In this document: positions 1 through 64,000 of the stretch, piece after piece | How positions within the stretch are numbered: the first letter of the stretch is position 1 | How the letters are laid out: every line of letters starts with the position of its first letter | Notes under the pieces: generated by a model | Told to the model about the DNA's origin: nothing | Database searches by the model: none | Seen by the model: only the letters and a program-made list of their open reading frames with translations | Position numbers and translations under genes: made by a program | Source of the DNA: Monosiga brevicollis MX1 | Lineage: Eukaryota; Opisthokonta; Choanoflagellata; Craspedida; Salpingoecidae | DNA: 64,000 nucleotides | Direction: 5' to 3' | Assembly: GCF_000002865.3 (NCBI RefSeq) | Contig: NW_001865040.1 | Coordinates: forward strand, 2,081,226 to 2,145,225

Positions 1-1096
1 CCTGTGTTATTTTGTGCCTTTTTTTTTTCCCGTTGTTCCTCTCTCGTTGCTTTGTGTTTACGCTTCCCTTGCTGTTGTTACTTGCACTGTGATCCCATCT
101 GCACCCACGTCCCTGTCCTGCGGAGCTCCAGGCCTGAACATGTGTTCCTTTCTTCTTTTCCTTCCTTTGGCTATGTCGTGTGGTCCATTGGCAAAAATTG
201 GTTTGTGATTGAGTCACTTCTCTGACCAGTGTTTGCCCTTGTGATGCCCTCTGTGGCTGCCTGGATCGATTGCTTTCGTCCTCTGGCTTTCGGTCTGCCT
301 TTTCTGTATTTGTTTCTACTCCTTTGATGTTTTCGTTGTGTGCCGTGCTCATGTGGCCCCTTGCCCTCCGACCTTGCTGTCCATGCATTCTTTGCGCATT
401 GGCACACACGCCTTTGGCCCTTATCCCGCCTAACAACAACCTTCTTAATTGGACAGCCGTTTAGCTCATGGCAAGGAGCCGTTCCGGATGTAAGAAAAAA
501 TCATCACAGTTGCCAGTCGTCATTACCAAATGTCACAAAGAGGCGCTGTTGAAGAAGGCTGACATTGTCCCAAAAATGTTCCTTCAAACACTCCTGACAG
601 TTGCCACTGTGGAAAAAAGCCTCGCATTCGAGACTTGAACCCTTCCGGCAGACGCTTGCCCCCCAAATGACAATCCTCTTACAAGCCCCCTACTCTTTTG
701 ACCCACTTTGACTCCTTCGGCCCCCCTTTTGGCTTACCATCAGGTGAAACGGTTGCGCTCCAAGCGAGTGTCTTCAAGTCAGCAGTCGAAGAAGAAAGAG
801 AACAAGATCACGCTCTTTCTAACATGGTAAGGCCTTATGCACATGATGCGCTTTCCTTGCTGATCCTGTTTTGTTTTGTTTTTTTTTCTCGACGTTACCC
901 GTCACACACAGAAACACCACCGCCACCTTGCGCCCCTCTATCGCACCACACTCACATACCTTGGCAAGCACCCCAAGACGTCCAGCTGCCTCTCTCTTCC
1001 CATCGCCGCTTTTGTTTGGAGGTGTCGTGGACTGGGGTGGTGTGCACTTTCCCACTGTGAGCTGGGGCAGAGTTGAACGTTGAAGAAACCTGCACC
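1..1096. other. upstream region, no gene assigned
   Basis: No protein family is recognisable on either strand. A block near 742-824 is preceded by CAG and followed by ATG and a strong donor (GTAAGG), so it could be a 5' untranslated or upstream exon. Pyrimidine-rich stretches precede the cadherin start codon at 1097. The region probably holds the promoter and 5' UTR of the cadherin gene, but nothing here proves that. Confidence 0.4.
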
Positions 1097-4000
1097 ATGC
1101 TGCGCTTGGCTTTGCTCGCCGCTCTGGCCGCCGTTGCCTTGGGTCAGTAGTAGTGTCTTTCGCCCCTTCGTCTCCGGCGTTGGTTTTGGTAGAGTGACGG
1201 GCTTGTGACTGCCGCCGTGCCCCACCGCGCGCGTGGTGTTTCTTGTCGCCTGTTGGCTGTGGTTTTCTTCTCGACGTGTCCCCCTTTTTTCCCCTTGTTC
1301 TGCTGCCGGCTCCGGCCCGATAGCCGTCCTGTGTCTGCGGGGGATTTTGTGCTGTTTGGCAACCGCGATCTAAATTCCCCTTTCTGTGTTGTGCGCATGG
1401 CTACATCTCTTTTTCTCACCATACGATCGCCTGCCCTTCCAACATGCTATCATCTCAGGCCGTGAGAAGATTGTGATTTCCCAGACATCGTTTACCATTG
1501 ACAAGGATTCCAACGCCACGGTCAACTTGCGTCTGGTCGAGCCCATCATCTGTCCCCCCGACCATGAGGGTTCTTGCACCGTTGCCGTTCAATTCACCAA
1601 CCCCGACACCAACCGTTTCTCCGTGAGCCCTTGTGTTGTCGAATGGACCCAAGACGAGTGGAACGAGGTCAAGCTTGTTCGAAGTAAGCACACTTCTCTT
1701 GGTGTACACGGTGCCCAGTCAATACCACCAGGGAAAGCCCATGCATGTGTGTACAAAACCAACTGACACGCTTCAATCGCCTTCCCCTGTGCTTCCTTTT
1801 TTCTCGCGTGTTGTCTCCTAGTTTGGGCTCTTGAGAACTTTGTTGATGAGCCTGGAATTAGTGAGACGTTCAAGACCGAGCCTGCCGTCTCCAACTCTGT
1901 CTTTTACAGCGGCTTTGACGCTCGTGATGTGACTGTCACCACCCGTGCCCGCCCCTCGGGCCACTGCTCCGGCACCGGTAAGCAATGTCACTCCTCACCA
2001 AACAACCGACTCTAGGGTTGCTCGGATGCTGCTATCGATCATCGTGCCCTTGCTCATCGAATCGCTTGCCCGCCCGTGCGAACAGGCGATCCTCATTACA
2101 CCACCTTTGACGGCAAGTACTGGCACATTTACGATGCTGGACGCTACGTCTTTTACGCCAACCGCAACCCAGCCGCGCCTCGTCAAGATTTCGAGGTCCA
2201 GGTTGCCACTCTGAGCTACCCTGCCCGTCACTGCGGTTTCGCCGCTCGGGAGGGTAACGACATCTTCTATGTGTACGCCTGCTCTGGCCGAATCACCTAC
2301 GACCTCATTTGCGGTTCCAAGGAATGCCAAGATGGTCCCTACCCCAAGGTTGGCACTAACGGCGGCCGCTCGGGCACCTACTCGGTCACCTTCAAGTCGG
2401 GCCGTCGCGTTTGGGCCACCGTCTCTGGTCGCTACGCGAACATGTACGCCACCGCCCCCGGTCGCGACTACCAGTCTGGTACTGTCGGTGTTTGCGGTAA
2501 CTTCAACGGCAACTCGGGTGATGATGCTCCCATGTACAAGGTGACCTCAAACTACAAGGCCAACCTTTTCCCCTCTCAAGTGCCCACCACCAACCTCTTC
2601 AACTGGCGCCCCTCATCCATCTGGGATTATGAAGAGGGACCCTCTGTCGAGACTTGTGCCTACACCCCCACTGAATTTGTTCGCCCTCTGCTCTCCAGCC
2701 CCGATGTGGAGGACGTGACCGATCTCCTCAAGAACGTTCGCGTCGTTGATGACAGCGATGTTAACTTTGACCTGGATCTCGATGACTTTGTCTCCGCCAA
2801 TGAGACCATGGATGAAACTACCGCTCGCCAACTCTGCCAGGCTGCCTTTGACGCCAGCCCCGCTGTCACTGCTTGTGACAACCTCCTTGGTTCCCTCCTC
2901 AATGTCCCCGTCTTTGTCGACGGCTGCGTCGAGGATCTTTCCATGACCGCTGATGAGACATTTATCGATGACGCTATCGACCAAATGTCCGCCCGTTGCG
3001 CCAACCTTGCCGAGTCTAACACTTCCACCTGGGAGACGGACAACAACGGCGACCGTGTTCCCAGCTCCGACGTGGCCAATGCTCTGTGCCCCAACAGCTG
3101 CAGCGGGCATGGTGCTTGCAACAACGCCAAGTGCGTCTGTGACTCTGGCTTCTCTGGCCGCGACTGCTCGGTCGACAAGTCGTCCGCACCCGTCATCACC
3201 TCGCTCTCCACCACGACCTGCAACACCAAGGCGGCCGCGTCCTGCGCCTCGGAGATTTCTGTCTTCGGCAGCAACTTTTGGAACGCCGAAAACCTCACCT
3301 GCCGCTACAAGGTGATTGCGAGCCCCGCAGTTGCGTCCGACAACGTGCTCATGGTCGGCCAGTCCGCCTCGCGCAGCGCTTTCTTCCTCGGCTCGAGTGA
3401 AGTGATTTGCCAGCTTCCTCCTCGCTCCACTCTCGTGCCCGTTGGCCTCCAGGGTGACCTCGTGACCATTGAGATCTCCGTGCGCACCACCGACTCGATC
3501 GTCAGCGAAGCCAGTCTTCCCTTCACGTTCTACGACGGCGTGTGCTCCGCCTGTGCCAATGCCACGACTTGCGCTCCGAATCCCGACTCGTGCAACATTG
3601 ATGGCGTCTGCGTCTTGGAGGGTACCCACGAAGCCAGCAACGTCTGCCGTGTTTGCGTGCCCGAGCAAAGCACCACCAGCTGGTCATACGACTACACCCA
3701 TGCCGCCGATTGTGGTCCCGACTTTAAGCAAGACTCGTATTCAACGACTCTCACTGGCTCGTACGAGGCTGGTGACACCATCTTCACGTTTGATGCGGAC
3801 AACGCCAACCTGCAGGATGATCCCAACTACAACCTCGAGTTCACCATGACCGCCGGTAACGAAACCATCTTCAGCGTGACCACCGATGGTCGTGTCGTGG
3901 CCAACACTGCCTTTGCTGTCAATGATCTTCCCTACGAGTTCCAGAACCTCGTTGGTGTGCAAGCCGTCCTGAACGGCCAGCATCCCACGGCTCGCACTGT

Positions 4001-7000
4001 CGTCTTTGACATTGTCTCTTCTAACCGCGCCCCCATCCTGAACGAAACCTACACCTTCAACGTGACTGAGGATACCCCCGTCGGTACCGTCATCGGCACC
4101 ATTGTGGCCCACGACCCCGATGAGGCTGGCTCCCTCCAGTACGAGTGGTACTCGCAGGTCTCGGGTGAGGCTGGCGTGCTCCTCATTGACGAGTCGACCG
4201 GTGTCATCACTGTTGGCCAGTCTTTGGATTACGAGCGTGTTAGCTCTTACCTCCTCCTCGTCAGCGTGCGTGACGGTGGTCTGCAGCACATGGCCTCGGT
4301 CCACATTTTTGTCGGTGACGTGAACGAAGCTCCCACTGACGTGCTCATCTCTAACAATGTCGTTGCCGAGAACCAGCCCATCGGCACTGTCGTGGCCAAT
4401 CTGACTGCCGAGGATCAGGATGCCGGTGACTCCCACACCTTTTCCGTCAGTGGTACCGATGCCGCTTACTTCCAGGTGGTTGGCGCGACCCTTCAGACGG
4501 CCCAGGAGCTTGACTACGAAGCTCTGCTTGCGGCTGGCAAGAACCCTCTGGCCATCACGATCACCGCCACCGATGCCGGGGGTCTCACTTTGACCAAGGC
4601 CTTTGACATCACCGTCCAGGACGTCAACGAGGCCCCTTACAACATTCAGCTGTCTCAGACCGAGTTTTTGGAGAACCTCACCAACGCTGCCCTGGCCACC
4701 GTGACCGTTCAGGACCAGGATGCCGACCAAACTGTCACCTGCACCATTGTTCAGGAGAGCACTCCCACCTTTGAGCTGCTCGACATGAAGCTTTACGCCC
4801 TGCCCGGCCAGCAGCTCGACCACGAGACCAACCCCTCCATCGAGCTGACCATTGGCTGTGCTGATGACGGCACTCCCATGAAGTATGCCACGGCTACCTT
4901 CACCATCACCGTCCTCGATGCCTTTGACATGCCCGGCCATTTCACCATTGAGCAGCCTGAGACCATCTTTGAGAATGCGACCATCGGTACGGTCGTTGGT
5001 ACCGTCGTGGCCGTTGACCAGGATGATGACTCGACCGACTTTGAGCTCTCGGTTGTGTCCGACTATGTCGAAGCTGCCGGCCCCACCTCATGCACCAAGG
5101 CCGACGCCGCGGCCCCGACCATCTGCCGCCTGGACATTCGTTTGACTTCGCTGCTCGACTATGAGGGCACCGAGGTTGCCGGTCGCCAGGCTTTGAGCGT
5201 CATTGCCACCCTGGTCCACAAGGGCGAGACAGTTCAGTCTGAGGGCACCGTCTACCTCGAGTTTGAGGACCTGAACGAGCTGCCCACGGGCGTCAGCTGG
5301 CGCACGGGTGGCACCGTTGAGGAGAACCTCGCTTTGGGCGGTGTCATTGGCACCATCAGCGCCCAAGATCCTGACCAAGGCCAGACGCACACCTTCAGCC
5401 TGGCGTCGCACCAGGACCGCTTCACGCTCTCCAACGACGCGTCGGGCATGTATGCCACCATTCGCCTTTCCCAGACAGCCGCCTCTCCCCTCAACTACGA
5501 TTCAGAGCCCTCCATTGAGCTCTCCGTTGTGGTTTTGGACAGCGGCAACCCCCCGCGCTCCATTACCACCTCAATCACCATCACGGTTGAGAACCAGCCC
5601 GTCACCGTCATGTTCCAGGGCACCAATGGCCCCTCGGATTCGTTGACCGTCTCAGAGAGCACTTCCGTTGGTACCGTCGTTGGTAAGTTTGTGCTCGAGG
5701 GCAACGATAATCAGGCCGCCACTTACACGGTTCAGTTCGCCGATGACGATCGTCGCCGCGCTTCCGAGATCTTCTCCATCCAGGGTCTGAACCTGGTGCT
5801 GAGCTCGCCTCTTGATGCCGAGGAGGTGCAGACGCAGTCGCTTAACGTTGTTGCCGTCGAGACGATTGGTTCCGAGGTCAACTACTACGCGGCGCAGCAG
5901 CTGATCATTAACGTCCAGAACGAGGATGAGGCACCCGTGTTTGGCTCGAGCTCCTACACTGCTACCGTCGACACCACAACGGCCAGCGCTGGTGATTTGG
6001 TTGATGTGTCGCCGGTCCTTGTGGCTTCAGACCCCGAGGGTGCTGCCCTTACCTTCTCCATGGCTTCCTCCTCGAGCCAAGTGATGCAAACCTACTTCCA
6101 GGTCTCCACCACAACCAGCGGTACCTTTGAGCTCAGCGTCACTCAGAACCTGGTCGATGCCGACATTGCCGCAGATACTTATAACTTGGACGTGCAGGCC
6201 GAGGATGCCACGGGCCACATCAGCACCCAGCGCGTAGTTGTTACCCTCACCGATGGCACCACCGATCCCAGTGGCGCTCAGTCCACGGCTGCCTCCAACA
6301 AGATGGGCACTGGTGCCGTTGCCGGCATTGTGATTGGCCTTCTTGTCCTCCTCGTCCTGATTGCCTTCCTGGTGCTGGTCGTCCTTCGCAAGCGCCAGAA
6401 CGACAGCGTCTTTGTTGACTCGGAAAAGGGCAAGGGCAGCCACTACGACAACCCTTCGTTCGGCACCACCTATGCTACTCCCGGCAGTCTGCCCGTGGGC
6501 TTTGTGCCTGGCGTCAGCAACCCTCTGTACGAGTGGTATCAGCCCGAGATGACTCGTCAGGACTGCTCCTCGGAGCTTGCCACTGCCGCTCCCGGCACTT
6601 TCTTGGTGCGTGACAGCAAGGCTACTCCCGGATGGCACATTCTTGGCGTCAAGACTGAGAACGATGTGCTGCATGAGAAGATTCGCGCCACGGATGATGG
6701 CATGTATCAGCTGTTGCCCTCTTCGGGCCCAGCGCACGAGCAGCCCCGCTTTGGCGACCTGCCCTCGCTTATTAACCACTACGGCTCACGTCAGACTGGC
6801 ATGCACTATGCTCTCAACGTCAACAGCGTCAGCAACCCCATGTATGCCATGTCCGCCCAGTCGGACGGCCTGTATGGCGGTGTGGCGCTGCCCAACGATC
6901 GCTATGCCCCTGCAGTGCCTCTGAAGGAGGCCCACGTGGCCCAGGTTGAGCAGCTGGCTGCTACGGACGACATCTACTCCAACACGCGCGATGCCCAGAA

Positions 7001-7019
7001 CGCGCTGAGCCATGCCTAA
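1097..7019 (+). CDS. transmembrane cadherin with vWD, EGF, IPT-like and cytoplasmic SH2 domains
   Basis: Four exons (1097-1142, 1459-1683, 1822-1977, 2086-7019) close in frame to 1786 residues. The first exon encodes a hydrophobic signal peptide (MLRLALLAALAAVALG). A von Willebrand factor D domain begins near residue 143 (GDPHYTTFDGKYWHIYD). An EGF-like repeat lies near 476-505 (CSGHGACNNAKCVC), followed by an IPT/TIG-like stretch to about 600 and a Cys-rich segment. About seven cadherin repeats span roughly 790-1527, marked by DVNEAP, DLNELP and NEDEAP linkers. A single transmembrane helix sits near 1551-1575. The cytoplasmic tail holds an SH2 domain near 1624-1720 with the FLVRDS phosphotyrosine-pocket motif, flanked by NPLY and NPMY tyrosine motifs and followed by further tyrosines. 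Cadherins with SH2 domains are known from choanoflagellates. A role in linking adhesion or prey capture to tyrosine kinase signalling is inference. Almost the whole protein comes from one 4.9 kb exon. Confidence 0.93.
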
Positions 7020-8092
7020 GTTTGGTTCTGAAACCAGGCTCATCTGGTAATTGTTGTGCTTTATTGTTGCTCGTTTTTGTTTGATCGCATTTTTCTTCCT
7101 TCATCATGTGGACACTACGCGATACTCAAGCCTCTGATATCGAACTCTGTCTCCTACGCACACGTTGACCCGCGTCTTCGTTGAGAGCTTAGGCTTGAGC
7201 TTGTGTCCACAATTGTGCTCGTGTCATGCCATGCCACGACTGTTTGAAGGCGAATTTTCTTTTCCTGTTTAACGTGGTCGCTTCACATGGGTTGCGGTTA
7301 TAACCTTCGTCCCATTATCTGAAACCGGTCGTCGTCATTCCGAGTCCATTTGTTCTTTTCTTTTCGTGTGTTTGTCCCGATGTTGTCTGCTTCTCTTCGC
7401 TGGCTATTCGAAGAAGTGGCGCACCACTGCCTCTTTTATGCAGCGGACCTTGTTGCGCTTGCATCCTGTCGGGTACAACGTATTTTAGTTAACGAATTTT
7501 TTTTCTTTTAATTTTCTTTCAAGGGCGGCTTGTGCGCCGACTCCCACCGGCTCCTGCACCTTCATCAACGCGTCACGTGTCACCCATCTCCGTTATCTGA
7601 CGGGTGGGTGTTCCGGATCCGCTTTTGTTCGTGCAAGGACAAGCACTTCACTCGTGCATGCTGTGCGTGTGGCCGTTAGCGAAGAGTTGTGTTTCTTTGC
7701 TTTTCGGTATTTTTCTCGAGTGACATACTTGGCTCAACTCGTTTTCGCGTGGTCTTCATTGCTTGAAGATTATCACACGAAGAAGGGTGGCCTATGTCGG
7801 GTGGTTGTTGGTTCTTAACCGCCTCAAACCCTTTTGTGCCGTGATGGATTTTTGTATTTCTTTTGTCAACCGTCGTTTTGTTCACACTGTTTCAAACGAC
7901 TTGTTCTCCGTGCTGGCCTTTTACAATTGATAAAAAAAAGCCAATGATATTTGAGATAACAACATATGACGTAGACTCAGGGCTATTTGCAACCAAAAAA
8001 AAATGATGAGAACCAATAATAATACCGTGTCGTCATGTGGACATGTATCGGGAGAGTTGTTCAACGAAAACATGAGAGAAAACAACAGCGTT
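7020..8092. other. convergent intergenic region between cadherin and POC1
   Basis: No coding potential was recognised in this stretch of about 1.07 kb. It is T-rich on the plus strand, for example around 7497-7520, and should contain the 3' UTRs of the two converging genes. No repeat, RNA gene or mobile element is visible. Confidence 0.5.
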
Positions 8093-10231
8093 TTAGGGCC
8101 GCATGGGGCGCTTGGTGCCAGCTGGGACTGGGTCACGGGCGGTCATGGACTCTTCTACGTAGGTGAGCCGCTCCTCGAGGATCGAGACGGTCTGCGTCAG
8201 CACGTCCAGCTGGGAGACAATGTGTTCCAAGGTGGACGTAAGCGAGTAAGGAAGATCGGTTGGTTGTAGCGCCTCGCGTTGGGGAATCTACGGCCGCCAG
8301 GGATGCATGAGTGTTGTGCCGACACAATACAGACACCTTCTCACACGAGGAGGTTGGATTCACGCGCGGAGGGCGACCTGTCGCGGATTCAATCGTACTT
8401 CTGGCGGAACGCGCTGCGTCCCGGGTGTAGAAAATGGCACAGGCCCCACGTCAACAATGGGCGGCTGAGTCTGTGGAGCCAGGCGGGTCGCAGCCGGTGC
8501 AACTGGCCGTGGGCTGGGAGCAGAAACAGCAGTTGGGGGCTGTGGAGTTGCGGCACCCCGAGATGGTGCGTGGCGCGTATCCTCGCGGGGATTTGCCATT
8601 GGTGCGGGCCTCAAACTGGCAGCTGGAGGGGGTGGCCGCTTGTTCAGATGAGCGGCCTGGCCAATGGCAGAACGAGCGCCTTGGGGACGGTCGTGGGGCT
8701 CATCAAGGAGAAGCTCGCTCAAGTATTTATCGAAGCGGGTCTGCCAAACCAGAACCTTGTTGTCGGCACCACCAGAAGCGAACATGGAGCCGTCGGGACT
8801 AAAGGCAGCGGCTGTGGCCGCGTCTTGGTGCCCGTGCAAAGTATAGAAGAGGTGCCCTTCCCGCAGGTCCAGGATCTGATTGAGAAGGGCAGATTTTGGA
8901 GCATCATAAGCTGTGGCGTGCGGACAAGAGACCACAGGCGCCGAAGACCGGTTGGGACCGTGATAGCTGGCAGCAAAAGGACTCATGTCCTCGTGGGTAG
9001 GTTTGGCGTGAGGGCGTTACCTTGAGGGTAGAATCTGTAGAAGCGGTGAGCAAGAAATCCCCACTGGCATGAAAGCTGATGTCGTTCACGGCATCGTCAT
9101 GGACTTGATAGTGTTGCAACAGCTTGTTTGTTCGGATGTCCCAAATCTGCCGTCGCAATCGAGGTGGGGCTTCAGCCATGAATGCGGGGTACCTGCAAGA
9201 GTGGTTGCAGGTTGTATTGATTGCCACGACTCACCTTGACCGTGCTGTCCGAGCAGCCGGCCGCCACGCAGGTGCCATCTGGGTGAAAAGCAACGCTCGT
9301 GATCATGCCATCGGGCTCGAAAAAGGTCTGTGCACAGGTCTTGCTGGCTAGATCCCAGATTTTCACTGTTTTGTCATCCGACCCTGAGGCTACTAGCCGT
9401 CCATCAGGCGACGGCGACACGGAGCGCACCCAGTTGGTGTGGCCTGTGTGTGCCAAACAGTCAAATCCGAGCAGGCCATCAAGACGCGTGAATGTTTTTC
9501 TTCATACACATGCACAACGCTGATGTCAAGGCGGGTGGTGGTGCATGTTGTTGGGGCTGATGGTACCTTTCAGAGAGAGACGAAACTTTTGTCTGTAGGT
9601 GCTGAAGATTTTGATGGATTTGTCGTCGCTGCTCGTGGCGAGGAAGGAGCCATCTTGACTGAAGCGCACGCACCGGACAGTGCCGGTATGGGCTTTGAAA
9701 ACGGTCGACTCGCCCTAAGGAGAAGCGAGTCAAACATGAGATTGAGCAACGACAGGTAGTCAGCAAAACGTGACGAGAGTTACGGCGCGCTCCATCTCCA
9801 ACCGCCACACGAACCTTGACCGAAGGTACCCAAAGACGCACAGTACAGTCGCGCGATCCCGAGGCCACCAAGCGGCCCGATGGCGAAAACTGAACCGACT
9901 GAACCCCATCCTTGTGGCCTACTAGACGGAAAGCACGCATCTGCACGGGGCAAGGGGGGGGAGGGGGGTGCGCAGACTGAGCACCAAGCCAAGGGTGGCG
10001 ACAACAGATGGTGGTTGGCCATCGGGCACAAACGGCTTTGGCAGCCAAAACCACGGAATGGTCTAGCCCATCTATGTCGGTCCATCAACGCACCGATTGT
10101 TTTCGATTCCAGACCATGACGGCACCATCGAGGCCGCCCGACGCAACTTGAGTCAGGTTTGGGTTGAAGCTGACAGAAGTCACCTGCCCCTTGTGGCCTG
10201 CATAATGGCATTCAAGCAAGGGGTCTTCCAT
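8093..10231 (-). CDS. POC1: POC1 centriolar WD40 protein
   Basis: Seven exons on the minus strand (10094-10231, 9815-9940, 9567-9714, 9235-9443, 9021-9146, 8399-8875, 8093-8287) close in frame to 472 residues. The N-terminus ([20 protein letters not shown]) opens a seven-bladed WD40 propeller with family-specific strings such as [19 protein letters not shown] and STLKILDLREG. A Pro/Ala-rich linker follows, then the C-terminal POC1 helix at about 420-450 ([20 protein letters not shown]), the signature that separates POC1 from other WD40 proteins. POC1 stabilises centrioles and basal bodies. The donor of the sixth exon could instead lie 21 nt downstream (CAG/GTCGCC), which also keeps the frame. 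The gene is divergent from TBCCD1, another centrosomal gene. Confidence 0.95.
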
Positions 10232-10366
10232 ATTGGCGGCTTGCAGCGCGACTGCTCCTCCTCCTCAGATCCGCGTTTCTTCGAATCGCTGTTCGGTACC
10301 GCGGTCGTGCCCCGACGACGTGTTCGAATCCCGCTCACCCAAGCCAGACTCAACCGCCACCACTCG

Positions 10367-10476
<110 letters not shown>

Positions 10477-10500
10477 GCTTGAGAATTTGAAAATTTCAAA

Positions 10501-10536
10501 ATGACCACAACAACAGTTTTGAACCAACCGCCTCAA

Positions 10537-10587
<51 letters not shown>

Positions 10588-10677
10588 AACTACGGACAAC
10601 ATCAAAAGGCGCCAGAAGTCGTGTCGGACCTCGGCAACGGCTGCCGCAGGCTTTGGACGCGGTGTTTCTCTGGATAG
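10501..10677 (+). CDS. short poly-glutamine open frame upstream of TBCCD1 (possible uORF)
   Basis: An ATG at 10501 opens a frame of about 58 codons: MTTTTVLNQPP, a run of glutamines encoded by alternating CAA and CAG, then a short non-repetitive tail ending in TAG near 10677. It lies between the divergent start codons of POC1 and TBCCD1 and reads in the TBCCD1 direction. It may be an upstream open frame in the TBCCD1 5' UTR, an alternative first exon, or chance coding through a repeat. No family is recognised. Confidence 0.3.
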
Positions 10678-10925
10678 GATCAGACAAGGGTATCACCACA
10701 GCGTCATAGGGTCATTTGGTGCATCCTCCTTTTGAGGTTTCCCAGATGAGCTTTTTCTTTTTTTTCTTTTGGCTCTTCGCGATTAGTTTGGTTGCGACAT
10801 CATCCCTGGTCCTCCGCGACAAAGCGGAGGTAGCAGAGAGCGAGTTTCTCGTGTTCTCCTTGCACGGGCTTTTGTGGGCAGTGTGAGCCAGACCCTTGAC
10901 CCGTCGACTGGCTGAAACTTGAGAT

Positions 10926-13900
10926 ATGGCAGCGAAAGCTGAACAGCAGGTCGACCTGGTCGTACGCCAATCGGTCTTCGATGATGGCATCCTTCCGCTC
11001 TCCCAAGCTCAGGCGTTGACCGTCGCGGTAAGCCATATCCCTGCCCATTCTTACCCAATTGGCAACATATGATTTGGGTCCTCGTCGCGATCCATCGTCC
11101 TTTGCGACCCTGCTGTGCCACCTTGTAGCCTGCTGCCCGCCCTCTCCTTCCCCCCTCACTCGGTGTGGTCTTTCTGCACTCTCATGTCGCTTTATAGAAC
11201 CTGCGCGTCTTGGCATTACAAGCCAAAGCCCCCAAGACCCAGAATGGGCCAAACGGACAGCCTTTGCGTGTTTCCATGGCCGAGCGAAAGCTCAGGTTTG
11301 TTGATGCACGCGTTTTGGTGCACCTAAATGACCACACCAACGCAAGCGTCCTGAGCTCGTCTCTTCAAGGTGCTCGCTCTCACATCGATCAACCCCGGCC
11401 GTGTTCTTCCCCAGCTTTGCTCGCTTCGCCTCATGGGCGTCTCGGGAGGACATTCTCAATTTGACCGAAGCGCACAGCTGGGCGTGAGTTGCCTCGCTGC
11501 TCACCTGCCACCGAATGCCGCCGCGCGTGACGCAACCACATCCTGATGGGGTTTCAAACTTTGCTTCCTGCCGATGCACCCGGATACATGCCAGGCTCTT
11601 TGAGACATTTGACGCAATCAACTGTATGATTCGCAATCAGAACGATCGTCGTGCCGCTTTTGTGGAGAAGACAGCCTCTCTTTCCGACGATGACCCCGGT
11701 CTCTGTGCGTTGACTATATGGCGTCACGTCCAATGTGGTTCTGCTGGCCCATCGTCCCCTGCTCCCCCGCTGGTGGGGCTCATGACATGCTGAGGGGTCC
11801 AAACTAACGCGTAGGGACAATGCGACGTCGAGCCGTGGTTCCCATCCTCCCGTTTTTGATCTATCTCTTTGTTCAAGTATGAATGCCTGCTTCGTGGCCC
11901 GTGTCAGCTCGTGCCTGCATGCGCTTTTGCTTATGCCAGCTCTCCCGCCACAACAGCAATTCGGCGGAGGCATCTTCAACCCAATGGCCGAAACGCCGCG
12001 CAAGCGTTTGACCCAGGATCAACGCCAATCTTGTACGTGCGCCTTTGGCATACTTTTTGGAGCACATTTTCTAATACACACGTCGCCCTGCGATGGCTAC
12101 ACCCGACGGCACTCACCGTTCTTGGCATGGTGCCCAGATCACGAAACACAAATGCAGGAACAATCACGACGTCGTCTTTTTGTTTGGCAACACATGCTTG
12201 ATTTGGTCCATCTCTGTGTCCCACAAGGTTAGTACCGAGAGCCACCAGTCATGCGGCCAGGCTCGCGGGCCTCACGCCCTCTCTGGTGCATGACCTTTTG
12301 CTAGATGAGTATGGTGTCAACGTTGAGGATGAGGCATTGATTGTGCCGCTTGACTGTGCCACTGCCCTGGCGTGGTTGCTCAAGATGCGCATGCATGAAG
12401 AGAACGTGTCACTGAACGCCTTGGTGCGGCAGCCTGAAGTGGGCGCCGAAGTGGGTTACTCCAAGCTGCAGCAAAGCCTCAACGCCAAGCGCCTGGCCAC
12501 TTGGCTTCGAGGCCACCTTCATCTGCCGCGCACGCTAGAGAACCAAGTCGGGGAGGAGCCCATGCCTTTTTTGGCACCCCGGGGCATTCCTGCTGTGGTC
12601 TCGCGCGTATCGAAGCGTACACTGATGGTGCGTGTCTCGCCTTTGGAGGTTGTTGATACAGCTCAGCCATCTGACCATGCTCATCTTCACGGGCCCTTGG
12701 CATGTCGATGGCAGTGGGACGAGTCGTCCTGCCAGATGACGGACATTTTCCTTCACCGGTGTCAGCACAGCACCATCTACATCTTGAGCCCTGTGCGGTT
12801 GGTTACATCCGGCCTTGTTACCAGATTGTCTTTTGGGCGTTGTGTGTGGTGTGTGTGCGTGGGAAAGGGTGTTTTCAGCTCGACGCGTTGCTGCACCTTT
12901 TGCAGCAGGCCTGTCGACGGCCTCATTTTTTTTTGGCTTGTGCGTGGTACGACGGTGCATTGGACAATCTCATCAACTTGTGCTGGCATTCAAACTAGTA
13001 ATGTCATCATCAACGAGTGTCTGCGGTGCGTGATTGTGATTGGAGCCGCAGCTGGCTTTGTCAACATTCACGGCTCCCATCAATGCGACGTTCACGTGGT
13101 GGCCCGTCGTCTGGTGCTTCGGTACGGCTCGCCCCACGCTTCAATATCGGGACTCACTCGTCCGTCGCATGGATCGGTCGGTCGTAGCCTCTCACGCACG
13201 CATGCATGGCCTCTGGGGTGGCATTCGATCCGCAAGGTCGTCGGAGGCCTGTCGCTGCTTTGCCAGCGTGAATCTGGCCTCACTTTTACTCGAGGGAAAC
13301 CACGACATACAATTTGTGCGTTGAGCCATCGATTCCTGGTTCATGTGCCACTTGCGTTGCCCCTATTTCATCCACGTTCTTGCTGCAGGCTCCATTTAAC
13401 ACCTGGTACGGTTCGCACGAAGCGCACATGCAAGCTGCAGCTTTGTTGCCCCACGTCAATCTTTGGGATCGCGTTGTCAACCTCGCACCAAAAGGTCGGT
13501 TTTTCCGAAGGCGTTGTCTTGTGCTACCATCGCTGAGTGAACCCCACCAGCGGGATTCCGTGGCCAATCCGGCGCATTTCTAAGTGCTTGTCTTCTTAGG
13601 CTTACAAACCGCCGATTACCAATTGCTTGAACCAGCACGCTTTTCCATTTTTCTGGTTCCATTCCTGGTTCCCGGGCCTACTCAGGTTTGTTTGTTTGGG
13701 ATAAATGTATGATGGCCCAACAGCAGTCAGACTTAACCTTCAGGCACCCACGGCAACCAGGAGACCAGCCGTGCATGAAGTGATTCATGTGTGTGTGCCA
13801 TGCGCGGTTCTCATTGCTCAGGCCATAGCAACGCAAGTACCGGAGGCTTACGCCCAAGCAATTCAGACCCGCCTTGATCAGGCACAGCAACTGCGAGCGC

Positions 13901-14271
13901 GGCTGAGCACGGCATGCGCCAGTCATCCAAACAAAGAAGAACTCGTGGACCTATTGCAGGTGGAGTTTATGGTACGCTTTGCCAGCGAGCTCACTTGATA
14001 TTGCCCCTTCTTGGTGTGCTTTGCTGGAGCATAGACCGAATGACGGGCTGGGCTCATGATGTTTTTTTTTTGTTTTTTTCCCATAATGTCGTTGTTCCTT
14101 CTTGTGTTTTCATCTCTGATTTTTTGCTGCTCTTTGGCACAGGATTGGCTGGGTAAATCTACCCGGCAGATAAGGGACTTGTATGCAATTGCTCGCAAGG
14201 CAGATCCGGCGCAGCAACGTCGCGAGGAAGCGCCAACCTCGCCCGACGCCTCCTCTGCTGCCTCGCCATAG
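10926..14271 (+). CDS. TBCCD1: TBCC domain-containing protein 1
   Basis: Fifteen exons (10926-11027, 11198-11295, 11370-11483, 11595-11704, 11815-11876, 11957-12032, 12138-12227, 12305-12627, 12715-12797, 12999-13121, 13237-13315, 13389-13494, 13600-13685, 13822-13971, 14143-14271) close in frame to 576 residues, near the vertebrate length. The TBCC/C-CAP beta-helix spans about residues 326-450, with IYILSPVR followed by NVIINECLRCVIVIG, then SSEACRCFASV and APFNTWYG. The first half aligns along its length with vertebrate TBCCD1, for example YSKLQQSLNAKRLATWLRGH. TBCCD1 is a centrosome and basal-body linker protein. Two acceptors are AAG rather than CAG (exons at 11370 and 13237), but phase and homology require them. 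The start at 10926 is the first ATG in frame with the conserved N-terminus. Confidence 0.9.
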
Positions 14272-14671
14272 TATTTTAGGCGGTCAATATTCTACACAAC
14301 CTTCAATCTGACCCCCAATTTTATCCCTTTGTCTCGAGCGCGCCAGTTGTCAGCATTGCTACCAAGTGTTCAACCTCCGCAGTTGAACTCCATTGCACAT
14401 GCCCTCAAGCGTAGTGGGGGAGCGTGGTACCTGAATACGGCAGCCAGCCGGCCCGGGGCATCTCGTGTTATTGGCCCTGGCAAAGCATGTAGACAGCTGA
14501 CTGGTCGCCTATCCAATCGTTGATCAAGTCAAGGGGCACCATACCCGGGTACGCAGCTGCAGTGGCAGTTGTCTCCCCATATCAACTCAACGTCCGCAGC
14601 ACAGGCTGGACAACAAAAGAGCTACATGTCACCCAAAGGACCAAACACAAAGACTGGGTGGTTTCACTGAG

Positions 14672-14749
<78 letters not shown>

Positions 14750-15455
14750 TCTTCTCTCTTCATTCTCTCTTCTTCCCTCTGTCTCTCTTCATTCTCTGCC
14801 TCTCTGTCTCTCTGTCTCTCTACTTTTCTCTTCCCTCTCTCTTTCTCCTCTCTTCTCTCTTCCTTCAACAGCTAGCTGGACAGCTTACGCGCGAGCGCAC
14901 GTCTCTCTGGATTCGCTTGTGAATCCATTGGACTTGTTGGTTCTCTGATTCATCACTTGATCGGCTCTCTCAACAATTTCCTGTGCTTGGTGTTCCCAGC
15001 TCCTCGCACCGCCCTCTCTCTCTCTCTTGCTCCCGGCTCTCGAGCTGGTCGTGGTACTTGAGAGTGCTCGGGTGGACTTGAGTGCCGTTGGCACAGGCCC
15101 GCCCCCCCAGACTCTGATTGGCGGGGCCTCTTTTGAAGGATCAAGGCATTGTGGTGGAGCGTCGCTGCTGATCCATCCTTCCTTGTTCTGCGAGAGTGGC
15201 CTGCTGGACTGGACCAGGTGAGACCTGAGCTCGGTCTTGGGTCTTTGTGCATGTCTCTCCTATCAACAGCACCCATCGCAGGGACTTTTTCCTAGCTGTG
15301 GCCCCGTCCCTTGTGCCCAGACTTTGCTCATCTTCTGCTTCGGCAACCCTTCTCCTCCACCTTCGCCCCTCCTTGCATCCTCTTGTTGAATTAGTGCCGG
15401 CCTTGACTGGAGCAGAACTCGTCGCTCTGAGTGATTGTCTTCACTGACCAGCGCC
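14272..15455. other. intergenic region between TBCCD1 and myosin I
   Basis: No gene was recognised in this stretch of about 1.2 kb. It contains a (CT)n tract followed by impure CT-rich sequence to about 14870. The rest is probably the TBCCD1 3' UTR and the myosin promoter and 5' UTR. Confidence 0.5.
14674..14741. repeat. (CT)n dinucleotide tract
   Basis: About 68 nt of CT repeat continues as a degenerate CT/TTC-rich tract to about 14870. It lies between TBCCD1 and the myosin I gene. Confidence 0.95.
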
Positions 15456-18400
15456 ATGGTGAGAGCTACCGTCCCCGTATCAACTTGCCAGCTCATGCCC
15501 ACTCTTTGTTCGTCGGGGCTGGCCTGCTCGGCTCGGGCATCCCACCCTCTGATTCAACTCATGGCCCTGCTCCACGGACCGTTGCTCATAGCCACCACAC
15601 TGGCAAAGCAAGACCAAGGAGGCCAACTCCGGTGTCGAGGACATGGTTCTGATTAGCAAGATCAGCGACGATGCCATTGCCGAAAACTTGCGCAAGCGTC
15701 TCATGGACGACCTCATCTACAGTTGGATTGGCCCGGTACTCATCAGCGTCAACCCTTTCAAGCAAATGCCCTACTTTACCGACAAGGAAGTCGACATGTA
15801 CCAGGGTGCTGCCCTCTACGAGAATCCTCCCCACATCTATGCCTTGACCGATGACTGCTTTCGCAACATGCTTATCGATAGCGAGAATCAATGCGTGATC
15901 ATCTCAGGTGAATCTGGTGCTGGCAAAACCGTCTGCGCCAAATTCATCATGAACTACATCACCCGCGTTTCCGGCGGTGGCAGCGAGATTCAGCGTGTCA
16001 AAAACGTCATTCTGGAATCCAACCCGCTTCTTGAAGCCTTTGGCAATGCCAAAACCATCCGCAACAACAACTCCTCCCGCTTTGGCAAATACATGGAGCT
16101 GCAATTTAGCCGAGCCGGTCAACCCGATGGCGGACGCGTATGTTGGCTGCACCCTGCTCTTCGAGCCGCTACTGGCCGCTGCAATTTCACACCTTCGGAA
16201 ATCGTTGAATGACTGGGCTCCCATTCATACTCAACTGTCCGTGCTTTCCCTCTTGCCTGCCTTCAACTAGATTTCCAACTTTCTGCTGGAAAAGTCGCGC
16301 GTGGTACTTCAGGGGCCCAACGAGCGCAACTTTCACATCTTTTACCAGCTCTGCTCCGGTGCGACTGCCGAGCAGCGTGAGCACCTCGGCATCAGCGAGC
16401 CGAGCTACTACAGCTACCTCAACCAGGTATCCATGCCCGCCTTCCGCCCCCACCGCTACGCAAGCCCGCTGGCAGGCGCATTGTTCCTGTGGACACCCAC
16501 TTTTTAATACCAACTCACCCACAACGCTCTGCCCACTCATGACAGAGCGGTTGCGACACAGTGGATGGCATTGACGACACCAAGGAGTTCACCGACACTT
16601 GCAACGCCATGCGTGTCATGGGCCTCACCGATGCACAGCAGGTATGGCTGGCAGCTCCTCACACGTGGCCATGCACGCTGCTGTTGCTGCCCTCGCCTCG
16701 AAATTCAGGAGGTGCCAGCCGTTTAGGGAACCAAGTTGCTAAATTCACGATTCCCCTCTGCTGGTGTCCATAGTGGGAGGTGCTCAAAGCTGTGGCCACT
16801 GTTTTGCATCTGGGCAACATTGCATTTGTTGAAAACGGCAACTACGCACAGGTGCGCCATTTCTGTAGCTCCTTGTGGTCGTGCTTGTCATGAGCCCAGA
16901 ATGCAACTGACATGTACATTGTGGGCAACAGGTGCAAGATGCGTCTTTCCTCGAATTCCCAGCCTATCTGCTTGGTGTTGAACCGGCTGTTCTCAACGAG
17001 AAGCTCACCACCCGCATCATGGAGTCTCGTTGGGGCGGAAAAACCGAGACGACCACCGTCACGCTGACCGTGGAGCAGGCCAACTACACCCGTGACTCCC
17101 TGGCCAAGGCCGTCTACTCGCGTCTCTTTGACTTTTTGGTTGCCACCATCAACAAAGCCATGGAGAAGCAGCAAGAGGAACTCAACATTGGCGTCCTTGA
17201 CATTTATGGCTTTGAGATCTTCGATCAAAACGGCTTTGAGCAGTTTTGCATCAACTTTGTCAATGAGAAGCTGCAACAGATTTTCATCAACCTCACGCTC
17301 AAGGCCGAGCAGGAGGAGTACGTCAGTGAAGGTATCACCTGGAAGCCCATCGAATTCTTCAACAACAAGACCGTGTGTGACTTGGTGGAAGGCAAGACAC
17401 CACCTGGCATCATGTACATTCTCGACGACGTCTGTGCTACTCTGCACGCCCAAACGGATGGCGCCGATTCCAAGCTGTTGGAAAAGCTCATCACGGGTGT
17501 CGGAAGCCACCAGCACTTTCAGAGCTTCACCGGCGGCTTCAAAATCATTCATTACGCCGGCGAGGTGTCGTACAACGTTGGAGGTTTCTGCGAGCGTAAC
17601 CGTGACTTCATCCTACCCGACCTCTTGCACCTGGTCCAGGGAAGCAACAACCCCTTCCTTGTGGGCCTGTTTCCGGATGACCCGAACCCCTTGGACAAGC
17701 ATGGTCGCAAGCGGAAGCAGGCCACCGCTGGTGGCAAAATCCGCAAGCAAGCCAACGATCTCGTAGATCGCCTCATGAAGTGTCAGCCTCACTACATTCG
17801 TTGCATCAAGCCCAATGAGACCAAAAAGCCCCATGATTGGGACAAGCAGCGTTGTCTTCATCAAGGTGCGATCCCAAACATGTTGCCGTATCCAGGTGCC
17901 TCAATGTGCGCTGACCTCACCCACCTTTGTCCTGGACCGCATGTTCTGTTCTCTTGACTGACTCTACAGTCCGCTACCTGGGTTTGAAGGAAAATATTCG
18001 CGTGCGCCGCGCTGGTTTCGCTTATCGCCGTGAGTTTGAAAAGTTCCTCGAGCGCTATGCCATCTTGACCCCAGAGACCTTTCCGCGCTGGAACGGTGAT
18101 CCCCGTCAAGGTATGATTGGTCGTGTGTGAGGCAATCCGCACATCCATGGTTTTTTTTTTTTTTTTTTCCTTGACTTTTCTTTCCACTTCCTTGCGCCCT
18201 TCCTGTGCTTTATCATTCATTGTTGGTGTGACATCCTGCCACAACTGCAGGTGTACAACACTTGATGGACTTTGTGAGCATGGAGGCTGATCAATGGCAG
18301 ATGGGCCGAAGCAAGGTCTTTGTCAAGAACCCCGAGTCGCTGTTTTTGCTTGAGGAGCTGCGCGAGCGCAAGTTTGATGGGTCAGTAATTTGTGATTCGA

Positions 18401-20091
18401 TCCTCGGAACAACCCCCTCGAGATGTTTTTGGATGTATCTTTCTTTGTTGGGCGTTGGGCGTTGGGCGTGGAGCGAGATCCAGACCGATGTCCACCCTTT
18501 CTCAAGATCTCGGTCAGGTTTTTGGAATATCGCTGCTGTTGCTCATATCCTTGTTGGTTGATGCAGCTTTGCGCGCAAGATCCAAACCTGCTACCGCCGC
18601 TGGAAGGCCCAGCAATTTTATGAAGAGCTCAAGAAGAAGGTTCGTCTGGGCTCGGCCGGCTGGAAACAACTCGAGGTCAGGTCCACTTTGCTCACCCCAC
18701 CATGCAACAATCTGCCTCGGTCTGTGCTGCCCTCCCATAGGCCTCAGACATTTTGTTGAACAAGAAGCAGCGCCGCATGGGCACAATCAACCGCAATTTT
18801 GTTGGAGACTACATTGGATACCAAGACAACCCTTCACTGCGTGCGTTGGTCGAGAAAAAGGAGCGCGTTGAGTTTGCTTACACGGTGGTCAAGTACGATC
18901 GGCGTTTCCGGCCTCAGAAGCGTGACCTTCTGCTGACCAGCAAGCACATTTACCTCATTGGTCGCGAAAAGCAGAAGAAGGGTCCCAACAAAGGTGAGCT
19001 GTCATATTTTCGAGCGCATCTGACCAAGGCATCTATCGCCCTGTACGCCCATGGCTGAGGCGACTGGTCTCACCGGATCGTGCTGTATACAATCACACAG
19101 GCGAGTATCTCGAAGTAGTCAAGCGCAAGCTGCCACTGGATCAAATTTCGCGAGTGTCCCTGTCCACCCGTCAGGACGATTTTGTTGTGCTTCATGTGGA
19201 CGCTGAGTATGACACTCCCGTGGAAATGGTCTTCAAGACCGAGTTCTTGACGCTGCTGGACAAGAAATATCGGGACGTGACCAACCGAACGCTGAGCGTG
19301 CAGTTTGCGGACCGAATCGAATTTAAGGTCAAGAAGGAAGGCTTGGGCGGCGGCACCTCGCGCCATCTTGAATGCGAGCGTGGTAGCACGTTTGAGGTCA
19401 AGGCGAGCGGCAAGAGTCTGAAGGTGTTTTCGCCCGAAGGCCTACCCAAGGATTCAAGTATGTACCCTGGATCTCTCAACTTGGATTTCGCTTCGTTGCC
19501 GCTTGGCATTGGTGATCGATGATCACGATGGCTTGATCGACACGATTCTGATCCATTTCCAAGTCAAGCATGCGCTTTCTCACGGTTCTTTGATGTGTGT
19601 GTGTACGTGTGTGTGTGTGTGTCCTCAACAGCACCTGGCAGTCATAACTTTTCAGGTGCCAACGTCAAGGCGTACTCGTCGCCTACACGCGCTGCTCCTG
19701 CCCAGCGCGCTGCCCCGTCCCAGCGTGCCACCTCAGCTGCACCCAAGGCCACCCGAGCTGCCCCGCCTCCGGTGCGCCGCAAACCACCTCCGGCCCCCAA
19801 GCCGAGCCTGCCGCAGGCTCGCGTTTTGTACGACTATGAAGCTCAGGTGCGTCGGCTGCCGCTCCCGCATTATTTCTACCATTTCTACCAAGGCTGCTTT
19901 AACTCAGTCGACCTCACCCCGGGCATTTCATGTACCCATAGGATGCGGATGAGCTGCACATTCGCTATGGCGATATTGTATCAATCGTGAAGAAGGATCC
20001 CTCAGGCTGGTGGCAAGCCAAGCTGAAGGGCCGTGAAGGCCTAATCCCCGCCAACTATGTTGAGGAGATTGGTGCCTCGACCACGGCATAA
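15456..20091 (+). CDS. MYO1E: class I unconventional myosin, long-tailed (MYO1E/F type)
   Basis: Thirteen exons (15456-15458, 15613-16137, 16271-16426, 16546-16641, 16774-16851, 16932-17865, 17970-18110, 18251-18380, 18567-18675, 18741-18993, 19101-19457, 19632-19846, 19942-20091) close in frame to 1048 residues. The motor has the P-loop GESGAGKT near residue 100, switch [10 protein letters not shown] and switch [11 protein letters not shown]. One IQ motif follows near 690-715 ([16 protein letters not shown]), then a TH1 lipid-binding domain near 730-920, an Ala/Pro-rich TH2-like linker, and a C-terminal SH3 domain near 988-1043 (ALYDYEA-like start, ending [11 protein letters not shown]). This order is that of long-tailed myosin I, which links membranes to actin in endocytosis. 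The first exon appears to be only the start codon (ATG before GTGAGA). If that is wrong, translation could begin at the Met at 15643. Confidence 0.93.
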
Positions 20092-20337
20092 AGAACCGAC
20101 TTATCTTTCATGACGGAATTTGAATGCTGGGTCTTCCAGTTACCAATATCCGGCTGTCCCTAACCACCGAAACAATTGATCCTCGGACCGTGTGGGTTGA
20201 GATCACACGCCAACATGAAAAAGGGATCAGAGGAGGCGCTCTGGGAGGCCTGTTTGTTTACATCTGATTTCTGGATTGATGTTCGGTCCGTAGCGCTCAG
20301 CGCCACGCAGCAGTCAAGACGCCCACTTGATGGCAAG

Positions 20338-21400
20338 TCAGGTGGTCTCCAGGGCTCGCCGACAGGCATACGATGAAAACAGAAGCCAAACCCAGGTGAC
20401 AAGGCGGTTGCGGGCCCCGGGAACAACGGCTTGCAACGCCAGCCCCAAGGGCTGAAGTGCAAAGAAGAGAAACATCAGCGAGATGCGATGGGCCGGTGCG
20501 CGCAACACAATGAGTGGATATACGTGCAGAATAGCACTAGTCACAAAGGTGGCAGCCATGGCGGCTGGCTGGGGCATCCCCCAACGACGAAGTGGGGCAA
20601 AACAGCAGCGGCGCAGCTGGCCGTGAACGGCTGTATTCCAGCGTCGCCAAAATTCAGCGACAGATTGAGCGGCCAAAGGGTTTGCTGCAAACATGCTCGG
20701 AAGCATGACAGGGCCCAGCATGATTCCAAGAAACCGATAAAGCAGGTCGATGAAGACGAGACCCGTGGCCAAGGCCATGGCATGCAGGCCGTGACCGACC
20801 ACATCACACACACGGCCCGCCAATGGTCCTGCCATGATGGTGATTGTGCCGGTGGTGGGAACATAAAGAGACAGAACAGTGACCAGGCCGTGAAGTGCCA
20901 GCATAAACCGTGCCTCATAAATCATGGTGCCAAAAGCTCGTCGGCGTGAGGCCACCGAAGTAGCGTCGCAAAGATCAGGGAACGATTGGATGTAGCCAAT
21001 GTGGAAGCGCAAAGATCGCCCATGCACGCGTCGAGGCACGAGGTAAGCCTCAAGTAGACGCAGAGAATGCACAAACGAAGCCAGGCTATACACGACGCGC
21101 AAGAGGGGATGTTGGAAAAGTGTGACCACCCAGGCTGCGAGGAGCGCGGGCACGGCAGCACGCATTGGGCCCTAAACAGGAACGAGCGCGGGCACTGGTG
21201 AGGCTGGGCACAGATAGCACGCGTACAGCTGGGATGCAATCTAAACTTCAAACCTCGGCTGGACCGAGTTGCATCGCACGCCACCGTGGACCCACCTGAT
21301 AATAGAGAAGGATGCCACATCCGATGAACAGGCTGTACCAAAGGGCAAGCCGACTCCCGTCCGCGGCCGAGAGCGGCGGAATAGAGTCCAGTGCCTCCAT
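20338..21400 (-). CDS. MBOAT-family, wax-synthase-like acyltransferase
   Basis: Two exons (21296-21400 and 20338-21171) close in frame to 312 residues. The protein is very hydrophobic, with several probable membrane helices. It carries FWRRWNTAVHGQLRR and a downstream buried histidine in SAILHVYP, the pattern of the wax-synthase branch of MBOAT O-acyltransferases, which esterify fatty acyl groups in the endoplasmic reticulum. The substrate cannot be told. The family is known from plants and fungi and is rare in animals. It converges on the myosin gene with only about 246 nt between stop codons. The start at 21400 is the first Met before a hydrophobic segment. Confidence 0.72.
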
Positions 21401-21724
21401 GCCGCTCGTCGACTTGACTTTGATCTCAAAACATATGAAAAAAATTAAAAAAAAAAAAATTGAAATTGAAAACTGTTTGTGAAGTTGTTTTTTTGTGATG
21501 CTCTGGATGGATCGTGCAGGTTCATTCGGATCACGCTTGCTTGACGCGTTGACTCAGCTGGTTTTGCTTTGTTTTGCCCCACCTTTCGTGTTTTTGTGAA
21601 TCGAGGCTTTGAATGGGTTGCATCCGGATTGCGTTTGATGCGCCAAAACGCAGCAGGGCACGATGAATTTTGATAACTGGTGGCGCGAGATCCAAACTTT
21701 GAGTTGAGAGCAACTCTTGGGTTG

Positions 21725-23676
21725 TTATTGTTCAAAGCTATGATCCAGACCGTAGCGGCACAGCCGAGCAACGAGGCCAGAAAGCTGCATGAAAGAGTCC
21801 AACCCCTCAAGGATGCGCAAGTGACTGCGGCCAATCTCCTGTTTTGTGCGGGTCGCATTTTCAAGCGTGAGGGATGAGCGCTTTGAACAAAGGCAGTTTC
21901 TTTTTAATGTCGATGGACGGCTCCACACTAAGAAGGAATTTGCGTCAAAGAGTGCAAGCGAGGCCCGTACCTTGATGTATTCCAGTTTGATGCCTTCTGG
22001 CATTTCATAAGACTTGGTTACACGGAAAATGACGTTGATAATGTCAATGGCCGCATATCCCAGCCGCCAGAGCTCGGCAAGACCTACAGACACAAACCGC
22101 CCAGGCAGGAGCGTGGGATCGGTGTGAGCACGGGCATTCGTGAAAGAGCATACTGCGGACTAGCGCCCATGAGGCGCTTTTGTACGGTGTTCGGGGGAGC
22201 AAGGCCGCGGAGACAAACCGTCATAGGCGACGTCGATGGAGCCCTCGAGGCAAGCCTTGACTACGTTCTTGACCAAGAGAGGGTGGGGTTGGTCGCAGAC
22301 CTTGAAAACCTTATCAGCAGATATCTCGCCGAAACTCTGATGGGTGGATTGCAGATTGTTGATGGCCTGGCGCATGTCGCCTTCTGCGGTGAAGATCAGA
22401 GCTTCCAAGCCGGAGTCGAGCTGAACAATCTGTACTCGAGTCGAAATACATGTGAGCAAGGCTGATGAGCCAGAAGTGATGCCAACCAGCATCGACGGGA
22501 ACACAAGGCGGTTCTAACCTTTTCCGCTTGGCAAACGTCAATAAGACGCTTCAAGACCTGAGCGTCGGTCAAGCGTGTGTATCGGAGAATGGTACACCGA
22601 CTCTGAATCGGATCAATGATTTTCTCTGGCACACCCAGCATGCTGTGAGGACTCTGCGGACTTTGGAGTTGCTTGTGCAGGCAGCAAAACGGAGACCAAA
22701 GCGTGTACCTGAGGTGTTGCAGGCGAGCGCGAAGCGAGTTGTGTTGGAATAAAGCTCAATGGTACGACGCAGGGCTTGTTGCGCCGTGGGTGTCATGCTG
22801 TCCACCTCGTCCAAAATGACAATTTTATGACGGCCTGGAGGGAGAGATACCTTTTTCTTGGCAAACATTTTAATCTTGTTGCGCACGACATCAATGCCAC
22901 TGCAGAAAAAGAAGAAAAAAAAAAAAAAAAAAAAGAACAAGGAGAAATGGGGCGGCGCGCACACACGATGAGGCGCGGCAGTGCGGTGTGCAAGCAGCGT
23001 AGAGCGTAGCATCTGGCTGGTTGTGCAGAGAGCGAACGGGCAAGGGTGCGTCCTGGTTGAAGGTGGGCCAAATGTACGTACCGATCATCTGAAGCATTGG
23101 TTTCCATCACAGCTTCTTTGTAGGATTTGCCGAGCAGCGTTCGGGCCAGGCACAGGATGCTGGTCGTCTTGCCGATTCCGGGTGGGCCCTAGCCGCGGCG
23201 GCGTTGGGGTGACAATATAAGTATGTCAGGCTCCACAGCGTGTGGTCATTTTTGTCAAAAAGCTGAGGCTCGTTGCGCGCGATCAACTCACAGCAATGAT
23301 AATGTTTGGCATGTTACCATCCTTGGCAATCACCTAGGACAGAACCCGGCAAGAGACAGGGAGTCATTTGATATGAAAAGAATTCGCTCTGGATTAGTAA
23401 GGAAGAAGGCTGACAGGCCCACCTTGAGACGGCTGACCGTGGCCTCGTTGCCAACAATGTCATCCAGCACTTGGGGGCGATACTTTTCCACCCTATGCAC
23501 AATGGGAACGGTAGCAGTACCCACAGGCCAAAGGCGTGAGTTGGGGAAAGACCTGTGTCACTGTTGACTGTTGATCTCGGCTGAGGCGAGCAGGCAAGCA
23601 GGTCAGACCAGGGTAGCTCAAAGCTGCGTTCCTTGGCCGCGGCGACAGGGACGGCAACATCGGCCTCGGTATCCAT
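21725..23676 (-). CDS. RFC2: replication factor C subunit 2
   Basis: Nine exons (23609-23676, 23423-23492, 23292-23333, 23082-23188, 22709-22899, 22519-22625, 22219-22429, 21971-22083, 21725-21838) close in frame to 340 residues, close to vertebrate RFC2. The clamp-loader AAA+ motifs are present: VEKYRP, Walker [10 protein letters not shown], Walker B LDEVDSM, and the RFC box with sensor and arginine finger [10 protein letters not shown]-terminal strings [13 protein letters not shown] and [13 protein letters not shown] distinguish RFC2 from other small subunits. It loads PCNA during DNA replication. The intron before exon 5 has a long sense-strand poly(T) tract next to its acceptor. Confidence 0.95.
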
Positions 23677-24424
<748 letters not shown>

Positions 24425-27400
24425 ATGAAGTGCATTATTTTGGTGGCTGGTCATGCCACCCGTCTGGAGCGTGAGCTCTGTGAGCAAGGCGGCACGGTGA
24501 GGCGTCTCGATCTCACCCTTGTTATGTTCAAATCCAACCCCATACAGCACAGCGAGCTTGCACAGAACACATGATCTATAGCCCGTCGGCCTCACATCGA
24601 TCTGACCGCTGGACTGCCTGGTGAATGACCATCATACTTTTCAGGAGTTTCGTCACCTGCGCAATATCCCCAAAGCTTTGCTGCCGGGCCCCGACGGCCA
24701 GGCACTGCTCGACCAGTGGTGGAAGGCAGTCTCGTCCGCCCGACAGCACTTTAGCGACGTCTTTCTCGTGACGGTGCGTAGCATGTCCCTTTGCATTTTT
24801 TCACGGCTGGGCTGCGAAACACGCGTGGCGATAAATGCCCACACGCCAAAAAGACTCGTGTCATAACGTTTTGAGCCTTGTCGCGCTTGATCGGGCCCAT
24901 TGTGGATAGAACGCGGCCAAGTACAAAAATTATGAGCGCTGGGCCACTGCCCGAGGCTTTCCACGTCAGAACATCATTAACGATGGCACCACCAGCGGCA
25001 CCGGTAAAGAAGCTGCTTCACTTGCAGTTCTGGTGTCTCTTCCCCGCGATGACCTAGGAACAGTCTGCTCCGTTGCCCCTGCGCTTGTACCGCCATTTCA
25101 TATGACATTGGCCCTGGTGTAGGTGGAATCGGGGCAGTGGCAGACCTGCGGCTAGCACTGCGATCCAAACGCATTGACGAAGACATTATGGTCGTCTCCG
25201 GCGACATGCTCTTTCACCCTGAATCCTTTGATTTAGACGGCGTGATTGAGTTCTTCAAGCGCAACGAAGGTGATCTGGCCTGCTACTACCAACTTGGGCC
25301 TGACGAAGACCCCTCCACGCGCGGTGTCCTCGAAGTGGACAACCAACATCGCGTCACCAAGTTTGTGGAGAAGCCCACCCGAGCAGAGGACCGAGCCTCG
25401 AGATTAGCCAGCGTGGTCTTTTATTGCTTCCGCCAAGCAAGCTTGCAGAACTTTGAGTGCTTTCTCAAGGAGGTCGAAGGAAAGCACTCTTTTGGCGACT
25501 TTATGGCCTGGCATACCGCTCGTGTAAGGACGTCGGCAGTCGCATGTTTGCTGCAAACACGCCCTACCGTGACCCTCTCATTCCTGCCCCCACCCTTCTT
25601 TCCCCTTCTGCCCCTTCTGCCCCTTCTGCCCCCTACCTGCTTCGTGTACACCGCTGTATCATAGGAGCCCGTTTATGGCATGAAGTTGCCGGATCACTTT
25701 GACCTCATTGGCGAGGTGGGGCTCGAGGAGTATCGCCGCTGCCTGGTCCAAAAGCGCGCTTCCTTTGACACGCCCGTCCAGGAAGCCACAACTTGCCGAG
25801 CCCATGCTCGAGTAGGCTTGATGGGCAATCCCAGCGATGGCTTCAACGGCAAAACCATCAGTCTGTCCATTGCAAACTACTGGGCTGAGGCCACTATCGA
25901 GCCCTCGGCGCGCTTGGTACTAGAGCCACACCCTCTGAACGACCCCAACGAGTTTGGCGGCTTGGCTGACCTCTACACCATCAGTCGCCGCGAAGGGTAC
26001 CAAGGTGTGTACGCTAACCGGCCTGCTGAGGGGCTGTTCTTGTATTGCGTTCCCTGACTGCTTGCCATCCTGTCAGGCGGACTACGCCTCATGCAGGCAA
26101 CCTGCAAGCGCTTTTTTGAGTATTGCCGAGACCAAGGTATTGCGATTGCGCGTCGCAACTTTCGGCTGCGCTATGACACCAACATCCCACGCCAAGTAAG
26201 CGACAGCATGCTGGCACCAAATTTGATGAACTTCCAGCCGCTTCACGACGCTCAACTGGCCCATATCCGTGTGGTTGTAGGTGGGCCTGGCCGGATCCTC
26301 TGCCATTTGCACGTCCATCCTTCAGTGCTTGATGGCCTTTTACCACGTCACCGAGGCAGACATCCCCCGCCCAATTCAGGTTGTCAACCCTGTCCGAGTG
26401 ATCCACTTGACGTTTTTATCCAAATTCAAGATATTCGAAAGGCATTTCTTCTCCGGCAACTGACATGATTGCCCGTCAACTTGGAATTTGTCATAGCCGA
26501 GTTTTGTTCTCAGTGTTGAGACCGGCGAACTGGGCATCAATGCTGGTTTGCAAGACCGCGTCATTCAGGTTTGCTCGATACCGCATGCACTCACGATCTT
26601 GACCATTTGTCAGGGGGGAATGGCCGTACCACATGCTAACCATGCCCTCTTTCCGCCTCTTGACTCTCACTCCTCTATTGTGCGGGCACTCTAGGCATAC
26701 AATGGATGTGTGTACATGGACTTTGGAGCAGAGATCATGAAGCGTGGGCATGGCATCTATGAGTACCTGGACACGAGCAAGGTTAGTTGGCCACGCTTGT
26801 TCAAGAATGCAGACCTGCCTCGCAGCCAAGTTGGGCAGGATCGTATCGATAAATGCCGTTGCCACGCATTTATTTTGCTTCGCTTCGAATTGGCTCGCCC
26901 TAGCTGCCCCAGTTTTGGCTAGGATATCTTGCTGATCCCTCGGATTCAGGCAAGATTCACTCGGATGTGCGTCAGCGCTATGATGCTGGCGAAACTGCTG
27001 CCGTGGAGTAAGTACTGTAGCCACCTTTGGCCCTTGTCCACCACCCTCTCACCGCATCGCGTCGTTGAAATAATTTGTGCCCATCGTCAAATTGACGTAC
27101 TGTGGTGGATTACATCCTGCTGCAGAGGTATGAAGCGCTTTGCATCATTTGCGGAGGAAGCCAAGCAGGCCATTGAAGAAGGCGACCACGGTCGCTTGGC
27201 CGACCTGATGGATGCCAATTTCAGGTTTGTTATCGCAAATCGCAAAGGCATTGGTGGGGGAGGTCTTTTTTTTTTTTTTTTTTTTTTGTTTGTTTGTTTG
27301 TTTGTTTGTTTGTTTTTCAATTGTGCCGACGTGCGCTGTTGTATTACAACTTGGCATCATTTTCCGGTGTTTTGGTGCATTTTGCTTTGCTTGACTTGGA

Positions 27401-27705
27401 TTGCAGCTTGCGACGTGAGATTTATGGCGATGCGTGCCTGGGCGAGGCCAACCTGCGCATGGTGTCGATTGCCAAGAGCTTCAACTCGGTGGGCTTCCAT
27501 TGCGGGCTGTGTTGACCAGAAGCGTAGCAAGCGTTCTTTCTCATGCCAGCGTAAACCCTGTGCGTAGGCCGTCAAGTTTCCGGGCTCGGGCGGTGCAGTG
27601 GTTGGCCTGTGCCGGGATGCCAGTCGCTTGCAGGATCTGCGTGAGGCGTTTGAAGCCGAAGGCTTTGTGTTTGTCATCCTAAAAGCCAACGAGGCTCGTG
27701 CGTAA
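24425..27705 (+). CDS. bifunctional nucleotidyltransferase-glucuronokinase
   Basis: Thirteen exons (24425-24496, 24645-24773, 24910-25003, 25123-25523, 25665-26004, 26077-26195, 26281-26379, 26497-26568, 26695-26781, 26904-27007, 27126-27224, 27407-27488, 27568-27705) close in frame to 611 residues. Residues 1 to about 232 form a sugar-1-phosphate nucleotidyltransferase domain (MKCIILVAGHATRL, NIPKALLPG, VVSGDMLF, VTKFVEKPTR). The rest is a GHMP kinase very like plant glucuronokinase: VGLMGNPSDGFNGKT near 278, YDTNIPRQVGLAGSSA near 380-392, GINAGLQDRV and FPGSGGAVVGL. Such a fusion has been described in zebrafish. The likely job is cytosolic salvage of free glucuronic acid: phosphorylation to glucuronate-1-phosphate, then activation to UDP-glucuronate. 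The start could also be an in-frame Met at 24368, but 24425 begins the conserved beta strand. Confidence 0.9.
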
Positions 27706-27878
27706 GCTTCAAGTGACTCCTGGTGCCTGCCACCTACTCCCGTTGGAGAACTGGTAGAGCCACCACGGCAGAGTTGGGCATAGTGCTGAGTGAAGCGGAA
27801 CTCATCCATCAATCGATTTGAAGAGCTAAAACGGGCTGTTCCGGCGCCTATTGCACTGGCAACAAGTGTTTATGCACA

Positions 27879-29227
27879 TCACTCGAGGCTCTCCGGGCCC
27901 TCATGAAATTCGTCATCCGACCAGTGTTCGCCAGTTGCAGCTCGAGCAGGCTCGCGCAAGCCCTCGCTGGCAGCCGACTCAACCGCGCGGCGGGCTGCTT
28001 GAAAGTCGGCCATACGCAACGCAGGTAGCTTCTGCAAGGGCGTCGTCTGAAGGCACACCACCATGAGTATGGCATGACAAGGGCAGGTAGAGCCTCAGAG
28101 CAAAAGTAAAGCAAAAGAAGGCGTGCAAGCGTAAGCGTACCGTGCGCGACTGTGCAGCCTGCAGGGCATGAGTGGCAGCAAGGCGACAAAGCTCGCGGAG
28201 GTCATTGCCCGAGTAGCCGCCGGTCTCTGCGCCCAGTCGACGAAGGTCCAGATCGCGGTGCTGCAACTCGTCGCGCAGAATGACTTGCAGGATCTGGTGG
28301 CGCTGACGCTCATCCTGGGCAATGATGCACAGACAAGCCGGTGGTGAGAGGAGGCAAACACCGCGATAAACTGGGTGTCCCAATGAACTGGAAGCGCCTC
28401 GATCGAGCACTCGCAACGTACTGGGTGGCCGATGTGGCAAGTACGAGATAGCCGACGCAAGATGGCACGGTCCACATCTGTAGGTCGGTTGGTGGCGCCC
28501 ACCACCACCACTTGGGCGGTTGGGTCTTGTACAAAGCCATCCCACAAGGTCATAAACTGGGCTTTGATCACAGCAGATGACTCGTGGTCCATGCTGCTGC
28601 GGGAGTTGAGGAAGGAATCAATCTCATCGATAAAGATAATGGTTGGAGCCAGCTTGCGGGCCAAGGAGAACACGGCCTCCACCTGTTGACACGTTGAGTA
28701 AGCAGGGCCATGTTAGCAACAGTTGGCCCTACACAGACCCATGGGGATGGTGGTGCTTGAGTGGTCGGGCGGAGTAGTACCAGCTTGGTGCTCTCGCCGT
28801 AGTACTTGTCCATAAAAGAGGAGGGGCGGAGGTTGATGAAGCAGCAATCGCATTCCTTGGCTAAGGCACGCGCCAGCATCGTCTTGCCACAGCCGGGAGG
28901 TCCAAACAAAAGCAAGCCCTTTGGAGGCTTGAGCAGCTTGGAGGCCCCGTAGACACTACTGGGTGAAAGCGCAAGGACGACCTAGTTCCAAGTTGACCCA
29001 GTACCAACGTTATTGAGAATGTGATTAGCAGCGGCCCTGACGCGGCGATAAGGAGCAGCATGGTGTACCTCATTACGAAGAATGTCGATGGTTTGCTGCA
29101 GGCCGCCAACAGCAGAAAAGTCTTCGTCAATATCTTCTGGATCAATGATATCGCTTGCCATGAGTGCCTCGTGTTCCGAAAGTTTGACATCTAGGTGCGT
29201 TTTCCCCCCACGTGCCAACATGGGCAA
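27879..29227 (-). CDS. ATAD1: Msp1/ATAD1-type AAA ATPase (N-terminus unresolved)
   Basis: Five exons on the minus strand (29069 to 29190 or 29227, 28781-28981, 28422-28682, 28141-28314, 27879-28046) give about 320 residues if translation starts at the Met at 29227. Features include VKLSEHE, Walker [14 protein letters not shown], pore loop KYYGEST, Walker [21 protein letters not shown] and sensor GATNRP, matching ATAD1/Msp1, which extracts mislocalised tail-anchored proteins from the outer mitochondrial membrane. The family normally has an N-terminal membrane helix, which is not seen. Either a good acceptor (CCTAG at 29191-29195) joins 29190 to upstream exons near or inside the N run, or this copy is soluble. 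The usual RFHI motif after the arginine fingers reads TCHI. It converges with the glucuronokinase gene, about 170 nt between stops. Confidence 0.85.
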
Positions 29228-29471
29228 GCACAGCAGCGGTGAACCGAGTGCGTTGGGTGTTCAGCTGGGACCAGGATTCCAGGTACTGCAGTCTTTAGGA
29301 AGGGTGAAAGACATGAAGAGAGCACGCTCCTACTTTTGCGCTTCAAGCGATTCAAAATCGTGCGGCCCTAGCAAGACAGCACAGCAAAGCCGACGCAAAC
29401 GGTGCATGAGGCGCAAGGCTGTTGCTGGGCTATTGCTGGTCGGGGGTTTAGGGGGGGGGGGGGGGGGGGGG

Positions 29472-29789
29472 NNNNNNNNNNNNNNNNNNNNNNNNNNNNN
29501 NNNNNNNNNNNNNNNNNNNNNNNNNNNNNNNNNNNNNNNNNNNNNNNNNNNNNNNNNNNNNNNNNNNNNNNNNNNNNNNNNNNNNNNNNNNNNNNNNNNN
29601 NNNNNNNNNNNNNNNNNNNNNNNNNNNNNNNNNNNNNNNNNNNNNNNNNNNNNNNNNNNNNNNNNNNNNNNNNNNNNNNNNNNNNNNNNNNNNNNNNNNN
29701 NNNNNNNNNNNNNNNNNNNNNNNNNNNNNNNNNNNNNNNNNNNNNNNNNNNNNNNNNNNNNNNNNNNNNNNNNNNNNNNNNNNNNNNNN
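29472..29789. other. assembly gap (N run)
   Basis: There are 318 unknown bases between a poly(G) run and a (CT)n tract, a typical failure point for sequencing through simple repeats. Confidence 0.99.
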
Positions 29790-29794
29790 AGCAC

Positions 29795-29997
<203 letters not shown>

Positions 29998-30028
29998 TTG
30001 TGCGCGGGGGAGGGTTGGGATCGGCAGG

Positions 30029-31856
30029 ATGATGCCGAGCGCTCAGCCCGCTGCATCGGCTGGAAAGTACAAGTTTGAAGAGAATGAAACGGTTCTCTGC
30101 CACCACCGTGGTAGTCTCTACGTTGCCAAGGTATATCGACGCACCAGTTGGGCGGTATGGCACACCGCACATGCCTCTGACCATCTCATCTCATTCGGTG
30201 TAGATTCTGAAGCGGGTGCTCCGTCCGCTCGAGGATGCCACGGGCGAGGTGCCGACGTACAAGGTTCACTACCACAAGTGGAGCAAGAAGTGGGTTGCCA
30301 AAACCGACCTGCCTACATATGGCCTCTGCCTCGCCACGCGCATGTCCGCACCCCTCTTTCATATGAAACCAACGAGACGGCTGACCTGCTGGTTCCTGTC
30401 TGTCTGCTTCAGGAACGATGAATTTGTGAGCGAGCAAAGGTTGCTCAAGGATGACCCAGAGAATCGAAAACTGCTTCCTCAAAAGAAACCTCCCAAGTAG
30501 GTTTGATGCAGCCACGACCGGCTGGTATTTGAATCGCCGGTTGACGGGCCTGAGCCTGACGCATCCAGCTGGCGCGCTCAAGTTCTGTCGTGCTTGGTTT
30601 TGCAGGCTCCAGCAGAAGAAGGCGGCCAAGAAACGGCCAACTGCGGCCAGTGCGGCCGGTGGTGACCCCAAGGGTGTGTGATCATTACTCTTCACTCAGG
30701 GGTCAGCCCTACGAGTAGTCTCTGTGCTAACCCTGCGGTCTTGCTCCGTTGTCACGTGTGGCTTTGCTCTCGCAAGCCACCCCCCGCCGCCGTGTGGCCG
30801 GGCGCTCATCAAAATGCTGCTCGCTTTGCCCTTGCTTGAGCGCAGCCAAACAAGCCAAGACTACACCCCGCCACGTCGAGACGGTAGGTCTCGAGGCTGC
30901 TTTAAGCCCGCTGCCATACCCTCGCTATTGGCAGCGTGCCGTCAGGAACTTGTTCAAAACGTTGAGTAGTCTGCTCATGTCCTTGCTTGGCGCGGCGGTG
31001 ACAGATGGATGAGTTTTTAGCTCAGCGCGAGGTTCGACTGAGCATCCCGTTGGAGATTAAAAAGGCCCTCGTAGCCGACTTTCAGGCTGTTGTCAAGCGG
31101 AAGAAGGTGTGCTCGTTATTATGTGTGTGTGCCGGGATCTGCTTGCTTGCGCTGCACAACCTGGCTCACGCTTTCACCCTGAACTTGACCTGGCTGCCTG
31201 TGTATAGCTCGTGCAGTTGCCTCCCCAAATTACAGTGACCGCCGTGTTGGACCAGTTTGTCGAAGCTGGCGTGGCACGCGGCCGCTCCAAATTTGTTCTA
31301 AACGAGCTAACAGATGGTCTCAAGGTAAATATCTTCCTGCGCGAGCCTTGGCCTCCGCCTTCCTCACAAGGTTTCCACCCTGGTTTACTCTTGCCTGCGC
31401 CGATACTCCATACACATGCTTGAATGCAACCATTTGTTATGGCCGCATTATGCTCACGCACGGCTCCTCTTTTTTTGCGTGGGCCAATGTTAGACGTATT
31501 TCCGGCAGTGCTTGGACAAGCAGCTGTTGTATGTCTATGAGCGGTCCCAGTTCCAAGCCTTGGCCTCAGAGCAGAGTGAGATGGACATATGCCTGTCCTA
31601 TGGCACTGTTCATTTATTGCGCTTGTTGGTCAAGCTTCCTGCTCTGCTGGTGCACACAGAGGTCGGTGTGGCAGGCATGCGGGCGCTCGTGCATCTCCTC
31701 GAGGATCTCCTAAAATATATCGCAGAGCGACCCGAGCTACTCGACGGCACCTACATTGAGGCTTCGAAGCGCTACAAAAGTGTGGCCGCTCTCGAGGAGC
31801 CCGCCCCAGCAGAAAAGCGCAAAAAGACTGCTGCCTCGGCCAAAGCGGAAACATAG
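30029..31856 (+). CDS. MRG15: MRG15/MORF4L-type chromatin protein
   Basis: Eight exons (30029-30130, 30204-30289, 30413-30496, 30606-30673, 30846-30883, 31005-31106, 31208-31324, 31494-31856) close in frame to 319 residues. The N-terminal chromo barrel begins KYKFEENETVLCHHRGSLYVAK and contains YKVHYHKWSKKNDEF. A basic linker (KKAAKKRPTAAS) follows, then a C-terminal MRG domain from about residue 127 with VRLSIPLEIKKALVADF and SYGTVHLLRLLVKLP. MRG15 binds methylated H3K36 and is shared by NuA4 acetyltransferase and Rpd3S/Sin3 deacetylase complexes. A second ATG follows at 30032. The last chromo-barrel tryptophan is Asn in this model, and that depends on the chosen splice (AA before GTGGGT). 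Confidence 0.93.
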
Positions 31857-33551
31857 CTTGACTGCATGCCCTTTGCCCTCGTTGAGCCACCCTCCCCTCT
31901 CGTTCATTGAGTGTGGATGGCTACATTCCTGCTCGCTTTTTTCCTTGTTTTCGTTTAGCCTGCACCTGGCTCTGGAGCGGTGCCTGCAGCAGCGAGCCCG
32001 ATATAACTGACATGACCTCCTTTTCGACCAAATTGACGCGCTGAAAGACACAAAGAAGAAACACACACATCATTCACGATGATGATTCTGATGTCAGATG
32101 AATATCAAACACCTCAAGGCAACAGCTTGTGACCGTTTATTTTTGCATGCTCCAAGGTGGACGAGAGCATGATGGAGGAGAAGCTGCACGCGCACATGCT
32201 GGCGCGAATTGAGGGCGATAGCCTGCCAAACGAACTCCTGGGTGGCTTGCTTGGGTTACATGGACAGGTACGCGAACAAGAACCACGTGTGTGCTGCCTT
32301 GACAGCTATTTGTTGGCTGGAGTAGGCACTCACCACGGCCGGCGCGTAGACTTTGGTATCGGCCTTGGATTTGATCGATCGCAAGGGCATCCGGCGACTG
32401 TCCTCGCCACGTCGGCAAGTGTTTGAGGTGTGCAGATCTGATTTTCGATGACCGCGCTTCAAGCCCGGCCTGCTGCATTTGATTTGCCTCACCATGACAG
32501 CCTGTTGATACCAACATTTCCCGCACTCAGGTAACGAGCTCAGCGCAGCAATCATACCTGGTGCTCCTCGAAGCCGGCTTCTGCACCTGCTATGCCTACG
32601 AGAACACGGTACTGAAGGGACAAGCGCTTCGGGTACGCAGCTGTGACTTCCTCGCCACCTTTTGATCTCTCGAGCACACTCTTATTCGCGCTGCCGTCTG
32701 CCTGCCTGCCTCATATCAATAATCAAGTGCAAGCATCTCTTGGCAGCAGAAATCGCAGCTCGCTTTGTGCCAACAGCCCTGCAGAGCGAAAGCGTTTCAG
32801 ATGAGCGCTTAGCCTCCACCATTTGTACACATATGCTCCACAGCGCCACCGCCTAGGACACGCCCATGGATAATAGAATAGCGCTGGCATTCCCCTCTCA
32901 CTTTAAACACTTTGCAAGAGTCTCTGCATTCGTTTTGCTACACGTGCAAGCACCACGCCAGTACGGACGGGACCTGCTGTACAGCCAGACAGCCACATCG
33001 CAGTGCAGCTGTACAATGATCTGGACGAGTCGCCGACGACACAAGCTGCCGGGACGGAGAGCCCCATACACCATCGCGCGCCTGCCATGGCAGGCTGTCC
33101 GCACCAATCGCCTGCATGTGGCTGGTGATTAGATGCGGCCCAAGCCATGCCCTTCTGCCAGTCAGCATGCCACAGTATTGCTCTTGGCAGGCATCCGCAA
33201 TGCTTTCCAGGTCGACATGCCAGGCTTCAAACCCTCCTTTGTTCGCACCAGGCCGGCTACGCGAGCTTGCACTCTTGTTGCTTTTGCCACAGGGCTGCGC
33301 TAAGCAGCAGCTTGCTTTCCCAAAGCTCAGTCCTTGACCCACTGCTTAGATTCAATGCGGTTGGCAAAAGGGACCACTCAGTACCACACCTGTCTGTTAC
33401 AAGCAGCCTGCAATCCTACGACCTTTTTTTTTTTTCCTTCGATTTGACGCTTCAAATTGATCTGCACTTGACTCCCTTACTTGTGCTTCGGTGCCTTTGC
33501 ACGATGCGTGCGTCCAGCGTCGAGAGCATTGAGCACCATTAGCTTTCGACG
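31857..33551. other. interval between MRG15 and the coiled-coil gene, weak coding signals
   Basis: Apart from the candidate small gene at 32169-32869, no gene was recognised. A plus-strand frame near 33189-33305 preceded by a good acceptor (CTTGGCAG) reads GIRNAFQVDMPGFKPSFVRT and is protein-like, but no partner exon could be fixed. Another near 32980-33130 reads DSHIAVQLYNDLDESP. They could belong to one poorly resolved gene. Confidence 0.35.
32169..32869 (+). CDS. hypothetical small multi-exon protein
   Basis: Plus-strand blocks with good splice sites suggest a small gene. One block starts at ATG 32169 (MMEEKLHAHMLARIEGDSLP) and ends GLHGQ before GTACGC near 32268. The next block is about 32531-32632, from CAG to GTACGC, and reads AQQSYLVLLEAGFCTCYAYE. 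A third follows CAG near 32746 and can be read in two frames: one gives QKSQLALCQQPCRAKAF before a stop, the other EIAARFVPTALQSESVSDER ending at TAG near 32854. I do not recognise the family, and the third join is uncertain. It may start earlier, because CCAAG/GTGGACGAG precedes the ATG. Confidence 0.3.
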
Positions 33552-35298
33552 TCAGAACAAACGCAAGGCCGAACCTTCGCCCGCAGCAGGGGTGCCGTCC
33601 TGCAGAAAGCCACCCTCACCAAAGGTCTTTTGTTCCGTTCCACCAGCAAAGCTATTGCCCAAATCAAAGACGGCATCGGCAAAAGCCCCTGAATCCTGGT
33701 TTGGCTGCGGATCACGAAAAAGGTCTAGAACTGCTGCTTGTCTCGTCGATGGAGCTGCGTGCGTGGCTGCAGCGGATCGACCGTGACTCGTAGCAGTCAG
33801 ACCAGCCACGGGTGTGCTCGGCAGGCGCGGCGACGCAAATGCCATGGGGGTGTATCGATCTGCCGGGACGAGCTGCTGCCAGGGCCAGAAGAGATTAGCT
33901 TCAGGTTTGCATGTTGGTGCCCGATGCTTCATACCAACGGCACTCACCAGTGCTGGCGTTTGGTTCAAGGAAGGCGTGGCAAAGGAGCGCTTGGGCGAGG
34001 GTAATGGGGGCACAGAGAGTGGTGGGCGCTCCGTGCGCTTGGATGGTGAGGTAGGAAGGCTCTGCGCCTCATTGGGGCGGTCCATGTTCATGCCCAGCGC
34101 TCTCGGCGATGGATCGCTTCTCGGAGTGGTAGGCACCGATTTGGGCTCGGGTTTGGGCAGTGATGTGGATGTGGGCGCTACGATGCAGCTGGGCTCTTCT
34201 TGGAGCCGGGGGCTGCTTGCGGGGCTGTCAGCTTGGTCGCGATTTTCCTGTACAGGTGAGGCCACGCGTGGGGCTTGCATGTCTGGTGGGTCGGCGCCAT
34301 GCTGCGGGGCTTGCTCGGCTGTTGCAACAGGTTCGTCGACATTGCTTGGTGCTTCTTTGACCTCAGGCTGCCCCGAGTCAACAAGGGCTGAGACACAGAT
34401 GACGGTACATGTCCACGCAGAGGCGATGCCCAAGCACCAGAGTCCACCGCGATTGTCATACAAACAGACGGCATACATAAGTCAATGGACAGCGTCTCTC
34501 AAGCTAGCTCAGCAGTCAGCACCAACGTGCATTACGCACTGAGATCGGCCAGCAGGGTGGCCATGTCAAGCTCGGGCAAGAGGTCAGCTGGGCCATCGCC
34601 CTCCGCAGCAAGCTGACACACGCGTGCTGCCAGATGAGGCTCTTGCTGCGTCAGCTCCTGTTGAAGCGCAGTGGGGAGGGTGGTGCGCAGGCTGTACCAG
34701 AGACAAGATGAGGATGAGATAGCTTAGCACACAACGCCCGAGTCTTGGAAGCGTTGCACCCGTGCCATTCATACCTTTGCTTCTGGTACATGTGAATGAG
34801 GCGCAAGACCTTGCGCTGCGTGTCGAGGCATTGCTGAGTCACATGATCACATTGCGTGGTCGAGCTGCGGCCAAGGACGGGAGAATCCGTTCGATTAGTT
34901 TGATAAGTTTAAGCAAGGCATGTCTAGATGGGACAGGGCAATGGACTGGGCATCGGCACGCACGTTTGGAGCTGGACTTGTTCGGCGGTGATTTTTTGCT
35001 CGATCCGCGCTGCCTCGCTGTCAAGATGCGTTCGACGGGCGCTCAGCACCTCAATACGCTGCTGAAGCTCGCGCTGCTCGCGCTCGACCTGAGCCAGATC
35101 AACATTCAGCTGCTCGATGCGTTGTGCCGTAAAGCTTGCCGAGGCGTCTGGTGAACCAATAGCATTTGGTTTTAACCAACACGAGTATAACATGATCCTG
35201 GGTCATGGGGGCAGGGCTACCAACGAGGTGCAGTGGAACGGACCTTGCTGCTGCAGTTGCTCAAGCAAGCGGACAGCGCTTTCGCGGCGGCCACCCAT
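33552..35298 (-). CDS. unrecognised coiled-coil protein with disordered C-terminus
   Basis: Five exons (35244-35298, 34964-35147, 34775-34864, 34540-34691, 33552-34387) close in frame to 438 residues. The first 120 or so residues are a heptad-rich coiled coil (RIEQLNVDLAQVEREQRELQ, RKVLRLIHMYQKQ), followed by an acidic segment (DLLPELDMATLLADLS). The long C-terminal region is low-complexity and rich in Pro, Ser and Ala, and ends with a conserved-looking block VLDLFRDPQPNQDSGAFADAVFDLGNSFAGG. A 72-nt stretch at 33876-33947 has a perfect donor (GTGAGT), a pyrimidine-rich acceptor and no stop. If spliced out, the protein is 414 residues. No family was recognised. LDLF and DPQP-like motifs hint at a trafficking adaptor, but that is only a guess. 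The gene is divergent from the CofD-like gene. Confidence 0.65.
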
Positions 35299-35673
35299 GG
35301 TGCTGCTAATCCCAGAGTTGGGAGAGTCAAAGCACAAAATCCGATACCGAGCAACTTGTACTGGCCAATCGCCCGTTTGCAAATGTCTCCCTGCTGTCCA
35401 CCACCTCATACAGACGTGAACACTGAGGATTCAACTCCATTGCCTGCAAGACCCTTTCTCCTTTTTATTGCGACGAAACATCTTGGTACACGTACGAGTT
35501 CTTGTTGGAAGGGCAACCTGTAGTTGTGATTTGTCGACAAAACAGACATTTCCCGCCAAAAAAAAACAAAAAGGAGGGGTGTTTTCTGATGCAGTTTTGG
35601 CAAATTTTTGAGGATTGCTTGCTTGTATCAAATAAAGGTGGCAGTGGAGCCTCGACGCGAATGAACGCGACAG
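35299..35673. promoter_or_regulatory. divergent promoter region, coiled-coil gene and CofD-like gene
   Basis: About 375 nt separates the two divergent start codons. It is relatively A/T-rich (35550-35640). No defined element was recognised. Confidence 0.4.
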
Positions 35674-38217
35674 ATGGCTGGCGTTGCAGCAGGCTCCCCA
35701 CCGGCTGAGGCAAGCCAGACAGCTTCACTTGAGGGGGCTGAGGAGGTCACGCCCGCACGCATTTTCTTCTTTACAGGTGGCTCGGCCTTTAACGATGCAT
35801 CACGGTACGTTGTAGACGCCCAGCGGCTGCGTTGACGCAAAGCAGAAGTTTGCATGCGCACACATCTTGCTCACTTGCTGTCATGTGCAGGGAGCTGGCC
35901 AAGATCTATGCCCACGTGAGCTATTGCTTGCCTGTCTCGGACGACGGCGGCAGTACAGCGGAAATCCTCCGCATCCTGGGGGGGCCGGCCATTGGCGACA
36001 TCCGGTCCCGACTCCTCCGTCTGGCCCGAGAAGACACTCCCGAGCAGCGAGCCGTACTGAGTCTCCTGCAGCACCGCCTGCCTCATGTCACAGCGGAAGC
36101 GCGCGAGCAATGGTTGGCCATTGTAGAGGTAGGACGCTACACAGCTTGGGGTCCCTTGCGATTGGCTCCAAGTCATGCCGCTCTGCGCTTAAAAAAAAAA
36201 ACGTTGACACTGACAGGGCTCCCATGAGCTGTGGATCGGCGTATCGGATGCCTACAAGCATATTATACGCTCTTTCTTGCTCCAATTCAACTCCAGCATC
36301 CTCCAAGCGAGCGGCGTACCCGCGCACAATGCTAGAGGTCCGTACAATGTCCACATGCAGCGGCGGTGGAGGCGACGGAGAGGCGGGAGAGAGCTTCAAC
36401 CCTGCTGCTGACCTAATGTGCATGCGTATCTAGGCATGGACGAGCCCCCGTTTGACTTTCGTGGGGCCAGCATCGGCAACTGCTTCTTTACCGGGGCCCG
36501 CAAATTCTTCCACTCGCTCAAAAGTGCTGTCCATCTCTGGTACAACAGTGCCTGGCTGCACGAGCCGGTGTCCCTTTGCCTGCCATGGACCCCACTCATC
36601 AAGCATGATCTTTCTCGGCCAGGAAATCCGTGGCCGGAATCCCTTCCGTGACCAAGGTGTTGCCTGTCATCAACACACACCACACCCTCACCCTAGGATG
36701 TGCGCTGACCAATGGCACCCAGGTATGCGAGCACTGTGCCGAGCTTAACCCCTAGCGTTGACGCGCGACCGAGCGCCAAATTCCGCCTTTGAAGAATTTG
36801 ATTCACGGGCTGCCATCCAGGTGTTTGGGCAAAACGAGATCAGCCACCCAGGCACACAGGTGGGCTTTTGTTGACTTGCTTGCTCTGCGCCATGGCTATC
36901 ACGCCACGATAGGACACCCCCTGCTCGGGCCCATGCCGGACGTTGGTTGATTACAAACCTCATCAGATTCAATGCTTCCGTTTCTGCGTTGCTTTGCGCA
37001 GGTGGACAAAGCAGTAGGCACTGATTCTCGGCTTCAGTCACCGATTGAGCGTCTCTTCTATGTGAATCAGTGGGACCAGGCACGGCTACAGTTGTTGTTG
37101 CTTTTATTTGTTGATTTTTCTTTCTTTGGTTTTTTTTGTTGAGTTCATGATCGCCTCTGACTGCAGCCATCATGCCATGCGCTGGCGACGAATGAATCGT
37201 CAGTTTGGATTCACCCAATTGCTTTGGTGGCTGTTGCCCGACTTAGGAGGTGAAGCTGGCCATGGATCAAGAGGTTGCAGAGCAATTGCGAGGCGCTGAC
37301 ATGGTATGTACCTGAATCAGTAGCCCTTGCACGTGAGCTTCCCCTGCCTCCCCCCATCCGGCAAGCGTGCTGTGTTTGCTATCGTTGTGTTGTTGCTGTT
37401 GTTGCTGTCATTGTTGTTGTTTTGCTTAAACTGTGGGGCTGCCGCCAAAGTGCTGACTCAACTCGAACGTTTGCTGGGTTGAGATTGTCTATTCCATGGG
37501 CTCGCTGTATACGTCGATCGGGGCCTCGTTGGTCGTCGGTGGTGTTGGCCCGACCATCGCCCAGCGCCCGTGTCGAAAGGTGGGTATATGCTGTGGTCGA
37601 ACGATTGGCACTGCCCCAGCCCGTCTACCTGTAAGGACTTATGATGTGCGTGTCTAACCTCGCTGCCTCTTCGTGTGCATGTGGCTCTGTCCGCAGGTCT
37701 TGCTGTTAAATAGTCGCAATGATCGCGAGTCTGGAGATATACCTGCATCAGGCTACGTGACGGAGATTGCACGGCTCTGTGGAGGCCGGGATGTCTCATC
37801 TATTTCAGAATATGTCACAGACGTGCGTTTGAGGCAGCCCTGCGTTAAGCCCCGCCCCTTTTGGCCGCTGTTGCTCTTGGCTGGGGACTTGAGTGTGGCC
37901 TTGAGCTGTTCATTTGGTTTCGCTTGGCTGCACATGCAGGTGGTCGCGAGTACAACTACACAGGTTGTTTGTGATGAGGAGCGGTAAGCAGCCCTCCCTG
38001 TGCTGGGTTATCACGTTTGCTGGTGTCTTTGCCCTGACCATGTTGTGTGGCTGTAACGCGCAGGCTGGCAAACCTCGGCGTGCGGCTGCATATCATCTCG
38101 GGTCATGAGGACGGCAGTCATGACATTGATCTTCTCCTCGCCACCATACTTGATCTTGCCGAGGTGGCGCCGGAGCATCGAGCCGAAAGCCAGGTTGTTT
38201 TGGTCGCAAAAGTTTAA
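35674..38217 (+). CDS. CofD/YvcK-like (UPF0052) protein
   Basis: Twelve exons: 35674-35804, 35891-36128, 36217-36337, 36434-36539, 36623-36722, 36821-36859, 37002 to about 37091, 37247-37303, 37484-37579, 37697-37822, 37940-37983, 38064-38217. The product is about 434 residues. It has the nucleotide-binding start IFFFTGGSAFND, VSDDGGSTAEILRILGGP, IGDIRSRLLRL, then FRGASIGNCFFTGARKFF, INTHHTL, QSPIERLFYVNQ and IVYSMGSLYTSIGASL. These are hallmarks of the fold shared by bacterial YvcK/GlmR (UDP-sugar binding, cell-wall and carbon control) and CofD (phospholactate transferase). Eukaryotic copies are best known from fungi and their role is unclear. The donor after exon 7 could not be fixed in phase with the exon at 37247. 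All other joins are in frame. Confidence 0.82.
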
Positions 38218-39120
38218 AAATCGAGGTTTGAAGATGAAGGCAACAGTCTGATCAAAATCTTCGTTCCCTGTGTTGCTTGCGTTGTTGGAGCCTTCCAGCC
38301 CGCAACCAAGTGTAAGGCCGACGCTCCCCGCTACCACGTGTACATCATCCGATTACATCACCGTGCCCAGCCATGTGTGTGCTATACGTGTGCCGATGTA
38401 CACCGCATGTGTGCCAAACACAAGCCACACCACAGCTACAAACAGCACACAAGTGTGATGGTGGTGTGGTGCTTGTGTGGTGCTTTGGGTGTGTTGTGGA
38501 CGACGACAACAACGCACACCATCACACACACACCATTACAACATTACTCCCGTGGATTGCGACATGACACTAGGCATTACGACACAGTAACCTCCACCAC
38601 CGCGCCAGCTTCTCTCTCTCTTGCTCTCTCTCTCTCTTGCTCTCTTGCTCTCTCTCGCTCTCTCGATCCGGTGCCATTTCCCCCTCCCGACTGTCCCAGT
38701 GTCTGTCTGGCTTCTCCTTTCTCTCTTTTTTTTTTTCCGAAAGAACAAACAAACACAGGTGCGTGTGTGATGGGACGTTGGTCCAACCAATGGGGTGTGG
38801 CGTGGCGTTGGCGTTGCCCAACGTGCTGGAGATTTCGCCAGTCAGCCAAGTCAGCAGGCCCTCACTCACTGTTGGAATCCGCTGTGCGGTCTGTCTTCGC
38901 CCCGGTTCTCGTTTCGCAATTTCATCTCACGGGTCCAAAGTTTCAAAAACAAGACCAAACCCTTTGACCACGCCGTGCCAAAAGCTGGAACGCAACAGGT
39001 TGGTTCTTTGCTCCAGTCAAGCTTGCTTGTTCTCACAGCAGGCGCGACGATACCGTGTCTGTGGGACCGCGTGGCCTCACGACATTTTCTACTCGTGCCA
39101 TCATACAGATATTAGGCAAC
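38218..39120. other. intergenic region between CofD-like gene and GDH
   Basis: No gene was recognised. The stretch contains CA/GT-rich sequence near 38440-38540 and CT-rich sequence near 38610-38665. It probably carries the GDH promoter and 5' UTR. Confidence 0.5.
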
Positions 39121-42100
39121 ATGGCCGTCACCAAAGATCAAGTGCTCGCCCAGCTGCAGCAAAGTGAAACCCAATTCAGCTCCGCTTGCCTCGAAGAGCA
39201 GGTGCGTATGCCTTGCTGTCTCGCTTCCATTCGTCAAGACCCATCTAGCACCTCGACTCACGCCATGTCTCCTCGAGTCTAGGTGGGCAAGTGGTTCAAC
39301 GACGTTGGCCTGCCCGACTATTACTTTCAGTCCATGTCCGCCTCGCGCATCGCGAAGCATGTGCTCAACTACTTGGTGCGTGCTTCAGGCTCCCACTAGG
39401 CTCCCCAACAGCACACCTCGCCCCACCCGTGTCTTATCGTTCGCTCATTCTAAGATCTCTGTCGATCAATACAGGGCGCCAAGACCGTTGCCGAGGCCAA
39501 TAATGATGCGCTCAACATCAACGTGCGCAACGAAAGCTCGGTATGCCCTTTGCTGCTCTTCCCGCTACCCACCTTTGAGCCGCAAGCCTCCCCGCCTCAC
39601 TTACATCTCCGCCGCTCATCCCTGCCTTGCTTGGTTTGGTTTTTAGTCATCTGCCCTGCTCATCACGCGCTCCTTTGTCAACGTTGGCAACGATGGGCAA
39701 ATGCGTATGCGCCATGTCGGCAAGCAAGAGTCGCCCGTCTTTGTCACAGAGCAGTACATTGAGCGCAAGTAAGCTTCCACAGCTCTGGCTTGTCCCAGCC
39801 AAACGATGTGCCTGACCGAGTGTGACTCCGCTGCGGCATCTCATTGCCCGCTGGCATTGCCAGATATTTGACCGGCAAGCAGCAACTCCGCCAAGCCGAT
39901 GGCGGTGGTCGTGGCAAGAGTGCTTATGAGACCCACCTGGAGCATCACAAGCGTGATCGCATGATGTCCGAAAAGCCTGTCTCATCGGAGATCTGGCGCC
40001 TGCAAGCCTTTCGCTCCAAGCGCCCCGTCGACCCCAAGTCCAAGGTCCACCTTCGCTTGTACTTTTTGCAAGCTCCCGTTTTTGAGACCACCGACGTGGA
40101 TGAGAACGAGCGCGACATCCGCAAGCTTGCGGACACCAACTTTCTCAAGCAGTGCGACGCAGACTCGCTCGAGCGCTACCAGGTTCGCCCTCGCCCATCT
40201 CACCTTTGCCTCAAACATTGATCAAGCTTTACGAAGCACGCTCCTGCACACGCACGCACGCACGCACGCACGCACGCACACATGTACACATGTACACGTT
40301 TGAAACCACTTACACCACGCTGACACCACACACATGTGCCCAATGTCCTGCCCTTGCGCTTTTGGCCGCTTGCAGGAAGTCATGAACCAGGTGATGGATA
40401 ACCATGGCTACGCCATCAAGTCGTACTCGGACGTGATCGACTCAGAAGGCGAGAAGAGCACCCTTGTCATGGTCGCCCACCTCCGCGATGATGGCGCGGG
40501 CTTTTTCGTTGGGTGCGTATCCACACCGACTTGTATACACTCCCTTCCCCACAACCCGTCTTCCTTGTTTTCCCATCGCGCATCTTCTCATGGGCAATGC
40601 CTCGTCATCCGAATACAGTGTGCCCAACGTCTACCGCTTCCACAACCTCTTTGCCAGCTCCAAGGCGGTCGAGACCTTTGCCAATGGCGTCGTGGTCTAC
40701 AGCTTTTACTTGCGTCCCTTGACAGCCATTATCGATGACGGCGAGCGCTCTCACTCGCCCGTCAACAGCTTTGAGACGCGTGTCAAGTGCATGCTACGCG
40801 ACATTAGCCTCCATTACGTCCTGCCCTCGCACAGCCTGACCCCGCTGCTCAGCTCCTCGGTGCTCAGCGCGGAGGAAGTGGCCTATGCCTTCTGCGCCTG
40901 GAAGTTTGCCTTTCATTTTCTGAACCGTGGCCAGGCGGCCCATCAGCAGCTCAGCGAGCTTTTGCGCCACGCGGGGGACTCGGCTGCTTCGGCCCTTTCG
41001 GAACTTCGAGTTGCCTTCCAGACCCATGCCTTTAACGAAGGCAGCATTCAAGAAGCCATTTTTGCCCAGAAGGATTTGGTCAAACACTTGTATGCCGATT
41101 TTGCCCGCCGCCACCGACCATCCTCGCTCGAGGCTGACGAACAACAGTCCACCGGCAGCCGCACAAGTAAGGCCGGCAACCTTTGAGTGTGCCATGTGTC
41201 AGCACAGAAAAAAAAAATATCACTTCAAGTCTGACGGTTTTGCCTGCCTTTGTCACTCTGCCTTCCTACTGCGCAGCCAGCCTGGGCTTGGATCAGGATC
41301 AGGCAGCTGAGCTCGCGCACATCAAGCGTACCTGCCACACAGATCTTGAGCAGGCTGTGTTCACGGCTTTCCTGTCCTTCAATACCCACATTCTCAAGGT
41401 GCGTAGCCTGTTGTTTAGCAGCCCGAGAGCTTGAAAAGGGAACTGATCGGCCAAGCTTTAGGGTGGCCTGGCTCAGTCTTATATGCCTTACGTGCTTTAC
41501 GTGCTTGTGTTTTGGCACGCTCACGGCCATGTGCACCTGAAACAGACCAACTTCTATCGCCCTAGCAAGACGGCGCTGGCCTTCCGCTTGAACCCGGATT
41601 TCCTGTCCGGCACCGTCTACACGCAACGTCCCTTTGGCATCTTCATGGTCATTGGAGCCGAGTTTCGCGGCTTCCACATTCGCTTCCGCGACGTGGCCCG
41701 CGGCGGCATCCGCTTGGTTCAGTCTCGCTACCCACAGGCTTACTCGACCAACGTGAGCAACCTGTTCGACGAGTGCTTCAACCTTGCCAGTACGCAGCAG
41801 CGCAAGAACAAAGACCTGCCCGAGGGTGGCAGCAAGGGTGTGATCCTTCTTGGACTCCACCACCAGACACAGGGTGTGACCGCCTTTAAAAAGTACATTG
41901 ACGCTCTTTTGGACCTGATGCTCCCCAATGAAATGACCGTGCAACACTACAGCCAACCCGAGGTAATGAATGCATCACACCCTGGCGCCCAGCTCTTCAG
42001 CGCTTTGATACTCTTGCTCTCGGCAACTCAATCCGGAACAACTTTGTCTGGTGCCCCACATAGCTGCTGTTCTTGGGCCCTGACGAGGGCACCGCAGACC

Positions 42101-43754
42101 TCATGGACTGGGCCTCACTGCATGCCAAGAAGCGTGGTTACCCTTATTGGAAGGGCTTCACCACCGGCAAGAGCACCAACATGGGTGGCATCCCGCACGA
42201 CTTGTATGGCATGACCACACGCTCAGTTCGTGCCTACGTCACCGGCATCCAGCGCAAGCTGAGCCTCGAGGGCACGGCCTGTACCAAGGTCCAGGTGCGT
42301 CTCATGCTTCCCCGCTACATACTCGTCGAAGCGCTACCTCTGTGCCTCTTTGCGACCTGCGACCCCCCATTCACGTGACGATGAACGATGATGACCAACA
42401 TTTGTAGACTGGCGGCCCGGACGGTGACCTGGGCAGCAACGAGATTAAGCTCGGCAATGAAAAGACCGTGGCTATCGTTGACGGCTCGGGCGTGCTCTTT
42501 GATCCGGAAGGCATCAACCTTCAGGAGTTGCGCCGCTTGGCCTGCCACAAGCCCCGTTTGCCCGTGTCCAACTTTGATATTAGCCTGCTTTCCGCCCAAG
42601 GCTACCGAGTGCTCGTTGATGATACCGATGTCAAGTTACCGTCGGGTCAAATCATTGAGTCGGGCCTGCAGTTTCGCAACAACTACCATCTCCTGCCCGA
42701 CCTGCACGCCGACTTTTTTGTGCCCTGCGGCGGTCGTCCGGCAGCCGTCAACGAGTCGAACTGGAAGACATTTTGCTATGACCAAAAGGACAACCTGCGC
42801 TTCTCGTACATTGTTGAGGGTGCCAACCTCTTCTTCACCCAAGAGGCTCGTCTCCAACTCGAGGCTGCTGGTGTCGTCGTCGTCAAGGACGCCAGGTGAG
42901 ATTTGTGGGCCTTGCTGACGCTGTCTGGCTTTTTGCCGCATGGCTCGTTTTGATTGTGGCATGGGCTGCCTGAACTGATATTCTGACCATCTCGCGTTTA
43001 TAGTGCAAATAAGGGCGGCGTGACCTCGTCCTCGCTCGAAGTGCTCGCGGCTTTGGCACTGACCGGTTTGTCAAATTGCTTGGCGCAACGTTTGTTTGTT
43101 TATTTGTTTGTTTTTGTGTGCTGGATTGAGGTGCTTTGCAGTAACCCATGGTGGTGTTTGTATGCTGACCTCACCATGCTTTATCATGGACGCTGGGGCT
43201 AGATGACGAGTTTAAGCAGCACATGTGCGTTGAGGAGACAGAGCCTCAGTTCTACACCGATTACGTGAAGGATGTGCAGCAGCATATCCAAGACAATGCC
43301 GACATGGAGTTTGAGCGCCTGTGGATGGTGAAGGAGAACTCCAAAAAGCCTCTGTGTCAGGCTAGCGACACACTTAGCCAGCGCATTGTCAAGCTCAAGG
43401 ATGACATTGAATGTTCTGATCTCTTTGACGATGCTCAGCTGCGCCGCTTTGTAAGATAATGTGTTCCATGCACCATCAACGTTGCTCATTCTGCCCGTGT
43501 CCCGGGCTTTGCTCACGCTGGATGCCTGTTTTCGTTTGGATATACTTCAGGTCATGCGCCAGTCCATTCCCCAGACCCTGCAAAAGGTCGTGTCCGTTGA
43601 GGAGCTGGAGCGTCGCCTGCCTGAGAGCTACCTCAAGGCCCGTTTCTCGGCCTTTATTGCGTCACGCTACGTGTACTTGGGCGAAGCCAAGGGGGCGACG
43701 GAGCTGGGCCTGTATCAGTATCTCAACCAGCTGCGCCAGCTCGCCAACAACTAA
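39121..43754 (+). CDS. GDH2: large NAD-dependent glutamate dehydrogenase
   Basis: Fourteen exons (39121-39201, 39283-39375, 39475-39540, 39647-39768, 39864-40182, 40376-40512, 40619-41166, 41277-41398, 41546-41962, 42064-42294, 42408-42895, 43004-43065, 43203-43450, 43551-43754) close in frame to 1045 residues. The length and sequence match the ~115 kDa NAD-specific class of fungi and protists, not the ~50 kDa animal enzyme. The catalytic core has FRGFHIRFRDVARGGIRLV, GGSKGVILL (active-site lysine region), LGPDEGTADLMDW, TTGKSTNMGGIPHDLYGMT and the dinucleotide-binding VAIVDGSGVLFDPEGIN. The N-terminal third is the regulatory-type domain of this class. It deaminates glutamate to 2-oxoglutarate with NAD. 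A cytosolic or mitochondrial location cannot be decided, as there is no obvious targeting peptide. Confidence 0.94.
40249..40278. repeat. short (CGCA)n tract in a GDH intron
   Basis: About seven copies of a CGCA tetranucleotide lie within the intron between exons 5 and 6 of the GDH gene. Confidence 0.85.
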
Positions 43755-44201
43755 ATGCGTGCCTAGCCTTCCTGCGCTTGAGCTCGTGTGGTCGCGTGCA
43801 TTCCATGTTCACGGTCCGGTGTTTGGTTTGACCACTGACATTGGCCAGGCTCCTTCCGCTCGTAAGAATACTTCACGGCAGCGCACAAAGGTGTTTTTTT
43901 TTTCTCTTGTCTTGTCTGTTGTTGTGCCATAAGCGATTCCATGCGCTACTAGAGTTGATCTTCAAAACGACAGATTACATTGGAATTATCCACTGCCTCA
44001 GCCAACTCACGCACCAAGGGTCGAGGATTGAGAAGGGATGGCGAAAAAATGAATTATATGCAACTCGTGTACAGAACATAAGAGGGATAAGATTCGGAAA
44101 CATTAGGTTAGCGTGACCTAGGTGACTAGGTGGAAAAAAGTAGGAGAAGCTGCAAGCCGCGATCGGCTTGATTTGGTTAAGATGACAGTCACAACACTGG
44201 C
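43755..44201. other. convergent 3' region of GDH and AOX
   Basis: No coding sequence was recognised. A lower-GC segment at about 43960-44110 probably carries the 3' UTRs of the two converging genes. Confidence 0.5.
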
Positions 44202-45381
44202 TCACTTGAGGTTGACGTAAGGATTGGTGGCATCCGTTTTGAGGGTACTGAGCGTGTGATTCACGTCGCGATGGTTGGCTTCGTCGGCACGCACGGCGAG
44301 GAGGACATCACGCATGAGAGCATCATCAGCCAGGCCCCAGTAGGTTTTGGCAATCTCGGGAGCCTCCTTGTTATTCCAGGTGGGCATCATGCCCTTGTCC
44401 AGAGCCTCAATGGCATGACTGTAAGTCTTGACGGCCTCTTCTTCAAGGTAGCCAATGAAGCGGTGGCAGGTGCGGGGGGAAACGAGGTAGGCAACAAAGT
44501 AGGCGTTCCACATGATGCCTTGAGCGGCGAGGACCATGCTGCGGAAGATGATGCCAGGTTGCTTGACCTTGGTGAAGGTGAGAAGGTGCATGCGCTCGTT
44601 TTCGGCTTCTTCAAGAAGAGTGTGGATCCAGCCGTTGTCACGTTGCATGCCACGCAGGGAGCGAAGATGACGCAAGGAGCCCGCCACCATGCCAGGAATG
44701 CCCGCGACTGTTTCGAGGAAGATGGCACGACGCAGAAATTTGGTCTCGTTGATGGGGCCAAACATGTAGCCGCTGAAAAAGTCGAACCCCTTGCGGATGA
44801 TGCGAATGGCCGTTAGGGCCACGCGATCAGAAAGGTCCTTGGGTTCAATATGTGTTTGCTGCACACTGCACGGTAGCGGCACAGAGCAAGTTAGGCAGGT
44901 CAGAAGGGAGTGGCCAATGCGATCCAGACACCAACGCCTTTGGGTTGAAAGCTTACCTCATGACCTCCTCCTCAGACCAAACCTTGTTGTCGCTCGGGTT
45001 GATCCAAACTAAAGCCAGAGAAAGTATCGTAAGAGCAGCCCGCATGAGGTTGGCAAAACTGAGAGCTGCGAGTGGATGAACGTGCCAGACGAAGGTCCCA
45101 AAGACAGAAGAAGAAGAAGTAAACATACCGGGCTTGCCATCCTTATCCTTGTTCTCATAGAGCGGGTGCTTTTGAGTGGAAAGGCGAAAGTGGCGGAGAG
45201 GGGCACTCTGCTCTTTGGCAGTGTTGGCGTCGAATTGAGGGGCAGCGTTGTGGCTTGGGGCCGAGGCATGGAAGGCTCGGGAAAGGATGGGCAGCGCGAC
45301 CGGAGCGGCCAGAGCAGCTTTGGCGGAAGCCGCAGTGGCAGTCGCCACGAGCTTGGTTGTTGGCGTCAGCATCATCATCAT
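44202..45381 (-). CDS. AOX: mitochondrial alternative oxidase
   Basis: Three exons (45129-45381, 44957-45008, 44202-44865) close in frame to 322 residues. The N-terminus (four Met, then LTPTTKLVATATAASAKAA) is Ser/Ala/Thr-rich and basic, as expected for a mitochondrial presequence. The di-iron motifs of AOX are present in order: LETVAG near 153, EEAENERMHL, EEEAVKTYSHAIE and RADEANHRDVNH. AOX moves electrons from ubiquinol directly to oxygen, bypassing complexes III and IV. It occurs in plants, fungi, many protists and some invertebrates. The start is taken at the first of four Met codons. An in-frame Met at 45492 would add 37 residues without a presequence character. Confidence 0.95.
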
Positions 45382-46494
45382 GATATGGTGATATGGCAGC
45401 GGAAGGGCGCTGCAGTGGTTTTGAATCGCTGGGTGGCTTGTTGAATCAAGGCTGATCGGCCAAGAAGAAAAATGCCAGTCGGTCAAGCTCATAAGAAAAG
45501 CTATAAGACCATTGTGCGCGCACGAGGGAGCGGCGACGGACGCGAGAGCTGGTTCAGTGACCAGTTAACCAATGGTTTTCCTTTATTTGCGACCCCTGCC
45601 CCTACCAACCCCTGATGCTATTGCTGACGACCAGTTGAGCGGCGCCTGGGAGAGAGAGCCTGAACCAACCGAGCCAGCTGAGTCCCCTGCCATGATTCCT
45701 TGGCAGCAACGACGACGGCGATCAAGGTCCGAAGACCCAGAGGCCGGACACCAGGAGCCGATCCGAGACGCCACAGCAACGCCGGTTTCCATAATGTGAC
45801 CGTTCTGTGTTCCTATGGTTGCCAACTGACCCCCCCTCTCACTGCGACCTTCCAACACAAATCCGTCACGCCAAACCGGTTTCTTTGTCTGACATTGCAG
45901 TGAAGCCACTTTGATTCCGTACTTCACTTGACGCAACTGTTCGTCATGACACTTGTGTTTCTCTTGTGCGTCATCACGTTCGTGTTTGGGCGGCGCTTGG
46001 TTGGGAAGGAAACGGCAGTCAGTGGGACGGGTGCCGCCTCGCGAGCTGGTGCCTGAGGCATGGATCGCATGGGTTCTTCAAAAAAACGTAGACGTGCAGA
46101 TGAGAATTGGTCTGATCCATCAACCAAGACGTCAAGCAATGAACAGAAATCACAGGCTGTGTGGTTTCACCAACTTGCCCAAGCAAAACCGGTTCCCATG
46201 CCTTGCATTCCTTTGCAACGCGTCCTGGGCCGTTTTGTGATTGGGCCGTGCTCTGGCACCCCCCGGTCATCCGATGCTGCGACAAGTACGCCCGTCCACC
46301 CTTTGACACGCACGTGTCGTCGGCCAATCCATCCTGGCACACTTTGTCGCGTAACACAGCACCAATGTTGTCAGGCTCATTCAATTTGTTAAAACGTTAC
46401 TTGAAGAGCCAACGTGAGCCTCGCAATGCCTCTTGGAGCATCTCATTGATGGCAGGCCCGGTACCATTAACAATGAAGAAGGACAGGCAGGAGC
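45382..46494. other. interval between AOX and HSD17B4, no confident gene
   Basis: Two plus-strand open frames occur: 45572-45799 (75 residues, from MVFLYLRPLPLPTPDAIADD) and 46060-46392 (110 residues, from MDRMGSSKKRRRADENWSDP, basic at the start). Neither resembles a family I know, and no splice partner was found. The region should also contain the AOX promoter and the HSD17B4 3' UTR. Confidence 0.35.
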
Positions 46495-47282
46495 TCACAG
46501 CTTGGCCTGGGTTTGAAAAAGACCAGACAACTTTTGTGCCAGCATCATGTTGCCCGAGACTTTGAGTTTGTTTTGCATAAAGGCTTGCATGGCATTCAGC
46601 TGGCCCCGCGCCAACTTGACAAAGTCGTCCTCACTCAGTTTCAACGTCGTGTCCACTTTTAATCCTTCAAGCTGGGCTCCCGGCGGGTGAATGGCACCGG
46701 CGCCCGACTTGAGATCCACCACCCAGCGTGAATCTGAACCTGTACGCCCACATTATCACAACATCACATTCACCCGTCCATGTGTCAGTCATGCGCGCGC
46801 ACACACACACACACACACGTGTACATGCCCGTGCGCCATTCATGGACCGCATACCTTGTGCCGACTTGAGGGCAAACGTAAAGACAGCATTGACCTGGCG
46901 CACCAACTCCTGCGAGAGATTGGCCTGCATGCGCTCAAAGACCTCCACCACCTACGAAGCCGAAGCGCGCATTTTAAGAGAAGAGATGAAAATATCAGAA
47001 GGACGCCGTGTCCAGCCCCGCTCACGCGCACACGCACGCATGCACACATGCACGCAGTTTTTGCAAAGAGGTTTCACGACCCGCACCTCAGGCTTGGATG
47101 GCAAAGACGCGCTAGGGTTTGATGAAGAGCTCGGCACGATGTCCACGTAACCGTGAGAAAGCACCACCTCATCGCGCTCCACCACTCGGGTCTGAAAGTG
47201 GATGCGACTGCTTCGCACCCACATCGATGTCTCCAGTGTCTCGCCAGGAAACACCGGCGCCGCAAATCGTCCCTGTAGCCTC

Positions 47283-47322
<40 letters not shown>

Positions 47323-50300
47323 CCATCAGCAATGCCCACGGAGATGGAACTAGATCAGCAAACACATGCGCGAAAGACGGCTCTTCGACCACCACTACGC
47401 ACCCGAACCACGTGCACGCGCGAAGCATCACCACCCAAGCACTGAGCAATCACGTGGCGCGCGGCCGTGCCGTATGTACACAGCCCATGCAGAATAGGCT
47501 GTTGAAAGCCCGCCACCTAGGGGTCACGCCAGGATCGCCCGTCACCAGCTGCATCGACGAACGAATCGACAAACTAACCCATGCTCTTTGACAAAAGATC
47601 AGCCATGTCCTTTGCGCCCTCTTGGGCACTCACGCGTGCCCACTCACCTTGGCCATTTCTGGATCAATGTGCAAGGGATTTACGTCGCCCGTCAAGCGAT
47701 AGAGCGCGGCCAGGTTTGTCGGAGTTTTTTCGGAAAACACATGCGTAGGTGCCCCTTGTGGCACAGGCACGTTGCCCTGTTGTGTGCCAATGCAAGCAAG
47801 AACGAGCTTTTCAGATCACTCAAGCCCAGCAAGAAGGAGAATGCCAAGCGAGCAAACAACATACGGGAATTGCATCGTTTGTGCTGGGGCCTCCAAAGTT
47901 GCCGAGGCCGCGGATGAACAATGAGAAGACATTGGTGACCAACAGCTCGCCAGCCTCCGCACGAGTTTCCACTATATTGACCCGCCAGCAGCTCCAGGTT
48001 AGATGCAAGTGAACGCCGTTACCCTGCCATCAAGTCGGGCGTCTCGCAACAAACACGGGAGCCCACAGGAGGGCTCTTCCCCCCGCCTGCCACGCACCCT
48101 TGAGAATGGCCAGTGCACCACGACCCTTGTCGAGAATATCAACGAAAGAAGCTTGAGAGACGAGTTTGCCTGTGGGCAAGACCAGACGATTAAGCTCTGG
48201 CAACGAACACAGCACTTCACAGGCTGCCAAGTTGCTGGTGTAAACGCTGTCGTACCCTCTGTAGGCAGTGGCCGGTGAATCGTGACGCTCTGTTCTCCAT
48301 GCAAGAGCTGCATGGGGTTGAAGCGCAAGCCTGGCAAACCGGTCATCACCTGGCTCGTTGCCATCTAATCATACGTCGCCTCAATGATTAGCCCAAGGGC
48401 ATAACACACGTGACACTTGCTCAAAGTGGCCTTTGTCCTTTTTTGCAAGACTAAATAACGATACAGGCCGCTGTCTACCTGGGCAGGAATGACAGCAAAG
48501 GTGGGCAGCGTGCCAAACTCGCTGTGACCCTCATACACGTAGCGCAGCTCCTCGGGGTGGGCGGAGGGGTTGCATCCCACTAAATAACCCCGCCAAGATG
48601 TCACACGCACGCAGACCACACATAAGCAGGCAAACCACACCACCATCCAAGGTCGCAAGCCACCGCGGACGAGGCCAAAACACTTCGACCGATACAAGGT
48701 TGGAATTCATGGCAACCCAAGCCGTACCACTGAGGGCATAGAGAGCCGCATTGCGCGGCGAAACCACGTAGGAAGTGGTTGGAAAGCGATGGCTCAGCGC
48801 CTGCTTGCGATCAAACTGCTGCACATTGGCTTCAGGGCTAGCCGCCAAGCTGGCAGTGCCTCTTTTGCCACCAACCTGACGCGCCTTGGTGGCGCCTGGT
48901 CCAGCTGCCGCCTCCAGCGCCGCAACGTTGGCCTGCGTGCTGTCTGCCCTCGTGATCCCCCGACACACACACACACCCACACACAATCCACCCATGAGTT
49001 CAGGCGGCAAAGGCATATGCAACTGAGAATAGGTGCATCTGGGTAGCGCACGCGGAGAGGCGACAAGTCTGGGCGCACCGTTCATCGAGTCGACAGTTGA
49101 CGCCGTTGCAAAGTCATTGATGCTATCCCACACGTCACGCACTAGAGTCCAGAACCCCCAACGAATGGAAATCAGCATCATGCGCATGCTCAGCACGGCA
49201 CACAAGACCAGCACGGGCTTTTTAAGACCTCCCTCACCTTTCTCCGGCGAGATGGACGACTCTGCGGACTGAAGCTTGGCTCCCTCCGTGCGCTGCCATT
49301 TGAGGGCTGCAACCCACCCAGCACCAGTCTACACAAGTTTGACACACATCAGCACCAGCTTGCTCAGGCAACACTGATGGCAATGATGATTGGCGCCAGG
49401 ACACATTCCGCCTTGAGTTTGCTGTACCCACCTCGTACACACCACGGTTGGCCTCGCAGCTTTCATGACAAAGAAATAGCACCACCGGTGCCACGTACTC
49501 CGGCTTCATGGCATTGGCATAGTCTTCAGGCATGACCGATGCTGACAACCTGAATGACAGACGGCAAGCACGAAGACCGGGTCAAACAGTCAAGAACAAA
49601 CGTCCGAGGGGCCAGAAAGCTTTCACGCGTGGCATGGTGAACACACACACACACACCGTGAGCCAGCAGTGGGAACTAGCGCGTTGCAATGGATGTTGTA
49701 CTTGGCGCCCTCGTAGGCCAGCGTGTTGGAGAGACCAACCAGGCCCAGCTTGGCAGCGGAATAGTTGGCCTGTTTTCCCATCAAACGTGATGGCAAATGA
49801 CATTGGATGTCGGCATTTTATGAGCCAAGTTGGGGTATTGGCTCGAGCCTGCATCGAGCTTCAACAGGAGCAGAGATGATTCAAGCTGCTGAGTAAGGGG
49901 CTTGTCGCACCTGGCCAAAGTTGCCGTAGATTCCAGCCGTTGAGGCCGTCATGATGATGCTACCACGCAGACACCAGGCCATGTGGCTGAGGGCCCGCCA
50001 AAAGGCCAGAAATGGCCACCCTGAGGGAACAAGTTGGCAAGCGCGGAACATACCGGCCATATTTTTGTTTGCGCATGTGGGGCCAAGCCGCTCGTGACAC
50101 GGCAAAACTGCCCTTGAGGTGAACCTGTGTAATAGAAAGGCATGCGCATGGTCATGTTGGTACCAGCGCTGGCTTGACCTTTATAGGATAGCCGCAAGGG
50201 GCAGAAAAGCACAGATGTGTCGGCAAACCTGATGCACGATATCCCAGTCACCCTCGGTCATTTTGCTGAAGGAGCGATCCCGCAGGATTCCTGCGTTGTT

Positions 50301-50956
50301 GACGACCACATCCACGCGGCCAAATGCCTAACCTCGCAAAACCAAAAGGATAACACTCGAGATCAGGCAAGACCAGGCAAAGTCAGTGGAAGAGCAACTG
50401 CTTGCGGCAGCCGCCCACCTTGATAGCAGTGTCCACTACAGCCTGGCCATTGACAACAGAGTCGTAATTGGCCACGGCCGTGCCACCGGCTGCACGAATC
50501 TCATCAACCACAGTATCGGCTGCCCGATTTGATGAGCCATCGCCGCTGACTGAGCCGCCTAGATCGTTCACTGGCACACCAGACCATTAATTCGATGACG
50601 AGAGTGTGAGTGCTATCAAAAGTAGACGATCCCGACTCGGGGAGCAGCAGGCCAAAAAGGCAGAGAAACACTTGCGGTGGCGTATGGACAAGGCTTGGGG
50701 GGGAGTTGAAAAAAAGGGCGGGATTCCAAGCGAGGCCACTTACCGACGACGCGCGCACCCCGCTTCGCAAAGGCCAGCGCATACTCGCGACCCAAGCCTG
50801 AGCAGTTGCATCATCGTGAGCATGTGCCAGCACGTCCGGGTTTCCACCGAGAGCATGCAAGAGGGCCATTCGCCAGGAATCTTCGAGCTCACCGTTTCCA
50901 GCCCCCGTGACAATGACGACGCGCTCGTCAAACCGGAGCAGTGAAGCTGCTGCCAT
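46495..50956 (-). CDS. HSD17B4: peroxisomal multifunctional enzyme type 2 (HSD17B4)
   Basis: Twenty exons on the minus strand close in frame to 749 residues (first 50893-50956, 50744-50797, 50419-50570; last 47087-47272, 46855-46951, 46495-46739). Three domains appear in the animal order. The first is a short-chain dehydrogenase (residues 1 to about 300) with [24 protein letters not shown] and the ANYSAAKLG active site. The second is a double hot-dog enoyl-CoA hydratase 2 (about 330-620) with [16 protein letters not shown] and [10 protein letters not shown]. The third is a C-terminal SCP2-like lipid-binding domain (about 635-749). The last three residues are AKL, a PTS1 peroxisomal signal and the same as in human HSD17B4. 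The enzyme carries out the hydratase and (3R)-hydroxyacyl-CoA dehydrogenase steps of peroxisomal beta-oxidation. The donor of exon 7 lies inside a GT repeat. Confidence 0.95.
49638..49656. repeat. (CA)n tract forming an HSD17B4 splice donor
   Basis: A short CA repeat (GT on the coding strand) begins immediately after the last base of HSD17B4 exon 7 (49657-49769). The donor GT is therefore the first unit of the repeat. Confidence 0.75.
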
Positions 50957-51193
50957 TTTGTCGGAAGCTTCACCCTCAAGCAAGATTGGAAAGTGAAAGA
51001 TCTGATTTGATGGTGTTATTCGCATCAAAAAAAAATTGTTGATCATTCAGATCGTGTTGTTGAATCAAGAATTGGATCCATTCTGGCATCGCTTCATCGG
51101 ATTAAATTTGGAGAAGCAAGGGTCAGACCATGCACGACAGCCGGATGGTGCTAACGCGTGTTATTACGCTGGCAATACACCAGTAGCCTTCTC

Positions 51194-54100
51194 TTAATTC
51201 CATGGAATGCGACGACGACCAAAGCGGGGGGGCTCAAAGCTGGTATTGGTGATGCGTGCCGTTTCCGACTGCACACGCGCTCGGCGGGTGGCCTCTTCTT
51301 GCCTGCAGGATGCGCGCAACGAAGCAAATGTAAGGGATGTAGCAATGCAGGCACGCGGGTAGGGACAGGGGTCGAGGGTGAGCAGAAAGTAATTGATCCA
51401 TGCAAGGTTAAAAAAAAAAAAAAAATAGGTAAATGCAGGACACGCACAGACGCAGGGCTTCGATTTCGGCCGCCTCGCGCTCTTGAGCCCGCTCGCGGGC
51501 CATCTTTGCAGCAAGCTGATCTTGCCAAGCCAACTTCATGTCGCGTCGCGCCGCTGCCTCTTGCTCCTCCGCCTTGGCCTCTTGCTGTATACGAGTGGTT
51601 TCGGTGCGTGTGAGGAAAGCAAAGCCAGCCAGCTGCTCAGTGAAGATGCGAGTGCAAATCGTGGCTGATGGGGCGTACCTGACGGGCCGTGTCGATCGCA
51701 CGCAGCAGCGTCTCACGATCAGTAATCAGGTCTTGCTGGGCACTACGGACCTTGGCCAGTTTGTGCTCAATCTGCTCCTGACGCTCAGCTAGCACCTAAA
51801 GCAGGAAGAAAGGTATCAAATTCAAGAGAAGGGTTGAGACAGCAATGAAACGGCAGAAACCCCGGCTTGGATTGAGCGGACTTGCGATCAATTGGCTCTG
51901 CAAAAGCACCCCTACCTGCTGCATCAAGCGCTCTCGAGCAAGCTGCTCCTTCTCCCAAACAGCCTCTTGCTTGGCCCATACCCGTGCCGCCTCGTCACTA
52001 CCAAGACAAGGAGATAGATAGTGAGGACCGAGTTGAATATGGAACCATGTGCTCTGGCTTTCATCCACTCGGGCCCAAGGAAATCTGTCAGTGGAAGCCG
52101 ATTCATACCGATACAGGTCCTCAAACTCAAGCTCTCGTTGACGTTCACGCAACAGTTGACGGCGAGTCTCTGCCTTCATCCATTCCACATCCTCCTGGGC
52201 GCGTTGGCGTCTATGATGATCCAAGCCAGCGTGTCGCCCGATCGGGGCAATCACGATGACATATCCATGAGACGTTTTCCATGAGACGTTTTCCCCAAAA
52301 AAGAGTTGCATGTTTGTAAAAAAAAAAATTGAGAACATTAGCCAAGGCTTGGTTGTGTGGGCTGTCAACTCTGGCCAAGAGCAAAAGTAGGGCGAGCAGA
52401 TCAAATGCCTTTGTGACGGACCGTTGCAGCTTGAGATCTTTGTCCTGCGCCTCGGCTTCAGCCAGCGCCTCAAGCATTCTACAAAGCACCAAGAACAACT
52501 GAGCTGGATGAACCCGGCAGCACGAAATGCCGTGCCTACGGTGTGCAAACGCGCAGACTGCTGATGCACCGCCAAGCACCGACGACGGCAAGCAAGAGCA
52601 ACAGACCGCAAATCAGTTTCCAGCTCTTCCTGCAGCTGACGTGACCGGCGCATCATGGCGGCTTTGTGTTGGGAACGAAGAGTACGCCCGTAGTGTGCCT
52701 AACAGTAGAACGCGAGGAGATGTGCGGGTAGGTTGAGGTTGTTCCAAGGCAAATCTGAGAAGCAACCGGATCGTTGTGCAATACGGTAATGAGAGGACGA
52801 GTCTAGAATACCTGTTGTTCTTGGGCCGCGCGCTGCTTGCGACGTTCCTCTTCCTCATATAGCCGAGCTTGTTCCAGCTGTAATCAGACAGATACAAAGG
52901 TGGGCATGGCTTGAGAAGGCCAGAAGATGAGATAAGCTAGACAGAAAAGCAGCACCATACCAGAAGTTGGTCATGTTCGCGGCGCAGCCGCTCGGCCTCG
53001 GCCTCCCGCTCACGTAGCCTAATCAAAAGAAGAATGAGACCAGCGACCTTTGGCGAAGAACGATGATCGCGACCTAATTATATGGGGCGCAGATGGAACG
53101 TACAGCTGTACTTGGCGGTCGAGGTCTTCCTGATGCTGAAGCTCTTTGTCGCGGAGACGACGCTGGCGTTCGAGGTCAGCCTCGCGTCTACGACAAGTCG
53201 CAATAATTGGTATGAATGCATGTTGGAGAGGAACGGCTCTGACAGGGTGCGATTGAGGGGCACCTACGCGCGCTCGGCTTCAAGTTCCAAGCGACGGCGC
53301 TCAGCTGCAGCTGCACGCTGCTCTTCCTCAATGTCTGCACGACGATCGGAAGCCTATTGGCAACAGGATGCCAAACACATGAGGTCTGGCTTGGCATTAG
53401 GCGGGCCGAGGCTAAAAAAGTACATCAGCAGAATACATCAGCGAGTAGAAAACAATAAAGTCAAGAGATGGAGGCCGGATAACACCTGCTGCTCGCGTTG
53501 AGTCTCATAGTAGGCACGCATGCGGTTGGAGCGCAATTGACGCATATCCTGTGAGGAAAAGAGAGCGATGCAGATTGAGCGTGGGAACACACACAGGCAT
53601 GCAAACACACTCGTGAGCTCAGGCAACATGAGGGGTGGCAGGCAACAGTGTACCGGATCATTATCAGCCCATGCTTGATGGAGGCGAGACTCAGCCTCGA
53701 GGCGCCGTTCCTGCTCGCGTTGGAGCTTGAGGTCAGCCAGGCGCGTCCGCATACTTTGATAGTCCTCGCGCGGTGGTCCGATGTCCCGCAGCTCCTGCTC
53801 GTATGCCACGCTGCAAGGATAATCGTCGGGAACCATTGTGCTGAGCAAAGGAGGGAGGGGGGAGGGGGGCAGAGGCAGATACGGGCGAAGGTTTTGGGCA
53901 GCGCACTTTTCCATTTGCAACAACCGAGAAAGGCGATCGCGTCGCTGTGCCAAGCTGTGCCATGCAACAATCATTAAGATGATGAGGCTGGCGAGCAGGA
54001 ACCGACGCCAGAGGAGACCACAGGCAGAGGAGACCACGGGCAGAGCAGACCACGGGCAGAGCAGACCGTTCAGGTTTGATCTCATCGCGAATGCTGTTTT

Positions 54101-54584
54101 GCGCCGAGCGCATGCTGCGCTGAAAGGATTGTAAAGAGTTCCATTCCTGTCGGCAAGGGACCCGAAGAGCGATAAGGTGCTTTCAGCCCTGGTGGCACTT
54201 GGCCAGCGTCTTTTAAGCAAATTGGCGCGTCTGAGGAAGGGGCGGAGGGGTGATGGCAAGACAAAAAAAAACTTACGGCGACCTTGTCAGCGCGCACGTT
54301 TTCCCGCTGGAAATAATTGGCTGTTTGCTGCCAATTCTGACGGTGGGCCTGTTCTGACTGGCGCCGGGCCGCAATGGCAGCCTCGGCATCAAACTAATGG
54401 GCCACGTCAAAGCATGTGAGACAGGGAGGGTGACTTGCAACAAGCATAGAAAGACCTGGGTACACGACAAGATTAGGAACGTTGGAAGGCCAAAAGGCGC
54501 CAGAAGCCGTTGGAGTCGCAGTCATCAGCCATTCCGCCGTACCTTGCGCGTAGCAAAGGCGGACCGAAAGGTTGGCAACGCCAT
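51194..54584 (-). CDS. TCHP: trichoplein (keratin-binding, centriolar coiled-coil protein)
   Basis: Seventeen exons on the minus strand (54543-54584, 54277-54393, 54067-54146, 53907-53954, 53654-53810, 53486-53548, 53268-53353, 53104-53187, 52961-53018, 52812-52877, 52607-52698, 52422-52478, 52109-52210, 51916-51997, 51679-51795, 51448-51584, 51194-51302) close in frame to 498 residues, about the vertebrate length. The start MALPTFRSAFATRK, the EWNSLQSFQRSM block, VEWMKAETRRQLLRERQRE, WEKEQLARERLMQQVLAERQ and the extreme C-terminus FGRRRIPWN all parallel vertebrate trichoplein. The rest is a near-continuous charged helix of Glu, Arg and Gln. In animals TCHP sits at centrioles, binds keratin and ninein, and restrains cilium assembly through Aurora A. 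Keratins are absent from protists, so the centriolar role is more likely here (inference). Confidence 0.9.
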
Positions 54585-55275
54585 CGTTGATCTCGCTACA
54601 GTACACGGACACCCAGGCACCGGCGACGAGCCTCACTTCAAGACACACACTGACACAGACACAGAGGACCAGACACGGACACGGAGCACCAGAAGAGCAC
54701 CACAAGATCTCTTCTGATGCTGGAAAACGAAAAGAGAAAAATTTCAACGACTGGAAGACGAAAAGATCCGGATGTAAAGTTCAAGGGGGTTCTCAAAAAT
54801 ACAGTCAAGACGGACCATTATTGTCTCCTTCCAGGAGTGAGTTCCAAAAACCAACTGATTGCTTCATGCAGCCGAGCTATAGGGTCTAAGACTTCATTTG
54901 AAATTCATAAGAAAGGAAGAAGCGCATTCGGAATGATCCAACCACCAGTGCTACCGTTGCTCACGAAGAGCCATACGGTAGCGCACGGTCATCGAGGAAT
55001 CAGCGCCTGCCCACAAAGGAGTAGGACGATGATCCTGCCTCACGCTCAGGTGATGGACCTCTCTATCTTCATCGTGCGTTTAGGGTTTGTCAACGTAGGA
55101 GTACGATGACGGGAGACCAACTATACAAAAGATCCTGTAGAGTGTGGTCATGCCGGTAACTGAACAACGCACGCTTTATATACACATGCAGTTTTCAAGT
55201 CGACTTGTGGGTATCTATTATTCAATTATTTTTCTCTGACATCCCCATTTTGTTCTGACATTATCGATGGCGAAA
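54585..55275. other. interval between TCHP and DHHC gene
   Basis: No confident gene was found. Part of the interval (about 54720-55260) is visibly richer in A/T than its surroundings and holds one open frame of 130 codons, listed separately. Confidence 0.4.
54717..55109 (+). CDS. unrecognised 130-residue open frame
   Basis: An ATG at 54717 opens 130 codons (MLENEKRKISTTGRRKDPDV at the start, ending with a hydrophobic segment LSIFIVRLGFVNVG). Its base composition is more A/T-rich than neighbouring genes, and no intron or similarity was recognised. It could be a small lineage-specific gene or chance. Confidence 0.2.
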   Translation: MLENEKRKISTTGRRKDPDVKFKGVLKNTVKTDHYCLLPGVSSKNQLIASCSRAIGSKTSFEIHKKGRSAFGMIQPPVLPLLTKSHTVAHGHRGISACPQRSRTMILPHAQVMDLSIFIVRLGFVNVGVR

Positions 55276-56948
55276 TCATCGAGCCAGTGGTGGTGGCGCG
55301 GGATGGTAGGGCGGGATGGCCCGGTGCAAGAAGGGGAGCGGCAAGAGCCAGCGCCACCAGTACTGAACGGGCCCAAGCAGGCGTTGGTGATTGATCCAGA
55401 AGCCCCGGGGCCGGTAGGCATCGAGCAGTTCGCGGCGGCGATTGGCACTCTGGAAGCTCAGAAACTCAATGATGGTTCGATCCAAGGAGCGCAGCACCAT
55501 GATGAAGAAGAGAAAAGCTGACATGATGGCCAAGCTCGCCAAGGACAGGAACAGCAGCCGTGGCTTGGCGTGCGTCCAGTCGTTGCATGGTGTCGCATCC
55601 AACTCGGCCGCCGTCTCTGTCTGCAAGCAGTACTGGTAGGGATGCAGCGACAGCCAGGTGGCATACACCGTCGCCACCCAGGCATAGAAGATAAACATGA
55701 AGAAGAAATGATTGTTTCCCTCCCCTGCATGATAGCGACACAACGAGCCAAAAAGAAGAAGTCGTGTCCATGAGAGAGAGTACACGCGTTTTACCCGCTC
55801 GCTTGAAAGCTGGCATGCACCCTTGACTCCCGTCATCCCACCAAGGAGGGGATGGGCGTCCCATCAAACATACCGACGCAGCCCACGGTAAAAGGGCAAT
55901 GATGATCCATGCGCACAATGCATCTTTTACAAGAGCTGCAATGATGCGTGCGTGGTGGCTTGGGCAGACGACAAACTCCGCACACCCTATGTCAACAACC
56001 CAGCCAGAGACTGGTCAACCCCGGCACCGGCTAGCAGACCTGTGCGGTTTGTTTGTTTGTTTTTCTGTCGACTGCCGTGCATGCTTTTCTTCGACATGAT
56101 CGGCATTCTTATCCCTTTTGTTTGCGGCAATACCAAACAAACACAAGATGGCGGGGAATAGGGGAGAAGCGAGAGCGGGGCATACTTGGCGGTGGCCGAT
56201 GCCTCCTCGGCTCGAGGTCGTCCCGGGTCCGTCACCATGGTCTGCAACAGGGGCGTACCAGAACGGCAACAAAGCAATCACCGGCCGGCATCAGCATCAG
56301 CATCAATGGCATGGTGCAGGCCAGACAGTCCCGGCTCTGTCAGTCAGTCGTTTGCAATTGATACGTGACTACCATGATGTAGTTTGAGGCAATATTGCTG
56401 TTGATCCAGAATGATGGCAAGACATGGTACAGGAAGAGCTCCATGTAATGACGGTGCGCAGTGGCTCGCCAAAAGGGAATGTACTCGGTGTAGTGCAGGT
56501 AAATGGGCAGGCCCACCATCACTACAGTTGCAGCTGCCACGCAGTACTCGCCCACGTCACTCCCTCTGACCCAATCGCAAACGCAATCAGAGTAAGAACC
56601 ATATTCAAAAAAAAAAAAAAAAAAAAAAAAAAAATAAGCACAAGGAAACACCGACAACGACAAGAAAGGAGTGCAGTGTGGTTGCTGGACCTGGCTGCCG
56701 GCCCAACATGAGGGTGGCGCAAGCGCGGGTACTCGGCATCAACGACAAAGCGACAACCGCTGTTAACTGGCGAGCAGCATCACTCACTTGGCCAAGATAC
56801 CCGAAAGCCGCAGCCCCCAGCGGGTGGCACGCAGGTTGTACCCACAGCCATCAGCGATGGTAAAGAAGATCTCCAACGCCAGCGGTCCAATCACCACGGC
56901 CACAATCAGCGTCATCACCACAATCGCAAAGTCAGCCGTGAGTCCCAT
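55276..56948 (-). CDS. DHHC-type palmitoyltransferase
   Basis: Five exons (56788-56948, 56373-56565, 56186-56241, 55874-55986, 55276-55724) close in frame to 323 residues. Two N-terminal membrane segments are followed by the TDPGRP motif, the Cys-rich domain ([20 protein letters not shown] and [17 protein letters not shown] with the DHHC active site), [11 protein letters not shown], and two more hydrophobic segments. The C-terminal tail (NHQRLLGP then [10 protein letters not shown]) recalls ZDHHC16-like enzymes, but the subfamily is uncertain. The enzyme attaches palmitate to cysteines of proteins on Golgi or ER membranes. It is divergent from POLR2C. Confidence 0.88.
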
Positions 56949-57502
56949 CCCGGCGGTTCCGCCGTCGGTCCGACCGCTCGTCCGTGCCTGGCATAAAATT
57001 GCTGACAACAATAACCCTAATTTATACGACAATAAGTCTCGCAGCAAACATTAATTAAAATCCCTGTATCTACATCAACCTCATGTACTGTTGCGTCAAG
57101 TGGTACAGTAGACGAAAGCAGTCAATGTGTACCAACGCCGATGCGAGAACTGACAGTTGGTTCCTGACTGACCCCGTCATTCAACGCCGTCGCCGTCGCC
57201 GCCACCGTAGCCACCGTCGTCGTCGTCGTCGTCGTCGTCGTTGTCGCTGTCATCTTTGTCGCTGCTAGCGGGACCATCGTTCGTTATAGCATCTCCTCGT
57301 CGTCAGGGACCTGACCGGCCTGGCGTACAAGTCTGCGTGCATTTGAACAAGGGAAAAGGCAAAAGCAGCGGGATTCGAACCGGAATTGGTGCCTGCGGTT
57401 TGAAGACCAAGTTGGCCGCCGCTGCTACTGTCCTGCGCGCGCAGTCACACACTCCGCACAGTCTGTGATCAAGATAGATCAGCCTTGCTTGAACTTGCAA
57501 AG
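56949..57502. promoter_or_regulatory. divergent promoter region of DHHC gene and POLR2C
   Basis: About 0.55 kb separates the divergent starts. It includes an A/T-rich segment (about 57000-57070), a CGT-rich trinucleotide tract (about 57188-57250), and a sequence at about 57371-57381 that resembles a tRNA B box on the minus strand but does not fold into a tRNA. No gene was recognised. Confidence 0.4.
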
Positions 57503-59242
57503 ATGGCCCTCGCCCCCACCTTCAACAGCTCGCCCCGCATCGAGGTCACGGAGCACAATCACGATGAAATCACTTTTGTCCTCAAAAGCTGCGACCTGGC
57601 GCTAGCCAACTCTTTTCGCCGGTACGCACCGAGCCGGGGCCGCACCGTCCCTCCCTGCCTGCCTGCCTGCCTGCCTCCAACCCCAAGATTTCTTGATTAT
57701 TGCCGTCATCCTCATAATCTGCCCGAATCCGCTCTGATCATGACCTTGCCTGTCTGCGTCATGCCCACCATGCAGAGTCATGATTGCTGAGGTTCCCACC
57801 ATGGCTATTGATGCCGTGCACATTGCCAAAAACACCTCCGTTCTGCATGGTCAGTTAGATGCGTGTGCGGTGCTTTCGCGCGTGGTGCTACCCGACCCGG
57901 CCCAACTCTGTCACTCACCATGTGCCGCACCCTGCTCTGATAGACGAGTTTCTTGCACATCGACTCGGTCTCATCCCCTTGACTTCAGAAGCCGCCGACA
58001 AATTTTACTACCCCCGCGTGCGTCCCAGATGCTCATGCACTCACACCGCCCATCTCCTTGATATTCATGCACATGTGCACAGACATATACGCACGCACGC
58101 CCCTGCTCACCAACCAAACCTCTTTTGGGGCCGCGACTGGCGCCTTGTTGTTTGGTCTGCTTGGCCTTTTCACGTGTAGGATTGCACGCTCTGCGAGATG
58201 GGATGTGATCATTGCCAAGTCATGCTCACGCTCGACGTTGAAGGCCACACTGAAGAGGTGACACCTGCACATAGTCTGAAGCTTTGAATGTTCATTCGCC
58301 CAGGATTGCCCCTTTGTTGCTGCGAGCAAGCTTTCTTATCAAACTCGCGCTGACCATGCAGCCGACTCATGTGACAACCGATGACCTCATTTCACAAGCG
58401 GCCGGTGACTTTATGGCGGTCAAGCCGGTATGCACATGATGCCCAAGCCACCATTCATGTCTGCTTTCGCCCTTGTTGCCCTCCTGTATCTCTGCGCCTG
58501 CCTCTGTCCCAATGCCTCATCACACGCTGAGGTAGATTTCCGCGCGAGAGGAGAGCAACATCCGCAACCCAATTGTGATTTGCAAATTGGCCAAGGGTCA
58601 GCGCATTCAACTAACCGCCTTTGCGAAAAAGGGCTTTGGCAAGGTTGGTTCTCACTCGTCAACCTTTGCTTCGCTGCTTTCTCCCAACACCGACCTGCCG
58701 CCTCACGTTTTGCGTCCGTCTCCAGGAACATGCAAAGTGGTGCCCAACGGCGGGCATTGCTTTTGAATACGATCCAGATAATGCACTGCGCCACACGTTT
58801 TTTGAGGTGCCAAGCATGTGGCCCAAGAGCGAGGTCTGCTCACACAGCTTCCGATTTCCCGCCTCTAGCCCCCTCATGCCATTCGGTACCTTGTCAGTGA
58901 GCTCACCCCCCGACCGTTTATTACAACCACAGTTTTCCACACTGCCCGAGGGGGAACACGAGGCCGAGTACGACTACAAGGGCAAGCCAAGCACCTACTT
59001 CATGACAGTCGAGGTGTGTCTCATGTATCCCCACTTTCGCCTTCCGCCCTCGTCACTCTTGCACCACTCGAACCCACTGCTGCCATGACCTTTTTTTTTT
59101 TTTTGCCCACTGTCATTAGAGCACGGGTGCCCTGCCTGCCCCGCTTATTCTCTTTTCTGCCCTCGAGTCCCTGCACGAAAAGCTGAGCAACCTTGTGCGC
59201 GTCCTGGATCGTATGGATCGCCAAGAGAGTCAAGCTTACTAA
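57503..59242 (+). CDS. POLR2C: RNA polymerase II subunit RPB3
   Basis: Nine exons (57503-57621, 57776-57849, 57944-58017, 58180-58257, 58362-58427, 58536-58643, 58726-58833, 58933-59013, 59120-59242) close in frame to 276 residues, like human POLR2C. The alpha-like N-terminal motif is [10 protein letters not shown], followed by [15 protein letters not shown] and [12 protein letters not shown]. The zinc-binding loop [12 protein letters not shown], the strings [19 protein letters not shown] and AFEYDPDN, and a C-terminal dimerisation helix are all present. RPB3 pairs with RPB11 to nucleate Pol II assembly. The exon at 58536 starts after an in-frame TAG that forms the acceptor, and homology supports it. 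Confidence 0.94.
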
Positions 59243-59640
59243 ATGCCCAAACACACGAACACGCTCGTTAGCGGAGCCATGCGAACCGTGATCACGGCTT
59301 GATGACGATGCATCGTGATCAGAGCATGCTCTCAGGACAATGGCTTTCAATGTGTTTGTTCGTCCTCTTTCGTGTTTCTTTCCCCCCTCCCAGATTTCTG
59401 ATGGCCAAGACACTTTGTTCACCTGCTGCAAACGAACTAGACTACTCGTCCAAAAGCAACGACGTTTCTCATATCAATTCCTGAGTCTCCTTATTCATTC
59501 CTTCCCATGCTCCTTCCCTTCCTTTTCTCGCTTTCCTCTCGTCCTCCAAGCATATGGTCAACGCGATCACCGGGGACGCACTGCGCCCAAACTGAACAAG
59601 AAAGAAATCAACATTCGTCTTTTTCCATAACCAGCACACA
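59243..59640. other. convergent 3' region of POLR2C and USP8-like gene
   Basis: No coding sequence was recognised in about 400 nt. It is pyrimidine-rich on the plus strand and should hold the 3' UTRs of both genes. Confidence 0.5.
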
Positions 59641-62600
59641 CTAAAAGCTGTTGCCCAGATGATCAAAGTCCAAACAGCTGTAAAAAAGCAAGTAGGCAGC
59701 ATTGGAGCAGACCTGGCTCTCGGGCATTGGGCTCACGGCCGAGTCATCAAACTTATACCACCTGCAAGCGACAAAAATGTGAACCATGAGCTCAACTCGA
59801 AGGAAAAGGTCCACAAGGATCAGTCTTGATAACTACAAGACCTACCGACGGGACTGGAAGTCTCGGCAAAAGGCAATATAGTGTCCTCCACTCATGTTGC
59901 CGTAGTGATTTGACACGCCAAAGAGCTTGTAATCGCGCTTCTGCTCCTGAAGTTTCGGATTCTGCATCCCACACACACACACACACGCGCGCGAGCGCGC
60001 GCGCCAGAAACCCCGTCAAGTCACATGAGATTGACCATACAACAAACAACGGCACATCCACTAGCGCGCGTGTGCAGAGCTGATCATGGGTAAAAAAAGG
60101 CCAAAGTGCGACATACAGCCACGCCGTCTTGAATTTTCAGGTTTGTCAAAGGAAAATCAACCTGTCAGCCACGTATTGGAAAGTACCCCACGTCCCATAT
60201 GGTAAGCGATTGATACCGTGAAGAAATTGAGATGAGAAGTAGACGCAGGGCATGTGAGCCCGTGATTGGCAAGTGGTACGCACCCGAGTCGACAGCTTGT
60301 CGCGAAAAGGGCCCGAGAACGTGAAGCGCTTGAGATGAATCATTAGCAAGGGAGGCAAGCGCCAAATGCTCAGTGTTTTGGACGCATCCCGGGCGCATTT
60401 ACACTTGGGACAGCGCCTATAAATAGTGACCACTGTTTTGAGCAACATACTGGCATGCGTTCGAATGGAAGATGCCCAACGGCAAGAGAACCTCTCGACG
60501 AGACAAAGTACAAACGATGACCAATGCTTGAACTTTGCAGAATTGTCGCACGTACCAGCCATTGACGCGCTCTGCACGGACAAACTCTTGCAAACAAGCC
60601 CGAATATCCACACTGGGATTGGCTGGAATAGGAAGCGTGAGAAACATGAATGGAGAAAAGTTGAGCGACTCGTGGCCGCAAGTCAAGCAGCGCATCGCGC
60701 TTCGATATTGGCCTTGGAAAAGGTCCACAATGATAGAGTTGTGGCGTGTCAGATACTCATTCCAGGCCTTGTCTGCGGCCAGGTGATCGGGCATGCCATC
60801 CAACTCGAGCTCTTGCATTACCGGCTGAAAGATGCGCCCCAGTGCACCACAATTTGAGCCCGAAGTGAGACCATGCATGGAGTCGCCAGCCATTGCAATG
60901 CTGACTGATCCAACAGGCAGCGGTCAGCAAACACGTGCGCCAATTCAGTACGTTGCAATCACAAACCTTCTTCCGAACGCGATTCAAGTCCTCATGCAAG
61001 CCATCCAGGAAGAAGGAAGCAAACTCCTGAGCATCCTGCTGTTGAGTGCCCTCAAACTGCGGCGCAAAGGAAGCCAGCGTAGCCTTGAAAAACTTGGGCG
61101 CCAAATAGCGATAACAGCGCTTGTTCAACTCGACCACAAGCGCCGAATATTCTTCGGCTAGCTCGCCCTTGCACCCCATGGGATTGGTGCGGTTGAGGTC
61201 CTTGCGATAGCGACCCTGGCGCAAGTAAGAGCGACATGAGACCCATGGCTGTGCGCCGACCAACGCTCCAGTCGATAAGAAGGCGAGGCGCACATGCGCC
61301 AACGCAAAATCAGAAAAGGCGTGCAGGGCCGTTCGTCTTACTTGGGTAAAGTACATGGTCAATGGACGCGCATAAAGAAGACACTGAAGAACACTGTTCA
61401 TGAAGCACGTGTTACCCAAGTTGCGCAGACCTAGTCCAATACCAGCCCACAATCGCGCAAAAAGGGTGTCAGCATAAGTCCATAGCCTAGGCTATTAAAA
61501 TCCATGCCGAGAGGCTGCGCAAATGTGGCTGCCAGCGCCTCCAATCTTACCAGGCAATGACGTGCCCACAGCGTGGACAACTTGCATACTGTCCATGCGT
61601 GCTTTGCGAAAGGCTGGGTGTGACCTATGATGAGTTCAAAATGACATAGGCCAACCATTGCGCGCACATGTACACGAGAGAGCGTATATATCCATGAGAG
61701 GAAGCGGTGAAGACTTGCGATGAAACCTCACTCAACGCGCTGAACAACGTAAAGGTCATGACACTGTGACACTGTGAACCCTTTCGAAACCTTGGGGTGG
61801 AAAGAGAGCCCTGACACAGACTCAAGTACGAGCAATAGCAAAGAGCGCACATACCGGCCCGACAAGGCCCCATCGGGCTTGGTACTGCGATCAATGAGTG
61901 GGCGCGCAGCCGCAGGAGCTGCGCGCGCGCTGGGTTGAGGCGCCGGGCGCGCTGGCATGGACATGGCTGCGTTGGTGGGTGCCTGGGGTTTGGGGGCTGG
62001 GCGCGATGGTGGCACGGCACTTGATGGCGCTGCCGATAAAGGCGATGGCGATGCGGCGCTCAAGTCGGCCCTGCCTTGACTGGGCGGCCGAGCTGGAGAC
62101 GTCGATGCACCCGGCTTTGGAGCACGCCGTGCCTCGGCAGCGAGCTTTTGGGCCCTTTGTAGTTGCCCAATTTTGTCATGATGCTGCCGCTCCAGGGCCG
62201 ACAATTTGACTTGGGCGTCTTGATCAGAGCGAGCCAACTCTTGCTCAAGACGCTGAATAGAGGACGCGGCTGCTTGAAAATCAGCTTCAATCTTGGCTCG
62301 GCGTTGGCGCTCGAGCTGAAGGGCCTGTTGCTCACGTGCTCGAGCTGCAGCTTGCTCGGCTTCGCGTTGACGTGCCGCATGCAAGTCGGCTTCCAATTCT
62401 TCACGTTTACGTCGCTCGAGCTCTTCAAGCTCCCGTTGCCGTTGCTGCTGGACGGCTTCAGCCCGTCGCGCACGGGCCTCCTCAACTTCTTGACGCTTGG
62501 CCAACAAGGCAGCTTCGGCCTCGGCAACGGCTTTACGCCGGGCCAAATCCTCAGCCTCTTGGCGTCGTTGGGCCTCAACTTCTGCTTGCCGTCGTGCTTC

Positions 62601-63338
62601 TTCCTCCTTGGCGCGCTCTTTTGCCTCAGCCTCACGCTCACGCTCCAGCTAGGATGTTATACGCAGACAAGATTGAGGTGGGAAAGGGGTAGTTGAAACA
62701 CACACACACACACACACACATACACATACACATACACACGATGCATCTCTTCCTTGCACAGCGAAAATTACGTGGCAAGGGCTTATGAGAGAACCATCGA
62801 GCAGGGGTGGGCCGTACCTCAAGTTTACGCTGGCGTTCCCTGGCCAGAGCAGCCTCGCGAGCCTGACGCTCGCGCTCAATCTGCTCGGCAGCTGCGCGAC
62901 GTTGACGCTCAAGCTGGGCGCGCTCAGCCTCAATACTTGCAATAGTGGGAACATCACCATTGACAAAGGGATCGACGGTCTCGACGTCTGCTTTGCGCTT
63001 GGAGGGTGGGCCCGTACAAAAGGCCTCGTACAGGCTGTGAAACTCCTCAAAACCACCCTTGAGTAGTTTGATAGGACATTGCAGCGCCTTGCCTCCGTGG
63101 AATTTCATCAGCGCATCCTAGTCACGCATTGATGATTGTCAAGAGTAGCAGGCCGCCCGAGGCTGAAGCAAGACGACAAGTTCGACCCAGCCGAGTGAAT
63201 GTGCGCTGTATAACGCGGACGTACCAAAAGATGCGTGGCAGCAGGAGGCAAAGTGCCGTCGGACGTCACTAGAATGACGAATTCAGCCTCATGGCGCCAA
63301 GCAAATTCGGCAGCCCCAGAGCGAGCCACTTTTTGCAC
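59641..63338 (-). CDS. USP8: USP8-like deubiquitinase (N-terminus beyond the gap)
   Basis: Eleven minus-strand exons are visible (63225-63338, 62818-63117, 61855-62648, 61551-61613, 61342-61486, 60967-61215, 60556-60824, 60284-60416, 60117-60161, 59846-59961, 59641-59761), giving 782 codons in frame. The first two encode a rhodanese-like fold (EFVILVTSDGT, LLKGGFEEFHSLYEAF) without an obvious catalytic Cys. Then comes a long Glu/Arg/Ala/Gln-rich coiled coil and a Pro-rich segment, and finally a USP catalytic domain with the Cys box LRNLGNTCFMNS, two Cys-pair zinc strands (CLTCGHES, CPKCKC), HLKRF and the His box SNHYGNMSGGHYIAF. The domain order matches USP8/UBPY, which deubiquitinates endosomal cargo and ESCRT-0. 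The N-terminal MIT/dimerisation part would lie in or beyond the run of N. Confidence 0.88.
62698..62742. repeat. (CA)n tract in a USP8-like intron
   Basis: About 20 CA units with TACACA interruptions lie in the intron between the rhodanese-coding exon and the coiled-coil exon. Confidence 0.85.
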
Positions 63339-63413
63339 CTATGTCGTCAAGTGTCACAAGAGAAAAAGAATAAGCATGGATGTGGCTGAGCGTGTTTGCC
63401 CCAGACGGTTTTT

Positions 63414-63543
<130 letters not shown>

Positions 63544-64000
63544 NNNNNNNNNNNNNNNNNNNNNNNNNNNNNNNNNNNNNNNNNNNNNNNNNNNNNNNNN
63601 NNNNNNNNNNNNNNNNNNNNNNNNNNNNNNNNNNNNNNNNNNNNNNNNNNNNNNNNNNNNNNNNNNNNNNNNNNNNNNNNNNNNNNNNNNNNNNNNNNNN
63701 NNNNNNNNNNNNNNNNNNNNNNNNNNNNNNNNNNNNNNNNNNNNNNNNNNNNNNNNNNNNNNNNNNNNNNNNNNNNNNNNNNNNNNNNNNNNNNNNNNNN
63801 NNNNNNNNNNNNNNNNNNNNNNNNNNNNNNNNNNNNNNNNNNNNNNNNNNNNNNNNNNNNNNNNNNNNNNNNNNNNNNNNNNNNNNNNNNNNNNNNNNNN
63901 NNNNNNNNNNNNNNNNNNNNNNNNNNNNNNNNNNNNNNNNNNNNNNNNNNNNNNNNNNNNNNNNNNNNNNNNNNNNNNNNNNNNNNNNNNNNNNNNNNNN
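63544..64000. other. assembly gap (N run) to window end
   Basis: 457 unknown bases follow a (CT)n tract. The 5' part of the USP8-like gene is hidden here or beyond. Confidence 0.99.

Follow-up and report, generated by a model that had tools for sequence, protein, structure and literature searches.

The cytoplasmic tail of a predicted cadherin from the choanoflagellate Monosiga brevicollis holds an SH2 domain between two near-identical VSNPxY motifs, and the locus therefore raises the question of what this pair does: whether it is captured by the SH2 domain that it flanks, serves as docking sites for other proteins or stabilizes the fold. The gene lies within a window of 64,000 nucleotides of contig NW_001865040.1, which is the whole stretch of DNA analysed here.

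Gene architecture and the order of the tail motifs

A four-exon model with GT–AG splice sites predicts a product of 1786 aa (Table 1). This model is one of six splice choices without interruption, and the other five are also open, giving 1779–1789 aa overall. The last exon lies in the open frame 2016–7019 (+), which ends with the stop codon. The VWD, EGF-like, cadherin and SH2 matches are all above the Pfam cut-offs, with five cadherin stretches at a family E value of 2.8e-46, and a weak TIG-like match is below its cut-off. By eye, the protein has a signal-peptide-like start, a single hydrophobic transmembrane stretch, an RKR and then the NPxY motifs, an order that places the motifs in the cytosol. 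No catenin-binding cytoplasmic cadherin family appears among the 13 Pfam families matched at E values up to 0.1, and on this search the protein is not a classical cadherin in the sense of having a catenin-binding cytoplasmic domain.

Table 1. Features of the SH2-cadherin gene and its tail, in window positions
Feature	Position	Strand	Basis
Exon 1 with start codon; signal-peptide-like MLRLALLAALAAVALG	1097..1142	+	Splice model; signal peptide by eye
Exon 2, start of ectodomain	1459..1683	+	Splice model
Exon 3	1822..1977	+	Splice model; alternative donor 9 bases further on
Exon 4 (VWD, EGF-like, TIG-like, cadherin x5, TM, SH2 tail, stop)	2086..7019	+	Frame, Pfam, splice model
Transmembrane helix GIVIGLLVLLVLIAFLVLVVL, then RKR	6324..6386	+	Hydrophobic stretch in translation, by eye
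YDNPSF, juxtamembrane (F/Y)xNPx(Y/F) motif	6444..6461	+	Translation, paralogue alignment; FDNPTF in L003
VSNPLY, first NPxY, inside FVPGVSNPLYEWY	6513..6530	+	Translation; one residue ahead of SH2
SH2 domain	6534..6782	+	Pfam PF00017; residues 1507–1589 of frame from 2016
VSNPMY, second NPxY	6828..6845	+	Translation; FSNPMY in L003
DGLYGG, Tyr codon at 6873	6864..6881	+	Translation; Tyr kept in L003 (NGHYA)
DDIYSN, Tyr codon at 6975, acidic-IY-x-N site	6966..6983	+	Translation; EDIYTN in L003

After the transmembrane helix and RKR, the tail runs in the order YDNPSF, FVPGVSNPLYEWY, SH2 domain, NSVSNPMYAMS, DGLYGG, DRYAP and DDIYSN. The original prediction of twin VSNPxY motifs on both sides of the SH2 domain is borne out (VSNPLY at 6513–6530, VSNPMY at 6828–6845). 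It had placed the pair at 6519..6845, where the end is right and the start omits the V and S of VSNPLY; the translation of this interval begins with NPLYEWY and ends with SVSNPMY. The further tyrosines that it reported downstream, in DGLYGG and DDIYSN, are both found, and it had missed a third motif nearer the membrane, YDNPSF, about 24 residues N-terminal of the SH2 domain. In all, the tail holds three NPxY/NPxF cores, which are kept in both of its paralogues. The Tyr of VSNPLY is two residues ahead of the first SH2 residue (W), and DDIYSN is about 50 residues C-terminal of the domain.

Regarding chance, shuffling the 210-aa tail 200,000 times gives at least two NPxY in 0.08% of cases, at least two SNPxY in one shuffle and at least two VSNPxY in none, figures that are flattering since the motif was picked after being seen. 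As a background rate, NPxY occurs nine times across 67 open frames with 30,761 aa in total, a set that includes the family's own cadherin tails and frames that are perhaps not genes.

Conservation among paralogues and distribution in the genome

We searched the 39.5 Mb, 57-contig assembly of the same genome, in which the tail has two close relatives, L002 and L003, with tail identities to the window gene of 99% and 49%, respectively. L002 (contig 34; L061/L062 against window 1454–7023) is a dispersed whole-gene duplicate: the similarity spans the gene in two pieces of 79% and 92% DNA identity, and the flanks show no similarity to the window flanks except short and repeat-like matches. Its transmembrane-plus-tail region is identical at 235 of 238 residues (98.7%) compared with 92.2% identity in the ectodomain, and the dN/dS values are 0.035 and 0.173, respectively. 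Since dS is also lower in the tail (0.159) than in the ectodomain (0.265), local gene conversion in this close pair is possible. L003 (contig 30) is a much older copy, with a dS of about 1.4–1.5 from the window gene, 473 of 1340 compared ectodomain residues identical and 113 of 230 in the transmembrane-plus-tail region.

Both NPxY cores are identical in all three family members, and their conservation in the diverged L003 is stronger evidence than the chance figures above. The block FVPGVSNPLYEWY is identical at 13 of 13 residues between the window gene and L003, and the nine codons of VSNPLYEWY differ by synonymous changes only. All eight NPLY/NPMY positions are identical in L003 versus 51 of 114 non-SH2 cytoplasmic positions (shuffle P about 0.001). 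The replacements from the window gene to L003 are VSNPMY to FSNPMY, YDNPSF to FDNPTF and DDIYSN to EDIYTN, so that NPLYEWY, SNPMYA, DNPxF and DIYxN are carried by all three members. Among the 11 tail tyrosines, Y76, Y79, Y135, Y160, Y181, Y191 and Y225 are kept in L003, and Y48, Y57, Y169 and Y201 are absent from it. Genome-wide, NPxY-[E/D]-WY and SNPMYA each have three matches, exactly in these three genes, versus none and one for the respective reversed controls. The combination of cadherin, SH2, transmembrane helix and SNPMYA is found in the window gene, L002 (cadherin and SH2 matches within one frame) and L003 (both domains found). The original prediction had proposed to look for loss of the motifs in orthologues; in the paralogues of this one genome, on which the check was run, both NPxY motifs are kept. 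On this comparison of three paralogues from one species, the motifs look selected. No viral or prokaryote relative is expected for a eukaryotic gene, and none was confirmed among 7 and 121 pattern matches in the viral and prokaryote contig collections, respectively.

To place the motifs among other SH2 proteins, we surveyed the flanks of 50 of the 145 SH2 matches in the genome at E values up to 1 (the 30 best and 20 weaker), taking up to 60 in-frame residues on each side. This sample of 4157 residues is non-random; in several cases separate matches belong to a single protein, and introns truncate flanks. NPx[YF] occurs in the flanks of two surveyed matches, the L003 gene and a receptor on contig 54, and in none of the other 48 within 60 in-frame residues. 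The contig 54 receptor (L057, minus strand, overlapping L012) is a single-pass protein. A TNFR-like stretch that stays under the Pfam cut-off (E 0.009) precedes its membrane helix; FDNPTF then lies 13 residues ahead of the first of two SH2 domains, and VGNPGY follows the last. Among the 50, a clear upstream in-frame membrane helix is likewise confined to these two proteins (best 20-residue hydropathy 3.2–3.4 versus at most 1.9 for the rest). With the window gene and L002 added, the motif is present in four of four transmembrane SH2 proteins versus none of 48 other matches by an exact test, which treats paralogues as independent and follows a contrast noticed before testing; counted as two families, P is about 0.0008.

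The wider motif is not in excess genome-wide; therefore, the argument rests on position and conservation rather than frequency. The pattern [FY]DNPx[FY] has nine matches versus seven for its reversed control, which is no enrichment; four of the nine are in SH2 receptors (the three cadherins and the contig 54 receptor), and a fifth, in L028, follows a transmembrane helix within one open frame, perhaps with an intron between them. The genome holds no match to N-P-[codon with middle T]-Y-E-[FY] versus one for the control, and NPVYA shows no excess (eight matches versus 12).

Other membrane proteins of the genome also carry related motifs. A similar sequence around the membrane helix brought up the short tails of L023 and L028, which carry YANPTY and YANPTF, respectively, near the membrane; L028 also has a C-terminal FDNPYY, possibly across an intron. 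Of six membrane-helix segments listed automatically, four are followed within 200 residues by NPx[YF], and the other two, in L067 (the L011 gene) and L030, are not. By eye, the short tail of L018 has no NPx[YF]. The L011 gene, found via its membrane helix, has a membrane tail rich in PALPxKP repeats with a WW-like C-terminal stretch by eye.

The SH2 domain and its possible ligands

The SH2 domain matches PF00017 with a family E value of 8.5e-11 and 42.2 bits against a cut-off of 21. The SH2 domains of SHP2, Src/Fyn and Abl belong to the same family and are its best solved relatives by sequence, but the window domain differs in lying on a receptor tail with NPxY at both sides. The FLVR arginine and the strand-D histidine coordinate phosphotyrosine in SH2 domains. 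FLVRDS and LHEK of the window domain align with FLAR and THIK of SHP2; it keeps both of these key residues, and phosphotyrosine binding is predicted. An AlphaFold model of the tail alone (mean pLDDT 31.8, pTM 0.19) is too low in confidence to support any reading.

The position of the motifs relative to the domain bears on the suggestion that either NPLY or NPMY folds into its own SH2 domain in an autoinhibited state. Only the closeness of motif and domain speaks for such self-capture, and the spacing is also the difficulty: one residue separates NPLY from the domain, and most Src/Fyn alignments reach tail residues 169–172 (about 6809–6818), leaving about 3–6 residues before VSNPMY starts at residue 176. 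The two chain ends of an SH2 domain sit together, away from the phosphotyrosine pocket. This would bring the two NPxY motifs together on a side facing away from the pocket, which would suit a joint docking surface and would hinder capture in cis; with NPLY only one residue from the fold, cis binding is highly improbable.

The same geometry keeps alive a structural reading, since the chain ends, and hence both motifs, would lie together: FVPGVSNPLY and VSNPMY might cap the SH2 domain where its ends meet and be conserved for fold stability. The first motif belongs to a 13-residue invariant block that runs into the domain, and two Src alignments extend to tail residue 179, covering the first residues of VSNPMY. 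A number of the profile hits to Src, Fyn and Abl start at tail positions 52–56, about 25 residues ahead of the SH2 domain (window 6456–6818). A cap does not readily account for the related YDNPSF/FDNPTF near the membrane, for FDNPTF at 13 residues from the first SH2 domain of the contig 54 receptor, or for the 48 of 50 surveyed SH2 matches without NPx[YF] in their flanks, and we regard this reading as unlikely but as a live rival. Src, Fyn and Abl have the end of their SH3 domain where the early hits begin, and, speculatively, GFVPG could derive from the end of an SH3 domain that has since been lost.

Capture in trans is a further reading. Here, a phosphorylated NPxY or DDIYSN would bind the SH2 domain of a neighbouring tail, in STAT-like reciprocal clustering. 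The kept arginine and histidine are consistent with this, and so is the conservation of DDIYSN/EDIYTN, a site which we take to be a candidate kinase substrate and a pYxN-type SH2 ligand. DDIYSN could be a better self-ligand than NPLY, as it appears to be far enough from the domain to reach it. Two features argue the other way: a Glu follows the conserved His of the SH2 domain, and the conserved NPx at Y76 and Y181 lies N-terminal of the Tyr, the side read by PTB domains (PMC3507883). Trans capture is rather improbable in our view.

Candidate readers and a possible role of the tail

The reading that we favour, with a probability of roughly 55%, is that the tail is a phosphotyrosine hub in which VSNPLY, VSNPMY and YDNPSF would be candidate docking sites for PTB proteins, including endocytic adaptors and PTB-kinases such as HMTK1. 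What a PTB domain recognizes is set mainly by the residues N-terminal of the Tyr, most often NPxY, and a review counts 31 PTB domains in M. brevicollis (PMC3507883); our search finds 15 matches to the PTB family PF00640 at E values of 0.01 or better. In a 2011 study, HMTK1 PTB3, which is nearest to GULP and Numb, binds FTNPVpYAT, within the peptide TNFTNPVYATG, in a strongly phosphotyrosine-dependent manner, and with a linked substrate NFTNPVpYATG gives a Km of 33 versus 450 uM for the Phe control, roughly 15-fold (PMC3082566). The HMTK1 PTB also bound pYEEI and, without phosphotyrosine dependence, some array peptides, and HMTK1 activity was undetectable in mammalian cells (PMC3082566). We place HMTK1 on contig 27, where 18-base and 33-base stretches of the printed primers (PMC3082566) match exactly on the same strand 1.5 kb apart and enclose a PTB-family match; the 18-base stretch has one more match, on contig 42. 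The conserved acidic-IY site DDIYSN resembles the EEEIY substrate used for HMTK1 (PMC3082566).

That study also proposes an SH2-cadherin with FSNPMYA (JGI gene model 11339) as a candidate HMTK1 partner (PMC3082566). FSNPMYA is encoded at a single place in the assembly, the L003 gene on contig 30; thus, a docking role of the second motif was already printed as a hypothesis in 2011 for this paralogue. The published protein is likewise transmembrane and combines cadherin and SH2 domains with the same second motif, but the available text of that paper holds no mention of NPLY ahead of the SH2 domain, of the juxtamembrane DNPxF or of the window–L002 pair. New here are the presence of the second motif in both the window gene and L002, the other NPxY adjoining the opposite side of the SH2 domain and even better conserved, the third motif near the membrane and the conserved DDIYSN. 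In the available text of the literature on choanoflagellate cadherins, SH2, NPXY and PTB, PMC3082566 is the only source found with an NPxY in an SH2-cadherin, and the flanking pair and the juxtamembrane motif are found in none; this set does not extend to the paper that described the genome or to the original cadherin papers from 2008 and 2012, which may mention one.

A docking-site role of the motifs is likely from these comparisons. Of the original suggestion of a duplicated docking site, the docking part draws support from paralogue conservation, the contig 54 layout and the HMTK1 PTB, and the duplication comes down to two similar motifs without a trace of a copied segment. A segmental duplication was considered as their origin and rejected: at the DNA level the two copies agree at 17 of 19 bases, and the similarity stops there. 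Several observations weigh against docking, among them the points on HMTK1 noted above and the lack of genome-wide enrichment of [FY]DNPx[FY]. The residue five positions before the last Tyr/Phe is F/Y in YDNPSF and in FSNPMY of L003, but V in VSNPLY of all three paralogues and in VSNPMY of the window gene and L002, and both motifs lie so near the folded SH2 domain that a PTB domain may be crowded there. The pattern (F/Y)xNPx(Y/F) is a general sorting signal (PMC11228867), and the motifs could be a constitutive endocytic signal only, in which unphosphorylated NPxY sorts the cadherin via PTB-type adaptors without a link to SH2. YDNPSF/FDNPTF, ending in a Phe that cannot be phosphorylated, would fit such sorting; against it, NPLY and NPMY keep Tyr and never Phe in all three paralogues, and the HMTK1 PTB depends strongly on phosphotyrosine with the most similar ligand (PMC3082566). 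We consider sorting alone very unlikely.

For the phosphotyrosine hub, we infer every binding event in the tail, its phosphorylation and its role in feeding, and the motifs, their conservation and the SH2 residues are read from the sequence. Engagement of a ligand or prey would first cluster the cadherin. Tyrosine kinases would then phosphorylate the tail, DDIYSN being its most kinase-like site. A PTB protein would dock on NPxY; on the second motif this could be HMTK1, in a phosphotyrosine-dependent manner, which would then phosphorylate nearby tyrosines. Finally, the SH2 domain would read a phosphotyrosine of a partner or a neighbouring tail. A stronger form, which we hold improbable, is that HMTK1 recruited by the second NPxY phosphorylates the same tail and the SH2 domain captures the product on a neighbouring one, an amplifier of phosphotyrosine signals at the feeding collar that would predate animals. 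If it were true, PTB and SH2 reading would be coupled, and possibly mutually exclusive, at one spot, and the cadherin would be the base of an ancestral type of receptor clustering and engulfment signalling. Three conserved motifs and a kinase of the same genome that reads a very similar peptide offer a cheap direct test of pre-animal cadherin signalling.

Receptors of two other kinds have comparable tails. To our knowledge, CED-1 has neither a cadherin ectodomain nor an SH2 domain of its own, and we know of no SH2 domain between the NPxY motifs of LDL-receptor-family tails. CED-1, a nematode engulfment receptor, has the sequence FQNPLY, and its NPXY is bound by the PTB protein CED-6/GULP; CED-1-type receptors share with the window cadherin a transmembrane build, a tail with NPLY and, presumably, a PTB reader of the GULP type, and LDL-receptor-family tails likewise have two NPxY, which PTB adaptors read (PMC11228867). 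CED-1-type receptors are not known to be homologous to the window cadherin. If such a cadherin used an NPxY–GULP-type engulfment code, signalling for engulfment would seem to predate adhesion.

The window cadherin is perhaps one of those of the feeding collar. Two M. brevicollis cadherins, MBCDH1 and MBCDH2, are localized there (PMC4265756, PMC4012994); the window gene and L002 are a near-identical pair, and that the two pairs are the same is a guess. A Choanoeca perplexa protein is reported with a protocadherin domain, a transmembrane helix and SH2 (PMC6040629), and S. rosetta, another choanoflagellate, shows phosphotyrosine signalling (PMC11984502). Lastly, the second candidate HMTK1 partner of the 2011 study is an SH2 protein with NPVYA (PMC3082566). 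On contig 21, NPVYA at 212049–212062 (-) lies 867 bases upstream of an SH2 match and in phase with it, in an 877-aa frame that is perhaps this second protein.
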